Positions 1 to 64,000 of a stretch of DNA of 64,000 nt are shown piece by piece. This stretch comes from Betaproteobacteria bacterium UKL13-2 (lineage in GTDB: Bacteria > Pseudomonadota > Gammaproteobacteria > Burkholderiales > Usitatibacteraceae): positions 1,359,733-1,423,732 of the forward strand of contig CP012157.1 in NCBI GenBank assembly GCA_001602455.1. Reading direction: 5' to 3'. The translations under genes were made by a program, and so were the position numbers. Position 1 is the stretch's first letter; the number at the start of each line of letters is the position of its first letter. The notes under the pieces were generated by a model. The model made no database searches, had not been told where the DNA came from, and worked only from the letters and a program-made list of their open reading frames with translations.

Positions 1-296
1 CCACCATGAAATGTTCAGGCTAAGAATGGTGAATTTCCCCATCCTCGCGAGCAGCCATAAGGGTTATGTCGGGCGGGCGTCTCTAATATCGGAGTCACCC
101 GCGCTGAATAAAATCGGGTCCCCGCCTCCGGGGGGCGGGGGTGGCTCAAATGGTCTTCCATATTTAGTGTGCCGCATCAATAAAAACTCCGTTGTCCCGG
201 CGCACAACCACATGGGTCGCGCTTTGCAGCCGTGGGGCGTTGATGTTATGTGCCGCACTTGCCGGTGCGCTCATGCCCTGCCGCTATAATTTGGCG
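1..296. other. Upstream intergenic region, no gene recognised
   Basis: No convincing gene is seen before tsaB. The stretch holds a minus-oriented copy of the short dispersed motif (4-22) and a GC-rich hairpin at about 119-140 (CCCCGCC with GGCGGGG) that lacks a following T-run, so I do not call it a terminator. The last part carries the tsaB -10 box. The window edge may cut off a gene lying further left. Confidence 0.5.
4..22 (-). repeat. Short dispersed intergenic motif, copy 1
   Basis: Read on the minus strand this is TAGCCTGAACATTTCATGG. Close variants occur at 4706-4744, 45414-45433, 50806-50843 and 60594-60611, always beside or between genes. Function unknown. Confidence 0.55.
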
Positions 297-297
297 A
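259..297 (+). promoter_or_regulatory. tsaB promoter, probably leaderless
   Basis: A perfect TATAAT lies at 285-290. The first transcribed base expected from it is 297, which is the A of the tsaB ATG, so the mRNA would have no 5' leader. A possible -35 (TTGCCG, 259-264) has an over-long 20 bp spacer. The same box-to-ATG distance occurs at leuC and at the leuC remnant. Confidence 0.55.
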
Positions 298-1055
298 TGA
301 ATCTGGTTGCATTTGAAACATCCTCTGAGACGATCTCCATTGCCGTCGCAAACGGTGAGCGTATCGTCTCGCGCGAATACGCGAACGCGGGGCAGCAGAG
401 TGGGGAGCTGGCCCTCCCGGCGATGCATGAGCTTCTCGGTGAGCTAGGCTTGGTGGTACGCGATCTTGATGTTGTTGTTTTTGGCCAGGGGCCGGGATCA
501 TTTACCGGGGTGCGCGTTGCTTGCGGCGTGGCGCAAGGGCTGGCTTACGGACTTGGCAAGCCAGTCATTGCGTTGCATTCGCCGCTTGCGTTAGCCGAAG
601 CGGCGTCTCGACAAGGCGCGACACACGCGTTGATCGCAAACGATGCTCGTATGGGCGAGATCTATGTAGCAGCGTATGAGCAACGCGCCGATGCGCCGAC
701 TGGATTTCAAGAAATTCTTTCGCCTTGCTTGGTGAAGCCTGCGTTGTTTGATGAAATTGTTGTGCCGTCCATGCAGGGCGCAACGTGGTGCGGCGTTGGT
801 ACTGCTTTTGATCTCACGGCGTTGTCTGCGCCAATGCTTGCGAATCACCGGGTAACGGTATTGCCATTACCCAGTTTGCGCTTTGCCTTTGCGGCAGACT
901 TGATTCGTGTCGCACAGAAAATGCTGCATGCCTTGGGCGAGAGTGCCACCATTCGCCCGCACGATGCGCAACCTCTCTACGTGCGTAACAAGGTCGCGCT
1001 GACCATCGAGGAGCGTAAATTGTCTTCGGCGTCAAAGGCGCTTTTGACCGCATGA
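297..1055 (+). CDS. tsaB: tRNA t6A biosynthesis protein TsaB
   Basis: TsaB (YeaZ) is the non-catalytic partner of TsaD, TsaE and TsaC, which make the N6-threonylcarbamoyl group on A37 of ANN-decoding tRNAs in the cytoplasm. The 252-residue product has the ASKHA-fold opening (LVAFETSSETISIAVA) and the family motif GQGPGSFTGVR near residue 65. An in-frame start exists further upstream at 192, but homologues begin at MNLVAFETS, and the -10 box at 285-290 points to 297. It overlaps rimI by ATGA, the usual arrangement since RimI-like enzymes travel with TsaB. Length is close to normal for the longer proteobacterial forms. No Shine-Dalgarno is needed if the mRNA is leaderless. Confidence 0.93.
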   Translation: MNLVAFETSSETISIAVANGERIVSREYANAGQQSGELALPAMHELLGELGLVVRDLDVVVFGQGPGSFTGVRVACGVAQGLAYGLGKPVIALHSPLALAEAASRQGATHALIANDARMGEIYVAAYEQRADAPTGFQEILSPCLVKPALFDEIVVPSMQGATWCGVGTAFDLTALSAPMLANHRVTVLPLPSLRFAFAADLIRVAQKMLHALGESATIRPHDAQPLYVRNKVALTIEERKLSSASKALLTA

Positions 1056-1549
1056 GTGCTCAGCCTAAGCCGCATCTTCCCCCGCTTCGGTTCCAGCGTA
1101 TCGAGGAGGCCCAGTTGCCGCAAGTCGTCGCGCTCGAATCCAGCGTTTATGTGTTTCCGTGGACGCACGGAAACTTCCGCGATGCACTTTGCTCAGGCTA
1201 TTCCTGTGTCGGGGTGTGGAGTGGGCATGAGTTAGTTGGCTACGCGATCACTATGCTGGCGCTGGAAGAAATGCATTTGCTTAATCTCGCGGTGGCAAGT
1301 TGTTGGCAGGGACGCGGTGTTGGCGGCGCGATTTTGCAACACGTAATTGACCAAGCGGCACCGACGTCATGTGAAGTGATTTATCTTGAGGTGCGACCGA
1401 GTAACATCGCCGGACTGCGCCTTTATGAACGGTTTGGATTTCGCCAGTTGGGATTGCGGCATAACTATTACCCAGCGGTAACCGGACGGGAAGACGCGCT
1501 GTTTCTCGGACTAAACATTAAGGTCAGGCCCATTGATGCGACTCGATAA
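1052..1549 (+). CDS. rimI: Ribosomal-protein-alanine N-acetyltransferase RimI
   Basis: This is a GNAT-fold acetyltransferase expected to transfer acetyl from acetyl-CoA to the N-terminal alanine of ribosomal protein S18. The 165-residue product shows the acetyl-CoA-binding segment LLNLAVASCWQGRGVGGAIL at about residues 71-90 and the C-terminal GNAT pattern VRPSNIAGLRLYERFGF. It starts inside the tsaB stop (ATGA overlap), so translation is coupled. Its own 3' end overlaps the next gene by 14 bases. The tsaB-rimI-UDG order is common in betaproteobacteria. Substrate assignment rests on family and context; many RimI homologues are less specific. Confidence 0.88.
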   Translation: MSAQPKPHLPPLRFQRIEEAQLPQVVALESSVYVFPWTHGNFRDALCSGYSCVGVWSGHELVGYAITMLALEEMHLLNLAVASCWQGRGVGGAILQHVIDQAAPTSCEVIYLEVRPSNIAGLRLYERFGFRQLGLRHNYYPAVTGREDALFLGLNIKVRPIDATR

Positions 1550-2423
1550 AGACTATTTGCTCGAGTTGGAGTTGTGGTCGCATTTTGAAATGCGCGGGCT
1601 GGGCCATGATCATGCGCCCGCACAATCGCATGAGGCGCGAGCGAGTTCAACGGCCCCGCCAGCCCAGCCGCCAGCGTTGATGTCCAACGAGCGTGGACGT
1701 GTTGCAGCAGTGGCACGGGCGAATGCACCTGCTCGGCCCGCGGTCGTGCAGAAGGGTGTTAAGGTCGCGCCTAGTGCCACTCGCGCCCCTGGTGTCCCTG
1801 TTGCCCCTGGTTCCCCTGGTATCTCTGGTACCGCGGCAGATCCAGCGCGTCTGGCCGCAATATCGGGTGCGGACTGGCTCCAACTCGCCGAGCTCACGGC
1901 AAACTGCACGTCATGTCGTTTGTGCAAACAGCGCAAGCAAACCGTGCTCGGTGTGGGTGCGAATACCGCACATTGGTTGTTCGTTGGCGACGGGCCGGGA
2001 GACGAAGAAGATCAGGCTGGCGAGCCGTTTGTGGGGCCGACCGGGAAGTTACTCGACGCGCTACTTTCGGCTGCGGGTCTCGCCCGAGGTCGCGAGGTTT
2101 ATATCGCCAACGTCGTCAAGTGCCGTCCTCCGGGCGATCGCACCCCCCTGCCAGAGGAGGCTGCGGCGTGCGCACCGATACTTGATCGACAAATCGATCT
2201 CATCCGTCCCAAGATAATCGTTGCGTTGGGAAAAACCGCGATCATGCGTCTGATCGGTGTGGACACGGCCATGGCTGCGCTGCGGGGCAAAGTGTACCGC
2301 TATCGCGATGTTCCGGTCATTGTGACGTATCATCCGGCCTATCTACTTAGAAATCTGCCGGAAAAACTGAAGGCGTGGGAAGACCTACAATTGGCCAAAT
2401 CGACGTTGGCCCAGGTCTTGTAA
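1536..2423 (+). CDS. Family 4 uracil-DNA glycosylase (4Fe-4S)
   Basis: This enzyme removes uracil from DNA at the start of base-excision repair. The C-terminal ~190 of 295 residues form the UDG domain: cluster cysteines at about 124 (NCTSCRLC, with C127 or C130), 196 (VKCRPPG) and about 211 (AAACAPIL), the active-site segment GDGPGDEEDQAGEPFVGPTG, and the conserved HPAYLLR. The N-terminal ~110 residues are low-complexity Ala/Pro-rich with a short Gly-Pro repeat (GVPVAPGSPGISG), as often seen in the proteobacterial family once annotated as phage DNA-polymerase-related. ATG at 1536 is preferred to the adjoining TTG. The 14-base overlap with rimI suggests translational coupling. Confidence 0.9.
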   Translation: MRLDKDYLLELELWSHFEMRGLGHDHAPAQSHEARASSTAPPAQPPALMSNERGRVAAVARANAPARPAVVQKGVKVAPSATRAPGVPVAPGSPGISGTAADPARLAAISGADWLQLAELTANCTSCRLCKQRKQTVLGVGANTAHWLFVGDGPGDEEDQAGEPFVGPTGKLLDALLSAAGLARGREVYIANVVKCRPPGDRTPLPEEAAACAPILDRQIDLIRPKIIVALGKTAIMRLIGVDTAMAALRGKVYRYRDVPVIVTYHPAYLLRNLPEKLKAWEDLQLAKSTLAQVL

Positions 2424-2489
2424 TTGCGCGATGTGCCTTAAACTAGTGGGTGCAGCGACATTGCTGCCCATTTTCCGAAAGGGAACACG

Positions 2490-3200
2490 ATGCAGAAACT
2501 TCTCGTATTGCTTGGACTGACCGCGCTGCTGACTCTCAGCGGTTGTGGCTATAACGACTTTCAATCCAAAGATGAAGCGGTCAAAAAGTCATGGGCCGAA
2601 GTGCTCAACCAATATCAGCGCCGCGCCGATTTGATTCCGAATCTGGTGGCGACGGTGCAAGGCTTTGCCAGCCAAGAAAAGGATGTGCTGCTCGGTGTGA
2701 CAAACGCGCGTGCCAAAATTGGCTCGATGACGATGACCGAAGAAGCACTCACAAATCCGCAAGCCCTCAAGAATTTTCAGACCGCGCAAGGTGAGCTCAC
2801 TTCAGCCTTGTCGCGCTTGCTGGTCGTCTCGGAGAATTACCCGGCGTTGAAGTCAGACGCTAACTTCCGTGATTTGCAGTCGCAGTTGGAAGGTACCGAG
2901 AATCGGATTACGGTAGCGCGCAAGCGGTTCACCGAAGCGGTTGAGAGCTACAACGTGCTCGCACGCCAGTTTCCATCAAATCTCACCGCAATGCTTTTCG
3001 GATACAAGCTGAAAGAGCAGTTCACCGTCGACAATGAGAAAGCAATCGCGACACCGCCGAAGGTCAATTTTGGTGCCCCATCGGTTGCGCCGTCGGTTGC
3101 GCCATCGGCACCCGCACCAGCACCAGCACCAGCACCCGCACCAGCACCAGCACCAGCACCTGCGCCAGCGGCGACCCCTGTACCCGCTCCCACGAAGTAA
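2490..3200 (+). CDS. lemA: LemA family lipoprotein
   Basis: LemA proteins are membrane-anchored helical proteins of uncertain role, often encoded beside TPM-domain genes as here. The 236-residue product begins with a lipoprotein signal (MQKLLVLLGLTALLTLSGC; lipobox LSGC, cysteine 19). The core follows with the family pattern YQRRADLIPNLVATVQGFA and the C-terminal ARQFPSNLTAMLFGYK. After the core comes an Ala-Pro tail coded by about ten GCACCA/GCACCC hexamers (3108-3167), a likely spacer and prone to length change. An SD-like GAAAGGGAA lies upstream of the ATG. Translation of the next gene begins about 20 bases after the stop. Confidence 0.92.
   Translation: MQKLLVLLGLTALLTLSGCGYNDFQSKDEAVKKSWAEVLNQYQRRADLIPNLVATVQGFASQEKDVLLGVTNARAKIGSMTMTEEALTNPQALKNFQTAQGELTSALSRLLVVSENYPALKSDANFRDLQSQLEGTENRITVARKRFTEAVESYNVLARQFPSNLTAMLFGYKLKEQFTVDNEKAIATPPKVNFGAPSVAPSVAPSAPAPAPAPAPAPAPAPAPAPAATPVPAPTK
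3108..3167 (+). repeat. Hexanucleotide tandem repeat in lemA
   Basis: Ten in-frame 6-bp units (mostly GCACCA, some GCACCC, GCACCT, GCGCCA) code an Ala-Pro tail. Gain or loss of units keeps the frame. Confidence 0.8.
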
Positions 3201-3221
3201 TAACGCCTCAACACCTTCAAT

Positions 3222-4208
3222 TTGGTCACTCCAGTGGATGCGAGGCGGTTGACAGTTCTTGGGTGGTTGCGGCCATCATGGGGGGGGCGCGGGCCGGGGC
3301 GGCGGCCGGGTATTGGGTGGCACATTGCCCAGATAGCCGCACTGCTGTTAGGCGTGATTGCGCTTGCGCTCCCGCTTGGACGTGTATCGGCGGCCGAAGG
3401 CGATCTACAGAAGATTCCAGCGCGAGAGAAGCGTGTGACCGATCTGACCGCAACACTGAGTGATCACGACGAGTCGCGCATCACAGAGCGTATTCGTGCG
3501 TTTGAGCAAAAGAAGGGTGGCCAGATTGCCGTGTTGGTTGTCGATACAACAATGCCCGAGGCCATTTTTGATTACTCGTTGCGGGTTGCTGAAAGCTGGA
3601 AGCTTGGCCGCAAAGGTGTCGATGACGGCGTGTTGTTTGTCATCGCCAAAGGCGACCGCAAAATGCAGATTCTCACGGGCCCCGGTGTCCAAGGATCGCT
3701 GACGGATGCCGCCAGTAAGCGGGTGATCGCGGAGGTCGTCGCGCCGCGCTTTCGTGAAGGCAAGTACGGTGACGGCATTTACAACGGCGTTGACAAGATC
3801 GCGTCGGTCATTGACGGTGAAGCGTTGCCGCCGCCGCCCAAGAAGAAACAGGCAAGCCAATCCATCGACAGCGGTCAGTTTTTGGTCTTGGGAATTTTTG
3901 CCGCCATTTTTGTGGCGCCGGTCTTGCGAAGTATGTTTGGCCGTTTTCTCGGCGCGACCGCGACAGGTGGTGTAACCGGTGCCGCCGCTTGGTTCTTGCT
4001 AGGCGGGCTTGGGTTCCCGATATTCATCGGCGTGATCGTTTTTCTGATTGCGCTATTTGCCGGCTTGCTCAACTTCGCCAGCGGCCGCGGTGGTGGTTGG
4101 GGTGGTGGCATCGGTGGTGGCTGGGGCGGCGGCTCGTCGGGCAGTTCGGATAGTTTTTCTGGCGGTGGGGGCGGCTTTGATGGCGGTGGTGCCTCGGGAG
4201 GCTGGTGA
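3222..4208 (+). CDS. TPM-domain membrane protein (YgcG family)
   Basis: The TPM domain (named for TLP18.3, Psb32 and MOLO-1) is seen at about residues 70-200 (VTDLTATLSDHDESRITERI, then GQIAVLVVDTT, WKLGRKGVDDGVLFVIAKGDR). A hydrophobic N-terminal segment (IAALLLGVIALALPLG) is probably a signal or anchor. Two membrane segments follow at about 225-285, and the protein ends in the Gly/Ser-rich tail typical of the family. It lies directly after lemA, the standard pairing, and overlaps the next TPM gene. Cellular role is unknown; links to photosystem or envelope repair come from other taxa. There is no ATG near the start: candidates are TTG 3222, GTG 3234 or TTG 3252, so the N-terminus is uncertain. 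Confidence 0.82.
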   Translation: MVTPVDARRLTVLGWLRPSWGGRGPGRRPGIGWHIAQIAALLLGVIALALPLGRVSAAEGDLQKIPAREKRVTDLTATLSDHDESRITERIRAFEQKKGGQIAVLVVDTTMPEAIFDYSLRVAESWKLGRKGVDDGVLFVIAKGDRKMQILTGPGVQGSLTDAASKRVIAEVVAPRFREGKYGDGIYNGVDKIASVIDGEALPPPPKKKQASQSIDSGQFLVLGIFAAIFVAPVLRSMFGRFLGATATGGVTGAAAWFLLGGLGFPIFIGVIVFLIALFAGLLNFASGRGGGWGGGIGGGWGGGSSGSSDSFSGGGGGFDGGGASGGW

Positions 4209-4708
4209 TGGTCTGGCTGAAGCGTTTTTTTCGTCACATATGGATGTCGCCGATCACGGCGAGGCGTGCATTTAATGCCGAGACCTTAGCGGCCATCGAA
4301 CGCGCAGTTGTGGCCTGCGAAAAAACACATCGTGGACAGGTGCGGTTTGTTGTCGAGGCGGAACTGACCACCGCACAGTTATGGGCGGGACTTTCATCGC
4401 GCGCGCGTGCGCTGGACGTATTTTCTGGCTTGCGCATCTGGGATACCGAAGAAAACAATGGCGTGTTGATTTATGTATTGCTCGCTGACCGCAATGTCGA
4501 AATCATCGCCGACCGCAACATCCATGCGAAAGTTGGCGACGAGCGCTGGCGCGCGATTTGCAAAGAGATGGAACTACATTTCCGCAAAGGCGCGTTTCGC
4601 GACGGAAGCCTCGACGCGATACATAAAGTGAGCGTCGAATTGGCGTTCTATTTTCCGGCGCGTGGCGAGCAGATAAACGAGCAGTCGGATAAGCCGATCA
4701 TGCTCTAG
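4208..4708 (+). CDS. Small TPM-domain protein
   Basis: A second TPM-domain protein, 166 residues, without a signal peptide or clear membrane span. Family features are FNAETLAAIERAVVACEKTH, GQVRFVVEAEL, WDTEENNGVLIYVLLADRNV and the C-terminal FRDGSLDAIHKVSVELAFYF. The start ATG overlaps the stop of the preceding TPM gene (TGATG), so the two are almost certainly co-translated. lemA followed by a large and a small TPM protein is a recurring betaproteobacterial triplet, which suggests one envelope-associated complex. No enzymatic activity can be assigned. The stop codon TAG forms the first bases of a short dispersed motif. Confidence 0.82.
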   Translation: MVWLKRFFRHIWMSPITARRAFNAETLAAIERAVVACEKTHRGQVRFVVEAELTTAQLWAGLSSRARALDVFSGLRIWDTEENNGVLIYVLLADRNVEIIADRNIHAKVGDERWRAICKEMELHFRKGAFRDGSLDAIHKVSVELAFYFPARGEQINEQSDKPIML

Positions 4709-4744
4709 CTTGAACATTTCATGGGGCGCGTCGAAAGCGGGTGA
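4706..4744 (+). repeat. Short dispersed intergenic motif, copy 2 (long form)
   Basis: TAGCTTGAACATTTCATGG is followed by GGCGCGTCGAAAGCGGGTGA. The first three bases are the stop codon of the small TPM gene. The copy at 50806-50843 matches almost throughout. It lies between two convergent genes. Confidence 0.6.
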
Positions 4745-4758
4745 CCCAACTATTCAGG

Positions 4759-6858
4759 TTAAGTCACCGACACCGTGACGGGCACGCCGTTTAGGATGGC
4801 GTTGGCAGATACCGCGTCAACAGCGGACTCGTCGGTCAAGTCATTCGCGCTGATGCCGGGAAATGCGTTCGCAACTGACTGTCGCACACCCTCCAAATGG
4901 TGGCCAAATCCGTGGGGGATGGATACGACGCCCGGCATCAAATCGGTACTTCCCATGACGTCGATCACGACTTCTCCCGTGCGTGATCGAACAACCACAA
5001 CTTGCCCATCCTGAATTCGTCTGGCGGCCATATCATCGGGATGCATGAGCAGTTGGTGGCGTGGCTTGCCCTTCATGAGCCGATAGCTGTTGTGCATCCA
5101 TGAGTTATTGCTTCGTACGTGGCGTCGTCCAATCAGGGTGAGCGAGCCCCATTCTTTGCCCAACTCCGCGGCTAAGCGCTGCATATCCATCACCACCGCT
5201 GGCGGCGCACAATGCAGCCTGCCATCGGCGGTCTGAAGTCGCTTGAATAGCGAGGGTGATAGAGGGCCCAGATCGATCCCATGTGGAGCCTCGTTGATCG
5301 TCTCTAATGTTGCGATGGGGTGAAGCGCGGCGGCGGCGGCGACGACCTCGCGCACGCGGGGTGCGGGACGGTATTCACGACCAAGCCTTGCCGCGAGTCG
5401 TGAACCAATCGCGGAAAAAATCTCCCAGTCGTAGCGCTCGTTTTCGGCCCGTTCCCACAGCGCTTTGTTGAGTCGCGTGACGTTACGCACGGCCAAGGCA
5501 TTGAACACTGAATCATAGTGGTCGTGATTCAGTGCCGACGTTGGCGGAAGAATAATGTGGGCATGGCGTGTCGTCTCATTGATATAAATATCGATCGACA
5601 CCATGAAGTCTAGCGAGGCCAGTGCGCGGTCGAGTAGGCGGCCATTCGGGGTAGAGAGTACCGGGTTGCCAGCGCTTGTAAAGAGTGCGCGAACCTGACC
5701 TGGGCCGGGTGTGGAAATTTCTTCGGCCAGCGCGGCAACGGGGAGCTCGCCGTTGGTCTCGGGCAGTTTTCGCACGCGAGAGTGCCAGCGGCCATGGCCA
5801 CCAGCGCGGGTGCCAGGCCCCGTTAGTGGCAACACAGGCAGGGTGGGAAGCGCACCGCCGACACGGTCGAGATTACCGGTTACAAAGTTGAGCAGGTAAA
5901 TCAACCACTGGTTTGTCGCGCCGAATGCCTGCGTGGTGGTGCCCATCCGTCCATAAGCCACGGCGCCGTCGGTGGACGCAAATTCATTTGCAATTCGACG
6001 AATGTCGTTCGCGGCAATGCCAGTGAATTTCGTAACCCGCTCGGCGGTAAACGGCGCAATTGCGTCAAGCGCTTGATCGAGGCCGCTGAACATTGATGCG
6101 TCGGGAAGTCGGAACCCGACGGTTTCACGGACGCAATTGATTAGGGCTGCAACAAGAGCGGCATCTGTACCTGGTCGAATAAAAAAATGTTCCGATGCGA
6201 CACGCGCCGTTTCGGTCCGTCGAGGATCAATGACGACCACTTTGCCGCCGCGCCCACGAATCGCAGCGAGCCGATTCGCAACATCGGGTACCGTCATCAT
6301 GCTGCCGTTAGATGCAATCGGATTCCCGCCCAAAATAAGGAAGTAATTTGTGTGGTCGATATCAGGAATTGGGATCAAAAATTGATGACCGAACATCCAA
6401 TATGACACCAACTGTTGCGGCATTTGATCAGCCGACGATGCTGAGAAAATGTTGCGGCTGCCCAGTAGCTTTGCGATCGGCGGGAAGTTAAGCAGGTGCC
6501 CAAAATTGTGTACATTCGGGTTGCCTGCGTAGAGCGCAACAGCATCGTTGCCGTCGCGTTTGATGGTCTCCGCAAGCTTATCCGCCACAACATCGAGGGC
6601 AGCATCCCACGAGATGGGTTGCCACTCAGTGCCGACTCGTATCACGGGTGTGCGCAGTCGATCGCGGTCTTCGTGTATATCCTTTAGTGCGACGGCTTTA
6701 GGGCAAATGTGACTGCGCGAAAATGGGTCTTCAATGTCGCCGCGAATGCTAACAATCGACTCACCATCAATCTTGAAGGTGAGTCCACAAATTGCCTCGC
6801 AAAGGTTGCAAGCACGGTATTCGGTGCGTATGCCGGGCATATCGTTTTGGCCACTCAT
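4759..6858 (-). CDS. Molybdopterin oxidoreductase, DMSO reductase family
   Basis: A 699-residue bis-MGD molybdenum (or tungsten) enzyme of unknown substrate. The N-terminus binds a 4Fe-4S cluster through C17, C20, C24 and C52 (CNLCEAICG...HICPKA). The catalytic domain has GGNPIASNGSMMTVPDVANR and VVVIDPRRTETA, and the C-terminal cofactor-binding domain starts near HRLMKGKPRHQ-like sequence and ends with VVSIPHGFGHHLEG. No twin-arginine signal is visible, so it is probably cytoplasmic. The metal ligand is not certain; the aligned segment is FSASSADQMPQQ, with no Cys or Sec, so Ser or Asp is likely. It is the last gene of a maeB-ldcA-oxidoreductase unit, 30 bases after ldcA. No small iron-sulfur or membrane subunit is nearby. 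Confidence 0.85.
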   Translation of the reverse strand: MSGQNDMPGIRTEYRACNLCEAICGLTFKIDGESIVSIRGDIEDPFSRSHICPKAVALKDIHEDRDRLRTPVIRVGTEWQPISWDAALDVVADKLAETIKRDGNDAVALYAGNPNVHNFGHLLNFPPIAKLLGSRNIFSASSADQMPQQLVSYWMFGHQFLIPIPDIDHTNYFLILGGNPIASNGSMMTVPDVANRLAAIRGRGGKVVVIDPRRTETARVASEHFFIRPGTDAALVAALINCVRETVGFRLPDASMFSGLDQALDAIAPFTAERVTKFTGIAANDIRRIANEFASTDGAVAYGRMGTTTQAFGATNQWLIYLLNFVTGNLDRVGGALPTLPVLPLTGPGTRAGGHGRWHSRVRKLPETNGELPVAALAEEISTPGPGQVRALFTSAGNPVLSTPNGRLLDRALASLDFMVSIDIYINETTRHAHIILPPTSALNHDHYDSVFNALAVRNVTRLNKALWERAENERYDWEIFSAIGSRLAARLGREYRPAPRVREVVAAAAALHPIATLETINEAPHGIDLGPLSPSLFKRLQTADGRLHCAPPAVVMDMQRLAAELGKEWGSLTLIGRRHVRSNNSWMHNSYRLMKGKPRHQLLMHPDDMAARRIQDGQVVVVRSRTGEVVIDVMGSTDLMPGVVSIPHGFGHHLEGVRQSVANAFPGISANDLTDESAVDAVSANAILNGVPVTVSVT

Positions 6859-6888
6859 GGCGAGAAGCGCACCCGGCGCACGAACACG

Positions 6889-7830
6889 TCAATATTGAAC
6901 ACGGTAACGACTCTCGTGAATACTCAAGGTCGCATCCGCGCCAAAGGGGATGGTCAACTTTCGCGCGACATGCCCAAATGGGAAGTGTTCCAGCACAGGG
7001 CAATCGACGATTCGCCGCAGCGTGTTCACGACGTGTTCCATTGAGTAGGGAAAGCGAGTTTCTTCCGGTTTGCAATCGGTGAATTCGCCGATCAATATCG
7101 CTTGCTGCTTCGCTAGAAGGCCACAATGGTAGAGCTGCAGAATCATGCGTTCGACGGCGTATGGGCGCTCGCCAATCTCCTCCAAGAACAAGATGCCACC
7201 TTCGATTTTGGGTAAGAACGGCGTTCCGACAAGATGACTTAACAACGAGAGGTTTGATCCCCAGATCGGCCCAGTGATTTGTTGTGCGGCGTAGGTATGC
7301 GGACTTTCGACATCAACGGAAATTTCTTCACCGTGTATCACAGGCCAGAAGTGCGCCTCCATGAAATTGTGTTCGACGGCGGCGGTGCCTTCGTAGGCTG
7401 CTTCACCGAAATCAGTCGCCGCGCCGGGGCCGGCGAAGGTGATGAAGTTACCTCGGGCCACCGCAGCAAGGTTGATGGCCGTGAAATCCGAAAAACCGCA
7501 CAGAATTTTGCCAGCACGGCGAACGGCCTCCCAATCGATGCGATGAACGATGCGTGAAAGACCATAGCCACCACGCGTCATCATCATCATGTCGATGGTG
7601 GGGTCAGCGAGCATCTTGTTGAAGCTCTGTAAGCGCACCGCGTCTGGTGCCGAGAAATATTCGTACGCGCCAATCGCATCATCGGCGATCTGGCATCGAA
7701 ATCCCTTGGCTTCCAATGCGGCGACACCATATTTGACTCGTTCTGGAGCGGGCGGGCCGGCTGGCGAGAAAATGCCAATCTTCCCGCCCAGTTGTAATGC
7801 ACGAGGTTGCGTCAGACGCGAAGAACGCAT
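6889..7830 (-). CDS. ldcA: LD-carboxypeptidase, peptidase family S66
   Basis: S66 serine peptidases such as LdcA remove the terminal D-alanine from muramoyl tetrapeptide during peptidoglycan recycling; the related MccF cleaves microcin C-type nucleotidyl peptides. The 313-residue product shows IGIFSPAGPP at the N-terminus, the loop TRGGYGLSRI, the nucleophile in CGFSDFTAIN (Ser about 113), the glutamate region LFLEEIGERPY and the histidine in FPFGHVARKLTIPFG. It starts 8 bases after the maeB stop and lies in the same orientation, so it belongs to that transcript. LdcA is the default call; MccF-like specificity cannot be excluded from sequence alone. Confidence 0.87.
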   Translation of the reverse strand: MRSSRLTQPRALQLGGKIGIFSPAGPPAPERVKYGVAALEAKGFRCQIADDAIGAYEYFSAPDAVRLQSFNKMLADPTIDMMMMTRGGYGLSRIVHRIDWEAVRRAGKILCGFSDFTAINLAAVARGNFITFAGPGAATDFGEAAYEGTAAVEHNFMEAHFWPVIHGEEISVDVESPHTYAAQQITGPIWGSNLSLLSHLVGTPFLPKIEGGILFLEEIGERPYAVERMILQLYHCGLLAKQQAILIGEFTDCKPEETRFPYSMEHVVNTLRRIVDCPVLEHFPFGHVARKLTIPFGADATLSIHESRYRVQY

Positions 7831-7838
7831 TGGCAGTT

Positions 7839-10121
7839 TTACTTGCGTAACGCTTGCGCGTCGACGACGGCAAGCGCTGTCATATTGATGATGCGGCGTA
7901 CCGTTGCGGTCGGCGTAACGATATGTACGGGCTTTGCTGCACCCAGCAGGATCGGCCCGATCGTGATTCCACCCCCGGCTGCGGTTTTGAGTAAGTTGAA
8001 TGAAATGTTAGCCGCATCGAGCGTTGGCATAATGAGCAGATTGGCTTCACCCTTGAGACGCGAGTTGGGAAGCGCAGTTTCACGAACGTCCTCTGATAAC
8101 GCAGCGTCGCCGTGCATCTCGCCCTCAACTTCTAGTTCCGGTGCGCGTTGGTTGATGAGCGCGAGTGCTTCGCGCATCTTCACGGCTGTCGGTGCGTCTG
8201 ACGTGCCAAACGACGAATGTGAAAGCAGTGCTGCTTTGGGGACGAGGCCAAACCGGCGAATCTCCTCGGCAGCCAGTATCGCCATTTCGCAAATCTGCTC
8301 TGCCGTGGGATTCTCGTTCACGTAGGTATCGCAGATAAAGACAGTCCGCTTGGGCAACATCAATAAATTCATCGCGTAGTAGTGCTTCGCGCCTGCGCGC
8401 CGACCGATGACTTGGTCCACGTAGTGAAGATGGAGTGCGTGTGTGCCGAACGTGCCGCAAATCATGCCATCGGCCTCGCCGCGATGCATCATCATCGCAC
8501 CGATCAGGGTCAGTCGACGTCGCATTTCTATCTTGGCGTATTGTTCAGAGACACCGCGTCTTGCCGTCAGCGCGTAATACTGCGCCCAGTAGTCGCGATA
8601 ACGCTCATCGTACTCAGGATTAATGATTTCAAAATCCACGCCCGGACGAATTCGCAGGCCAAATTTTTCAATGCGCTTTTCCAGCACGGCAGGCCGAGCA
8701 ATCAAGATTGGCTTTGCGAGCCCATCATCGACCACCACCTGAACGGCACGAAGTACCCGCTCTTCTTCGCCCTCTGCGTAAACAATACGTTTTGGATTTT
8801 GTTTCGCTTTGGTAAACACCGGCTTCATGATGAGCCCGGAGTGATACACAAACTGATCCAGCCGTTGGTGGTACGCGTCCCAGTCTACGATCGGCGATGT
8901 GGCAACACCGGAATCCATCGCCGCCCTCGCCACTGCGGGCGCAACTTTTGAAATCAGACGCGGGTCGAACGGTCGCGGAATCAAGTAGTCCTCGCCAAAG
9001 GAGACCGACGATTCACCGTAGGCCATTGCAACGATGTCTGACTGCTCAGCCTGCGCGAGTTCGGCGATAGCTTGCACAGCGGCAAGTTTCATCGCCTCAT
9101 TAATCGTTGTGGCGCCGACATCAAGCGCGCCGCGAAAAATAAACGGAAAACATAAGACGTTGTTGACCTGATTGGGGTAGTCGGAGCGCCCGGTGGCAAT
9201 GACGGCGTCATCACGCACCGCACGGATTTCCTCCGGCAAAATTTCGGGCGTCGGATTTGCCAGCGCCAAGATCAGCGGCTTTGCAGCCATACGTTTGACC
9301 ATGTCCTGCTTCAACACGCCGCCGGCCGAGAGCCCTAAAAAAACATCCGCGTTGTCAATGACCTCGCCGAGCTTGCGCGCGCCGGTAACTTTTGCGTAGC
9401 GCTCCTTGTTTGGGTCCATCTCTTCACTGCGGCCCTGGTAAACCACGCCCGCAATATCGGTCACCCAGATGTTCGACATCTTCATGCCGAGGGCTACAAG
9501 CATATCAAGGCAGGCCAGAGCCGCGGCGCCCGCACCAGAAGCAACGAGTTTGACCTCGGAAATATCTTTACCCACGACTTTTAGGCCGTTTACGATGGCG
9601 GCGCCGACAATGATGGCTGTACCATGTTGGTCGTCGTGGAACACTGGAATCTTCATCCGCTCGCGGAGTTTTTTCTCGACGTAAAAGCATTCCGGTGCTT
9701 TGATGTCTTCGAGGTTAATGCCGCCGAATGTGGGTTCGAGTGATGCAATGATATCGACGAGTTTTTCTGGGTCGCGCTCATTGACTTCGATGTCGAATAC
9801 ATCAATTCCGGCAAACTTCTTGAACAGTACAGCTTTGCCTTCCATCACCGGTTTTGCCGCGAGTGGGCCGATGGCACCCAAGCCCAGCACGGCGGTGCCG
9901 TTTGTGATGACGGCAACCAAATTGCCGCGGGCGGTAAGATTTCGTGCTTCGCTCGGGTTTTGCGCAATTTCCTCGCATACGGCAGCCACGCCCGGTGTGT
10001 AAGCAAGGGCAAGATCGCGCTGTGTGGCAAGTGGCTTGGTCGCGGTGATTTCAATCTTGCCGGGAACCGGATACCGGTGATAGTCGAGGGCGCTGTGCTT
10101 CAAGTCGTCACGCATTTTCAT
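7839..10121 (-). CDS. maeB: NADP-dependent malic enzyme, MaeB type
   Basis: This enzyme decarboxylates malate to pyruvate and supplies NADPH. The 760-residue length is that of the two-domain MaeB form. The N-terminal malic domain (to about residue 420) shows [52 protein letters not shown] and ALANPTPEI. The C-terminal phosphotransacetylase-like domain has [20 protein letters not shown] and [12 protein letters not shown] and normally serves allosteric control by acetyl-CoA rather than catalysis. AGGAG lies 8 bases before the ATG. It heads a minus-strand unit with ldcA and a molybdoenzyme, an unusual grouping with no obvious shared pathway. Confidence 0.95.
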
Positions 10122-10303
10122 GTGGTTTCTCCTATGAGAAGTCTAGCACGCCGCGCTATCGATAGCCTCGCGTAGCACCGCACGCGTAGTGGAATAGAAT
10201 GATATTTACATCTTAGTTGCTGCCTTTTTCGCGCCTCACCGCGAGCCCGAATACCGCACGGGCGACTGACGATTCGACCAAATTGATGGAGACACATAGC
10301 GCT

Positions 10304-12220
10304 ATGACTCACGCCCCAACCGATATTCAACCTGCTGTTCAAACGAAAAGTCAGTTTGCGCTGCTCGCCGAGCGCCGTTTTGCGCCATTCTTTTGGACAC
10401 AGTTTCTTGGCGCAGCAAACGACAACATTTTCAAGTTTGCGTTTACCATATTGGCAACCTATCACGCAGCGGATTGGGGTGGTCTCGATCCGAAATTGGC
10501 GGGGCCCATCATCGGAGGATTGTTCATTCTGCCGTTTGTAATTTTTTCGGCGACAGCAGGTCAGCTCGCCGACAAATATGACAAGGCGGCACTGACCGTC
10601 GTCGTGAAGAACATGGAGATCGCGTTCATGTTGCTGATCAGTGCAGGCTTTGTTTGGCACATCTCGGCATTGTTGTTCGTCGGCGTATTTTTGATGGGGT
10701 GTCACTCGACCTTGTTTGGCCCGGTCAAATTCGCCTACCTGCCGCAGCACTTGGCGGATTCGGAGCTCACTGGCGGCAACGGCATGATTGAGATGGGGAC
10801 GTTCACCGCGATCTTGCTGGGCTCGATGATGGGCGGCTTCTTGGTCAAACTCGACGGAAATGGTGTTGTCTACGTCGCAGCGATTTCCCTGTTGCTTGCA
10901 GTAGTTGGCCGTATCACTGCGGGAATGGTGCCATTATCACCGCCACCGGTGCCTGACCTTGCCATCAACTGGAATCCCGCCACCGAAACATGGGCGAATC
11001 TAAAAATCGCCCACGGCAATCCGGCAGTATTCAATTCGCTGATTGGGAACTCGTGGTTTTGGTTCATGGGCTCTATTTTCTTGACGTCCATGATTGGCTT
11101 TGCCAAAGAGGTGTTGGGCGGGGATGAAATGGTTGTGCTGTTGCTGATGGGTCTCTTCACCGTCGGCATTGGCGTTGGTTGCATGCTGTGTGAAAAGATG
11201 TCGGGGCACAAAATCGAAATCGGACTCGTGCCATTGGGCTCGATTGGCATGACCGTCTTTTCGGTCGATTTATATTTCGCTTCAAACGGACTTGCGCCGA
11301 GCGGGGCGCTGGTAAATGTTGGGACGTTTGTGCAGCACTGGGCACACATACGTGTCATGGCGGATCTATTTTTGATGGCAATGTTTGCAGGTTTTTTTTC
11401 GGTGCCGCTCTACGCGATGATGCAGGCGAGGTCTGAACCCAATTACCGGGCAAGGATCATCGCGGCAAACAATATTCTCAACGCAATCTTTATGGTGATC
11501 GCATCGGTGTTAGCCGCGATGCTGTTAAAGGTGGGGCTGTCGTTGCCAGAGTTGTACTTGGTTGTCGGCGTGATGAATGCGGTTGTTGCGATCTACATCT
11601 TTATGTTGATCCCCGAATTCTTGATGCGGTTTCTGGTTTGGATACTGATTCATACGTTTTACCGCGTGGATCAACGCGGGTTACAAAATATCCCGGACGA
11701 GGGGCCGTGTTTGTTGGTGTGTAACCACGTTAGTTTTGTCGATGCATTGGTGATCGCTGGCTGTATCCGCCGACCGGTTCGTTTTGTCATGGACTATCGA
11801 ATCTTTAAAGTGCCGGTGTTGAATTTTGTATTTCGCACTGCGGGAACGATTCCGATTGCCTCTGCGAAGGAAGACCCGGCAATGCTTGAACGTGCCTATG
11901 AGCGTATTGACCAGTATCTGCAAGATGGTGAGGTTGTTTGTATTTTTCCTGAGGGACGCATCACCGATAACGGCGATATTTACCCGTTCAAGAAGGGCGT
12001 GATGCGCATCGTCGAGAAAAATCCGGTGCCGGTGATCCCGATGGCGCTGCAAGGATTGTGGGGAAGTTTCTTTTCACGCTGGGGTGGAGTGGCACTCCGT
12101 TATCCGCGTGGCATCTTCTCGCGTATCGCCCTTATTGCGGATCGACCGTGGGCACCCGATGTCGTCTCCCCTGAACGGTTGCAGAGCAAGGTGCTCGAAC
12201 TGCGGGGTGATTGGAAGTAG
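10304..12220 (+). CDS. LplT-like transporter fused to PlsC acyltransferase
   Basis: The N-terminal ~430 residues are an MFS-type lysophospholipid transporter like LplT (RFAPFFWTQFLGAANDNIFK near the start, about 12 membrane segments, FGPVKFAYLPQHL). The C-terminal ~200 are a PlsC acyltransferase with the catalytic HX4D motif (CNHVSFVDALV) and FPEGRITDNGDIYPFKKGV. Together they would flip lysophosphatidylethanolamine inward and re-acylate it. Enterobacterial Aas adds an acyl-ACP synthetase domain, and fused LplT-Aas proteins exceed 1,100 residues; here the AMP-binding domain is absent, so the acyl donor must come from elsewhere. I chose ATG 10304 (GGAG 12 bases upstream) over ATG 10286 or 10217. 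Confidence 0.88.
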   Translation: MTHAPTDIQPAVQTKSQFALLAERRFAPFFWTQFLGAANDNIFKFAFTILATYHAADWGGLDPKLAGPIIGGLFILPFVIFSATAGQLADKYDKAALTVVVKNMEIAFMLLISAGFVWHISALLFVGVFLMGCHSTLFGPVKFAYLPQHLADSELTGGNGMIEMGTFTAILLGSMMGGFLVKLDGNGVVYVAAISLLLAVVGRITAGMVPLSPPPVPDLAINWNPATETWANLKIAHGNPAVFNSLIGNSWFWFMGSIFLTSMIGFAKEVLGGDEMVVLLLMGLFTVGIGVGCMLCEKMSGHKIEIGLVPLGSIGMTVFSVDLYFASNGLAPSGALVNVGTFVQHWAHIRVMADLFLMAMFAGFFSVPLYAMMQARSEPNYRARIIAANNILNAIFMVIASVLAAMLLKVGLSLPELYLVVGVMNAVVAIYIFMLIPEFLMRFLVWILIHTFYRVDQRGLQNIPDEGPCLLVCNHVSFVDALVIAGCIRRPVRFVMDYRIFKVPVLNFVFRTAGTIPIASAKEDPAMLERAYERIDQYLQDGEVVCIFPEGRITDNGDIYPFKKGVMRIVEKNPVPVIPMALQGLWGSFFSRWGGVALRYPRGIFSRIALIADRPWAPDVVSPERLQSKVLELRGDWK

Positions 12221-12553
12221 AGAAGTCCCAGAGGGAACTTCTAAAAACCTACTGCGCGGGCGAATCTGTCAGCTCCCGAGTTGGTCAAATTCGTCACCGT
12301 ACATTGGGTACGTGTCCCGCGTTTGGCAACCCCGTCACAGCCAACTTCGCCCGCTCGCGACGGTTTTTAGAAATCCCCAGAATTGAAACTCGCCAATTGA
12401 CGGACGTTTTCAGGCATAAATGGCTGAAAATGCCCGCCAATAAACGAGTTTGAAGAGTTTATGCTGAGTGATTTGCAGGTTTGATCGTCGTTGTTGACGC
12501 GCTGCGTGCTAGACTCTACCCACTTGTTTTGCTCATCTTTTTGTCCCTAAATC
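12221..12553. other. Intergenic region holding a two-hairpin element
   Basis: These 333 bases between the transporter-acyltransferase gene and aroC are filled mostly by copy 1 of the two-hairpin repeat (12231-12451). The remaining ~100 bases before aroC probably hold its promoter; TAGACT near 12510 could be a -10 box but no -35 fits well. Confidence 0.6.
12231..12451 (+). repeat. Two-hairpin dispersed element, copy 1
   Basis: Long-stem part: TTCTAAAAACC (12239-12249) pairs perfectly with GGTTTTTAGAA (12362-12372), and GGGCGAA (12258-12264) with TTCGCCC (12346-12352), enclosing ~80 bases with GGGTACGTGTCCCG. Second hairpin: GTTTTCAG pairs with CTGAAAAT around 12405-12430, inside an outer AAACTC/GAGTTT pair. 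Copies 2 and 3 lie at 34350-34560 and, inverted, at 54155-54380. This copy is the most diverged. Confidence 0.8.
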
Positions 12554-13708
12554 ATGTCCGGAAGCACGCTCGGTAAGCTTTTTGCAGTCACAAATTTTGG
12601 CGAATCTCACGGTCCCGCCATCGGCTGCGTGATCGACGGCTGCCCGCCGGGAATGGCGCTTTCAGTCGACGACATTCAGCCCGATTTGGATCGCCGCAAG
12701 CCTGGCACGTCACGCCATGTCACGCAGCGGCGTGAAGATGACCGGGTGGAGATATTGTCCGGCGTGTACGATGGACAAACCACCGGTACACCGATTGCGT
12801 TGCTGATTCGCAATGAAGATCAGAAGAGTAAGGACTACGGCAATATCGCAGACGCATTCCGCCCGGGGCACGCCGATTACACCTACTTGCAAAAATACGG
12901 TATTCGCGATCACCGTGGCGGTGGGCGCTCTTCAGCGCGATTGACCGCGCCGACGGTGGCGGCGGGGGCTGTGGCCAAAAAATGGTTGAAACAAAAATAC
13001 GGCGTCGTTGTTAATGGCTACTTGGCGCAACTCGGCGAAAACAAAATCCCGTTTGAGTCATTGGTTCACGTTCACGACAATCCTTTCTTTGCGGCGAACG
13101 CAACCATGATCGCCGAGCTGGAAACGTACATGGATAAGCTGCGCAAGTCCGGCGAGAGTTGTGGTGCACGGATCAATGTAGTTGCATCAGGTGTTCCGGT
13201 GGGATGGGGCGCACCGATTTACGATCGCCTTGACGCCGCAATCGCCTATGCAATGATGGGCCTAAACGCGGTCAAAGGTGTTGAGATTGGCGCCGGGTTT
13301 GCCTCGGTCGAACAGCTCGGCACACAGCATTCGGATGAGATGACACCAGAAGGTTTCTTGTCCAACAATGCAGGCGGAGTGTTGGGTGGCATCTCTACCG
13401 GCCAGGACATCACAGTTTCAATTGCGATCAAGCCAACGTCATCCATCCGTCTCGATCGACAGACGATCAACAAAGCGGGTGAATCCGTGGTGATCAATAC
13501 CCACGGCCGCCACGACCCGTGTGTGGGCATTCGCGCAACACCGATCGCCGAAGCGTATCTTGCGCTGGTGTTGATGGACCACGCGCTACTGCACCGCGCT
13601 CAGAATGCGGATGTGATGGTTGCCACGCCAAAAATTGCGTCATCCGCGGCAACCTCTTCAGCGTCTACAAAGGGGCGCGCCGACAATCACGACCCAAACG
13701 AAGCGTAG
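12554..13708 (+). CDS. aroC: Chorismate synthase
   Basis: AroC converts 5-enolpyruvylshikimate-3-phosphate to chorismate, the last step of the common aromatic pathway, with reduced FMN as cofactor. Clear family sequence: [20 protein letters not shown] at residues 7-26, [25 protein letters not shown]-type segment at about 100-124, and GGISTGQDI and [17 protein letters not shown] later. At 384 residues it has about 20 extra C-terminal residues rich in Ala, Ser and Thr ([17 protein letters not shown]) that lie outside the catalytic fold. It feeds the trp genes at 30.7-33.4 kb. The start ATG lacks a strong Shine-Dalgarno; CCC TAA ATC precedes it. Confidence 0.97.
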
Positions 13709-13839
13709 GCGGGCTGAGAGCTGCACGCTGGGTCTACTTTTTGTAGATCGCCGGAGCGGAACCCGATGTCGAGCGATATTCATCCTGCGGTGCCTATGCG
13801 TTAGCGGGCTAAAATAGCCGGAAATCTATTGGGGTCGCA

Positions 13840-16824
13840 ATGCCGCGTAAACCATCAAGCCAGCCGCCAAAAAACGCCGCCGCCGTTCCCACGGCGAAAG
13901 CAATGCCGCGAGTTCCGAAGCAAAAGGCGGCAAAAGCCGCTGACCTTGGGCCGGTTGACTACCGCCACGGCGATAAAGCGCTCGCACGACCTGACGTCGG
14001 CACGCAGTCGCAGTTTCGACAAAAGAAGGTGCCCGCCACCTATCACTACGACTCTTCCATTTCGCCCGCACTCGACTGGGATAGCCAGAATTCATCGCGA
14101 GAGAAAGGCGAGGTGCTCATCGCAGCACTAGAAGCGCAGATTAGTGGACTCAAAGCGTTGCTACTGCCCGCGCCCCAAGCGGTTGCTGTCGCGAAAGGCA
14201 AGAAAGCAACCATTACCCCGGCCATTGCAGCGAGCGGCCACGCGAGCCCCAACATTGCCGACATTGAGGCTAAGCTCATTGCGGCGCAGGATTCCCTGAG
14301 CAAGCTAAAGGCGCTCTCCAAACCCTTCTTAAACTGGTCCGGCAAGGCCGAGCGCCTCTCGTTCGACGTGCCGACGCTGCCACTGTTTGTGCATGAGCGA
14401 CTTTCGACTAAAGCGATTCTCGAAACGCTCAAGGGCCATCGTAAGGAAAAGCAGTTGGACATGTTCGATCTCTTCGCTGATGCCGAGCGGCCGGTGCATG
14501 AGCAGGTGCTGAAGGCCTACCAGTATCAGGACGACTGGGTCAACCGGATGATCTTGGGCGATTCGCTGGTGGTGATGAATTCGCTCATCAACTACGAAGG
14601 CATGCGTGGCAAGGTGCAGATGATCTACTTTGACCCGCCGTATGGGGTCAAGTTTGGTTCTAACTTCCAGCCGTTTGTCCGCAAACGCGACGTTTCGCAC
14701 AATGACGACGAAGACATGACGCGCGAGCCGGAGATGGTGCAGGCCTACCGCGATACCTGGGAATTGGGGCTGCACTCTTACCTTACCTATTTGCGGGACC
14801 GCCTGCTGCTTGCGCGCGAGTTGCTCACGACCAGCGGTTCGATCTTTGTGCAAATCTCGGATGAGAATTTGCATCACGTGCGGGAAGTGATGGATGAGGT
14901 TTTTGGGGCTGAGAATTTTTGCGCTGTCATCAACTTTAAGACGATGATGCCACTTGAGTCGGGCGACATTGAGTCGGTTGTTGATTACCTAGTGTGGTAT
15001 TCGAGAGACAAGGAAAATCTCAAGTACCGGAACCTGTACGTCCCGAAGAGCGTTGGCGAAGGATCTGAGTTTGTCTTTGCGGATACGCCTGACGGGGGAT
15101 ACAGAAGGCTTAGTTCCGCCGAAGTAAAGGACTTCGCAGTTACCGCTTCGAACGAGGCGATATTCAAACGGTCAGATCTCACATCGTCGGGGTATACCCA
15201 GTCGTGCATCTTTCCCATTTCGTTCGATGGAAGAGTTTTCGAAACTGCAAGGGGAAAGAGTTGGCGCACCACGCCTGCTGGAGTTGCGAAGTTAGCTGAA
15301 GAAAATCGGCTATTCGTACTCGGCAATCGGATTTACTACAAGATGTACTTGAGAGACTTCGGGTATAAATCCATGACGAACCAATGGGATGACACGATCG
15401 AGTTTGGAAGCCGTCTGTACGTTGTCCAAACCACCTCAACAGTAATCCAGCGCTGCATGCTCATGACCACCGACCCCGGTGATCTGGTGCTTGATCCGAC
15501 CTGCGGCTCTGGCACAACGGCCTATGTCGCCGAGCAGTGGGGCCGCCGCTGGCTGACCATTGATACCTCCCGAGTCCCGCTTGCTCTTGCGCGGCAACGA
15601 CTACTGACCGCAACCTATCCATGGTATGAATTGAAAGACGATGCCGCTGGCCCCGGCGGCGGTTTTGTCTACAAACGCAAACAGAACAACAAGGGAGAGG
15701 AAGTCGGCGGCATCGTGCCGCATATCACTCTGAAGTCGATTGCCAACAACGAACCGCCTGCCGAGGAAGTGCTGGTGGATCGACCAGAACCAGTGCGTGG
15801 GGTCACACGCATTAGCGGGCCGTTTGCGTTTGAGGCGACGATTCCGAATGTCGTAGAACTTGAGTCGGGAAGCCAAACACAAAGCGGGGCGGGGGTTTCC
15901 AGCCAAAACGTCTCGAAAACACCCGCTGATGCTGGAGTTTCAGAGAATCGCGCTGAGCCCGCTAGCTTCGTTGATCGTCTGTTGGAGATTCTTCGCAAGT
16001 CGCCCGTGGTGCGGGTGGGCGGCAACAAGACGGTGACATTCAAGAATCTGCGTCGCCCCGCCAAAACGCTCTCGCTCTCGGCCGAAGGCTTGGTCGTGAA
16101 TGGTGAGGACAAACCAGTCGCGTTTGTGTTCGGCCCCGAGAACGGCGCGGTAGTGGAAAAGCTCGTGTTCGAAGCGGCGAAGGAAGCCTTCGCGAAAAGC
16201 TATACGCATCTCTACGTGGTGGGCTTTGCCATCCAGCCGAATGCGCGGAGCCTGATCGAAACTTGCAATGAGGTCGTCGGCATTGCCGCCACCTATGTAC
16301 AGGCCACCCCCGATTTGTTGATGGGGGACTTGCTCAAAAACATGCGTTCATCGCAAATTTTCTCGGTATGCGGGATGCCAGAGATAGCCCTTCGCAAAGT
16401 GGAAGCGCCAAAAACGGAAGAAGCCATTCGCGCGAACGTCAGCAAGGCGAAAGCTAGTGAGCGCGACGAGCAGTGGTACGCGGTGGAGCTGATCGGGCTG
16501 GATGTGTTTGACCCGGTGACGATGGAAGTTGACCACCGCAGCGGCAAACAAGTGCCTGCGTGGTTCCTCGATACGGATTACAACGGCTTGTCGTTTCACG
16601 TCACCCAAGCGTTCTTCCCCGAAACCAAGGCTTGGGAAAATTTGAAGCGCGCTCTCGGCGCAGACTACGAGAGCGATGTATGGTCACATCTGGCAGGCAC
16701 CGTCTCTGTGCCTTTTGTGGCAGGAGAGCACAAAGAGATTGCGGTGAAAGTGATCGACCATCGGGGGAATGAACTGATGGTCGTTGCCAAGCTGGAGGAT
16801 GCCTTGTTGGAAGATACCAAATGA
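13840..16824 (+). CDS. mod: Type III-like DNA methyltransferase (Mod)
   Basis: An N6-adenine DNA methyltransferase giving the host its own methylation mark and, with Res, target recognition. Catalytic motif DPPYGVKFGSNFQPF begins at residue 265 and the AdoMet-binding motif DPTCGSGTTAYVAEQWG at 552, the order of beta-class/type III enzymes. About 285 residues lie between them and include the probable target-recognition domain (about 365-535). At 994 residues it is longer than classical Mod (roughly 600-700), with a basic Ala/Pro-rich N-terminus and a ~370-residue C-terminal extension of unknown role. The gene overlaps the ATPase gene by ATGA. A possible -10 (TAAAAT, 13810-13815) lies upstream. 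Confidence 0.9.
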   Translation: MPRKPSSQPPKNAAAVPTAKAMPRVPKQKAAKAADLGPVDYRHGDKALARPDVGTQSQFRQKKVPATYHYDSSISPALDWDSQNSSREKGEVLIAALEAQISGLKALLLPAPQAVAVAKGKKATITPAIAASGHASPNIADIEAKLIAAQDSLSKLKALSKPFLNWSGKAERLSFDVPTLPLFVHERLSTKAILETLKGHRKEKQLDMFDLFADAERPVHEQVLKAYQYQDDWVNRMILGDSLVVMNSLINYEGMRGKVQMIYFDPPYGVKFGSNFQPFVRKRDVSHNDDEDMTREPEMVQAYRDTWELGLHSYLTYLRDRLLLARELLTTSGSIFVQISDENLHHVREVMDEVFGAENFCAVINFKTMMPLESGDIESVVDYLVWYSRDKENLKYRNLYVPKSVGEGSEFVFADTPDGGYRRLSSAEVKDFAVTASNEAIFKRSDLTSSGYTQSCIFPISFDGRVFETARGKSWRTTPAGVAKLAEENRLFVLGNRIYYKMYLRDFGYKSMTNQWDDTIEFGSRLYVVQTTSTVIQRCMLMTTDPGDLVLDPTCGSGTTAYVAEQWGRRWLTIDTSRVPLALARQRLLTATYPWYELKDDAAGPGGGFVYKRKQNNKGEEVGGIVPHITLKSIANNEPPAEEVLVDRPEPVRGVTRISGPFAFEATIPNVVELESGSQTQSGAGVSSQNVSKTPADAGVSENRAEPASFVDRLLEILRKSPVVRVGGNKTVTFKNLRRPAKTLSLSAEGLVVNGEDKPVAFVFGPENGAVVEKLVFEAAKEAFAKSYTHLYVVGFAIQPNARSLIETCNEVVGIAATYVQATPDLLMGDLLKNMRSSQIFSVCGMPEIALRKVEAPKTEEAIRANVSKAKASERDEQWYAVELIGLDVFDPVTMEVDHRSGKQVPAWFLDTDYNGLSFHVTQAFFPETKAWENLKRALGADYESDVWSHLAGTVSVPFVAGEHKEIAVKVIDHRGNELMVVAKLEDALLEDTK

Positions 16825-18485
16825 TCCTCAAACGCGTCGTCCTTAAGAACTTCAAGCGCTTTGATAGGCTGGAATTCGACTTACCCGGCCACACTGTGAT
16901 CGCCGGCCCGAACAACATGGGCAAGACCACGCTGTTGCAGGCGATTGCAGCGTGGGATTTGACGTTTCGGACATGGCAAGGACTGAACAGCAAGCACAAG
17001 GCTGGTGGATATTACGAGTACGCACCGATCGCGAGGCAAGCGTTCTCAGCGGTGCCACTGCGACGTTTTGATTTGCTTTGGTCGGAGCGGAAGACCTCGG
17101 GGCCTATTGAAATTGGTCTCGAGTTCGACTCCGGTTTCTCGATCAGCATGGAGATCAAACACGACAGCACTGAACAGATCAAGGTGCGCCCGAGCAAGGA
17201 AGTCGATTACTCCTCGGCAAAGCTGTTCGACGTTCGAACGGTGTTTGTACCGCCGATGAGTGGACTGCTCCCGGAAGAGCCGTTGTACGCGATCCCGGCG
17301 TTCATTGACGCAAGACTCGCTCAAGGGAGACCCGGTGAGGTCTTGCGCAACTTACTGGTAGCCGCACATCAAGGCAGCGCTTGGCAGCCGCTACAGCAAG
17401 CCATCAAACGACTTTTTAACTACGAGTTGCTGCCGCCCGCCGTTGGCGCGAACATTGTCGCGGAGTACACCCGCCCCGGCACCACAGCAACATACGATAT
17501 CGCTAGTGCGGGTAGTGGCTTTTTGCAGGTGTTGATGCTGCTCACCTTTCTGCACACGCGCCCCGGCTCGATCTTGTTGCTCGATGAGCCAGACGCGCAT
17601 CTGCACGTGATCCTTCAAGACGCGATTTACGGTGAGCTACGCTCGGTGGCCGCGGCGAATGGCTCGCAACTCCTCATCGCCACGCACTCGGAAGTCATTA
17701 TCGAAAGTGTTGATCCGCGCGAGTTATGCCTTATGTATGGCAAACCAAAGTTACTATCGACGACAGAGGAGCGAGCCAAGCTGATCCAATCGCTCGGCGT
17801 GCTTACACACACCGACATCATGCTGGCCGAAAATGCGCCCGGTGTGTTTTATGTGGATGACTACACGGACATGGATGTCCTGCGCGCTTGGGCGCGAGTC
17901 TTGAATCACAAGGTCGAATCGTTGTTAACAACAGAGTTGCTGTGGAAAGCGCGAGTCATTCAACAACGCGATGGCGCATCGGGTATCCAAGCTAAAGACC
18001 ATTTCGACGCCCTCCAATTGGTTAGGCCCGGTCTACCCGGACTTCAATTGCTTGATGGAGATGCCCATCAAGGCCAGAAGCAGTGTCTTACCTACGCCGG
18101 TGGCCTCCAACGGCTGCGCTGGGAGTGGTATGAAATAGAGAGTTACTTGGTCGATCCAAGAGGCCTTGACAGGTTCGTGACTCAGCAAGTGGGTGCCCCC
18201 AACGCAACTGCGGCTATCGCGGACTTGCGGGCTGAGATGGAAAGGATGTTTCGAAAGGAATTTCTGCAAGATCCTATGAACCCCGAGCCGCTGGTCGCAA
18301 GCTTTTTGCGAACGACAAAGGCTCGCAAAGATATCCTGCCCGCATTGCTACAGGCCGCCGGTCTTCACAACATTCCCTACACGCGCTACCACGAGATCGC
18401 GGCGTTGATGCGTCCAGACGAGATTCCGATTGAAGTTATTGAGAAGCTTGATGATATTTGTCGGGTTTTCGGTGTGGAGCCATGA
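16821..18485 (+). CDS. AAA ATPase with TOPRIM/DUF4435-like C-terminus
   Basis: A RecF/OLD-type AAA ATPase of 554 residues. Walker A is GPNNMGKTT (about 29-37). Walker B and the D-loop are GSILLLDEPDAHLH (about 249-262), with the switch histidine in LLIATHSEVI (about 287). After the ATPase comes VFYVDDYTDMDVLRAWARVL, then LQLLDGDAHQGQ and RWEWYEIESYLVDPRGLDRF. These resemble the acidic motifs and the EIExYL pattern of TOPRIM/DUF4435 nucleases, with Asp where the usual leading Glu would be. This two-part design recalls fused PARIS (AriA-AriB) or class OLD nucleases. It lies between mod and res with ATGA overlaps on both sides, so it is made with them. Its exact part in defence is inference. Confidence 0.75.
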   Translation: MILKRVVLKNFKRFDRLEFDLPGHTVIAGPNNMGKTTLLQAIAAWDLTFRTWQGLNSKHKAGGYYEYAPIARQAFSAVPLRRFDLLWSERKTSGPIEIGLEFDSGFSISMEIKHDSTEQIKVRPSKEVDYSSAKLFDVRTVFVPPMSGLLPEEPLYAIPAFIDARLAQGRPGEVLRNLLVAAHQGSAWQPLQQAIKRLFNYELLPPAVGANIVAEYTRPGTTATYDIASAGSGFLQVLMLLTFLHTRPGSILLLDEPDAHLHVILQDAIYGELRSVAAANGSQLLIATHSEVIIESVDPRELCLMYGKPKLLSTTEERAKLIQSLGVLTHTDIMLAENAPGVFYVDDYTDMDVLRAWARVLNHKVESLLTTELLWKARVIQQRDGASGIQAKDHFDALQLVRPGLPGLQLLDGDAHQGQKQCLTYAGGLQRLRWEWYEIESYLVDPRGLDRFVTQQVGAPNATAAIADLRAEMERMFRKEFLQDPMNPEPLVASFLRTTKARKDILPALLQAAGLHNIPYTRYHEIAALMRPDEIPIEVIEKLDDICRVFGVEP

Positions 18486-21400
18486 GTAGTTTTGAAGTTG
18501 CCACCCCGATACTCAATTCGCCTTTCGAAGAGCCGAAAGAGCATTGGTGGATTGTTGAGGGGCAGGATGCCGAGCGTCGCGAGGGTCGTCGCTTTGCGCA
18601 TTACTTCTATCGCGATCCGCGTTCCGGTGGCAAAGGTGGTGTTGAGTCCGATACGGGTACGATGATCGAGCTAAAGCTCGTTTCACGCATCCGAACACAG
18701 ATGTTGGCGTGGCGCGAGCTAGCGTTGCGCGGCGAGGGTGGTGTGACGCGCACTACCCACGAGTTGCTCAACTATTGGAGCCGCGAGGGTAGGCAGACGC
18801 CATTGTTTTTCGCGCAGCGCGAAGCTGCTGAAGCGGTAATCTTCTTGACCGAAGCGCGCGCGGACTTCTTGCAGGGCATCAACGTCCCACGGGATGAGCC
18901 AAGCGATGAGGCCAAAGCAGATGGGTACGCGGGGTTCTTGCGCTATTGCTGCAAGATGGCGACGGGCTCTGGCAAATCGACTGTGATGGGGATGCTTGCT
19001 GCGTGGAGCATCCTGAATAAGCAGAGCGACCGTAGCGATGCTCGATTTTCTGATGTAGTTTTGGTCGTCTGTCCAAACGTAACGATTCGAGACAGGCTGG
19101 CAGAGCTCGACCCATCTCGCGGTGAGGCGAGTCTGTACCGGACACGGGATTTGGTGCCGCCGCATTTGATGTCCTCACTGATGCAGGGACACGTGCTCAT
19201 CACAAATTGGCACGCTTTCGAAGCGCAGAGCCCAAACGCGGGTGGTGTGTCGGCTAAGGTATTAAAGGCTGGCGTGCGGGAGCAGCGTATTGAGACCATC
19301 ACGATTGGTGACAAGACCACAACTGCACGTGGCACACGATATTTGACGCTCCCCGACTTTCGGCGGCAAGTCGATGCGGGATTATTGCGTGTCATTGAAG
19401 AAATTCATGACAAAGACGGCGAACTCGCTAAGGTGCGGGTTGAGACGAATCGCTACCGCGAAAGCGATACGGCGCTGATCGAACGCGTATTGGGGCGGGA
19501 GATCGGTGGAAAGCGAAACATCCTAGTACTCAACGACGAGGCGCATCACGCTTATCGGATTCGGCGCGATGAAGCAGATGAGTTTGAGCAAGACCTCTTC
19601 GGAGAAGATGAAGAGGCCGAAGAGTTTTTCAAGGAAGCGACGGTCTGGATTGAAGGTCTCGACAAAGTGCAGAAAGTTCGCGGCATTAACGTGTGTGTGG
19701 ATTTCTCTGCTACACCGTATTTCTTGGGGCGTGTTGGGCAGCAAGCGGGACGGCCTTTCCCGTGGATCGTCAGCGACTTTGGGCTGATAGACGCCATCGA
19801 ATCCGGTTTGACGAAGATTCCGCAGTTGGCGGTCCGTGACGCGAGCGGCGCGGCGATTCCCGGGTATTTCAACATTTGGGAGTGGATCAAGCCACAACTC
19901 ACCGCCAGTGAGCGCGGGGGTAAGAAAGCGGCGCCAAAGCCGGAAGCGATATTGAAGTACGCCAATGTGCCAATTGCTATGCTGGCAGGCCTCTGGGAAC
20001 AAGAATTCAGACTGCAAGAGTCTCGCGGGGCCGAGGCACGGCTGCCGGTGTTTATTTTGGTATGCAAGAACACCAAGATCGCTTCGGTCATTTTTGACTG
20101 GTTAGCGAACAACAAAGCACCGCATGGCATCCCCGCTTCGCCGTTTGCGCTATTTCGCAACGGCCCGGACGACATCGTAACGATTCGCGTGGACTCCAAG
20201 GTTGTACAAGAAACCGATTCGGGTGCGGCCAAGGAAGATGAGTCCCGCTGGATGAGATTTACGCTTGACACCGTTGGCCGCCGGGACTGGCCGAGAGATG
20301 GGCAATTGAGAGCCGTCTATCCACCGGGATTTGTTGAATTGGCGCAAAAGCTTGATCGACCGTTGCACCCGCCTGGCCGAGATATTCGCTGCATCGTTTC
20401 CGTGGGAATGCTGACGGAGGGCTGGGACTGCAACACGGTTACCCACATTGTTGGGCTACGGCCTTTTATGTCGCAACTGCTTTGCGAACAGGTTGTCGGT
20501 CGCGGCTTGCGGCGAATGCATTACGACCTTGGGGCGGACGGCAAATTTAGCGAGGAGACTGCGAAGATTTTTGGCGTACCGTTTCAGGTCATTCCGTTCA
20601 AGGCAAACCCGACCGGCGTGGCCGTTGAGCCCCCAGTTCGTACCCATGTGCATGCACTGCCTTCGCGCGCAGAAAAATTCGCGATTCGGTTTCCACGCGT
20701 GGAGGGATACACCCAATCCATTCGCTCAAAGATCGTCGTTCATTGGGATGAAGTACCAGACCTCAAGTTCAACGCCTACAAGATTCCGCCTGAGGTGGAG
20801 ATGAAGCGGCTTTCCGTGACTAATCAAGGACGACCCGCGCTAACGGGGCCGGGAGTATCGGAACTTGTGGATCTGACCGCGTATCGCCGAGAGCGTCGCC
20901 TGCAAGAACTGGAGTTTGAGATGGCGAGGTCAATCACGCTCGATCTGATCGAGAGTCGACGATGTGAGATTCCTGTGCACACCTTATTCCCGCAAGTGTT
21001 GGCGGCGTCGCAGCGATATGTGGCTCACCATGTTCAAATCAGTCCGCCGCATGATAAGCGTGATGCGTTCCTGTCACCGTATTACGGCTGGATGGTAGAG
21101 AAGCTATCCGAGGCGATTCGGCCAGACACGGTTGGAGGTGATGCGCCCGAAGTGCCGCGTTATGAATCCCGACGTGGGGCGGGTAGCACGGGCGATGTGA
21201 GTTTCTGGACAAGCCGCCCTGTGCGCGAAGTTCTGAAGAGTCACGTCAACTACGTTGTAGCAGACACCGATAAGTGGGAGCAGTCGGCGGCGTACTATTT
21301 GGATCGTCACCCTCGAACGCGGTCATTTGTAAAGAACGCCGGATTGGGATTTGCGATTCCCTATTTGTACAACGGCGAGCAGCATGACTACGTACCCGAC

Positions 21401-21601
21401 TTTGTTGTCAGGCTTACGGATGAGGACGAGCGTTACGTTGTATTAGAGACGAAAGGCTATGACCCGCTAGAAGACGTTAAGCGAGCCGCTGCTGAACGAT
21501 GGATGAAAGCCGTAAATGCCGATGGTCGTTACGGGATTTGGCGCTACGCCGTTTCGCGCGACCCACATCAAATCCCCAAGCTGATCGAGTCATTCACCTG
21601 A
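18482..21601 (+). CDS. res: Type III-like restriction helicase-nuclease (Res)
   Basis: An SF2 helicase plus PD-(D/E)xK endonuclease, the restriction subunit partnering Mod. Walker A is [12 protein letters not shown] (about residue 160), the DEAD-box motif NDEAHHAYR (about 352), motif [12 protein letters not shown], and motif VI is [11 protein letters not shown]. The C-terminal nuclease shows YVPDFVVRL (PD at about 972) and VLETKGYDP (ExK at about 989). The 1,039-residue length fits Res. ATG 18482 overlaps the preceding stop (ATGA); the longer reading from 18458 lies inside the ATPase gene and is rejected. All helicase and nuclease motifs look intact, so the system is probably active. Confidence 0.9.
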
Positions 21602-21645
21602 CGTTCGTGATCGCTGCTGCGGCGCACCAAATCGGAGGGGCTGCG

Positions 21646-21658
21646 TATAATCTTTGTA
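21646..21658 (+). promoter_or_regulatory. -10 box of the leuC remnant
   Basis: GCGTATAATCTTTGTATG matches the real leuC promoter (GCGTATAATCTTTGCATG) except one base. TATAAT (21646-21651) again places the transcription start on the A of the ATG. Conservation while flanking bases differ supports a functional box. Confidence 0.5.
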
Positions 21659-21789
21659 TGATTGCCCCCCCAAACTCTTCGCTCCTGACGCTTTGCGATA
21701 AGCTGTGGAATGACCACGTCGTTAATAAAGAAACTGACGGCACCGCGTGTATCTATATTGACCGTCACCTAGTCCATGGGGTCACCAGC
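21658..21789 (+). pseudogene. leuC 5' fragment (promoter-proximal 44 codons)
   Basis: A diverged copy of the start of leuC. Both proteins share DKLWNxHVV, [20 protein letters not shown], and at DNA level the match is roughly three quarters of bases. Similarity stops abruptly after GTCACCAGC at 21789; beyond it the sequence belongs to the ion-channel gene. It is in the same orientation as the intact leuC 630 bases downstream. I read it as a relic of a recombination or insertion event that displaced or duplicated the 5' end, possibly with DNA from a related strain given the divergence. The open frame continues to 22083 but without leuC likeness. Confidence 0.75.
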
Positions 21790-22237
21790 CATCGCAATGC
21801 GGCTCGCGGTCATTTTGATGCCGGAGTGGGACCTGCGCCTATACGACGCGCTGTTTGCGGCGCTGAATTTATTCTTGCTGTCGACACTGATCGGGCGTCG
21901 GGTGCTCGCGCCCGGCAGAATCAATGTGCATCGAATTCGAGGCGCAATTGCGGTCTATTTGCTGGTCGGTTTACTGTTCGGCCAGGTGTTTCGGGCCATC
22001 GCCCTGCATGCTTCGGGAGCCTTTTTGTATCTTGGGAAACCTGCGGCGTACTCGGATATCATCCAGCATCTCACCTACTTTAGCTTCGTTTCACTCACCA
22101 CGCGTGGCTTCGGCGACATCACCCCCGTACATCCCATCGCGAAGGCAATGACGCTGCTGGCGACGGTGTTTGGCACCTTGTATCCGGCGGTGCTGATCGG
22201 TCGGCTGGTCCCCCAAGAGCTGCTGCACCAGCGGTAG
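21776..22237 (+). CDS. Two-TM potassium-channel-like protein, N-terminally short
   Basis: The C-terminal half is an Ion_trans_2 pore: a first helix ([20 protein letters not shown]), a pore loop with the selectivity filter [10 protein letters not shown] (classical TTVGYGD, here with Arg and Phe), and a last helix ([20 protein letters not shown]). Up to 153 residues fit if translation starts at ATG 21776 inside the leuC remnant; ATG 21797 or 21815 are alternatives. Homologous channel proteins usually have two or more further N-terminal helices, so this gene was probably cut by the same event that left the leuC fragment. It may be a pseudogene or be expressed from the remnant's promoter in another frame. 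The unusual filter raises doubt about K+ selectivity. Confidence 0.6.
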
Positions 22238-22275
22238 CGCAGATTGCCGAATCGCGTCGTGGCACTGCCGTTGCG

Positions 22276-22288
22276 TATAATCTTTGCA
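22276..22288 (+). promoter_or_regulatory. leuC promoter, probably leaderless
   Basis: TATAAT at 22276-22281 is followed by ATG at 22288, the predicted first transcribed base. No good -35 is seen (TTGCCG at 22244-22249 is too far). The arrangement is repeated at the leuC remnant and at tsaB. Confidence 0.55.
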
Positions 22289-23739
22289 TGACAAATTTTG
22301 CGCAAACGTCGCCACAGTCGCCTTTACAAACGCAGCCCAGAACCCTCTACGATAAGTTGTGGAACGCGCACGTCGTCCACACCGAGTCCGACGGCACCGC
22401 GCTGATCTACATTGATCGCCACTTGGTACATGAAGTCACCAGCCCGCAGGCTTTCGAGGGGCTCGAAATCAACGGTCGCAAACCGTGGCGCTTGAAGTCT
22501 ATTCTCGCTACCGCTGATCACAACGTGCCAACATTGGGGCGTCATGAAGGTATCACCGACGCAGTCTCGCGGTTGCAGGTGGAGACCTTAGATAAGAACA
22601 TCGAAAAATTTGGCGTTCGCGACTACTTCGGCATGAACGACGCACGGCAAGGTATCGTGCATGTGATCGGGCCAGAGCAGGGAGCCACTTTGCCCGGCAT
22701 GACCGTGGTTTGCGGCGATTCACATACATCGACCCACGGCGCGTTTGCGGCGTTGGCGTTTGGGATCGGCACGTCTGAGGTTGAGCATGTGCTGGCGACC
22801 CAATGTCTCGTGGCTAAAAAGTCAACGTCCTTATTGATTCGCCTCGACGGTAATGTCGGACGCGGTGTCACTGCAAAAGACATTGTGTTAGCGATCATTG
22901 GCAAAATCGGTACGGCGGGCGGCACGGGCTATGCGATTGAGTTTGCGGGCAGCGCGATTCGCGCACTGTCGATGGAAGGGCGAATGACAGTCTGCAACAT
23001 GGCGATCGAAGCGGGTGCGCGTGCTGGAATGGTGGCGGTGGACGATAAAACCATCGAGTATTTACGCGGTCGCCCTTATGCCCCGCAAGCAGCGCAATTC
23101 GATCAAGCAACCGCTTACTGGCGGACGCTGCATTCGGACATCGGTGCGGTGTTTGATCGGGTTGTTGAAATGGATGCCGCGCAAATTACACCGCAGGTCA
23201 CCTGGGGTACCTCGCCGGAAATGGTGGCAAGTATCGCCGCCAATGTGCCTGATCCGGCGAAGGAAACAGATCCGGTGAAGCGTGAAGCGATGGAACGCGC
23301 CTTGCAGTACATGGGCATCAATCCCGGCACCCCAATCGCTGAGATCACAATCGACAAAGTCTTCATCGGTAGCTGCACCAATTCACGAATTGAAGATTTG
23401 CGGGCAGCGGCTGGGGTCGTCAATGGCCGACGTGTTGCATCGAATGTAAAGCTTGCGATGGTGGTGCCCGGCTCGGGCCTCGTTAAACGTCAGGCCGAGG
23501 CCGAGGGGCTGGATCAAGTATTTCTTGCGGCGGGTTTTGAGTGGCGCGAACCAGGTTGCTCGATGTGTCTTGGCATGAATGACGACCGCTTAAGCCCGGG
23601 CGAGCGTTGTGCTTCAACATCAAACCGCAACTTTGAGGGCCGACAAGGCGCCGGCGGCCGTACGCACTTGGTCAGCCCAGAGATGGCGGCGGCCGCCGCG
23701 ATTGCCGGTCGGTTTGCGGATGTACGTGAAATTCTTTGA
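22288..23739 (+). CDS. leuC: 3-isopropylmalate dehydratase, large subunit
   Basis: LeuC with LeuD isomerises 2-isopropylmalate to 3-isopropylmalate in leucine synthesis, using a 4Fe-4S cluster. Family motifs: DHNVPT and GRHEG early on, [31 protein letters not shown] sequence near residue 145, the first cluster cysteine in [16 protein letters not shown] (about 350), and the last two in GCSMCLGMN (about 410-413). The 483-residue length is normal for the bacterial two-subunit type. A tiny lipoprotein gene separates it from leuD. About 17 N-terminal residues precede the first conserved segment and are rich in Gln, Ser and Pro. Confidence 0.97.
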
Positions 23740-23750
23740 GGAGGTTTGAT

Positions 23751-23873
23751 ATGCGGAAATTCGTTTCGGTCGTGCTGGCGGTTTTGTTTTTAGCAGGTTG
23801 CAACACCATTGAAGGGGTTGGCAAGGACATCAAAAAAGGTGGCGAAACCATCGAGAAGGCGGCGAAAAAGTAG
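23751..23873 (+). CDS. Entericidin-like small lipoprotein
   Basis: A 40-residue protein: [17 protein letters not shown] gives a signal peptide with lipobox LAGC (lipidated Cys 17), followed by [20 protein letters not shown], the hallmark of the entericidin EcnA/EcnB family, small outer- or inner-membrane lipoproteins linked to toxin-antidote-like bacteriolysis in enterics. A strong AGGAGG lies 6-7 bases before the ATG. The stop TAG overlaps the GTG start of leuD by one base. Such entericidin genes are found between leuC and leuD in many betaproteobacteria, probably as co-transcribed hitchhikers. Only one member is present, so a toxin-antidote pair is not evident here. Confidence 0.85.
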
Positions 23874-24523
23874 TGGAACCGTTTCGAGTACATACCGGTT
23901 TGATGGCACCGCTTGACCGTGCGAACGTTGATACCGATGCCATCATTCCCAAGCAGTTTCTGAAATCCATCAAACGGACTGGGTTTGGCGAGAACGCGTT
24001 TGACGAATGGCGATACATGGATCATGGTGAGCCGGGTGTCGATAACAGCAAACGCCCTTTGAATCCCAACTTTGTACTGAACCTGCCGCGTTACAAAGGG
24101 GCAACGATATTACTCACGCGCAAGAATTTTGGTTGCGGGTCGTCGCGTGAACACGCGCCTTGGGCGCTGCAACAGTTTGGGTTTCGCGCCATCATTGCCC
24201 CTTCGTTTGCGGATATCTTCTACAACAACTGTTTTAAGAACGGCTTGTTGCCGATCGTGCTGAGCGAGCTGCAGGTTGACCATCTTTTCAATGTGGGCAT
24301 GGCGACTACCGGGCTGAAACTTAATATAGATCTGGAACGGCAGGTGGTCGAAGTGCCCGGTGCGGAGGTATATCGGTTCGAAGTGGATGATTCCCGCAAA
24401 CAAAGTCTTCTCAATGGCTGGGATGAGATCGGGCTGACGCTTCGTCATATCGATAAAATTCGCGCCTATGAGGCATCGCGCGCAAGCACAGAGCCTTGGA
24501 TTTTTCCCGAACAAAGAGGCTGA
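23873..24523 (+). CDS. leuD: 3-isopropylmalate dehydratase, small subunit
   Basis: LeuD is the swivel domain partner of LeuC. The 216-residue product shows [21 protein letters not shown] near the N-terminus, [15 protein letters not shown] at about residues 84-98 and [19 protein letters not shown] after it, all diagnostic. The start is a GTG that overlaps the stop of the entericidin gene (TAGTG), indicating translational coupling within leuC-ecn-leuD. Another, distant LeuD-like protein is encoded at 60.1 kb; this one, next to leuC and leuB, is the leucine-pathway subunit. Confidence 0.96.
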
Positions 24524-24564
24524 ACCAAGGTACGAGCGCCGCGAGTACCTAATCGAGTGTGAAT

Positions 24565-25626
24565 ATGAAAATTGCAATTCTTCCGGGCGACGGAATCGGG
24601 CCTGAAATCATGGCCGAGGCGCTTAAGGTGTTGGATGCGTTGCGTCGCAATGGTCTGAAGGTTGAGACCGAGTCGGCGCTAGTCGGTGGTGCGGCCTACG
24701 ATGCATTCGGCCACCCATTGCCAGCGGCGACGCTGAAGCTCGCGCAGGATGCCGACGCGGTATTGTTTGGTTCTGTGGGGAGCCCTAAACACGACGCCCT
24801 GCCACGAGAACATCGTCCGGAGAAGGCAATTCTGGGGCTGCGCAAGGAATGCGATTTTTTTGCCAACCTGCGACCGGCTACCGTTTTTCCAGAACTTGCG
24901 GATGCATCCACCCTGCGCTCCGAAGTCGTGGCGGGGCTCGATTTGATGATCATCCGGGAGCTAACCGGCGACATTTATTTTGGTGAACCGCGTGGTGTCA
25001 GTGGCGAGAAAGGCGCACGGATCGGTGTCAACACGATGCATTACACCGAAGCGCAGATTCGACGCATCGTGCACGTCGGCTTTCGTACCGCGCAGCAGCG
25101 CAACAAGCGGTTGTGCTCAATCGACAAAATGAATGTACTAGAGGCCATGCAGCTATGGCGTGATATCGCCATCGAGATTGTACCGGAGTATCCGGACGTT
25201 GAATTGAGCCATATGTTGGTGGATAACGCTGCTATGCAGTTGATTCGCAATCCGAAACAATTCGACGTGATGGTCGCGGGCAATATGTTCGGCGACATTT
25301 TGTCTGATGAAGCATCGATGCTCACTGGCTCAATCGGGATGCTGCCGTCGGCGTCGTTAGACGCGAACGGCAAAGGCCTCTACGAGCCCATTCATGGCTC
25401 CGCACCGGATATTGCCGGGCGCGGAATCGCAAACCCGTTGGCGCAGATTCTCTCGCTCGGCATGATGTTGCGTTACACGTTTAATTTGGGCGAATGGGCG
25501 GATCGCGTTGAGGGGGCAGTTAAGAAAACGCTCGCGCAAGGCATTCGTACGGCGGACATTGCAAAGCCGGGCGAGACGGTGGCGACGACGGCGCAGATGG
25601 GTGCAGCGGTTGTATCAAATTTGTAG
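24565..25626 (+). CDS. leuB: 3-isopropylmalate dehydrogenase
   Basis: LeuB oxidatively decarboxylates 3-isopropylmalate with NAD+ to 2-oxoisocaproate. The 353-residue product begins [20 protein letters not shown], has the substrate-binding segment [14 protein letters not shown] at about 130-145, the catalytic region [11 protein letters not shown] and [13 protein letters not shown], and [20 protein letters not shown] near residue 280. ATG 24565 is preferred; a GTG two codons earlier (24559) is the alternative. It follows leuD by 41 bases and precedes asd by 29, so it probably lies in a leuC-ecn-leuD-leuB-asd transcript. Confidence 0.97.
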
Positions 25627-25655
25627 ACAGAGAAATTGAACGGTAGGAGCAGGAC

Positions 25656-26792
25656 ATGTTGAAGGTCGGATTAGTCGGTTGGCGCGGTATGGTCGGTTCC
25701 GTATTGATGCAGCGGATGCGCGAAGAAGGCGATTTTGCACATTTTGAGCCATTTTTTTTTACGACATCAAACGTTGGCGGTGTAGCACCGCAAGAGGCAG
25801 GCGGCGCACCGTTGAATGACGCTAAAGATATCGGGGCGCTGTCGGCGATGGATGTTGTCATCACCTGTCAGGGCGGTGACTACACCGCTGATGTGTACGA
25901 AAAGCTCCGCCATTCCGGTTGGGGTGGTTACTGGATTGATGCGGCGAAAACGTTGCGGATGCAAGACGACGCAGTGATCGTACTTGATCCGGTCAATATG
26001 GCCGTTGTTAAGCGTGCGATAGACAACGGAATCAAAAATTACATCGGTGGTAATTGCACCGTGTCGTGCATGCTGATTGGCCTATCGGGATTGTTTCAAC
26101 GTGACCTCGTTGAATGGATGACGTGTATGACTTATCAGGCGGCGTCTGGAGGCGGTGCTACGCATATGCGCGAGTTGTTGACACAGTTTGGAACCTTGAA
26201 TGCTGAAGTGAAGGCACTGCTCGATGATTCCCATTCGGCGATTTTGGAAATTGACCGCAAAGTACTTGCGAAGCAGCATTCGCTCACGGCGGAAGAGACG
26301 CAGCAGTTTGGTGTGCCGCTAGCGGGCAACTTGATCCCATGGATTGATAAGGATATGGCGCCCATGGGCACTCCTGGCATGTCGCTCGAAGAGTGGAAGG
26401 GCATGGCCGAGACCAACAAGATTCTCGGCCGCGGCCCCGGCTTCGGCACCGAGGCAATACCAATAGATAGCTTGTGTGTGCGCGTCGGGGCGATGCGCTG
26501 TCACTCTCAGGCGTTGACCATCAAGTTGAAGCGGGACGTTCCACTCGCCGAGATCGAGGGCATGATCGCTGACGCAAATCCCTGGGTGAAGGTCGTTGAG
26601 AATACCCGCGAGGCATCCATGCGCGAACTGACCCCGGCCGCCGTAACGGGCAAGATGCACATCCCAGTTGGTCGTATGCGTAAACTCGCGATGGGGTCAA
26701 CTTACCTTTCCGCTTTTACCGTCGGCGATCAGCTTCTGTGGGGGGCGGCCGAGCCGCTGCGCCGGATGCTACGAATAATCCTTGAAAAATAA
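25656..26792 (+). CDS. asd: Aspartate-semialdehyde dehydrogenase
   Basis: Asd reduces aspartyl phosphate to aspartate semialdehyde, the branch point to lysine/diaminopimelate, threonine and methionine. The 378-residue product is the gammaproteobacterial/betaproteobacterial type: [20 protein letters not shown] at the N-terminus, the active-site cysteine in [13 protein letters not shown] (Cys at about 134), and [19 protein letters not shown] lies 8 bases before the ATG. leuB-asd-fimV is the standard betaproteobacterial order. Together with metZ at 39 kb it supports methionine synthesis from this region. Confidence 0.97.
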
Positions 26793-27028
26793 GGGGTTCT
26801 GCGTTCTTCGGCGCGTGTATCGCATCTTTGGCGAACACGCGCGTCGGGTGCAGGCGCACGGTGACGGTTGCCTACATTCAAGAGCGCATTCAAGAGCGTA
26901 TTGAAGAGCATATTGAAAAGCATATTGCGACTCGATATACACTCGTGAGAAGTAGAATAAAGTTGAAACTATAACTTGTTGATGTTATTGTAGTTCGTCA
27001 CAAAATTCGAAGGGTTGGGGTTTAACGC
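26793..27028 (+). promoter_or_regulatory. fimV promoter region with 12-bp tandem repeats
   Basis: Four 12-bp units run 26875-26922 (CATTCAAGAGCG twice, TATTGAAGAGCA, TATTGAAAAGCA). The last supplies a -35 TTGAAA (26913-26918); after a 17-bp spacer comes TATACA (26936-26941). The leader then holds AT-rich sequence and GAAGGGTTGGGG before the ATG. Copy number could alter promoter context. Confidence 0.6.
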
Positions 27029-29782
27029 ATGGACCGTCCACCGAAAAAGACAGTTAAAACAATTGCTGTGGCGCTTGGAGGGATTTTTCTCTCGCTGGCC
27101 ACTTCTGCCTATGCTGCCGGTTTAGGCAAGCTCTCAGTCACATCGTTATTGGGGCAACCGCTTTCTGCTGAAATCGACTTGGTCTCATTGCAGCCAGGCG
27201 AGTTCGAGGTGCTGACGGCTCGCGTCGCGAGTCCTGAGGCCTACACCGATGCGCGTATCGAGTACTCGCCGTTGCTTCGCCAAATCCGCTTTTCCATTGA
27301 GCGTAAGGCGGACGGGAGCCCGGTACTCAAGATGACCAGCGCGGCACCCATTAACGAGCCGTTTCTGGATATTCTGGTCGAGGTAACTTGGCCGGCGGGC
27401 AAGTTGGTACGTGAATACCCAATTTTGCTGGATCCCCCCGGCTTTAATGAAGCAAAAATTCAAGCGCCCGTCATCGCGCCGGTGCCTTCGCGTCCCGCAG
27501 CAACAGCGGTGGCGCCGAGTCCAGCAGAAACAAAAGCCGATGGTGCCGCTCCCGCTGTGGCTGCACAAGGCGCTTCCTATGGTCCGGTGAAGCGTGGCGA
27601 CACCCTCTCAAAAATTGCCTCCGAAATGAAGGACAACGGCATTTCGCTCGACCAGATGCTCGTCGCGTTATTTCGGGAGAATAAACAGGCATTTGCGAAT
27701 GGCAACATGAATTTGCTGAAAACGGGGCAGATTCTTCGCATCCCGTCAGCATCTGATGTAGCAAAAATTGCTAAGGACGAAGCGCAAAAGGAAGTTCGTG
27801 TCCAAGTCGCGGACTGGAAGACCTATCGCGAGCAAATCGCGGGAACGGCGGCGGCTGCCGCCAAACCGGCTGCCACCAATGTTGCGAGTGGCCAAGTTGC
27901 GTCATCAAAGCCTGTCACGCCGCCGCCAGCGTCGAATTCGGATCAACTCAAGATTGCAAAAGCTGATACGGCGCAGTCTGGCGCGACCAGCGCGCCCGAT
28001 GTAAAAGGCGGCGTAGATGCCGCCAAGGGCGCGGCGGCCAAGGAAGACGCAATCGCAAAAGAAAAAACCTTGGCTGAAGCCAAAGCGCGTATCGAGGCAC
28101 TAGAAAAGCAAAAGCTTGATGCGCAAAAACTGGTAGAACTAAAAGCACCGCTAACAGCATCTCCGGCTGACACCACGCCGACAGAGGTTCCACCAGTCCC
28201 AGCGGCAGTGCCAGCGCCGGCCGCTCCAGTGGCTAAGAAGCCTGATGCGCCAAAGGTGCCACCGCCACCGCCGCCTGAGCCAGAGTTGATGGACACGGTG
28301 ATGGAAAACTTGCCTATCATCGCTGGGGTGGGCGGCGCTGCTGTCATCGGCGCTGGATTGTTCGCCTTAATGCGGCGTCGCAAGAACGCGGGTGGCCCGA
28401 ATAGTTCGATGGCGCAAACGTCATCGTTGATGCCGTCTGAGATTAAGACGAATACGGTGACTGATGCGAGGGTGGGTGGTCTTGTTGACACGGGTAATAG
28501 TTCTTTCCTGACTGATTTCGACAAGATAGATTCGGCTGCCATCGTTGATACCGACGAGGTCGATCCGATTGCAGAGGCCGAGGTCTATATCGCTTATGGA
28601 CGTGATGCACAGGCCGAAGAGATTCTCAAAGAAGCACTGGTGCACGACAAAGGCCGCCACGATATCTCGATGAAGCTGCTCGAGATTTACCATGCGCGTA
28701 AGAGTGCTTCAGCGTTTGAACCCGTGGCGCGGGAGATCAAGGACGCGATCGGCGAGGCCTCCCCGATGTGGGCGACGGTCGCCTCGATGGGCGCGTCGAT
28801 CGATCCCTCAAACGCGCTCTATCAGGGGGCCACCGGAAACGTTGAAGCATCCAGCATAGTTGCATCCGGCGCTGATGCTGTTGCGACTGACAGCGTAGGC
28901 GACGCAAGCCAGAGGCTGGACATCGACTTTGACTTGGACTTGGACGATTCAGCAACTATCGGCATTACGTCGCCCCCCGCTGCTGCGCCCGCTGCTGCCG
29001 ATAAACCGACTGAGACGGCGGGGCTCGATTTTGATCTCGCGCTACTGGACTCGTCGGCTGCTGCGCCCGCTGCTGCGCCCGCTGTTGCCGATAAACCGAC
29101 TGAGACGGCGGGGCTCGATTTTGATCTCGCGCTACCGGACTCGTCGGCTGCTGCGCCCGCTGCTGCGCCCGCTGTTGCCGATGCACCGACTGAGACGGCG
29201 GGGCTCGATTTTGATCTCGCGCTACTGGACTCGGCTGCTGCTGCGCCCGCTGTTGCCGATGCACCGACTGAGACGGCGGGGCTCGATTTTGATCTCGCGC
29301 TACCGGACTCGTCGGCTGCTGCGCCCGCTGTTGCCGATACACCGACTGAGACGGCGGGGCTCGATTTTGATCTCGCGCTACTGGACTCGCCAACTGAGGC
29401 GGTGCCCGCCGTCGTAGCTGCGTCCGCCGCTGCGTCTGTCGGTGCCGACGTCGACTTTGATTTGCCTTCGTTGTCGCTCGATGAACCAAGCGCGGCACCA
29501 AGCGTGGATTTGCCTGTGTCCGAAGTGCCCGTAAAACCGGCCTCAATCCCGCTGCCGAATCTCGATTTGTCCGGTTTATCGCTTGATTTGGATACGCCAG
29601 CAGGAGTCGCTGAACCCGCGAGCGACCTAGATACCGAAGCGGTCACGACCAAGCTCGAACTCGCGAAGGCGTATGTTGAGATTGGCGATAGCGACGGCGC
29701 AAAAGAAATTCTGCTTGAAGTTTTGCAGGAAGGTTCGCTATTGCAGCAGGACGAAGCGAAAAAGATTCTCTCAGGGCTGTAA
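27029..29782 (+). CDS. fimV: FimV/HubP-family polar hub protein
   Basis: FimV organises the cell pole and type IV pilus assembly. Seen in order in 917 residues: signal peptide (to about residue 30, AVALGGIFLSLATSAYA), the periplasmic FimV N-terminal domain (LGKLSVTSLLGQPLSAEIDL), a LysM peptidoglycan-binding domain at about 184-240 (VKRGDTLSKIASEMKDNG), a Pro/Ala/Lys-rich and coiled stretch, one membrane helix at about 428-445 (LPIIAGVGGAAVIGAGLFAL), a TPR-like segment (EAEVYIAYGRDAQAEEIL), an acidic repeat region, and the C-terminal FimV domain (LELAKAYVEIGDSDGAKEIL). A perfect terminator follows. The acidic repeats are nearly identical in DNA and should vary in number between strains. Confidence 0.93.
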   Translation: MDRPPKKTVKTIAVALGGIFLSLATSAYAAGLGKLSVTSLLGQPLSAEIDLVSLQPGEFEVLTARVASPEAYTDARIEYSPLLRQIRFSIERKADGSPVLKMTSAAPINEPFLDILVEVTWPAGKLVREYPILLDPPGFNEAKIQAPVIAPVPSRPAATAVAPSPAETKADGAAPAVAAQGASYGPVKRGDTLSKIASEMKDNGISLDQMLVALFRENKQAFANGNMNLLKTGQILRIPSASDVAKIAKDEAQKEVRVQVADWKTYREQIAGTAAAAAKPAATNVASGQVASSKPVTPPPASNSDQLKIAKADTAQSGATSAPDVKGGVDAAKGAAAKEDAIAKEKTLAEAKARIEALEKQKLDAQKLVELKAPLTASPADTTPTEVPPVPAAVPAPAAPVAKKPDAPKVPPPPPPEPELMDTVMENLPIIAGVGGAAVIGAGLFALMRRRKNAGGPNSSMAQTSSLMPSEIKTNTVTDARVGGLVDTGNSSFLTDFDKIDSAAIVDTDEVDPIAEAEVYIAYGRDAQAEEILKEALVHDKGRHDISMKLLEIYHARKSASAFEPVAREIKDAIGEASPMWATVASMGASIDPSNALYQGATGNVEASSIVASGADAVATDSVGDASQRLDIDFDLDLDDSATIGITSPPAAAPAAADKPTETAGLDFDLALLDSSAAAPAAAPAVADKPTETAGLDFDLALPDSSAAAPAAAPAVADAPTETAGLDFDLALLDSAAAAPAVADAPTETAGLDFDLALPDSSAAAPAVADTPTETAGLDFDLALLDSPTEAVPAVVAASAAASVGADVDFDLPSLSLDEPSAAPSVDLPVSEVPVKPASIPLPNLDLSGLSLDLDTPAGVAEPASDLDTEAVTTKLELAKAYVEIGDSDGAKEILLEVLQEGSLLQQDEAKKILSGL
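29000..29390 (+). repeat. In-frame minisatellite in fimV
   Basis: Five copies of a unit coding ADxPTETAGLDFDLALxDS, starting at about 29000, 29090, 29180, 29258 and 29336. Steps are 90, 90, 78 and 78 bases, all multiples of three, so unit gain or loss keeps the frame. Bases are almost identical between units. Confidence 0.9.
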
Positions 29783-29801
29783 ACTTCTTCGATGGGTTTG
29801 G

Positions 29802-29831
29802 GGGCGCGGATCTCCGCGCCCTTTGTTTTTT
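29802..29831 (+). terminator. Intrinsic terminator after fimV
   Basis: A perfect 9-bp stem GGGCGCGGA / TCCGCGCCC with a 2-base loop is followed by TTTGTTTTTT. It ends only 11 bases before the truA start codon. Confidence 0.9.
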
Positions 29832-29842
29832 GGGCGTTTGCG

Positions 29843-30664
29843 ATGCGCGTTGCGCTTGGTCTTGAATATCGCGGTACGGCTTATTGCGGATGGCAATCGC
29901 AGTCGTCAGGCTGCGGGGTACAAGACTATGTTGAAAAAGCGGTCGCTGCCTTTTTAGGAGAACCCGCGAGAGTTATCTGTGCGGGGCGCACGGATACTGG
30001 AGTGCACGCCACTGCACAGGTTGTTCACCTCGACACCTTGTTGGCGCGTCCGGTACAAGCATGGGTACGAGGCGTGAACAGTTTTTTGCCACCAGATATT
30101 CGTATCTTATGGGCGCATTTCCTGCCAGAGCCAGCCGAATGTCGTGAAGAAGAACGCTTTCATGCGCGCTTTTCAGCGATCTCCCGGCGCTACTGTTATC
30201 GTCTCGTGGATAGGGCCGTCGCGCCCGGCATCGAGCATGGCCTCGTTGGCTGGTTTCATGCGCCCCTAGACCTTGATCGGATGCAGGCAGCAGCACATCT
30301 TCTACTTGGTGAAAAAGATTTTTCTGCATTTCGCTCGGCCGAGTGTCAAGCAAAATCACCGGTTAAGGTCATGCAGGCAGTACGGGTCTTTCGCGAAGGG
30401 ACGACGCTCATCTTTGATCTTCGTGCCAGCGCTTTTTTGCATCATATGGTTCGAAACATCGTGGGCTGCCTCGTCTATGTTGGGGCAGGAAGGCAGGATG
30501 CCGACTGGTTTGCCGCCGTCATTGCCTCGAAAGACCGTGCGCGATGTGCGCCAACATTTTCGCCCGATGGCCTCTACCTCGTCGGCGTGGAGTACGATGG
30601 GCGTTGGATGCTGCCGGCCTTCCCGGTGCGCGGTGTTGCTGCAGAAGGCGGACAAAATGACTGA
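29843..30664 (+). CDS. truA: tRNA pseudouridine(38-40) synthase TruA
   Basis: TruA converts U38-U40 in tRNA anticodon stems to pseudouridine. The 273-residue product starts MRVALGLEYRGTAYCGWQSQ; the catalytic aspartate is in CAGRTDTGVHATAQVVHL (about Asp 53), and SAFLHHMVRNIVGCLVYVG lies near the C-terminus. An in-frame ATG at 29792 would add 17 residues coded by the terminator hairpin and is rejected. The start lies 11 bases after the T-run of a strong terminator, leaving only GGGCG as a weak ribosome site. Expression therefore seems to need readthrough or an unseen promoter in fimV. The 3' end overlaps trpF by 8 bases. Confidence 0.93.
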   Translation: MRVALGLEYRGTAYCGWQSQSSGCGVQDYVEKAVAAFLGEPARVICAGRTDTGVHATAQVVHLDTLLARPVQAWVRGVNSFLPPDIRILWAHFLPEPAECREEERFHARFSAISRRYCYRLVDRAVAPGIEHGLVGWFHAPLDLDRMQAAAHLLLGEKDFSAFRSAECQAKSPVKVMQAVRVFREGTTLIFDLRASAFLHHMVRNIVGCLVYVGAGRQDADWFAAVIASKDRARCAPTFSPDGLYLVGVEYDGRWMLPAFPVRGVAAEGGQND

Positions 30665-31331
30665 AACCCCGCATCGGACATGCATCAAGATTTGCGGTAT
30701 TCGTGATCCCGAAATGGGACGATTCGCAGTCGAGGCGGGTGCCGACGCAATCGGAATGGTCTTTTACGCGCCTTCGCCGCGAGCCGTGGACCTCAAGATG
30801 GGCGTTGCAATTAAGAAAATGCTCCCCACTCATGCACTTTCAGTCGCATTGTTTGTGAATCCAGATGCATCCTTGGTGCAGCAAGTCATCGCTGACATCG
30901 CCCCCTCTGTGTTGCAGTTTCATGGCGATGAATCGGCTGAATTTTGCGCCCAGTTTAAGCGACCGTTCTGGAAGGCTGTTCGAGTGGCACCAACGACCGA
31001 TTTGTTAGAATTTAGCCGTTGCTTCGCACGAGCGGATCGGCTGCTTCTTGACGCGGACGCGATATCCAATCGCGCAGTAGGGTCGAACGACAAACCGCTA
31101 TACGGCGGGACGGGTGAGGTATTTGATTGGGACTTGATCCCTGCAGCCATTGGGCACTCGATTGTGTTGTCTGGGGGGCTTACGGTCGCTAACGTCGCAG
31201 GCGCGATTGGTCGTGTAAAGCCTTGGGCGGTGGATGTGTCGAGTGGTGTCGAACGTCAGAAGGGGGTCAAGAGTCGCGACCTCATTCAGCAATTTATCCA
31301 AGCAGTACAAAAGGAAGATATACGTGAATAA
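30657..31331 (+). CDS. trpF: Phosphoribosylanthranilate isomerase
   Basis: TrpF isomerises N-(5-phosphoribosyl)anthranilate to the ribulose form in tryptophan synthesis. The 224-residue (beta-alpha)8 barrel starts with [20 protein letters not shown], where the Cys of KICG is the general base; VLQFHGDES is at about residue 82, and [17 protein letters not shown] binds phosphate near the C-terminus. ATG 30657 overlaps truA by 8 bases; the upstream in-frame extension lies within truA and is not used. It overlaps trpB by 8 bases. truA-trpF-trpB-trpA-accD-folC is a conserved betaproteobacterial operon. Confidence 0.96.
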
Positions 31332-32574
31332 GCGGTTTGAAGCCTACAACTACCCGGATGCGACGGGTCACTTCGGCCAATATGGCGGTACGTTTGTCGC
31401 TGAGACACTTCAGGCGGCGCTGCTTGAACTGAATTTGGAATACGCCAAGGCGCAGGCCGATCCGGCGTTTATCGCCGAGTTTCAGCGCGAGCTCAAACAC
31501 TACGTCGGTCGTCCCAGTCCGATTTATCACGCGAAGCGGCTGTCGGACGAACTCGGTGGCGCACAGATCTACCTTAAGCGTGAAGACCTCAACCATACCG
31601 GCGCGCACAAGATTAACAACACCATCGGCCAAGCGCTGCTGGCTCGTCGTATGGGTAAGCCGCGGGTGATCGCCGAGACCGGTGCTGGCCAGCATGGTGT
31701 TGCGAGTGCCACCGTCGCCGCACGTTATGGGCTCGAATGTGTGGTTTACATGGGCATTGATGACGTTCGCCGACAAGCGCAAAACGTCTACCGCATGAAG
31801 TTGCTTGGTGCCACCGTGATGCCGGTTGAGAGTGGTTCGCGCACGCTAAAGGATGCGTTAAACGAAGCCATGCGTGACTGGGTGACCAACGTTGAATCGA
31901 CGTTCTACATCATTGGTACTGTTGCCGGGCCACACCCCTACCCGATGATGGTGCGAGATTTCAATTCCGTCGTTGGCAAAGAGTGTGTCGTGCAGATGCC
32001 GGAGATGATTGGCCGCCAGCCAGACGCGGTGCTTGCGTGTGTGGGTGGTGGTTCGAATGCGATGGGAATTTTCTTCGACTACATTCCACACGACACTGTG
32101 CGCCTCATCGGGTGCGAAGCTGGCGGTGAGGGGGTTGAGACGGGCAAACATTCCGCATCATTGACGGCAGGTACACCTGGCGTGTTGCACGGCAACCGCA
32201 CCTACTTGTTGCAAGACGTAAACGGGCAGATCATCGATACGCACTCGGTGTCGGCTGGGTTGGACTATCCGGGCGTCGGTCCAGAGCACGCTTGGCTGAA
32301 AGACAGCGGTCGCGCAGAGTATGTCGCGGTCAATGATGACGAGGCGCTTGCTGCGTTTCATCGCCTGTGTCGCACGGAGGGCATCATTCCCGCGCTCGAA
32401 TCCAGCCATGCGGTTGCCCAAGCGATGAAGATGGCACCCGCCATGTCGAAAGATCAGGTGTTGCTGGTGAATCTTTCCGGCCGCGGCGATAAGGACATGG
32501 CTACCGTCGCCGAGCGCAGTGGGCTACAGTTCTTTTGTCGTCCTTCGTGCCAAGCTGCGGCGGAGTCGCGCTGA
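31324..32574 (+). CDS. trpB: Tryptophan synthase, beta subunit
   Basis: TrpB condenses indole with serine, using pyridoxal phosphate. The 416-residue product has the PLP lysine in [20 protein letters not shown] (about Lys 90), the loop [13 protein letters not shown], and the phosphate-binding run [12 protein letters not shown]. The start is GTG 31324 with AAGGA 8 bases upstream, overlapping the trpF stop. Homologues start at the same point ([20 protein letters not shown]). The stop overlaps the trpA ATG (TGATG), so the two subunits are co-translated as usual for an alpha2-beta2 complex. Confidence 0.97.
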
Positions 32575-33380
32575 TGACGGGTACCTCACGAATCGATGCA
32601 GCCTTTGCGCGGCTGCAAACCGAGAAACGCAAGGCGCTGATTCCGTTTATCACGGTGGGCGACCCAGCGTTGGCGGTCACGGTGCCGCTGATGCATGAGA
32701 TGGTTCGGGCGGGTGTGGACGTGATTGAGTTAGGGGTACCATTTTCTGACCCGATGGCTGACGGGCCGGTGATTCAACGTGCGTCTGAACGTGCCGTGAA
32801 ACAAGGCGTCGGTCTGAGGGACGTATTGGCGTGCGTTGCTGAATTTAGGCAGCGCAATACAACGACGCCGATTGTGTTGATGGGCTATGCGAACCCCATC
32901 GAACGCATGGGACTCGACGTATTCGCGGACGCTGCTGTCGTGGCCGGTGTTGATGGCGTGTTGGTGGTCGACTATCCACCGGAAGAGAGTGCGGCGTTGC
33001 TGGCAGCCATGGACAGCCGCGGAATTGCCACGATTTATTTGCTTAGCCCGACATCGTCGCCTGCGAGAATCAAATTGGTATCCGAGGCGGCAAGAGGGTA
33101 CGTCTACTATGTGTCGCTCAAAGGTGTGACCGGCGCGGGCAACATCGATACTGAGGAAGTCGGGCGCAAGATTGCCGAAATCAAAACGCAGATCAAGATT
33201 CCGGTCGGCGTGGGCTTCGGCATCCGCGATGGTATGACCGCGAAGCTCATTAGCAACGCTGCCGATGCGGTGGTCATTGGGTCGCGGATTGTGCAGGAGA
33301 TTGAAAGCGCACCACCAGAGAAGGTCGTGGAAAACGTAGGCAAGTTGGTCGCAAGTTTTCGTTTTGCGATGGACGCGTAA
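32574..33380 (+). CDS. trpA: Tryptophan synthase, alpha subunit
   Basis: TrpA cleaves indole-3-glycerol phosphate to indole, which channels to TrpB. The 268-residue barrel shows [20 protein letters not shown], the catalytic Glu in [20 protein letters not shown] (about Glu 50) and Asp in the DYPPEES-like region, and [14 protein letters not shown] for phosphate binding. It begins within the trpB stop codon (TGATG). accD follows after 33 bases in the same direction. Confidence 0.97.
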
Positions 33381-33413
33381 ACTCATCCCTTTCAGAATAG
33401 TCGAGGCTGCACG

Positions 33414-34301
33414 ATGTCGTGGTTCCGCAAGCTACTCCCGCCGAAGATCAAATCCTCCAGTACGCCGGCACGAAAAGCCGTCCCGGAAGGGCTTTGGAGC
33501 AAATGCCCATCTTGCCAAGCGACGTTGTATTTCACCGATCTTGAAAACAATATGCATGTGTGCCCGAAGTGTGGTCACCACAACCGTATCTCGGCACGGG
33601 CGCGCTTGGATATGTTTTTTGATCCAGAAGGGCGCGCCGAACTGGGTTCGGAGGTCGTGCCAATCGACAGCCTCAAGTTCAAAGATAGCAAAAAATACAC
33701 CGACCGACTGGTCGATGCCGAAAAGACAACGGGCGAGACCGATGCGCTCGTTGTGATTCAAGGCACCGTCCAAGGGGTGGCGATGATTGCGGCAAGTTTT
33801 GAGTTCAGTTTTCTCGGCGGCTCGATGGGCTCGGTCGTGGGTGAGCGTTTCGCGCGTGCGGTTGAAGCCTGTTACGACGAAAAACTTCCCTTCGTCTGCT
33901 TTACCGCGACGGGTGGGGCCAGGATGCAAGAGGGCTTACTGTCATTGATGCAAATGGCGAAAACGACGGCGTGCTTGCATCAGTTGTCGCAAGCCCGCTT
34001 GCCTTTCATTTCCGTGCTCACCGATCCCACGATGGGCGGCGTATCCGCCAGCTTTGCCATGTTGGGGGACGTCGTTATTGCGGAACCGGGCGCGCTGATT
34101 GGTTTTGCCGGTCCGCGTGTGATTGAGCAAACGGTTCGCGAGACACTGCCTGACGGATTTCAGCGTGCGGAGTTTTTGCTAGAAAAAGGCGCGATCGACA
34201 TGATCGTTGATCGCCGCGATATGCGTAGCAAGGTGGCCTCACTGGTGACGCTGCTTCAGCGCGAGCCCGCGCCATCCCCGGAAGTCGCGGAGCAAGCCTG
34301 A
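33414..34301 (+). CDS. accD: Acetyl-CoA carboxylase carboxyltransferase, beta subunit
   Basis: AccD with AccA transfers the carboxyl group from biotin to acetyl-CoA, giving malonyl-CoA. The 295-residue product has the N-terminal zinc ribbon with four cysteines (CPSCQ at about 28-31 and CPKCGHH at about 47-50), then the crotonase-like core with [38 protein letters not shown] and [19 protein letters not shown]. It is part of the trp-acc-fol string. A two-hairpin repeat separates it from folC. Confidence 0.97.
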
Positions 34302-34349
34302 TTTGGTCTGGCATTATGAGAAGTTTAGCGGCAATGCAGCAACTTCTAA

Positions 34350-34560
34350 CAGGGCACTTCTATAAACCTGCTGCGTGGGCGAATTTCGCGCCTGCGGTGC
34401 TCGCCGTACACTGGGTACGTGTCCCGTGTTTGCCAAACCCGTCGGCACGAACTTCGCCCGCTCGCGACGGTTTCGAGAAGTTCCCTAACATTAAAAATCG
34501 CCTATCGGTGGGCGGTTTCAGAGGTTTTCGCCTGAAAGCGCCCGTCCTTACTAGAGTTTT
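34350..34560 (+). repeat. Two-hairpin dispersed element, copy 2
   Basis: Bases 34353-34479 are identical, inverted, to 54236-54362 (127 bases). Long stem: arms CTTCTATAAACC and GGTTTCGAGAAG plus GGGCGAA/TTCGCCC. Second hairpin: GGGCGGTTTCAG (34510-34521) with CTGAAAGCGCCC (34532-34543), one mismatch. It ends next to the folC 14-bp repeats. Confidence 0.85.
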
Positions 34561-34563
34561 GCC

Positions 34564-34605
34564 ATGCGCTTAGATATATGCGCTTAGATATATGCACTTA
34601 GATAC
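34564..34605 (+). repeat. 14-bp triplication over the folC start, with mini-ORFs
   Basis: Units ATGCGCTTAGATAT (34564, 34578) and ATGCACTTAGATAC (34592). Because 14 is not a multiple of 3, the first two ATGs open 7-codon frames (MRLDICA, MRLDICT) that end in TAG at 34585-34587 and 34599-34601; only the third ATG reads into folC. The second mini-frame's stop overlaps the folC start region. Confidence 0.8.
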
Positions 34606-35899
34606 GCCCTCACTGCCCGCGACGCTGGAAGGTTGGCTCGACTACATCGGCCGTCAGCACACCGCCGAAATCGTGATGGGCCTAGACCGTGTCCGCGAGG
34701 TATGGGTTCGCATGGGTTGTCCCAACGCACCGCGTAACATCGTGGTGGCGGGCACAAACGGCAAAGGTTCGACCTGTGCCATGCTCGAGTCGATCCTGCA
34801 CGTGGCGGGATACCGAACCGGCTTCTATTCATCCCCCCATTTGCTACGTTACAACGAGCGCGTCCGAATTGCGCAGATGGAGGCGGACGACGATATGCTG
34901 GTTGCATCTTTTGCGGCCGTTGAGCGTGCGCGGACCACGGGTGAAACGGTACCGCTCACATACTTTGAGTTCGCGACCTTGTCCGCGCTATGGTGCTTCG
35001 TGCGCGCTGGGGTGGACATCGCAATTCTTGAGGTCGGCATGGGTGGACGCCTCGATGCGGTCAACCTTGTCGATGCTGATGTGAGTGTTATTACGTCGAT
35101 CGATTTAGACCACCAAGCGTTTCTCGGCGACACACGCGAAAAAATTGGCATCGAGAAGGCGCATGTTTATCGTGCTGGAAGGCCAGCGATCTTTGCTGAT
35201 CCGGATATGCCGCAAAGTGTGCGTGACTATGCTGCATCCATCGGGGCGCTGCTGCATCAGATTGGCGATGCCTATCAATTGACGAAGATGGAAGGTCAGT
35301 GGCAGTGGGAAGGGACAATCGTGGGGGTGACAACGCGGCGCGTGGCCTTGCCCTATCCGGCACTTCGTGGGGGATACCAACTCCGCAACGCAGCAGCGGC
35401 ACTCGCTGCACTCGCGGCGCTAAATGCCAGCGGTGCCAATATGCCTGTGTCACAACATCAGGTAAAGCGAGGGCTGTTGGACGTTGATTGGCCGGGCCGG
35501 ATGCAAGTGCTGCCGGGGCGCCCCACGGTGATTCTTGATGTCGCCCATAACCCTCATGCCGCCCGCGCACTGCACGATGCGCTGGGCACGATGGGTTACT
35601 ACGAAAACACCTATGCGGTGTTTGCCATGCTGAGGGATAAGGATATCCAGCAAGTGATTCACATACTCAAGGATCGGATCGATTTTTGGTTCATCGCAGG
35701 ACTCGGCGGCGAGCGTGGAGCGAGCGTGGAGCACCTTGCAAACATTCTCGATGCCAGCGGTCTGGCCGGAAAGTATGCTCGCTTCGCCAGTATTAACGGC
35801 GCCTATGATGCCGCCCGTGAGAGAGCGGGGCAGAATGATAGAATTTTGGGGTTTGGTTCCTTTTACACAGTCGCCGCCCTGCTGAAAATTGCGAAGTAG
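34592..35899 (+). CDS. folC: Folylpolyglutamate / dihydrofolate synthase
   Basis: FolC joins glutamate to dihydropteroate and then extends the polyglutamate tail of folates. The 435-residue product shows the P-loop VVAGTNGKGSTCAMLESIL (about residues 50-68), SPHLLRYNERVRI, EVGMGGRLDAVNLVDADVSV with the omega-loop, SIDLDHQAFLGDTREKIGIE and VILDVAHNPHAARAL. The N-terminus MHLDTPSLPATLEGWLDYIG is normal. Its ATG is the third of three tandem repeats, two of which start short decoy frames. No clear Shine-Dalgarno precedes it, so reinitiation after a mini-frame is plausible. Confidence 0.95.
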   Translation: MHLDTPSLPATLEGWLDYIGRQHTAEIVMGLDRVREVWVRMGCPNAPRNIVVAGTNGKGSTCAMLESILHVAGYRTGFYSSPHLLRYNERVRIAQMEADDDMLVASFAAVERARTTGETVPLTYFEFATLSALWCFVRAGVDIAILEVGMGGRLDAVNLVDADVSVITSIDLDHQAFLGDTREKIGIEKAHVYRAGRPAIFADPDMPQSVRDYAASIGALLHQIGDAYQLTKMEGQWQWEGTIVGVTTRRVALPYPALRGGYQLRNAAAALAALAALNASGANMPVSQHQVKRGLLDVDWPGRMQVLPGRPTVILDVAHNPHAARALHDALGTMGYYENTYAVFAMLRDKDIQQVIHILKDRIDFWFIAGLGGERGASVEHLANILDASGLAGKYARFASINGAYDAARERAGQNDRILGFGSFYTVAALLKIAK

Positions 35900-35969
35900 T
35901 CGATTGCCTTCTACTTCCCCTGTTGCAATGCTGGTGTGATGACCGCTTGTACGCTATCTCGAAGACCCC

Positions 35970-36743
35970 ATGCCAACTGCCCAACATTCCGCAACATCTG
36001 AACCAACAGCGGCAGAACTCGAATTGAAGCGTCGTGGTCGACGCCGGCTTATCGGCGCTGTCACAATGGGGATCGTGGCAATCGTAGTTTTGCCAATGAT
36101 TTTCGATGCGGAGCCTAAACGTAAAGATACGACGAGACAAGAAATCGAAATTCAAATTCCGCCGAAGGAAGGACTGGCACCTCCTATCGCGCCAGTCGTA
36201 CCACCAACATCGGTTGTGGAGGCGACACCGAAGGAACAGCCAAAGTCGGACGGCAAAACGCCACCACCTGATGCAGCAGCGGAAAAACCCAGTGACATCG
36301 CCCAGGCCCCGATCAAGCCAGCCATTGCCGTGGTCGCGCCAGTCGCGCCAGTCGCGCCAGTCGCGCCAAACGTCGCGCCAAACGTCGCGCCGAAGGGCAG
36401 TGCAACACTAGACACTAAGGCCGAACCGACGCCGGTGATGAAAGCTGATGCGAAGCCCGAGAAAAAAACCGACACCAAGGCGGCTGAGGCCGGGGCCACC
36501 CAAACCGCTTCCGGTGGTTTTGTGATTCAACTCGGTGCGTTTAGAGACCCGGAGAACGCAAAGTCAGTCGTGAGCCGCATGAAAGAGGCGAAGCTGCCTG
36601 TATTTACCGATGTGCTCGCGGTCAAGAATGGCAAAGTGACGAGGGTTCGGGTGGGCCCATTCCCAACCAAGGAAAAGGCAGAAAGTACACTTGCCCAAGT
36701 CAAGCTTGGCGGTGTTGACGGCAAAGTTGTGCCGTTGCCATGA
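35970..36743 (+). CDS. dedD: DedD-like SPOR-domain protein
   Basis: A bitopic inner-membrane protein expected at the division septum through binding of denuded peptidoglycan glycans. Cytoplasmic basic N-terminus (LKRRGRRRLIG), one membrane helix (AVTMGIVAIVVLPMIF, about 33-48), a long Pro/Ala/Lys-rich periplasmic linker containing a VAP repeat coded by GTCGCGCCA tandem units near 36340-36390, and a C-terminal SPOR domain (FVIQLGAFRDPENAKSVVSR...KVTRVRVGPFPTKEKAE, about 178-255). Length is 257 residues. It precedes cvpA and purF, the usual order. DedD is inferred from domain plan and context. Confidence 0.88.
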   Translation: MPTAQHSATSEPTAAELELKRRGRRRLIGAVTMGIVAIVVLPMIFDAEPKRKDTTRQEIEIQIPPKEGLAPPIAPVVPPTSVVEATPKEQPKSDGKTPPPDAAAEKPSDIAQAPIKPAIAVVAPVAPVAPVAPNVAPNVAPKGSATLDTKAEPTPVMKADAKPEKKTDTKAAEAGATQTASGGFVIQLGAFRDPENAKSVVSRMKEAKLPVFTDVLAVKNGKVTRVRVGPFPTKEKAESTLAQVKLGGVDGKVVPLP

Positions 36744-36747
36744 TGCG

Positions 36748-36780
36748 TCGCCATTGAGTCGCTATTGAGTCGCTATTGAT
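36748..36780 (+). repeat. 11-bp triplication at the cvpA start
   Basis: TCGCCATTGAG, TCGCTATTGAG, TCGCTATTGAT run head to tail; the last unit plus the next G forms the cvpA ATG (36779). Earlier units lack ATG because they end GAG. No Shine-Dalgarno is visible. Confidence 0.75.
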
Positions 36781-37339
36781 GAATACCGTCGACTACGCCG
36801 TCATTGTTTTGCTTTTGCTGTCCATCGGTGCGGGTGTCATTCGCGGCGCGATTCGGGAAGTGATGAATATCGCCGGATGGGTGCTGGCCTACGGGATTGC
36901 ACACACGTTTGCGGCTGATGTCGCCCCGCTTTTCTCTGATTGGATTGGCGAACCTGTGGGCAGAACGGTGCTGGCTTGGGCCGCGATTTTTTTGGTTGTT
37001 GTCATCGTTGTGTCAATGGTCGCCAGCTTACTCTCGGAAGTGGTGAGGAAATTAGGTTTAAGCGGTCTTGATCGAGCGGTAGGCGCGTTGATTGGCCTCG
37101 CGAGAGGGCTGCTTGTACTGCTTGCGCTGACCTTGGTCGTCGGGCTGACAAAGATTCCGCAGTCAAGTATCTGGAAAGATGCGGTCGTGACACCGTGGTT
37201 AGAATTGGCGGCGCTATACACGCGTGGCTTGCTGCCCGAAAGTGTTGCATCGAAGGTGCGATTCCGTCATTCAGGCGCATCCAATTCGGCCTCGGCAGCA
37301 CCACAGTTACCTCTCGCTGCGTCGGCAGCGCGTAAATAG
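36779..37339 (+). CDS. cvpA: CvpA family membrane protein
   Basis: CvpA is an inner-membrane protein first linked to colicin V production and conserved upstream of purF; it also affects envelope stress and biofilm traits in some species. The 186-residue product has about four membrane helices (VDYAVIVLLLLSIGAGVIRG, then a helix near 60-80 AWAAIFLVVVIVVSMVASLL and one near 105-120 GLLVLLALTLVVGL). The start ATG is built from the last unit of an 11-bp triplication; a TTG directly before is the alternative. It lies 12 bases before purF, so the two are co-transcribed. Confidence 0.9.
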   Translation: MNTVDYAVIVLLLLSIGAGVIRGAIREVMNIAGWVLAYGIAHTFAADVAPLFSDWIGEPVGRTVLAWAAIFLVVVIVVSMVASLLSEVVRKLGLSGLDRAVGALIGLARGLLVLLALTLVVGLTKIPQSSIWKDAVVTPWLELAALYTRGLLPESVASKVRFRHSGASNSASAAPQLPLAASAARK

Positions 37340-37351
37340 GGATCGGTTCAT

Positions 37352-38878
37352 ATGTGTGGCATTGTTGGCATCGTATCGAAAAGCCCGGTCAACCAATTGC
37401 TCTATGACGGTTTAACCGTTTTGCAGCATCGTGGGCAGGATGCGGCGGGCATCGTCACCGCTGACGGCCGCACCTTCCATATGCACAAAGACAAAGGTCT
37501 GGTACGGGACGTGTTTCGTACGCGTGATATGCGTAACCTCACCGGCAACATGGGCATCGCACACTGTCGCTACCCGACTGCCGGTTCGGCATCAAGTGTC
37601 GCCGAGTCCCAGCCGTTTTATGTGAACTCGCCGTTCGGTATTGTGCTGGGACACAACGGCAATCTGGTCAACACGCCGGAATTGCAGCGGGAATTGTTCC
37701 AAGACGATTTACGTCACGTCAACACCAGTTCGGATTCTGAGGTGCTGCTAAATGTCTTAGCACACGAGTTAACGCTGTCAGCAAAGGGGCCGCGTCTCGA
37801 TCCAGAATCTATTTTTTCAGCCGTCGCCGGTGTGCACCGCCGGGCCAAAGGTGCCTACGCCATTGTGGCGATGATCGCAGGTTACGGACTGCTCGCCTTC
37901 CGCGATCCTCACGGCATTCGTCCGTTGGTGATTGGCAAGTTGGAAACGGAGAACGGTGTTGAGTTTATGGTGGCGTCTGAAAGTGTCGCCGTCGATACCC
38001 TTGGCTTTACCGTCATGCGCGATGTCGCACCAGGCGAAGCCATTCTGGTTGATCAGTCCGGTAATTTTTTCTCGCGACAATGCGCCGTGAACCCGAGCCT
38101 CAACCCGTGTATTTTTGAATACGTTTATCTCGCACGGCCCGACTCGGTGATCGATGGTATCTCCGTTTACGAGACGCGGGCACTCATGGGTAAGTCCCTC
38201 GGCGAGATGATCAAACGCCAAGTGCCAAACATCGACATTGATGTGGTGATTCCCATCCCTGATACTTCACGACCATCAGCCGTAGAGGTTGCACAGGTGC
38301 TTGGCGTGAAGTATCGCGAGGGGTTTGTAAAGAACCGCTATATCGGTCGGACGTTTATCATGCCCGGACAAGCACAGCGCAAGAAGTCCGTGCGTCAAAA
38401 ACTCAATGCAATGGGCATCGAGTTCAAAGGCAAAAACGTGCTGCTGGTCGACGACTCAATTGTTCGTGGCACGACGTCGAGAGAAATCGTGCAGATGGCG
38501 CGCGAGTGCGGTGCCCTGAAAGTGTACTTTGCCTCGGCGGCACCACCAGTGAGGTTCCCGAATGTCTATGGCATTGACATGCCAACACGTAGCGAACTGA
38601 TTGCGACTGGTCGCAATGCCGTGGAAATTGCACAGGCGATTGGCGCGGATGCGGTTTTTTACCAAGAGCTTTCTGATCTGGTCGAAGATGTTCGTCGTTG
38701 TAATCCTAAAATTAAAAATTTTGATGCGTCGTGCTTTGACGGCAACTACATCGCGGGCGACGTGTCTGCTGAGTATCTGGCTGGGATTGAAGCCAGTCGG
38801 CAAGATGCCGAGACACGCGGCGATGATTCGTCGAGCGAATCGAATCAGCTCGATCTAGGCTTTACGACGGTGGAGTGA
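37352..38878 (+). CDS. purF: Amidophosphoribosyltransferase
   Basis: PurF makes 5-phosphoribosylamine from PRPP and glutamine, the committed step of purine synthesis. [20 protein letters not shown] gives the N-terminal nucleophile Cys 2 after Met removal. The glutaminase part has [25 protein letters not shown] and LGHNGNLVN; the phosphoribosyltransferase part has the PRPP motif [20 protein letters not shown] at about residues 364-383. The 508-residue length is that of the Escherichia coli type without a propeptide or iron-sulfur cluster. metZ begins within or just after its stop. Confidence 0.97.
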
Positions 38879-38886
38879 GAACGCGC

Positions 38887-40065
38887 ATGCCGAGCCATCA
38901 CGATCACGACTATGCCTTCGATACCCTCGCCATACGCGCGGGTACGTTGCAGTCAAATTTCCAAGAGCATTCTGAAGCACTGTTTTTGACATCGAGCTTT
39001 ACCTACAAGAGCGCGGCTGAGGCGGCGCGAAAGTTCGCCAATCAAGAGCCGGGTTTTTTGTATTCGCGCTTCACCAATCCCACTGTCACGATGTTTCAGC
39101 AGCGCCTCGCAGCGCTTGAGGGTGCGGAGGATTGTGTGGCGGCAGCGACGGGGATGGCAGCCATTGCGGCAACCGTATTCGGTCTCCTCAAGCAGGGCGA
39201 CCATATGTTGTCGTCGCGTAGCGTGTTCGGCACAGTGGTTCCACTATTCGACCAAATTGCCGCCCGACTCGGCATCGCCACGACCTGGGTGAACGGTGCG
39301 GCTACCGCCGAATGGCAAAACGCGATTCAGCCAAATACCAAGCTGTTGTTCTGCGAGTCGCCGTCGAATCCCTTGGCCGAGATCACCGATATCCGCGCAG
39401 TGGCAAAAATTGCCAACGCAGCGGGTGCAATATTTGCTGTCGATAATTGTCTGCTCACCCCGGCCTTGCAGCGGCCTCTGGAACTCGGCGCAGATTTGGT
39501 TGTGCATTCGGCAACCAAATATCTCGACGGACAGGGCAGGGTGTTGGCTGGGGCGGTGTGTGGCAGCAAAGCACTGATCGAGCCGATTTATGGATACGTG
39601 CGAACCGCTGGCGCAGCGTTGTCCCCGTTCAATGCGTGGATTTGTTTGAAAGGCTTGGAGACGCTGCGTTTACGCATCGAAGCGCAATCTGACAAAACCC
39701 TAGCACTGGCGCGGCTTTTGGAGCAAAAAGCATTGGTGAAGCGCGTCCACTATGCCGGTTTGCCGTCGCATCCTCAACATGCGCTAGCCATGCGCCAATC
39801 ACCGAAGCAGGGGGCGGTGTTGGCGTTTGAAGTTGAAGGCGGCCAGGATGCCGCGTGGCGCGTGATTGACGCCTGCAAGCTGATTTCGATCACGGCGAAT
39901 CTTGGTGATACCAAATCGACCATCACCCATCCGGCGACAACCACACATGCGAGGCTCAGCGACGCAGAACGCGAAGCCGCTGGTATTAGCGAGGGTTTGA
40001 TTCGGATTGCGGTGGGGCTGGAGAGTATTGAAGATATTTCGAGGGATCTGCGTGCTTTGGCATAA
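38887..40065 (+). CDS. metZ: O-succinylhomoserine sulfhydrylase
   Basis: A Cys/Met-metabolism PLP enzyme predicted to make homocysteine directly from O-succinylhomoserine and sulfide. The 392-residue product has ALFLTSSFTYKSAAEAARKF, YSRFTNPTVTMFQQRLAALEG, the PLP lysine in VVHSATKYLDGQGRVLAGAV (about Lys 206) and GDTKSTITHPATTTHARL. purF-metZ adjacency is typical of betaproteobacteria and pseudomonads and favours MetZ over MetB or MetY. ATG 38887 is preferred; a GTG at 38875 overlaps the purF stop and is an alternative. The HHDHD run near the N-terminus is not conserved. Confidence 0.93.
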   Translation: MPSHHDHDYAFDTLAIRAGTLQSNFQEHSEALFLTSSFTYKSAAEAARKFANQEPGFLYSRFTNPTVTMFQQRLAALEGAEDCVAAATGMAAIAATVFGLLKQGDHMLSSRSVFGTVVPLFDQIAARLGIATTWVNGAATAEWQNAIQPNTKLLFCESPSNPLAEITDIRAVAKIANAAGAIFAVDNCLLTPALQRPLELGADLVVHSATKYLDGQGRVLAGAVCGSKALIEPIYGYVRTAGAALSPFNAWICLKGLETLRLRIEAQSDKTLALARLLEQKALVKRVHYAGLPSHPQHALAMRQSPKQGAVLAFEVEGGQDAAWRVIDACKLISITANLGDTKSTITHPATTTHARLSDAEREAAGISEGLIRIAVGLESIEDISRDLRALA

Positions 40066-41914
40066 GCTGCGTCGGCGTCTTTATTCGTTGGCCGACAGTC
40101 CTTTTATCGCTGGTGGCGCATCACTGGGCCCTCAAAGCGCTGCGGCGCGACGATTGGTGAACGCGGGGTGGTTGATTGCGCTCGCGCTCTTTGGCGGACT
40201 CCATCTCTACTACGTCACCCTTGCATCTCCGCAAGTGCCGTACATGGACAGTATTTACTACCTTGGCGACGTTTTTGATGCGATGACGGGCGCGGCATCT
40301 TGGCGAGAGCTTTGGGATAAACGGGGTTCGGGTGGACTACTCTATCAACTCGTGTTGTTGTTTGAGTGGGTATTTTGGGGGCTTAACGCAAAAGTGACCG
40401 TCGTCGCCACCGCGCTTGCTTGGGCAATTTTGTTTCTGCTCTACGCACGCGTATTTTCCAAACTGCTTCTCCCGGCACCAAGTATCGCGCTGACCAAGCG
40501 CAGGGCGCTGCTTTTCTTACTGGCACAGCTTTTCATCGCCTTCTATCTATTTAGCCCGGCAGGATGGGAGATTTGGCTACTCGATCTGGGTTTTGCACAG
40601 ACGCTGAAGAACCTCGTCATTGCTGTCTACCTGCACCGACTAGCCCGATTTAGCTCACACAATAAGTCGCCGTTTGACGCCCTTTGTATGGGTGCGATCG
40701 GCGCAATAACGATACTGTTTGTTGCTTACAACTGGTCGTATTCATTCACCGTCGCGGCGACATTTGTTGTTCTTATCGCGAGATACGCCGGGCGAATCTC
40801 GCGAGTGGCGGCAATATGTTTGTTCTTACCCATCCTAGCGGCTCAGTTCCTATATGCCTCAGCGATTAAGGTTGGGCTGAATACGATGGCGGTTGCACGA
40901 AGCATCGACGGGCTCTGGGATTTCGTGGCTGCTGCCCTCTATGGTGCGGGCTCTATTTTTGTCGGCAGTGAAGCACTTGAGTTCATGAAGATCGGACCGT
41001 GGTTACCGATGATGGCGGGTGTCGTCCTGTTGTTGTTAGCCGCTATTGTGCTCTCTGCTTGGACGCGTTTTGGCGACAAAGATGAGCATAGTATTTTCTT
41101 CGCCTCAATATGTGTGTTTGGGCTTTGTGTTCTTGGTTCGATTGCGGTGGCGCGAGGCGGCCTCGGTACGCAATCTGCTGCCGCGTCGCGGTACTTTATG
41201 GACTATCAGTTTGTCTTGATAGGCGTGATTGGTTTAGTGCTGGCGATGCTCGCTAACAGAACGAGTGCGGTGCGATGGGCGCCGAGCCAGCGCAGTTGGG
41301 TCGGTGTATCAAAAATCGGATGGATCATCGTTGGTTTACTCTCCGTCATGGCGTCGGTAGGGCATTTAGCGACCTATTTCATCGAGTACAAAAAGGCGCC
41401 GCATCGAGCGACGTACTTTCAAGCGCAGCAACTCGCTCTCCTGTCGGGGCAGGCAACTCAGGCACACGCCAGCATTTTGCAGACGCAGGTCGTACACCTT
41501 GCCAAAGCAATGCCCATCATTGATGAGTTCAATTTAGTTTCGCGCCGCAGCACTCTTGACGATTGTAGTTTGAAACATGCACGGACCTATGGCGAGGTTT
41601 ACGCGCAGGAACCAGACGGTCGATGGATGGGTGGAGATGGCGAGTTTGTGCTTGCTCGATGCCCAGCCGAATTGCGAATTGAAGGCTTTCTGCCGGCCAG
41701 TGAAAAACCCAGAACCCTCACCCTACAGGTGAACAACGAAAATTACCAAGTAGCGTTGCGACCAGGCGAGGGTTTTGCCTTGGACGCGAAGCGAACTGAT
41801 GGGGGGCGAGTTGTACGGGTCAAGGCCTCCATCGACATGATTGAAGCCTCAGCAGGCCGTGCGCAGGAAGACTTGCGGAAGCTTGGCGTGTTCTTCACTA
41901 AAATGGGGCAGTAG
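40052..41914 (+). CDS. Multi-pass membrane protein, putative glycan enzyme
   Basis: I do not recognise the family with certainty. The product has about 620 residues with some ten to twelve hydrophobic helices up to about residue 440, then a soluble C-terminal ~180 residues. After the first helix there is SPQVPYMDSIYYLGDVFDAM, an acidic-loop pattern like that of membrane GT-C glycosyltransferases or of uncharacterised membrane proteins encoded with GtrA and GtrB-type genes. I infer a polyprenyl-phosphate-sugar-dependent glycosyltransferase or flippase-like role in the surface-glycan cassette. GTG 40052 overlaps metZ by 14 bases and has GAGGG 6 bases upstream; an earlier in-frame ATG lies deep inside metZ. 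Confidence 0.6.
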   Translation: MLWHKLRRRLYSLADSPFIAGGASLGPQSAAARRLVNAGWLIALALFGGLHLYYVTLASPQVPYMDSIYYLGDVFDAMTGAASWRELWDKRGSGGLLYQLVLLFEWVFWGLNAKVTVVATALAWAILFLLYARVFSKLLLPAPSIALTKRRALLFLLAQLFIAFYLFSPAGWEIWLLDLGFAQTLKNLVIAVYLHRLARFSSHNKSPFDALCMGAIGAITILFVAYNWSYSFTVAATFVVLIARYAGRISRVAAICLFLPILAAQFLYASAIKVGLNTMAVARSIDGLWDFVAAALYGAGSIFVGSEALEFMKIGPWLPMMAGVVLLLLAAIVLSAWTRFGDKDEHSIFFASICVFGLCVLGSIAVARGGLGTQSAAASRYFMDYQFVLIGVIGLVLAMLANRTSAVRWAPSQRSWVGVSKIGWIIVGLLSVMASVGHLATYFIEYKKAPHRATYFQAQQLALLSGQATQAHASILQTQVVHLAKAMPIIDEFNLVSRRSTLDDCSLKHARTYGEVYAQEPDGRWMGGDGEFVLARCPAELRIEGFLPASEKPRTLTLQVNNENYQVALRPGEGFALDAKRTDGGRVVRVKASIDMIEASAGRAQEDLRKLGVFFTKMGQ

Positions 41915-41981
41915 TAAAATACGCTGCCGGGCCCGTAGTGACGCGACTGGTGTACGACTGATCGATTTGGAGAGCCCAAGA

Positions 41982-43085
41982 ATGTTGATGAATGACCTGT
42001 CGAAACATCTGTCGCCGTACCGTGGCCGTATCGCCGCAGCGCAGAGCAGGGTGCTTGATCGGGCATGGTTCATCATGGGGCCAGAAGTTGCTGAATTCGA
42101 AAAGCAGTTTGCCTCTTATCTCGGTGTTCATGAATGTCGCACAGTCGGTAATGGCACGGATGCATTGGAGTTAGGCCTTCGCGCTGTCGGCGTGGGGCCA
42201 AATGATACGGTCGCCACCGTGGCAAACGCTGGCTTTTACACCAGCACCGCAATTTCAGCCATTGGTGCACAACCTTTTTATCTGGACGTAAACCGGCAAA
42301 CAAAGGTCGTGGAGTTGACCGAGGTTCAGCGGGCAATTGGCGAAGGTGCCACGGCAATCGTCGTCACCCACCTCTACGGCCAAGCGGTGCCTGATACCCT
42401 TGAGATTGCTCAGATATGTAAAGAAAATCGGGTGTGGTTGATCGAAGATTGCGCACAAGCACACGGCGCCCAGTTGGCTGGCAAGATGGTTGGCACAATT
42501 GGTGACGTTGGCTGCTTTAGCTTTTATCCAACGAAAAATCTCGGTGCGCTAGGCGATGGCGGGGCGGTAGTGACCAACGACGAAAATGTCGCCGCTCAGG
42601 TGTCTCGCCTGCGCCAGTATGGGTGGACCGCCAAGTACCAAGTAGAACTCCCGGGGGCGCGGAACACGCGAATGGACGAAATGCAAGCGGCAATACTGCA
42701 AGAATTTCTGCCGCTACTCGATGAGTGGAACCAGCGTCGGCGCGATATTGCCAAACAATACAACACCCATATTGTGCACCCGGGTGTTGTTCTGCCGAAC
42801 GTAGGCGCGGCGGATTATGTGGCTCACCTCTATGTCATTTGTAGTACGCAGCGCGACTCGCTTAGTGCTCACCTGCGAGCTACGGGGATTTCGACCGACG
42901 TACACTACCCCATTCCCGATACTCTGCAACCTGTATTTGCTGGGCGCTTCGCTCATGTTCATCTGCCTATCACCGAGCAGTTAGCGAGCGAAACATTGAG
43001 CTTGCCGTGTTATCCCGCGATGAGCGATGCTGATGTTGTTAAGGTGGCAGATGCGATCAACGCATGGAGCTATAGCCCAGCATGA
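41982..43085 (+). CDS. DegT/DnrJ/EryC1 sugar aminotransferase (FdtB-like)
   Basis: A PLP-dependent aminotransferase for a nucleotide-linked keto-sugar. The 367-residue product shows FIMGPEVAEFEKQFASYLG, VGNGTDALELGLRAVGVG, WLIEDCAQAHGAQ and the PLP lysine in CFSFYPTKNLGALGDGG (about Lys 187). With the acetyltransferase-isomerase gene downstream, the best fit is an FdtB/QdtB-type enzyme making dTDP-3-amino-3,6-dideoxyhexose. dTDP-glucose synthesis genes (rmlA, rmlB) are not in the window. ATG 41982 has GGAG 10 bases upstream; homologues begin near NDLSKHLSPYR. Confidence 0.87.
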   Translation: MLMNDLSKHLSPYRGRIAAAQSRVLDRAWFIMGPEVAEFEKQFASYLGVHECRTVGNGTDALELGLRAVGVGPNDTVATVANAGFYTSTAISAIGAQPFYLDVNRQTKVVELTEVQRAIGEGATAIVVTHLYGQAVPDTLEIAQICKENRVWLIEDCAQAHGAQLAGKMVGTIGDVGCFSFYPTKNLGALGDGGAVVTNDENVAAQVSRLRQYGWTAKYQVELPGARNTRMDEMQAAILQEFLPLLDEWNQRRRDIAKQYNTHIVHPGVVLPNVGAADYVAHLYVICSTQRDSLSAHLRATGISTDVHYPIPDTLQPVFAGRFAHVHLPITEQLASETLSLPCYPAMSDADVVKVADAINAWSYSPA

Positions 43086-43104
43086 TTTTTTTGTCTGAGA
43101 AGAT

Positions 43105-44052
43105 GTGCCACTAAAAATGCTGTCACTTGTGATCCCCGTCTACCGAAATGAAGAGTCCATTTCAGCACTTATTGCGGCCGTTGCCGGCCTAGATGCGCGC
43201 CTGTGTGGCGAACTTGAAGCTGTATTTGTTGTTGATGGCAGCCCGGATCGTTGTTACGAGAAACTGCATGCTTTGCTACCGACTCAGCCATTTCGATCAA
43301 AGCTGATTCTGCTGTCGCGGAATTTTGGCTCTTTCGCTGCCATCCGTACCGGTCTCAGTATTGGCAAGGGTGAGTTTTTTGCCATCATGGCTGCTGATCT
43401 TCAGGAACCACCTGACCTAGTGCTTCGCATGGCGCAGTTATTGCGTGAAGGGGATTGCGATGTCGTTGTCGGTGTACGCGAATCGCGCAAGGACCCAATT
43501 GCCACACGTCTCGCCGCCGAGGTTTTTTGGGGGCTTTATCGCCGGTACGTCGTACCCGAGATGCCGCCAGGCGGTGTCGATGTCTTCGGGTGCAATCGTA
43601 AGTTTCGAGATGCGCTGCTGAGCTTAGAAGAGCGCCATAGTTCGCTGGTTGCGCAAATGTTCTGGTTGGGTTTTCGCCGCAAGTCTGTGTCCTACAGCAG
43701 GCAGCAGCGGCAGTACGGAAAGTCGGCGTGGACGCTTCGGAAAAAACTCACCTACCTAGGTGACAGCGTGTTTTCGTTTACGGATCTGCCGATACGATTG
43801 TTAATTCGAATCGGCGGCGGGACCGCATTGTTGGCGGGCCTTTTTGGCGTAGTGGTCGCGCTAGCAAAACTGCTCGGCTACATCGATGTCCCAGGCTACA
43901 CCATGACCATCTTTGTGATTGTCTTTCTGGGGGCGATTAACTTGTTTGGCCTTGGTATTGTCGGATCGTATGCATGGCGGGCGTATGAGAACACCAAACA
44001 ACGCCCGTTGGCCATCCCGATGCGTGTGGACACCTTCTCAGCGAGTAGTTAA
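43105..44052 (+). CDS. GT2 glycosyltransferase, GtrB/DPM1 type
   Basis: A family 2 glycosyltransferase likely to charge undecaprenyl phosphate with a sugar. The 315-residue product has LSLVIPVYRNEESISALIAA at the start, VVDGSPDRCYEKL, RNFGSFAAIRTGL and the metal-binding AADLQEPPDL (variant DxD), then two membrane helices at about 232-255 and 265-290. This layout is that of GtrB/ArnC-like enzymes, which work with a GtrA flippase, encoded two genes on. Start is GTG 43105 with GAGAAG upstream; ATG 43117 is the alternative. Confidence 0.87.
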   Translation: MPLKMLSLVIPVYRNEESISALIAAVAGLDARLCGELEAVFVVDGSPDRCYEKLHALLPTQPFRSKLILLSRNFGSFAAIRTGLSIGKGEFFAIMAADLQEPPDLVLRMAQLLREGDCDVVVGVRESRKDPIATRLAAEVFWGLYRRYVVPEMPPGGVDVFGCNRKFRDALLSLEERHSSLVAQMFWLGFRRKSVSYSRQQRQYGKSAWTLRKKLTYLGDSVFSFTDLPIRLLIRIGGGTALLAGLFGVVVALAKLLGYIDVPGYTMTIFVIVFLGAINLFGLGIVGSYAWRAYENTKQRPLAIPMRVDTFSASS

Positions 44053-44055
44053 CCC

Positions 44056-45003
44056 ATGGACTATTTTGTACACCCTGCTGCGCTATGCGAAAGTCCCAAG
44101 ATTGGCAAGGGCACGCGTATCTGGGCCTTCGCACATGTTCTCCCGAGCGCGAGAATTGGCGAAGACTGTAACGTTTGTGACCACGTTTTTATTGAGAACG
44201 ACGTCATTGTTGGCGACCGGGTGACGGTGAAGTGCGGTGTTCAGCTTTGGGACGGCATTGAGATTGAGGATGATGTCTTTATTGGCCCTAATGTCACCTT
44301 TACCAACGATCTCTTTCCACGCAGTAAGCAGTATCCGAAAAAATTTGCTCGGACCATCGTTCGCAAGGGGGCATCAATTGGTGCGAACGCGACGATACTG
44401 CCAGGCCTCGTAATCGGCGTCAACGCCATGATCGGCGCGGGCGCAGTGGTAACCAGTTCTGTACCGCCCAATGCAAAGGTTGTCGGTAACCCTGCTAGGA
44501 TCATTGGTTACGTGCAAGCGCTTGGACAACCCGGCGCCAACTCTGCATCGCAAGAGCGCGCTGAGCCCGGGCGCCACGCGACAGCCGTGGCTGGCGTGTC
44601 GCTGTTTACTTTCCGTGCGGTTCCCGATATTCGCGGTAGTCTTACTGTCGGTGAGTTTGAGCGAGAGATTCCTTTTACGCCGCGCCGATACTTCTTGGTG
44701 CATGACGTTCCTACCGCCGAGACGCGTGGAGAGCATGCTCACTTGAAGTGTCACCAGTTCCTTATTGCCGTGAAGGGGACGGTCCATGTGGTGGCCGACG
44801 ATGGTCAGAATCGAGAAGAGTTCGTCCTCGACCGCAAGAACGTTGGCCTGTACCTACCGCCGATGGTATGGGGAATTCAATACAAGTATTCCAGTGACGC
44901 TGTCCTGCTGGTGTTTGCATCGGACTACTACGAGGCAGCCGACTACATACGGGATTACGACCAATTTCTGGCACAAGTTCGATATCTCGCCACAACGACA
45001 TGA
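44056..45003 (+). CDS. WxcM-like bifunctional acetyltransferase-ketoisomerase
   Basis: Two domains in 315 residues. Residues 1-155 are a left-handed beta-helix (hexapeptide repeat) N-acetyltransferase ([52 protein letters not shown]). Residues about 180-310 are a cupin of the FdtA/QdtA type ([60 protein letters not shown]). Xanthomonas WxcM has the same fusion: the cupin shifts the keto group of dTDP-4-keto-6-deoxyglucose and the other domain N-acetylates the amino sugar. Flanked by the aminotransferase and GtrA. Its stop overlaps gtrA (ATGA). Confidence 0.87.
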
Positions 45004-45395
45004 GTTCGCTGTTTGCGCAAGCAGGCGGGCTTTTGCGATCGCGCTTTTTCCGATTTCTTTTCTCGGGAACGATTAACACGGTCGTCTCGTACGGTGTCTA
45101 CTTGATGGCGCTGCAGTTTTTCTCGTACACGGTAAGTTTCTCTCTTGCTTACGTGGTTGGCGTCGGGTCGTCATACCTACTCAACCGCGTATTTGTGTTT
45201 CAGCAACACCGCGGCTTGCGCTCGGTCGCGTTGCTGCCATTGGTCTATCTTTTTCAGTACTTGTTTGGTTTGCTCATCTTATGGGTTTTGGTCGATAAAC
45301 TCTCGCTCTCGGAAGTCTTTGCACCCCTCTTGGTGACCGTGGTGACGATACCGTTCACCTACCTACTTACGAGGGCGGCGTTTGTTGCGAAGTAG
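45000..45395 (+). CDS. GtrA family membrane protein
   Basis: GtrA-like proteins are small four-helix membrane proteins thought to flip polyprenyl-phosphate-linked sugars. The 131-residue product begins with [20 protein letters not shown], then [25 protein letters not shown], ending in [23 protein letters not shown], all typical. Its ATG overlaps the stop of the WxcM-like gene, completing the glycan cassette of five plus-strand genes. Confidence 0.9.
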
Positions 45396-45413
45396 CCTCT
45401 TTAGGGCATGCGA

Positions 45414-45433
45414 CCCATGAAGTATTCAGGCTA
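45414..45433 (-). repeat. Short dispersed intergenic motif, copy 3
   Basis: On the minus strand TAGCCTGAATACTTCATGGG, 15 bases after the lpxH stop. Convergent gtrA ends just to the left. Confidence 0.5.
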
Positions 45434-45447
45434 GCTGTCGCGGCAGC

Positions 45448-46158
45448 TTATTTGCTGACATCGTTGTCTGAAAGCCACTTGGCCGAGGTGTGCCAGTCCG
45501 CCAGCACCTGTCGCGTGCAGCGATGGCCGTCAACCATATGTACGTGCGTGGCAGGGCGATGGGTGTGGCCATGAATCATGTCGATATACCCATTTTTGCG
45601 AAACACCTGTTCAACAGTGGCGAGTGAAACATCCATGATGTCTGCCGCCTTGGTGGTCTTCTCGGTATCACTGCGTTCACGAATAGATGCCGCAAGGGCA
45701 ATACGCTCGTCATACGGCTTGGTGAGGATACCCGCCTGCCACGCGGGATCGCGCGCTTGCCGGCGAAACTGCTGGTAGCGATGGTCATCGGTACAAAGCG
45801 TGTCGCCGTGAAGCAGCAACAGAGATTTGTCGCCGAGCCGAATCTGCGTCGGGTCGGTGAGTATTGTTAGCTTCGCCTCGGTGGCAAAACGAGTACCTAT
45901 CAAGAAGTCGCGATTGCCATGCATGAAGAAAACTTCTACGCCAGCGTTGGAGACCGTGCGGATGGCATCACAAACTTCCCGTGAAAGAATGTCATGGTCA
46001 AGTTGGTCATCACCGACCCAGTATTCAAAAAGATCGCCTAGGATGTAGAGCGCCTCTGCTCGTGTTGCGTCGCTGCTCAAGAAATGAAAAAACGCGGCCG
46101 AAGTCTCCGGCCGCGTTTGGTGCAAGTGCAAGTCAGAAATGAAGAGGTGGGGTCTCAT
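45448..46158 (-). CDS. lpxH: UDP-2,3-diacylglucosamine diphosphatase
   Basis: LpxH cleaves UDP-2,3-diacylglucosamine to lipid X in lipid A synthesis, a peripheral inner-membrane Mn enzyme. The 236-residue product has the calcineurin-like metal ligands: LFISDLHLHQTRP (Asp 9, His 11), YILGDLFEYWVGDD, FMHGNRDFLIG, LLLHGDTLCTDD and the late MIHGHTHRPATH. Confirms a Gram-negative host. It follows the cyclophilin gene on the minus strand by 48 bases. Confidence 0.95.
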   Translation of the reverse strand: MRPHLFISDLHLHQTRPETSAAFFHFLSSDATRAEALYILGDLFEYWVGDDQLDHDILSREVCDAIRTVSNAGVEVFFMHGNRDFLIGTRFATEAKLTILTDPTQIRLGDKSLLLLHGDTLCTDDHRYQQFRRQARDPAWQAGILTKPYDERIALAASIRERSDTEKTTKAADIMDVSLATVEQVFRKNGYIDMIHGHTHRPATHVHMVDGHRCTRQVLADWHTSAKWLSDNDVSK

Positions 46159-46206
46159 GCGTCGAATGCTAATGGCGATGAGAGCACAGCACGGATCGGG
46201 TGAGAT

Positions 46207-46908
46207 CTATTGAACGCACTCCGCCTTTTCAATGACGATTGGCTCGAGAGGCTGTGCTTCACTAACCTGCGTGCGCGCCGTCGGAACCGCTTTTATTTTT
46301 TCGACGATGTCGATGCCATCAATGACTTTGCCAAATACCGCATAACCCCAACCGTTTGGATTTTCACCGGAAAAATTGAGGAAGTCATTGTTCTTGACAT
46401 TGATGAAGAATTGCGAGGTTGCCGAGTCTCTCACGCCGGTACGCGCCATGGCAACCGTGTAGACATCGTTCTTCAGCCCGTTGGTGGACTCGTTCTTGAT
46501 TTGTGCCTCGGTGGGCTTTTGTTTGTAGTCTTTGTCGAAGCCGCCGCCTTGGATCATGAAGTTGCCGATGACACGATGAAACACAGTGCCGTCGTAATGA
46601 CCTTTCTCAACATACTTGATGAAATTTGCAACGGAGATTGGCGCTTTTTCGCTGTCGAGCTCAAGAGTCATTGCGCCCATGGTGGTGGTGAGTTTGACTT
46701 TCACTGGGGTTCCTTTAGTTTCCGGTTTACAAAAATTGGTCTTGGCCTTATCGGCTGCTTTTTTAGGGGCGGGCTTCGCTGCGGCTGCTTTGGGTGCCGC
46801 GCTAGGTGTAGCCGATGCATTTGTCTGCCCAGACGCGTTGGCCACAATCAACATGGCGACGGTTGCGACGGAGGTTTGAATGAATCGATTGATAAGCGGA
46901 CTTTGCAT
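46207..46908 (-). CDS. ppiA: Periplasmic peptidyl-prolyl cis-trans isomerase
   Basis: A cyclophilin that speeds proline isomerisation during folding in the periplasm. The 233-residue product starts MQSPLINRFIQTSVATVAML, with a signal peptide cut near ANASGQT, then an Ala/Lys/Pro linker. The cyclophilin domain follows with GTVFHRVIGNFMIQGGGF, ARTGVRDSATSQFFINVKNN and WGYAVFGKVIDGIDIVEKI. ATG 46908 has GAGG upstream; the longer frame to 46983 lacks homology. Betaproteobacteria often encode ppiA and ppiB in tandem before lpxH; only the exported one is present here. Confidence 0.9.
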   Translation of the reverse strand: MQSPLINRFIQTSVATVAMLIVANASGQTNASATPSAAPKAAAAKPAPKKAADKAKTNFCKPETKGTPVKVKLTTTMGAMTLELDSEKAPISVANFIKYVEKGHYDGTVFHRVIGNFMIQGGGFDKDYKQKPTEAQIKNESTNGLKNDVYTVAMARTGVRDSATSQFFINVKNNDFLNFSGENPNGWGYAVFGKVIDGIDIVEKIKAVPTARTQVSEAQPLEPIVIEKAECVQ

Positions 46909-47255
46909 TTGGTTCCTCGTGCTTTGAATAATGAAATGGTGCAACAGGGCTAGCCCGCGGCACCTTCGAAAACGATCTTCCAACAGCCATCTTCACGTTG
47001 CCAATATGGGCGCGATAAAACTGCCGAGGCTCTTGTCAGTATGCGTGCTGGAAAGGCTTGTGTTCGTGGCCGAAACGCCATAATCCATTGAATTAAAAGA
47101 GTAATTTTCTCAAGACAGCAACTGCCATTCTAACATGGCTCTGAGTAAAGTAAGGCTGTACACCTCTCACGCGAGGCCTTCACCCCATCATTGCGCAAAC
47201 GGTTTGAATCCTGTTAGCGATTAGCGATTAGGGATTAGGGATTAGGGATTAAGGA
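46909..47255. other. Intergenic region with gene-fragment and heptad repeats
   Basis: These 347 bases upstream of ppiA hold a decayed copy of the 5' end of the TPR fusion gene (46993-47138) and a run of seven 7-bp repeats (47214-47262). The ppiA promoter presumably lies in or near the fragment, whose upstream part still resembles the fusion gene's own promoter region. No intact gene is seen. Confidence 0.65.
46993..47138 (-). pseudogene. 5' fragment of a TPR-fusion gene paralogue
   Basis: Bases 47021-47138 match 48996-49113 in the same orientation, covering about 55 bases of upstream sequence and 24 codons. Translation from ATG 47088 gives MDYGVSATNTSLSSTHTDKS and stops after 31 residues (46993); the fusion gene starts MNYSISPATNTSLLGAHTVK. 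The match ends abruptly after CTCGGC. I read it as what remains of a second copy. Retained promoter-like DNA may now serve ppiA. Confidence 0.75.
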
Positions 47256-47262
47256 TTAGCGC
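47214..47262. repeat. Heptanucleotide tandem repeat
   Basis: Seven 7-bp units: TTAGCGA twice, TTAGGGA three times, TTAAGGA, TTAGCGC. The last unit's TTA (47256-47258) is, on the minus strand, the stop codon TAA of the TPR fusion gene. Confidence 0.85.
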
Positions 47263-49064
47263 TTGAACGTACCGTTTTTGCTGATGATCGTGAGGTCGAC
47301 TAGGGTCGAGCCTTGGTGTCGGCCAGGCCGATAGTTCACGGTGAAGCCGCCCAAGTCGATGGTGCCGAGTTTTTCAAGTGCCGCGCGAAGAGTCTCGCGG
47401 TTCAAATCTTTGCCCGCTTTGCGGAGTCCCTCAACAAGGACTTTGGCGGCGATATAGCCTTCAAGTGAGGTGAATGAGTAGTTCGCTTCACCACCAATTC
47501 GTTGTTGATATTCGCGAACGACGGCGTGCTCAATCGACCACGGGAAGGGTACGACTTGGGAAATATGCACCCCACGCCCATCTTCGCCCAGTTGGGAGGC
47601 AAGTGCTTTGGAGCCCACGAAACTCACATTCCAAAATGCCGGGAACTGATTGGCACGACGCATTGCCTGGATAAATGCCGCACAGCTTTTATAGGCGCTA
47701 ATTTGAATCACCGCCGTCACGTTTGCTTTTGCGATCGTATCGACAGCCTTGGCGACATCGACGCTGTTTCGCTCAACCGTTGCTTTTGCGGCAACTTCCA
47801 TGCCACGCGATTTGAGCGCACGCTCCACACCGGCTAGCCCCGCTTGCCCATAGCTATCGTTTTGGTAGAACACACCAATGCGTGTGATCCCTAGTCGAAC
47901 TAAGTGCGCGATGATTGCCTCTGTTTCATGGATGTAGCTCGCACGGACATTAAAGATCAGCGGATTGTGTGGCTCACGCAGAGTCTGTGCGCCTGTCACG
48001 GCACCGACGAACGGAACCTTAGCCGCCGTGAAAAGCGGTAGCGCGGCGTTTGATGTGTTGATACCGACGTAGCCGAAGAGCGCCAGCACTTTCTGCTTTT
48101 CGATCAGTTCTTGCGTATTTGCCTTTGCCCGTTCAGCCTCGTAGCCGTCATCGAGAGTCACCAGCTTAATCTTTTTGCCGTTGACGCCACCCGCTTTATT
48201 GATCGCGTTGAAATACGCCTCGGCACCGGCGCGCATTTCTTTGCCCATCGCCTCGGCTGAGCCGCTAAGCGCCGCCGATTGGCCGATCAAAATAGTGTCT
48301 GCCTCTTTAGTTGACCCTGCTTGTTCGGTCGAATTCACGCTGCCATCGGTGGCGTGAATTACTGGGGGATCTTTGCTGACTGACGCCACAGGGGGCAACG
48401 TGGTCGTGTTAGTCGGCCCGGCCTTGGTGGTCGTGGGCGGTGGTGTCTGGGGCGATGCTGCGAGTGCGGGTGACTTCGGCGCGCTAAACATCTCCTTGAT
48501 CACGGCAAGCTTTGATTGTGCGGTGACGTTAGTTTTGTCGAGCTGTAGCGCCTTGTCATAGGCGCGCCGCGCAAGCTGAGCGTAGGTGTCGCCAAGATTT
48601 TCGTGGGCGGTGGCGTAAGCGGGGTGGGTCTGGATAGCGAGTTCGAGAGCCGCTTTCGCCTTATCATAGTTGCCCTGCCCAGCGTAGAGTACGGCTAGGT
48701 TGTTGTACGGTTCGGGCAACTCAGGGTAGTCTTCTGTCAGTCCGGTGAATATCTGAATTGCTTCAGTTATTTTCTTCTGCTCGGTGAGGATCAGGCCTTT
48801 TAGAAAACGCCCTTGAGCGTCCTTGGGCTGCACGGCCAAGCCCGCGTTCGTCTTGGCCATTGCCTGCTCTAGTTTGCCCTGCTGGTAAAGATTGCTCGCA
48901 TCCTTGAAGTCATCGGCAGGTGCCGCTGTGATGCCGAGCGAAACGGATACACATAGGAGTCCCAAAAGCATGCTGATGCGGCGCACGATACGACCGCCGA
49001 GGCGCTTGACAGTATGCGCGCCTAGGAGGCTCGTGTTCGTGGCAGGCGAAATACTATAATTCAT
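47256..49064 (-). CDS. TPR domain fused to a LivK-type binding protein
   Basis: A 602-residue exported protein of unusual design. After a signal segment (RISMLLGLLCVSVSLGITAA, about 29-50) come about four TPR units (FKDASNLYQQGKLEQAMAKT ... YATAHENLGDTYAQLARRAY), a Thr/Pro/Ala linker (about 195-245), then a type I periplasmic-binding domain of the branched-chain amino-acid family (LIGQSAALSGSAEAMGKEMR, GYVGINTSNAALPLF, RIGVFYQNDSYGQAGLAGVE). In betaproteobacteria the locus beside cysS normally holds a stand-alone TPR protein, so the binding domain looks added. Ligand unknown; no permease genes are near. It is flanked by a direct repeat of its own 5' end and its stop lies in a heptad repeat. 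Confidence 0.85.
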   Translation of the reverse strand: MNYSISPATNTSLLGAHTVKRLGGRIVRRISMLLGLLCVSVSLGITAAPADDFKDASNLYQQGKLEQAMAKTNAGLAVQPKDAQGRFLKGLILTEQKKITEAIQIFTGLTEDYPELPEPYNNLAVLYAGQGNYDKAKAALELAIQTHPAYATAHENLGDTYAQLARRAYDKALQLDKTNVTAQSKLAVIKEMFSAPKSPALAASPQTPPPTTTKAGPTNTTTLPPVASVSKDPPVIHATDGSVNSTEQAGSTKEADTILIGQSAALSGSAEAMGKEMRAGAEAYFNAINKAGGVNGKKIKLVTLDDGYEAERAKANTQELIEKQKVLALFGYVGINTSNAALPLFTAAKVPFVGAVTGAQTLREPHNPLIFNVRASYIHETEAIIAHLVRLGITRIGVFYQNDSYGQAGLAGVERALKSRGMEVAAKATVERNSVDVAKAVDTIAKANVTAVIQISAYKSCAAFIQAMRRANQFPAFWNVSFVGSKALASQLGEDGRGVHISQVVPFPWSIEHAVVREYQQRIGGEANYSFTSLEGYIAAKVLVEGLRKAGKDLNRETLRAALEKLGTIDLGGFTVNYRPGRHQGSTLVDLTIISKNGTFKR

Positions 49065-49384
49065 TGAATTGAAAGAATAATTTTTCTAAAAAAGCAACCG
49101 CAATTGTAACAAGATTGACGCCCACCATGAGAATATTGATTTGTCGCGCCGTTCGGGCCAGCGAGCCAATTTTGGTCGGCTTGTGTTGCGGCTCGATTGA
49201 GATATGCTTTTGCGCGGCATCATATGAACGATGTTGATCAAGGCGCTTGCGTTAGGCGTGCGCTGCCGTGCTTTGTTCAGTGTCATGAGCGCATCAAGCG
49301 CATTTTTGTTCATCTCATTGAAATAAGCCGTACGCCGCACAGCGATGGCGATCGACTCACAAAAATTTCTTAGCCAATTCCAAG
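49065..49384. other. Divergent intergenic region, TPR fusion / cysS
   Basis: These 320 bases separate divergent genes and must hold both promoters. The left part (to 49113) is the upstream half of the direct repeat shared with 47021-47138. A 108-codon minus-strand frame (49086-49412) runs into cysS and shows no family likeness, so I do not call it. No Shine-Dalgarno stands out before cysS. Confidence 0.5.
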
Positions 49385-50797
49385 ATGCAAACCATTTACA
49401 ACACTCTTTCACGACAAAAAGAAGTCCTCAACACGATCGAGCCCGGCAAGGTACGTATGTACTCCTGCGGTCCGACGGTTTATGATTTTTATCACATCGG
49501 TAACGCACGCACCTTTACTACATTCGACATGGTCTACCGCTGGTTAACGGCGACCGGCTACGAGGTCAACTATGTTCGCAACATTACCGATATCGATGAC
49601 AAGATCATCGAGCGTGCGAATGAAAACGGCGAGCCCATGGAGACGCTTACCGCTCGCATGACGGCGGCGATGTTTGAAGATTCCGATCGACTCAAATTGC
49701 TGCGCCCGACACATAGCCCGCGCGCCACGCAATATGTGGATGCTATGCTCGACATTATTCGTATGCTCGAAGCCAAGGGCATTGCATATCGCGCCGATCC
49801 GGTTGGCAACAGCGGCGATGTCTACTATTCGGTACGGGCGTTTCCGGAGTACGGCAAGTTGTCGCGCAAGAATCTCGACGACCTGCAAGCCGGTGAGCGC
49901 GTTGCAGTAGTGAGCGCCAAACGCGATCCGCTCGATTTTGTGCTGTGGAAAGCGGCGAAACCGAATGAACCAAAGTGGCCGTCGATTTTTGGTGATGGCC
50001 GGCCCGGCTGGCATATCGAATGTTCCGCCATGTGCCGCGAAGTACTGGGTGAAGAGATCGACATTCACGGCGGCGGCTGGGATTTGCAGTTTCCGCATCA
50101 CGAAAACGAAATCGCGCAAAGTGAAGGGGTCTTCGAGAAGGGGTCGGGCAAAAAATTTGCACGTTACTGGATGCACGCGGCATTTCTCAATGTTGACCAA
50201 GAAAAAATGTCGAAGTCGCTCGGAAATTTCTTTACCTTGCGCGAGGTATTGAATAAGTTGGATGCGGTTCAAGGCGGCGAGACGGTGCGTTTCTTCCTGA
50301 TGCGCGGTCACTACCGTAGCGAGATCAACTATTCATGGGATACGCTCGAAGATGCGCGGCAAACCTTGCTTGGGTTCTACATCGCCTTAAAAGATGTACC
50401 ACCTGCGGCCGCCGCTACCCCAACGATACTCGATTGGTCGAACCCGTATGCAGCACGATTCCGCGCGGCGCTGGAAGATGATTTCGACACACCGGCGGCT
50501 TTTGCGGTTTTGCATGAGCTGCGTCGCGAGATCAATCGCAATGCGTCCTCGGAAATGGCGGGGTTGCTTAAGGCGCTTGGTGGGACTATTGGATTGTTGC
50601 AAGATGTGCCCGAACAGTTTGTCCAAGGAGCCGCGTCGTCGGGTGTGTTGGATGTTGATGCGCTGGTGGCCGAGCGCAACGCGTCGAAGGCGGCGAAGAA
50701 CTTTGCACGCGCCGATGAGATTCGCAAACAACTTGATGCGGCCGACATTGTGCTCGAAGACAAACCGGGCGGCATCACTGAATGGCGGCGCAAGTAG
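49385..50797 (+). CDS. cysS: Cysteinyl-tRNA synthetase
   Basis: Charges tRNA-Cys; class I synthetase. The 470-residue product shows the first zinc ligand and HIGH-like motif in [20 protein letters not shown] (Cys 28), more zinc ligands in WHIECSAM and [10 protein letters not shown], and the KMSKS loop in [13 protein letters not shown] (about residue 276). The C-terminus [20 protein letters not shown] is standard. It starts the plus strand after the divergent region. The long dispersed motif copy follows its stop. Confidence 0.97.
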
Positions 50798-50805
50798 CGA
50801 CCCGC

Positions 50806-50843
50806 TAGCCGGAACATTTCAGGGGGCGTTCGAAAGCGGGTGA
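50806..50843 (+). repeat. Short dispersed intergenic motif, copy 4 (long form)
   Basis: TAGCCGGAACATTTCAGGGG followed by GCGTTCGAAAGCGGGTGA, closely matching 4706-4744. It lies 8 bases after the cysS stop codon, before tyrS. Confidence 0.6.
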
Positions 50844-51007
50844 GTGAGTGAACATGCAGCTCGCATCCAAGGCGGAAGTGGAAGGATGCAAATTGGTCTG
50901 CCAATCGTTCAGAAGCGACGCGGTGACTCGCCGTTCCGATTGAAGGGCGTGGAGGCAAACTCACGCCCCTGTTAAAATTCGGTCAATCCCTGACGAGTTC
51001 TCCCCCT

Positions 51008-52285
51008 ATGAGTTTTGTTTCACCCCTTCTGCAAGATTTACACGCCCGCGGCCTGATCGCGCAAACCACCGACGCGGCCGAACTCGATGCGCTGCTGCAA
51101 AAGGGGTCGATCACGCTCTACGCCGGTTTTGATCCGACAGCAGATAGCCTGCATGTTGGTTCGTTGGTGCCAGTGCTCGCGCTACGTCGCTTTCAGCAGG
51201 CGGGACACAAACCAATCGCACTAGTGGGTGGTGCCACGGGCATGATCGGTGACCCGAGTTTCAAAGCGGCCGAGCGCAAGCTGCTCACCACGGACGTGAT
51301 CAACGAGTGGGTCGCAAAGATTCGTCTGCAAGTCATGCCGTTCCTCACGTTTGAGGGCAGCAATGCGGCCATCATGACGAACAACCTTGATTGGTTTGGC
51401 AACATGGGCGCGCTCGATTTTCTGCGCGACATCGGCAAACACTTTTCGGTGAACGCCATGATCAAAAAAGAGGCGGTGCAGCAGCGCCTCGAACGTGATG
51501 ACCAAGGCATCTCGTTTACCGAGTTTGCGTACAGCTTGCTGCAAGGTTATGACTTTGCCGAGCTTTATCAGCGCCACCAGTGTGTGTTGCAAATCGGCGG
51601 CTCGGATCAGTGGGGCAATATCGTTGCCGGTACAGATTTGACGCGGCGACTTCATCGCACCCATGTGTATGGCCTGACGCTACCACTGGTGGTGAAATCC
51701 GACGGCACCAAGTTTGGTAAAACCGAATCTGGCACCATCTGGCTCGATGCCAAACGTACTTCACCCTATGCCTTCTACCAATTCTGGCTAAACACGGCTG
51801 ACGCTGACGTTTACAAGTTCATGCGTTACTTCACCTTCCTGCCAATTGGAGAAATCGCAGCAATCGAAGCGGCTGATGCAGCGCGCGAAGGCAAACGCGA
51901 CGGACAACGTGTCTTGGCCGAGCAGGTGACCGAGCTCGTTCACGGTAAGGCAGCACTTGAAGCCGCTCAGCGGATCAGCGCGAGTTTGTTTTCTGGCGAC
52001 GTCACCACGCTCAATGAGTCAGACCTAGCGCAACTCGCGCAGGACGGTATGCCGAGTACGCAGATTGATGGTACGCAAAACGGCCTCACTGATATGTTGG
52101 TCACCAGCGGCCTCGCCAAATCCAAAACCGAGGCACGCACTTTTATCACTGGTGGCAGTGTGGCCATCAACGGGGCGAAGGTCGAGGCGATTGATTACAA
52201 GATTGAGGCGGGCGAGCGATTGTTTGGGCGATACACGTTGTTGCGGCGTGGTAAGAAAAACTATAGTCTGGTTTGCTGGCAATAG
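51008..52285 (+). CDS. tyrS: Tyrosyl-tRNA synthetase
   Basis: Charges tRNA-Tyr. The 425-residue product has the class I HIGH-like motif in [20 protein letters not shown] (about residues 37-56), the tyrosine-binding region [10 protein letters not shown] and [12 protein letters not shown], a KFGKTESG version of KMSKS (about residue 235), and a C-terminal S4 RNA-binding domain ([20 protein letters not shown]). This is the usual bacterial TyrRS-Z/S4 form. A short intergenic of 210 bases separates it from cysS; the order is reported in other betaproteobacteria only loosely, so they may be separate units. Confidence 0.96.
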
Positions 52286-52456
52286 CGTCTTCATTTGATC
52301 CACGAGTGAGCTGGGCACGCTGCATTGTCCCTACAATTCTCGAATCCTGCGTTCAAGGCGCAATCAGCCGAATTTACGATGCGTAGAGAATCGTAGTCGA
52401 TATACATTCGGCTAGACTAAGCGCGTGTCTCCACTCAACGCACGAAGGCAACTCAC

Positions 52457-54115
52457 TTGCGAAAACCTCTGATCACCATCGCCGCGCTTGCTCTCTGTAC
52501 CATTGGCGGCATCACAAACTGCGCCAGCGTTGCTAATGCGAGCGAAGTCAAGGCGGACAAAGACCGCATCCGTGCGCATATCCATTTTCTGGCGGACGAT
52601 CTCCTCGAAGGTCGAGAGGCAGGAACGCGTGGATTTGATATCGCGGCACGTTATGTCGCCGGCCAGTTTGCCCAGATCGGCGTTTTGCCACGCGGCAATC
52701 AATCAGGCCCGGCAAGTTATCTGCAACCCGTGCCGCTGGCGTCCTCAAAGCTGGATCAAGATTCACCGGTGTTCGAAGTCCTCCGCAAATCCGGCGTGGA
52801 GAAGCTCACCTACCTTGACGACTTTACGCTGACCAGTGGATTCAGTGAAGACACCACCGACCTGACCGCACCACTGGTCTATGTCGGTTATGGCATCGTT
52901 GCGCCGCGTTTTGGTTTGGATGACTACGCCGGGCTCGACGTCAGGGGAAAGATCGTGGTGCAGTTGTCTGGGGCACCAACCAGCATACCGTCGGAGGAGG
53001 GCGCGCATTACTCCGGCGAACACAAACGCGCCGTTGCAGCGGAGCGTGGAGCGGTGGGTGTCATCTCGCTGCAAACACCACTGTCGGAAAAGTCGTTCGC
53101 GTTTGCGCTCGCACGGCGTTACGTGCATTGGGTATCGATGACGTGGTTGGATGCGGAAGGCAAACCCGGTCGTGAATATCCGAGCATCCGCCAACGTGCT
53201 GGTCTAAGTTTGCCCGCCTCAAAAAAATTTGTTGCGGCGGCTGGCGCAAAACTGGACGATTTGATTGCCGCTGCCAACGCCAAACAGCCACCGGCGCGTT
53301 TGGATTTTGGCGTGACGGTGCGGATGTTTAGGAAAAGTCAGCGGGCGAAACTTGCCAGCAGCAATGTGGTGGGCGTAATTGAAGGCAGCGACCCGGTGTT
53401 GAAAAATGAATACGTGGTGTTTAGCGCACATCTCGATGGGCTTGGCATGGTGCCAGGCAAGCCGGGTGACAATATCTTTAATGGCGCGATGGATAACGCC
53501 TCCGGTGTGGCCGTGTTGCTCGAAATGGCGCGGATGGTTGCGTTGCAACCACAAAAGCCGAAGCGTTCGATACTGTTTATTGCGGTTACCGGCGAGGAGA
53601 AGGGGCTACTCGGCGCGGATTACTTTGCGCGCAACCCGACGGTGCCAAAAGGCGCGATGGTCGGTAATGTGAATCTCGATATGCCGGTGCTGACGTATGA
53701 CTTTGCCGATGTCATCGCGTTTGGTTCAGAACATTCAACGATGGGACCGATCGTCAAACGTGCGGTCGATAAACTGGGGGTTCAGTTGACGCCCGATCCG
53801 TGGTCGGAGAGGCGGCTGTTCACACGTTCAGATCACTACATGTTTGTGCGGCAGGGCGTGCCCTCGGTATTCCTCGTGACGGGGGTGAAATCGATGAACA
53901 AGGACGAAGATGCGTCGAAGGCGTTTGACAATTTCCTGTTGACGCACTACCACCAGTTCACCGACGATACATCACTGCCGATTAACTACAACGCGGCGGC
54001 GCGATTTGCGCAAGTCAATTTCAACATCGGGCTAGAAATTGCAAATTCGCCAGCACGGCCGAAGTGGAATGCCGGGAATTTTTTTGGTGATACGTTTGGA
54101 GGGGTATCGCCGTAG
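52457..54115 (+). CDS. Exported M28 family aminopeptidase
   Basis: A zinc aminopeptidase of the PA/M28 type. The 552-residue product has a signal peptide (RKPLITIAALALCTIGGITN, with a following Cys that is not a good lipobox), a protease-associated insert (DYAGLDVRGKIVVQLSGAPT, about 155-175), and the metal ligands His in VVFSAHLDGLGM, Asp in NGAMDNASGVAVLLEMARM, the EE pair in AVTGEEKGLLGADYF, Asp in NVNLDMPVLTYDF and His in FTRSDHYMFVRQGVPS. Start is TTG 52457 with GAAGG upstream; no nearby ATG. Probably digests peptides in the periplasm. Terminates about 40 bases before a two-hairpin repeat. Confidence 0.88.
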   Translation: MRKPLITIAALALCTIGGITNCASVANASEVKADKDRIRAHIHFLADDLLEGREAGTRGFDIAARYVAGQFAQIGVLPRGNQSGPASYLQPVPLASSKLDQDSPVFEVLRKSGVEKLTYLDDFTLTSGFSEDTTDLTAPLVYVGYGIVAPRFGLDDYAGLDVRGKIVVQLSGAPTSIPSEEGAHYSGEHKRAVAAERGAVGVISLQTPLSEKSFAFALARRYVHWVSMTWLDAEGKPGREYPSIRQRAGLSLPASKKFVAAAGAKLDDLIAAANAKQPPARLDFGVTVRMFRKSQRAKLASSNVVGVIEGSDPVLKNEYVVFSAHLDGLGMVPGKPGDNIFNGAMDNASGVAVLLEMARMVALQPQKPKRSILFIAVTGEEKGLLGADYFARNPTVPKGAMVGNVNLDMPVLTYDFADVIAFGSEHSTMGPIVKRAVDKLGVQLTPDPWSERRLFTRSDHYMFVRQGVPSVFLVTGVKSMNKDEDASKAFDNFLLTHYHQFTDDTSLPINYNAAARFAQVNFNIGLEIANSPARPKWNAGNFFGDTFGGVSP

Positions 54116-54514
54116 CGACACCAGAACGGCCAAGTGTTCAATTTGCCCGTCGGCAAAACGCCAATAAGGACGGGCATTTTCGGGGGAAAACGCTTGAAGA
54201 TGCCCGCCAATACTAGAGTTTATATCCCGGGGAAATTCTCGAAACCGTCGCGAGCGGGCGAAGTTCGTGCCGACGGGTTTGGCAAACACGGGACACGTAC
54301 CCAGTGTACGGCGAGCACCGCAGGCGCGAAATTCGCCCACGCAGCAGGTTTATAGAAGTGCCCCCCGTCGAAGTTCTAAAAACGCCGTCGCCCCAGCTTG
54401 GTTTGGTAACTGCGCTGCGACCCAGGTGGCGAACTGGATTCCAACCCGGCGCAACCCGGGGGGTTGTTCGCTCGAATGACGGCAATGTTGATATTTTTAG
54501 ATGCCCCCTTTTTT
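54116..54514. other. Intergenic region holding a two-hairpin element
   Basis: These 399 bases between convergent genes hold copy 3 of the two-hairpin element (54155-54380). The remainder has GC-rich sequence, with a second TTCTAAAAACG segment at 54373-54384, and a C5T8 run at about 54502-54515 lacking a convincing stem. No gene is seen. Confidence 0.6.
54155..54380 (-). repeat. Two-hairpin dispersed element, copy 3 (inverted)
   Basis: Bases 54236-54362 are the exact reverse complement of 34353-34479. The second hairpin differs in sequence from the others yet still pairs: CGGGCATTTTC (about 54171-54181) with GAAGATGCCCG (about 54196-54206), including one G-U pair. The outer AAAC/GTTT pairing is also kept. 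Confidence 0.85.
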
Positions 54515-55501
54515 TTATGCAACGCGCTGCTGCGCCTGCCACGCCGCGCATATCTCGCCGGCCGTGGCATTCCACACCCCGGGCTTGGACATGACATACG
54601 CTAACGCGGCTTCAACGTGTTTGATGCGATGCGGTTGTCCCATCACCCAAGCATGCAATGGGATGGAGAGAATGCGGCCACCTTGTTCGTTCGCCTCAGC
54701 CAATAGCAAGTCGCAGGCATCCATCACTTGCTCGCTCCAAGATTGCTCTGACTGAAAATTGTCGATGACCACAAAGCGGTCTTCAATTTCGGTGGAGAGG
54801 GGCATCGCGACCAGATCGCCATGCTTGGTATGAAACGCGTACGGCATATCGTCGTTCACCCAGTCGCAGAAGTACGCGATGCCGGCCGCTTTGATGAGAT
54901 CAGGTGTGTTGGGCGACTCAAGTTTTCCGGGAGACAGCCAGCCGGTTGGCGCGTTGCCGAACGCGGTGGTTAATGTATCGATACTGCGTTTGATTAGTTC
55001 TGTCTCCGCCACTTCATCGAGGTCACTCGCGTGCGCGGTGTCCATGCTCCACGAATGGGCGATCACTTCGTTGCCGCGTTCCCGAATCATTGCAGCGAGT
55101 TGCGGATAACGCTCCACCAGCAGGGCATTGATCGCAAGGGTGGGTCTCACACTGGCTTTATCAAATGCCTCAAGCAGGCGATAGACGCCAATTCGATTGC
55201 CATAATCGCGCAGCGTGTAGTGCCGCAGATCCGGGTAGGGCATGGTCATGCCACCGGGCAACTTCACTAGCTTACTAGCGGACGAAGAAGCGGGATTGAG
55301 CGGGAAATGTTCGAGGCTCAGATTCACCCACACCGCTAACTTTTTGTCGTCAGGCCAAGTTACCGGCTTGCGCTCAGTCAGCATCGACCACGCGTAGCGA
55401 TCATGATCCATGCCGTATCGACGGCTCGGATACTCAAGGTAACCATCGTCAACCGATGGGTGGGGCGAAGTCACACTTTGCGTGCTCATGCTCGTGCTCA
55501 T
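54515..55501 (-). CDS. Polysaccharide deacetylase / PuuE allantoinase-like, 1
   Basis: An NodB-homology fold protein of 328 residues. It has SRRYGMDHDRYAWSMLTERK and LAVWVNLSLEHFPLN in place of a strict TFDD motif, HYTLRDYGNRIGVYRLLEAF, ERGNEVIAHSWSMDT (histidine as in PuuE-type HSW), GWLSPGKLESPNTPDLI and IPLHAWVMGQPHRI. This pattern is that of the cofactor-independent allantoinase/uncharacterised deacetylase family, so hydrolysis of a cyclic amide or an acetamido group is plausible. It starts within the stop of the related upstream gene (ATGA) after a longer unsupported frame is trimmed. Substrate unknown. Confidence 0.8.
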   Translation of the reverse strand: MSTSMSTQSVTSPHPSVDDGYLEYPSRRYGMDHDRYAWSMLTERKPVTWPDDKKLAVWVNLSLEHFPLNPASSSASKLVKLPGGMTMPYPDLRHYTLRDYGNRIGVYRLLEAFDKASVRPTLAINALLVERYPQLAAMIRERGNEVIAHSWSMDTAHASDLDEVAETELIKRSIDTLTTAFGNAPTGWLSPGKLESPNTPDLIKAAGIAYFCDWVNDDMPYAFHTKHGDLVAMPLSTEIEDRFVVIDNFQSEQSWSEQVMDACDLLLAEANEQGGRILSIPLHAWVMGQPHRIKHVEAALAYVMSKPGVWNATAGEICAAWQAQQRVA

Positions 55502-56412
55502 TCCTTGCGCCCACGCTTGATGTCGGCGACGGCAGCATCGTAGTGATGCGCCAAATAGTAGTCGGCGATTTCGCGGCCGGTGGTCACCCACACATCGGGA
55601 TGCCCCGTGATGTGTTCGAGCGCTTCTTCATATGCTTTGAGGCGATGTGGGCAACTGACCTGATAATTGTGGGTCGGGATACACATCACCGTCCCGGAAG
55701 CCGCCCCTTCTGCATAGAGCCGATCAAAACTATCTTTGATCATCTGCCCGTATCGACGCGGTTCAATTTTGTTGACCACATAAACGATGGTGTCATTGAG
55801 TTCCAGCGAATAGGGCACGGAAACAAAGCGCTTGCCGCTACGCACAGAGATGGGGGTGGGCTGATCGTCGTGAAACAGATCACAGGTGTAAGTGCCGCCG
55901 AGCTCGGCGAACAAATCGATGGTCACTTCGGAGTGGGACAGTGCAGGTGCAAGATATCCGGCTGGTAGCCTACCTACCGCCCGTTCGATGGTCTCCATCG
56001 ATTCGAGAATCATGGCGCGCTCTTGTGCTTCCGTCATGCCATAGGTGTAACGCGTGTTGTAAATGCCGTGGGTAAAAAACTCCCAGTCCCGTTCCCGACA
56101 CATGTCGATGATTTCGGGGTGGTGCGTGCACAGAGCGGTGGACAAGGAGATCGAGCCACGAATGCCGTATTTGTCGAGCAACTTCATCTGCCGCATGTGA
56201 CCAACACGATTGCCGTAGTCCCGAATGCTGTAGCCGGGGATTGCGGGATAGGGGTGAGGCCACGCGGCACGCGATGGATTCTTCGGCGGGTTGAGTTCGT
56301 AAAACTCTATGTTTGGTGCGACCCAAAAGGCCAGCTTTGCGCCATTGGGCCAAGTGATCTTGGGCCGATTGGCGTACGGCCAGTAATCGTAATAGCCCAG
56401 ATCGTCTTTCAC
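55498..56412 (-). CDS. Polysaccharide deacetylase / PuuE allantoinase-like, 2
   Basis: Paralogue of the next gene, 304 residues. Features: KLAFWVAPNIEFYELNPPKN, YSIRDYGNRVGHMRQMKLLD, ERDWEFFTHGIYNTRYTYGM (histidine of the TH motif), GYLAPALSHSEVTIDLFAEL and CIPTHNYQVSCPHRLKAYEE. The two proteins share the RDYGNR segment and probably act together or as a heteromer. Start is GTG 56412 with GAAGG upstream. It lies 11 bases after the amidase gene on the same strand, giving an operon amidase-deacetylase 2-deacetylase 1. Confidence 0.8.
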   Translation of the reverse strand: MKDDLGYYDYWPYANRPKITWPNGAKLAFWVAPNIEFYELNPPKNPSRAAWPHPYPAIPGYSIRDYGNRVGHMRQMKLLDKYGIRGSISLSTALCTHHPEIIDMCRERDWEFFTHGIYNTRYTYGMTEAQERAMILESMETIERAVGRLPAGYLAPALSHSEVTIDLFAELGGTYTCDLFHDDQPTPISVRSGKRFVSVPYSLELNDTIVYVVNKIEPRRYGQMIKDSFDRLYAEGAASGTVMCIPTHNYQVSCPHRLKAYEEALEHITGHPDVWVTTGREIADYYLAHHYDAAVADIKRGRKE

Positions 56413-56423
56413 GCGCCGCCCTT

Positions 56424-57086
56424 CTATTGGTTGTCGAGCCAGTGGAGGACATCCCGCACGTTCATCACGTCGGCGTACTTGAGCATCATATCGGTGAGAT
56501 TCGCAAAGTGGTAACTCTCGTGCTTATCGGCAACGCACTCTTCGGGCACGATGGTACGGTAGCCGTGCGCCAAGCTATCCACCACGGTTGCACGCACACA
56601 ACCGGAGGTCGATCCACCAGTGACAATGAGTGTATCAACCTGATGCCACACCAGCAACGACTGCAGTTGTGTTTCGAAAAACACCGAAGGCATTTTTTTG
56701 CAATAAATCACGTCACGCTGACGATCAATGTCAATGCGATCATCGAATTCGGCGCGTCGCGAGCCGTGTTTAATGTTTTGCAGTGAATCGGGCGTGTTGG
56801 TGCGGGTTCCCCAAACGCCAGCGTCTTCTCCTGAATCCATGTATGCGACGTAGGTGAATACGACCGGCCATTTGAGTTTGCGGAATCGCGCCGAAAGCTC
56901 ATTGATGTATTCAATCTGCCGAGGATCGGTCTCGTATGCAGTCTTGAATTCATCGACCTTGGTATACGCCTTTTGTGGGTCGATGTTGATCAGTGCGGCT
57001 TTTTTGCCGAATCCAAACTTCGCGCGGTTGGGATTGGCCTTGATGTCCGCCCAAATTTGGCGGGCCGTTTTGTCAGACAGTTCCAT
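56424..57086 (-). CDS. Isochorismatase-family amidohydrolase
   Basis: A cysteine hydrolase of the family that includes N-carbamoylsarcosine amidase, maleamate amidase (NicF) and nicotinamidase. In the 220-residue product the triad is Asp 36 in ALINIDPQKAYTKV, Lys in YCKKMPSVFFETQLQ and Cys in TGGSTSGCVRATVVDSLAHG. The C-terminus EECVADKHESYHFANLTDMM matches N-carbamoylsarcosine amidase-like members. With the nearby deacetylase/allantoinase-like pair it would release ammonia or carbamate from an opened ring. Specificity is not readable from the sequence. Confidence 0.88.
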   Translation of the reverse strand: MELSDKTARQIWADIKANPNRAKFGFGKKAALINIDPQKAYTKVDEFKTAYETDPRQIEYINELSARFRKLKWPVVFTYVAYMDSGEDAGVWGTRTNTPDSLQNIKHGSRRAEFDDRIDIDRQRDVIYCKKMPSVFFETQLQSLLVWHQVDTLIVTGGSTSGCVRATVVDSLAHGYRTIVPEECVADKHESYHFANLTDMMLKYADVMNVRDVLHWLDNQ

Positions 57087-57134
57087 TAAAAATCCGATCG
57101 CCTAATGAGAAGAAAGCGTTTTAGAAAAATGCGA

Positions 57135-58328
57135 TTAGAAGAAAGCATTCAGGCCAGTCTGTGCGCGACCCAAGATCAACGCATGCACATCGTGCGTCCC
57201 CTCGTAGGTGTTGACCGCTTCCAAGTTCATCGCATGGCGGATGACGTGGTATTCATCGGCGATACCGTTGCCGCCGTGCATATCTCGTGCCACCCGGGCG
57301 ATGTCGAGCGCCTTGCCACAGTTGTTGCGCTTCATCAGCGAAATCATTTCAGGTGTGGCGCGACCCTCGTCCATCAATCGCCCTAAGCGCAGCGCACCCT
57401 GTAAACCCAGCGTGATCTCGGTTTGCATATCGGCCAGCTTTTTCTGGATCAACTGTGTGGCCGCGAGTGGTTTGCCGAACATTATTCGATCGAGCGTGTA
57501 TTGGCGAGACTGCATCCAGCAGAACTCTGCCGCGCCCATCGCGCCCCAACTGATGCCATAACGCGCTTTATTCAAACAACCAAACGGCCCCTTTAGCCCC
57601 TTGACGTTGGGCAACAGATTGGCGTCCGGCACAAATACCTGATCCATGACAATTTCACCGGTGATTGAGGCGCGTAGCGAAAACTTGCCTTCAATTTTCG
57701 GCGCACTCAACCCTTTCATGCCTTTCTCGAGCACGAAGCCACGGATGGTGTCATTGTCGGAGGTGTCTTTTGCCCAAACGATAAATACATCTGCAATCGG
57801 CGAATTGGTAATCCACATCTTTGCACCATGGACGATGTAACCACCATCCACTTTTGTCGCTCGTGTGATCATCGATGATGGGTCAGAGCCGGCGCCGGGT
57901 TCGGTCAAGCCAAAACAGCCGACCAGCTCACCTGTCGCCAGTTTCGGCAGCCACTTCTCACGCTGCGCTTCATTGCCGTAGGCGTAGATCGGATGCATCA
58001 CGAGGGAAGACTGCACACTCATGGCCGAGCGATAGCCGGAATCAACACGTTCAACTTCGCGTGCGACCAATCCATAGCTCACGTAGTTGACACCCGCGCA
58101 GCCGTAGCCATCGATGGTGGCGCCGAGTAAGCCAAGCGCTCCCATTTCATTCATGATTTCCCGGTGAAACACTTCATCGCGGTTCGCATGCAGCACACGC
58201 GGCATCAGTTTTTCTTTGCAGTATGCTTGCGCTTGATCGCGCACCATACGTTCTTCGTCAGACAATTGGTCGTCGAGGAGGAGAGCGTCGTCCCACCTAA
58301 ATGATGCCTTGATGTCGTTTGGTTTCAT
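57135..58328 (-). CDS. gcdH: Glutaryl-CoA dehydrogenase
   Basis: An FAD acyl-CoA dehydrogenase that oxidises and decarboxylates glutaryl-CoA to crotonyl-CoA. The 397-residue product has the GCDH signatures [20 protein letters not shown] and [35 protein letters not shown], and the catalytic base Glu 376 in [17 protein letters not shown]. The Arg in the ERVDSGYRS segment binds the gamma-carboxylate in this family. AAGGAAAA precedes the ATG. It is divergent from the dehydratase pair, sharing a 104-base control region. The crotonyl-CoA product could pass to the enoyl-CoA hydratase encoded at the window's right end. Confidence 0.92.
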
Positions 58329-58372
58329 ACTGTTTTCCTTAAACCGCTGCTATGGCGATACAAATTGAACAA

Positions 58373-58413
58373 TTGCGATAGTCTATCAAATGCACGATAA
58401 TTTGTCCGGACAA
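58373..58413 (+). promoter_or_regulatory. Promoter and palindromic operator for the dehydratase genes
   Basis: TTGCGA (58373-58378), 17-bp spacer, GATAAT (58396-58401) form a sigma-70 promoter reading into the dehydratase genes. Directly behind lies the perfect palindrome TTGTCCGGACAA (58402-58413), covering the expected start site (about 58408), in the style of GntR/FadR-family operators. No regulator gene is in the window. Confidence 0.65.
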
Positions 58414-58432
58414 CTTTGCGACGCCTCGACTC

Positions 58433-59701
58433 ATGATGCCTCAAACGATTAGCCAGAAGATTATCGCTCGCGCGGCGGGTCGGGCGTCGGTTGCGGTTGG
58501 TGAGATTGTCACCTGCACAGTGGATCTGGCGATGATGCACGACTCAGGTGGGCCGCGGCGGGTGGAGTCGAAACTCAAAGAGCTTGGTGTCGGCATTTGG
58601 GACCCATCAAAAGTTGTGTTGGTATCTGACCACTACACCCCTGCGATTGATGTTGATTCGGCGGGTATCTTGTCGCTCACGCGCAAATTTGCGGCGTTAC
58701 ATCAGATCAACAATTTTTATGATGGCGAAGGTATCTGCCACGTCATCTTGCCTGAGCGTGGGCACATGAAGCCGGGTCTGTTTGCGGTCGGGGGTGATTC
58801 ACATTCGCCATCCGGCGGTGCCTACGGTGCCTTTATGGTCGGTATTGGTGCGACCGAAATGGCAGGTGTATTGGCGACCGGCGAAATTTGGGTGAGAGTA
58901 CCCGCCACCATTCGGGCGGAGTGGAGTGGCGCGCTAGGCAGAGGACTCGCCGCGAAAGATGTTCTGCTGAAACTTTGCGCCACACTCGGTATGAATAACG
59001 ATTACAAAGTCATCGAATATGCCGGCTCGACCGTCGCGGCGATGTCGATGAACGAGCGGCTGACCATGAGCAATATGTCCGCCGAACTCGGCGCCAAGAC
59101 GGGCATCATCGCGCCGGACGCGACCACCTTCGCCGACCTCTCTGCGAAGGGGGTTGCCCTGGAAGACTGGCGGCGTAACTTAGCAAGTGATGCTGACTGC
59201 GCCTATGAAGCGGTACACCGATTTGATGCCACAACACTCGCGCCACAAGTTGCCGCGCCACACACGCCGGCTAACAGCCATTCAGTCGTTGATACCGATA
59301 AACGCCGGCTCGACCAGGCGTACCTCGGTGCATGCACTGGCGCAAAAGAGAACGATTTACGTATGGCGGCCGAAATTCTCAAAGGCCGCAAAGTCGCGAA
59401 GGGGACACGCCTGTTGATTGCCCCGGCGTCAACACAAACTACCGCCAAACTCGCGGCAGACGGGACGTTGGCGATACTGTTGGAAGCTGGGGCACAAATG
59501 TTGCCAACTGGCTGCGGCGCGTGTGCGGGTTACGGCGCAGGGGTATTGGCCGATGGTGAGGTGGGTATCGCATCCACGGCGCGTAACTTCAAAGGCCGTA
59601 TGGGCTCTGCCAAGGCCGATGTCTATCTTGCTTCCCCCTATACCGTCGCTGCCTCTGCGGTGAAGGGTGAGATTGCCGATCCACGGGAGTTTTTGGCGTG
59701 A
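58433..59701 (+). CDS. Aconitase-superfamily dehydratase, large subunit (LeuC-like)
   Basis: A 4Fe-4S hydro-lyase distinct from leuC at 22 kb. The 422-residue product shows VGEIVTCTVDLAMMHDSGGP, LVSDHYTPAIDVDSA, FAVGGDSHSPSGGAYGAFMV, GIGATEMAGVLATGEIWVRV and cluster cysteines in LGACTGAKENDLRMAAE (about Cys 302) and TGCGACAGYGAG (about 361 and 364). This short class includes homoaconitase and 2,3-dimethylmalate dehydratase (DmdA). Context with glutaryl-CoA dehydrogenase and amidases argues for a catabolic hydroxy-diacid rather than leucine synthesis. Two ATGs in tandem (58433, 58436) are possible starts. A repeat-filled gap separates it from the small subunit. Confidence 0.85.
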   Translation: MMPQTISQKIIARAAGRASVAVGEIVTCTVDLAMMHDSGGPRRVESKLKELGVGIWDPSKVVLVSDHYTPAIDVDSAGILSLTRKFAALHQINNFYDGEGICHVILPERGHMKPGLFAVGGDSHSPSGGAYGAFMVGIGATEMAGVLATGEIWVRVPATIRAEWSGALGRGLAAKDVLLKLCATLGMNNDYKVIEYAGSTVAAMSMNERLTMSNMSAELGAKTGIIAPDATTFADLSAKGVALEDWRRNLASDADCAYEAVHRFDATTLAPQVAAPHTPANSHSVVDTDKRRLDQAYLGACTGAKENDLRMAAEILKGRKVAKGTRLLIAPASTQTTAKLAADGTLAILLEAGAQMLPTGCGACAGYGAGVLADGEVGIASTARNFKGRMGSAKADVYLASPYTVAASAVKGEIADPREFLA

Positions 59702-59749
59702 ACGCGCTAGTGAGTTACTTGTTCGCTGAGAGCAACAAGACGACGCTCT

Positions 59750-60095
59750 CTATTGATGTCGTCCCGGCGCAGGCCGGGACCCAATTTTGGTCATGTAGGT
59801 CCCGCGAAGAAGATTGGGCACCAACCTACGCCTGTCATCCCGGCCCCGTATCGGAGTACGGGACAAGCTCCGGCCGGGATCCAAGTTGGTCCACGCATGA
59901 TTCGCCAAGAAGATTGGGCGCCAACCTACGCCTGTCATCCCAGCGCAGGCTCTGGGGGCACGAATGTTTGCCTGTCATCCCGGCCCCGTATCGGAGTACG
60001 GGACAAGCTCCGGCCGGGATCCAAGTTCCACGATTGCCGAGGCGCGAAGAAAATTGGGCCCCGGCCTCCGCCGGGGCGACAGTGTTTAGAGGGTG
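59750..60095 (+). repeat. Palindromic GTCATCCCGGCC-type repeat cluster
   Basis: Two 57-bp segments are identical (59831-59887 and 59971-60027). Each contains ATCCCGGCC and GGCCGGGAT arms around GTATCGGAGTACGGGAC. Partial relatives lie before, between and after (for example GAAGATTGGGCxCCAACCTA at about 59810 and 59910, and a CCCGGC/GCCGGG pair at 60059-60075). This resembles the palindromic extragenic repeats with inverted ATCCC/GGGAT arms seen in many proteobacteria. The cluster fills the 400-base gap (59702-60101) between the two dehydratase subunits; no gene is there. Confidence 0.85.
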
Positions 60096-60101
60096 CATTA
60101 G

Positions 60102-60596
60102 ATGAACCTCGTCCGTATCTGGAAATTCGGCGATCAAATCGACACCGACGTATTGGCCCCCGGCCGCTACATGAAGGGCACCATCGATGAACTTGCCGCC
60201 CATTGCTTGGAAGCAGTACGCCCGGAATTTGCAGCGCAGGTGAAGCCAGGCGACCTCGTCGTTGGTGGCGTGGGATTTGGTATCGGCTCTTCTCGTGAAC
60301 AGGCGGCGCAGGCACTAAAGCACCTTGGCGTCGGTGCAGTAATTGCCACCGGTGCGGCGCGAATTTTTTATCGCAACGCGATTAACCTGGGGCTACCGGT
60401 ATTAGTTTCGCCGGAAGCGTCATCGCTTGACGATGGTGCCCTAGTGCAGTTTGATCTGGAGGCTGGCCAAGTGCGGGATGCATCAGGTAAGTTGCTGGTG
60501 CAATGCGAAACTCTGCCCGCTTTTTTACTCGATATCGTGCGTGATGGCGGGTTGATTTCCAATTTGAAGCGTAGGCGGTTGCCGCAAGCCATTTAG
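60102..60596 (+). CDS. Aconitase-superfamily dehydratase, small subunit (LeuD-like)
   Basis: The swivel-domain partner of the large subunit 400 bases upstream. The 164-residue product has IWKFGDQIDTDVLAPGRYMK, VVGGVGFGIGSSREQAAQAL (the GSSRE loop) and ATGAARIFYRNAINLGLPVL. It is shorter than LeuD (216 residues at 23.9 kb) and matches the DmdB/HacB-like class. No clear promoter is in the repeat-filled gap, so it probably relies on transcription from 58.4 kb through the repeats. The stop codon TAG begins a copy of the short dispersed motif. Confidence 0.87.
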   Translation: MNLVRIWKFGDQIDTDVLAPGRYMKGTIDELAAHCLEAVRPEFAAQVKPGDLVVGGVGFGIGSSREQAAQALKHLGVGAVIATGAARIFYRNAINLGLPVLVSPEASSLDDGALVQFDLEAGQVRDASGKLLVQCETLPAFLLDIVRDGGLISNLKRRRLPQAI

Positions 60597-60611
60597 CCTG
60601 AATGTTTCACC
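60594..60611 (+). repeat. Short dispersed intergenic motif, copy 5
   Basis: TAGCCTGAATGTTTCACC; the leading TAG is the stop of the LeuD-like gene. It spans the 10-base gap to the convergent aldehyde dehydrogenase and runs into that gene's last codons. Confidence 0.5.
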
Positions 60612-62049
60612 GCTCGCTCGCTGCTTCGTACGATACGGGCGGGAACCACCACGGGTTATGTTGCTCGGTCACGTTTTCAATCAACATCCGTTTACGCCGA
60701 AAGCGGGTAATGGAAGCATCTCCCATCCGTGACGGACCCAAACCCGAATTCTTAAACGCTTGTTTTTCGCCATCGTGCACAATCGCGGTCAGTGCCGCGT
60801 CGTTGATGCTGATCGCGCCACCGTCCATTTTTTTTGCAACCTCGATGGCGCGTTCACGCGGGCCAAAAACGGCACCGGACAAACCGAACTCGGTGCTGTT
60901 GGCGAGAGCGATTCCTTCTTCTGCGTTAGCGACCGACATCACCGGCAACACGGGGCCGAAGGTTTCTTCGGTCATGATTTTCATGTCGGCCTTGACACCC
61001 ACCAACACCACCGGTTTGCACCAGAGGCCACCGCCATGTGATTCAACATTGCCACCCGCCAGTGCCTTTGCGCCGCTTGCATAGGCGTCGTTAAGTTGCG
61101 CACGGATGGTTTCGGCCTGGCGTTCGGCAATCAGCGGCCCGACCACACCGTCGTCCAAACTCGGATAGGCGAGTTTTAACGCGTTGCATTCCGCAGCCAG
61201 TGCAGTGATGAATTCTTGGTACACGGACGCCTCAACAAACACACGCTCCACCGACAAACAGGATTGTCCAGCATTGGCGTTGCCCCCCCAGGCCACTGAA
61301 CGTGCGGCGCGTGGAATGTCGGCACCTTCGAGCACGATCACGGCATCCTTGCCACCGAGTTCGAGGAAACACGCGATCAAACGCTCGGCACAATGGCGTG
61401 CGATGATGCGGCCCGTCGCAACACTGCCGGTAAAACAAACCGCGTCTGCGTTGTCGATCATCGCTGCACCCGTTGCCGGGCCTCCCTGCACAAAGCTGAG
61501 TACCTTAGCGAGTTCGGGTACGCTATTGATGGCGCGTTGCAGCGGTTCGACAAATCTTGGTGTCACTTCAGACGGTTTTACCATCACCGCGCATCCCGCG
61601 GCAAGCGCGGGAATGGTATCGATCAATGCCAAGAGCAGTGGAAAGTTCCACGGACTGATGACCGCAACCAACCCCACCGGCACACTCGCTGCGGTAAGTG
61701 TCATCGGTTTGACCACGCTTTCCCGCGTGGCGGGTTCCTCGAGCAACGCTGGTGCGCGTGTTGCCCAGCGCAAGATGTTGCCGATGGCAGAATCAACTTC
61801 CAACTCGGACTCACGCTTGCGACCGGTATCAACTATCAAAGCATCGATTAGCGCCTGTCGTTCTGCTTTGACGGCTTCGGCAAAACGAAACAACACGGCA
61901 CAACGCTCAGCCGCCGGCCTCTCCGACCAAACAGGAATGTTTGCCCGAAGTGTGGTCGCCTGCGCAGCGATTTCAGCGGGGGTGACAATCGGAAACTGGT
62001 AGTCGTATTGCCCGTTGCGCGGGTTGCGAACACGAAACATTTCGCTCAT
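60607..62049 (-). CDS. NAD(P)-dependent aldehyde dehydrogenase
   Basis: A 480-residue aldehyde dehydrogenase. Motifs: AVISPWNFPLLLALIDTIPA (cofactor binding, about 135-154), FTGSVATGRIIARHC, the general base Glu in CFLELGGKDAVIVLEGADIP (about Glu 240) and the catalytic Cys in NANAGQSCLSVERVFVEASV (about Cys 275). The C-terminal MTEETFGPVLPVMSV is standard. It resembles succinate-semialdehyde-type enzymes but the substrate is not determined. ATG 62049 overlaps the nitrilase stop (ATGA), placing it last in the operon crotonase-DUF1330-nitrilase-aldehyde dehydrogenase. Confidence 0.9.
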   Translation of the reverse strand: MSEMFRVRNPRNGQYDYQFPIVTPAEIAAQATTLRANIPVWSERPAAERCAVLFRFAEAVKAERQALIDALIVDTGRKRESELEVDSAIGNILRWATRAPALLEEPATRESVVKPMTLTAASVPVGLVAVISPWNFPLLLALIDTIPALAAGCAVMVKPSEVTPRFVEPLQRAINSVPELAKVLSFVQGGPATGAAMIDNADAVCFTGSVATGRIIARHCAERLIACFLELGGKDAVIVLEGADIPRAARSVAWGGNANAGQSCLSVERVFVEASVYQEFITALAAECNALKLAYPSLDDGVVGPLIAERQAETIRAQLNDAYASGAKALAGGNVESHGGGLWCKPVVLVGVKADMKIMTEETFGPVLPVMSVANAEEGIALANSTEFGLSGAVFGPRERAIEVAKKMDGGAISINDAALTAIVHDGEKQAFKNSGLGPSRMGDASITRFRRKRMLIENVTEQHNPWWFPPVSYEAASER

Positions 62050-63089
62050 TTTGATGTGGCCTTGTTCTGGATAGCGGCGATGCCGCGCTCGATGGCCGCA
62101 CGAAAACCTGCACGCGATGGTTTGTCATTCGCCAGCACGTTCGGCGGATACACACTCATTTGATAGGTGGAGGCAAATGGTTCCAGCCGTAAACGCGCTA
62201 GATAGTTATCCATGCCAACACGCCCACGCACATGGCGAATAGTGGCAGGGTCAATCTGGGTTAGAGCGACCATCGATTCACCGTAACCAGCTTCCGCAAG
62301 AATCCGGCCTTCGTAATCAATTACCATCGAACCGCTATCCGTCGATGCCATCGGAACGTCGATGCCCGCAATACCCGCACTGTTGGCAGACACCACATAG
62401 GCCAGGTTCTCCACCGCGCGTGCCCGCTTGGCAATACCTTTCTTGGTCGCTTGTGGGCTGCCGGTTTCAGATGACGAATGCAGGAAAATCTCGGCACCGC
62501 GTAGCGCCAGTGCCCGTGCCACTTCGGGGAACAAAATTTCTTCGGACGCGATGCAGGCAAGTGTGCCCAGAGGCGTATCAGCAACCGGGAAGGCGGCTTC
62601 CACACCATAAATATCAACAAACTTGTCCCAGACATCGTGCGGTGTGGCGGTGTACATGGAAATCAAACGGCGATAACGAAGAATCAACTCACCTTGATCG
62701 TTGATGATAAAACTCACTTGAAACGACAGGTCGGAAAACTTCGGGTCGATCTCATAGGCATTGCCAGACAGATACACACCATTCTTCTTCGCGACCTCGC
62801 CCAGCGCTTTGTACTCCGGCCCGTCTTGCAGCAGACACGCGCGTGCCGCCCACGTCGGCAAATCTGGTCCCGTCGGAAAACTCGTCAGAAAATACTCCGG
62901 CAGCACCACCAGTTTCAAATCATCGCCGGAAAACGTCTTTGAGGCGGCAATTTGCCGGTCAATACGCTCGATGGACCGCATCATCTGCGTGCGACACGCG
63001 GCGACGTCGGTGATGCTGTTGACCGCCTCACAACGTGTTTGTAGCGCCAGCGCGCGGTATGGACCGTAGAGATTGGAGTTTGATGACAT
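62046..63089 (-). CDS. Nitrilase-superfamily hydrolase with altered Lys motif
   Basis: A carbon-nitrogen hydrolase of 347 residues. Glu is in KLVVLPEYFLTSFP (about 66), and the nucleophile Cys in GTLACIASEEILFPEVARAL (about 183). The catalytic lysine usually lies in YRK; here the sequence is LILRYRRLISMYTATPHDVW, so Arg stands in the usual Lys place. This subgroup (with TPHDVW and HSSSETGSP) is close to amidases of uncertain substrate. Start is ATG 63089, whose first base is the last base of the upstream stop (TGATG); the preceding TTG is not needed. Activity needs proof because of the Lys change. Confidence 0.82.
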   Translation of the reverse strand: MSSNSNLYGPYRALALQTRCEAVNSITDVAACRTQMMRSIERIDRQIAASKTFSGDDLKLVVLPEYFLTSFPTGPDLPTWAARACLLQDGPEYKALGEVAKKNGVYLSGNAYEIDPKFSDLSFQVSFIINDQGELILRYRRLISMYTATPHDVWDKFVDIYGVEAAFPVADTPLGTLACIASEEILFPEVARALALRGAEIFLHSSSETGSPQATKKGIAKRARAVENLAYVVSANSAGIAGIDVPMASTDSGSMVIDYEGRILAEAGYGESMVALTQIDPATIRHVRGRVGMDNYLARLRLEPFASTYQMSVYPPNVLANDKPSRAGFRAAIERGIAAIQNKATSK

Positions 63090-63418
63090 CAAATGACCTG
63101 TCGTGAGTCGTTAAGTTGGGAGGTCGGATGACCAAAACCATCGAGCAGCATGACCTGCGCATCACAAATGCCCTCGCGTAGTTTGCGAATCTCCGCATAT
63201 TCCGCCGAATGCCAGTAGGCGAGTGCGGCGTCTTTGTTCGGCCATTCGGAAATCACTTTCTTGCCAATGATGGGTTGCCCTTCGAGAGCATCTCCTTCTG
63301 CGCCAAGCACCAGATACTTGCCGCCCATCCGCGTAACCAATGCCGCGTTTGCCGAGCCGTATGCGGCAAATTTTTTGGTGTCGTGAATGACTGCGCTGAC
63401 AAAGATATAGACGGGCAT
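63089..63418 (-). CDS. DUF1330 family protein
   Basis: A small ferredoxin-like alpha/beta-barrel-fold protein of 109 residues. DUF1330 features are VYIFVSAVIHDTKKFAAYGS, ALVTRMGGKYLVLGAEGDAL and VISEWPNKDAALAYWHSAEY. Such proteins often accompany catabolic operons; some relatives in the dimeric alpha-beta barrel superfamily are isomerases or monooxygenases, but no reaction is assigned. It overlaps the nitrilase start by one base and sits 3 bases after the crotonase stop, so the genes are co-translated. Confidence 0.85.
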   Translation of the reverse strand: MPVYIFVSAVIHDTKKFAAYGSANAALVTRMGGKYLVLGAEGDALEGQPIIGKKVISEWPNKDAALAYWHSAEYAEIRKLREGICDAQVMLLDGFGHPTSQLNDSRQVI

Positions 63419-63421
63419 GGC

Positions 63422-64000
63422 TTAGTCAAATTCGGGTGTACGTTTTTCCACAAAGGCCGCAGCACCTTCGGCGAAGTCTTGGCCCTTAAACGCGTCCGCA
63501 AAAATCTGCTTGGTCTGGGCGTCGTCGTTGGTTTGTCCCACTCTAATCTTCAGGAGGGATTGTTTGATGCCGCGTACGCTATATGACGATAGTGAAGTCA
63601 TTTTCGCCAGCGTCGCGGCTAATGCGGATGGCAATGACGCGGGCTCGACACATTCGGTAACCATGCCCCAAGTCACGGCAGTTGCCGCATCAACTTCCTT
63701 GGCGAGTAGCAAAATCTCACGCGCGCGCGCCGCACCGACCAGCTCAACCACCCGCAAGCAATCAACTAGCCGATAAGTCAGGCCGAGTTTTGAAGGCGTG
63801 ATGGCAAACGTGGCGTCGGTTGTACACAACCTGAAGTCGGAAGCCGCCGCGAGTGCAGCACCGCCGCCGTAACACACGCCGCGAATTACCGCGATGGTAG
63901 GCTGTGGCAGCGCGGCGAAGGTGTCGAGCGCACGCGCAATCGCGGCTTGGTTATACGCCATCCACGCGGTGTCGCGGATGTGCTCACGCAACTCGTGGAT
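63422..64000 (-). CDS. Enoyl-CoA hydratase/isomerase, 5' end outside window
   Basis: The C-terminal ~193 residues of a crotonase-fold protein; the reading frame runs off the right edge, so an internal Met at 63991 is not the start. Seen: ALPQPTIAVIRGVCYGGGAA (oxyanion-hole loop), DFRLCTTDATFAITPSKLGL, and YRLVDCLRVVELVGAARARE. The usual catalytic Glu around the TPSKLGL segment is not obvious, so hydratase, isomerase or decarboxylase activity is open. It heads the visible part of the minus-strand catabolic operon and could act on an acyl-CoA such as crotonyl-CoA from glutaryl-CoA dehydrogenase. Confidence 0.85.
   Translation of the reverse strand: MHELREHIRDTAWMAYNQAAIARALDTFAALPQPTIAVIRGVCYGGGAALAAASDFRLCTTDATFAITPSKLGLTYRLVDCLRVVELVGAARAREILLLAKEVDAATAVTWGMVTECVEPASLPSALAATLAKMTSLSSYSVRGIKQSLLKIRVGQTNDDAQTKQIFADAFKGQDFAEGAAAFVEKRTPEFD

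Follow-up and report, generated by a model that had tools for sequence, protein, structure and literature searches.

The mod and res genes of a type III-like restriction-modification (R-M) system in Betaproteobacteria bacterium UKL13-2 are separated by a gene for an ATPase with a predicted TOPRIM domain, which raises the question of whether the embedded protein is part of the restriction enzyme, guards it, or acts as an independent defence. In the preliminary description of this DNA, the ATPase was proposed as a sensor that acts as a second layer when its R-M system is inhibited, much as PARIS responds to anti-restriction proteins. We analyzed the locus in the window (the whole stretch of DNA, 64,000 nucleotides, part of a 3.39-Mb contig) together with related loci in other genomes. 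The gap between mod and res is probably a cargo slot, and its tenant here would be a free-standing second layer of the OLD/PARIS type.

The operon and its proteins

The three genes lie between aroC on one side and leuC on the other (Table 1). As had been noted earlier, they form one R-M operon joined by ATGA overlaps; both overlaps were located, at 16821-16824 (mod/ATPase) and 18482-18485 (ATPase/res), with all genes on the plus strand. For res, the listed open reading frame (ORF) begins with the TTG at 18458, and the conserved start MSSFEVATP corresponds to the ATG at 18482. Between res and leuC, a small potassium-channel-like ORF (Ion_trans_2, 21776-22237) was observed, which is found at the same site in the congener locus L236. 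The R-M operon is absent from the aroC-leuC interval of five congeners in which both ends of the interval are visible (L236, L239, L241, L242 and L243); what lies there is an ion-channel gene, another ORF, or hardly anything.

Table 1. Features of the R-M operon and its embedded gene (positions of the window).
Feature	Position	Strand	Remark
mod	13840..16824	+	994 aa; beta-class N6/N4 DNA methyltransferase subunit, type III-like R-M
Conserved Mod tail VKVIDHRGNELMVV	16744..16785	+	left edge of cargo slot
Cargo slot	16786..18481		here the ATPase-TOPRIM gene and the last codons of mod
ATPase-TOPRIM gene	16821..18485	+	554 aa; OLD/AriAB-like
ABC-type ATPase head, residues 1-327	16821..17801	+	Walker A GPNNMGKT, signature-like SAGSG, Walker B LLLDEPDAH, THS
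C-terminal TOPRIM domain (predicted), residues 330-554	17808..18482	+	
TOPRIM motif 1 VDDYTD, residues 345-350	17853..17870	+	position 346 is Asp
TOPRIM DxD (DGD, residues 412-414)	18054..18062	+	within LLDGDA, residues 410-415
YEIESYL, residues 437-443	18129..18149	+	EIESYL is 438-443
Conserved Res head	18482..18547	+	right edge of slot; DNA identity returns at the res start
res	18482..21601	+	SF2 helicase and PD-(D/E)xK nuclease, BPTD_3080 family

Mod matched Pfam PF01555 (N6_N4_Mtase; E 1.7e-25) and the PADLOC model MTase_III (508 bits). Its DPPY motif (residues 265-268) precedes DPTCGSG (residues 552-558), which is the order of the beta class, and DPPY as well as the D, G and G of DPTCGSG did not vary in any of the 28 Mod rows. 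The 994 residues of Mod had been regarded as unusually long; however, among the 28 Mod rows above 800 residues, the match covered 842 to 1096 residues. Res scored 994 bits against NF046055 ("BPTD_3080 family restriction endonuclease"), for which the cut-off is 800, and its match to Pfam RE_endonuc was only 0.061. The checked residues of GSGKS, DEAH, SATP and GRGLRR were invariant in all 38 Res rows, and those of PD...ExK in all 34 rows that reach that far. That is, the type III traits present are the beta-class motif order in Mod and, in Res, the SF2 helicase motifs with a C-terminal PD-(D/E)xK nuclease.

The embedded protein matched Pfam AAA_21 (2.8e-19) and AAA_15. The AlphaFold model had a pLDDT of 92.5, and the best Foldseek match of the full-length model was the OLD nuclease 6p74 (6.3e-13). 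As ATPase matches filled the list of that search, the C-terminal domain was folded alone, and one of two programs then ranked AriB first among the fold matches. A C-terminal profile gave no match at E <= 5 against solved sequences; therefore, the TOPRIM assignment rests on the fold rather than on sequence. The predicted structure combines an ABC ATPase and TOPRIM in one chain, as the OLD family requires. The proposal that the C-terminal half is TOPRIM was thus supported by the structural comparison with AriB and OLD, and the VDDYTD, LLDGDA and EIESYL patterns cited for it were all located.

We aligned the protein with those of 57 of the best 80 relatives' loci (58 sequences). E440 and Y442 were present in 58 of 58 sequences, E438 in 57, D412 in 56 and D414 in 45. 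Position 346 was Glu in 53 of the 58 and Asp in the window copy, which may be weak or dead because the TOPRIM Glu is replaced.

The likeness to PARIS and OLD claimed earlier was upheld for the TOPRIM fold and the AriB match, but not for an identity as PARIS. PARIS consists of AriA and AriB, or of a fused AriAB, whereas here one 554-residue chain lies inside an R-M operon and is without the TOPRIM Glu. The PADLOC AriAB model reached only 58 bits, with its best stretch in the ATPase part, and AriA reached 72.8 bits compared with 80.9 for NsnB, many ABC ATPases being among the matches listed. DUF4435, the domain of PARIS AriB, was unmatched in the window and weakly matched in 5 of 33 aligned domains, a smaller set of the 58 sequences.

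Exchange of the slot between conserved flanks

The congener G377 carries the operon (locus L033) at the same genomic site as the window. Identity between the two was 94.0% for leuC, 95.4% for mod and 95.6% for res, and 50.8% for the ATPase; synonymous differences per site were 0.43, 0.29, 0.54 and 0.80, respectively. DNA similarity falls in the last codons of mod and is back at the res start. Rapid amino-acid evolution of the ATPase was rejected, since saturation of synonymous sites was confined to the ATPase (pS 0.80), while mod, res and leuC were unsaturated. We also rejected divergence across the site as a whole, given that the aroC stretch and the res-to-asd stretch showed 88% and 85% DNA identity; past 26.9 kb, the match between the two genomes drops to 68-71%. 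Judged from these comparisons, the ATPase difference is a gene replacement. The slot is not the sole changed stretch: identity is down to 52% in residues 1-50 of Mod and to 65-69% in the DNA around 13554-14054, which includes the spacer before mod. The window ATPase groups with those of L037 (same genus) and L038 and not with that of L033 (AU p 0.026); therefore, the L033 lineage was probably the one that took in a new ATPase gene.

Pairwise identities were compared in 210 pairs with more than 200 shared columns in each gene. The same pattern of an unlike ATPase between alike mod and res was found for L053 versus L068 and L057 (AU p 3e-5). The strongest case of exchange was G217 (L021) versus G316 (L177), which belong to one genus, different from that of the window. 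Their res genes are 99.36% identical over 3101 bp, with identity beginning at the second base of the start codon, and 55 bp of mod are identical up to 16 bp before its end; between these flanks, G217 holds an ATPase-TOPRIM gene and G316 holds a HEC-01 pair. In the L177 contig, mod is present as these 55 bp only, where the contig ends, and mod was not found when searched elsewhere in the G316 bin. A length of 55 bp is a usual assembler k-mer length. In L041 (9001-11246), a 104-residue ORF lies between an intact ATPase-TOPRIM gene and res, and its end is a second ATPase tail, which may be the scar of an exchange.

The flanks were alike whether the slot was full or empty, both in the Mod tail and in the Res head. 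Among the 31 loci of the Mod-tail comparison, which include L177 without a mod ORF, RGNEL was present in 30 of 30 with a readable mod end. These data bear on the view that we are looking at ordinary clustering in a defence island, by chance or shared mobility, in which the position between mod and res means nothing. The aroC-leuC interval is variable within the genus and the ATPase family at large occurs beside many other genes, as such clustering would predict. However, the borders lay at the last codons of mod and the start codon of res in two separate exchanges, both flanks are conserved, and most slots of close Res relatives are filled (see below); we regard this explanation as quite improbable.

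Neighbours of the ATPase and contents of the slot

At least 301 relatives of the ATPase were obtained from the genome_contigs collection, mostly on MAG contigs, and the neighbourhoods of the best 80 were read up to four ORFs either side. Among these 80, 24 shared at least 44% identity with the window protein, and 20 of the 24 adjoin mod and/or res, so that this subfamily occurs mostly in the mod-res slot. Another, L043, adjoins a res fragment, and L051, L052 and L056 (46-53% identity) are without mod or res nearby. The ATPase homologues thus do co-occur with mod and res, in keeping with what the preliminary description anticipated. In the remaining 56, only L112 and L115 have both mod and res within four ORFs; their ATPases are distant (about 30% identity), and the gene order is res-ATPase-mod, opposite to that of the window. 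A single-protein query of viral contigs returned no close relative, and plasmids gave only relatives below 30% identity over part of the protein.

The hosts of R-M-linked relatives span at least six phyla, and the order mod-ATPase-res was found in Pseudomonadota, Nitrospirota, Myxococcota, Binatota, Acidobacteriota and Abditibacteriota. An order common to six phyla would suit an integral subunit of the restriction enzyme, with the ATPase serving in translocation, regulation or proofreading. Related mod-res pairs nevertheless occur without a third gene (L176, L208, L214 and L231), and in G316 another module stands behind a near-identical res, which makes a subunit very improbable.

We then counted slots using Res as the anchor; the count covered the class with 369 genomes (E <= 1e-100) and another two phyla with 396 and 395 genomes (E <= 1e-120). 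Res was present at 57% identity or more in 19 genomes, of which G000, G783 and G784 (the starting points) and G1018 (unreadable at a contig end) were left out. The 15 readable slots held ATPase-TOPRIM in eight (G217, G867, G880, G935, G975, G1165, G1234 and G1471), a HEC-01 pair in one (G316) and an antisense two-gene pair in two (G983 and G1077), and were empty in four (G342, G1061, G1144 and G1193); i.e., 11 of 15 were filled. The whole of mod was not seen in G880, where the contig ends inside the ATPase, or in G316. Upstream of the empty-slot pair in L176, an Mrr-type restriction gene was observed (12290-13126).

Four genomes with Res at 45-46% identity had other slot contents: a CBASS cyclase with Cap15 in L219, three ORFs without a Pfam match in L218, and a Y1 transposase-like gene in L233. 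The fourth, L220, is less clear-cut: mod is present only as an 87-residue fragment, and a DUF499 gene, an AAA gene and an AIG2-like gene come after it. At 38-39% identity, mod was directly joined to res in four of five loci, and no mod was recognised in the fifth (L221). In L210 and L216, the ORFs of 273 and 311 aa that were first read as cargo probably only shadow antisense pairs, which had no Pfam match on either strand. Some slots may belong to decaying loci, because mod is in two frames in L210, res contains stops in L216 and res is in two frames in L217.

On a tree of Res rows longer than 600 residues, the ATPase state needs 5 changes, 3 of them forced by starred branches, compared with a mean of 11.1 when shuffled. 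The state is therefore strongly clustered, indicating that the slot content is inherited as well as exchanged and that exchange of whole modules is not frequent.

The wider NF046055 family differs in layout, as 16 of 27 loci of the phylum survey are arranged res-X-mod, unlike the mod-X-res of the window. In res-X-mod loci of the L151-L171 series, the X genes scanned matched NYN, Bro-N, GmrSD or nothing in Pfam; in L166, a REase-ARP gene follows res and no mod was recognised. It is a tentative and rather doubtful extension that a widespread type III-like R-M branch is a general carrier, having evolved a slot that trades ATPase-TOPRIM, HEC-01, CBASS and other modules while methylation is kept, with cargo functionally coupled to R-M failure.

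A proposed second layer carried by the R-M operon

PrrC and RloC join an ABC ATPase to a HEPN-type anticodon nuclease domain, an architecture that the window protein does not share, its C-terminal domain being TOPRIM-like in the model. A guard like PrrC would be bound and silenced by Mod-Res and would fire when a phage inhibitor strikes the enzyme. Embedding in the operon with overlapping genes agrees with this, and the concentration of the subfamily in the mod-res slot would also fit a functional tie to Mod and Res. A precedent is described in PMC12707154, where PrrC is embedded in the type IC locus EcoprrI; there, the host is type I and the nuclease another one, whereas here the host is type III-like and the cargo is exchanged. 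However, ATPases that are 51% identical pair with Mod and Res that are 95-96% identical, three relatives at 46-53% identity stand without mod or res, and other relatives hold HEC-01 or CBASS in the slot or leave it empty. Such a guard is therefore unlikely, and the earlier claim that the ATPase senses inhibition of its own R-M system, with a PARIS-like role, was not borne out. Because unlike modules fill the slot and the ATPase has been swapped beside nearly unchanged enzymes, we favour an autonomous and likely abortive layer; the slot evidence agrees better with a second layer that stands by itself than with a guard adapted to the R-M system.

The OLD family offers further comparisons (P2 Old, T. 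scotoductus OLD, GajA and the retron Eco8 effector). According to PMC10568477, OLD proteins cleave DNA, with class 1 standing alone, class 2 accompanied by a UvrD-like helicase and class 3 by a retron; none of the classes as given there fits the window ATPase. The catalytic acidic residues of OLD are represented here by the DxD, with Glu replaced by Asp. No UvrD/PcrA/Rep-like helicase gene, as in Gabija (class 2), is adjacent, the neighbours being mod and res. Separately, in L163 (6256-15980), a BPTD_3080-type res is followed by mod, then by a related 583-aa ATPase with a UvrD-type helicase after it, an R-M system joined to a Gabija-like pair.

Whole modules embedded in defence operons are already known. 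PMC12255303 places DarTG2 between hsdS and hsdR of a type I R-M system, with another gene pair there in four genomes. This resembles our locus in that a whole defence module lies between R-M genes and differs in the type I host and the toxin-antitoxin cargo. The HECs, including HEC-01, are Hma-embedded candidates (cited in PMC12255303). They share the principle of embedding, and the HEC-01 pair of L177 lies in the slot studied here, although the host is mod-res and not Hma; no Hma model was among the PADLOC matches listed (the best 25 of 53 for Mod, the best 25 of 153 for the ATPase and 9 of 9 for Res). Embedding is thus already on record for type I R-M, with PrrC and DarTG2, and for Hma, with the HECs. 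In the literature searched, with preprints outside its scope, we found neither a mod-res cargo slot of a type III-like R-M system nor its main tenant.

Our best reading is that the tenant is an OLD/AriAB-like abortive-infection effector, co-expressed with the restriction enzyme and dispensable to it. The R-M operon would act as a chassis carrying the slot, and the ATPase-TOPRIM nuclease would be made together with Mod and Res. The ATPase head may keep the nuclease off until a phage product or a phage-induced DNA state arises. The freed nuclease might then cut host or phage nucleic acid, either tRNA, as AriB cleaves tRNA-Lys (PMC11455837), or DNA, as for OLD/GajA. Cutting would stop the infected cell, and restriction itself would proceed independently of the ATPase. 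Swapping of the slot, presumably by recombination through the conserved flanks, would let a lineage change its second layer and keep its methylation specificity, since the exchange lies between those flanks.

The slot is also a place to mine for new defence modules, given the antisense pairs in two slots and the three ORFs without a Pfam match in a third. The loci amount to a natural experiment, in which R-M enzymes of close similarity occur with different second layers or with none. As alike enzymes carry unlike cargo, the question of whether embedded effectors are guards or passengers can be tested by swapping the cargo.
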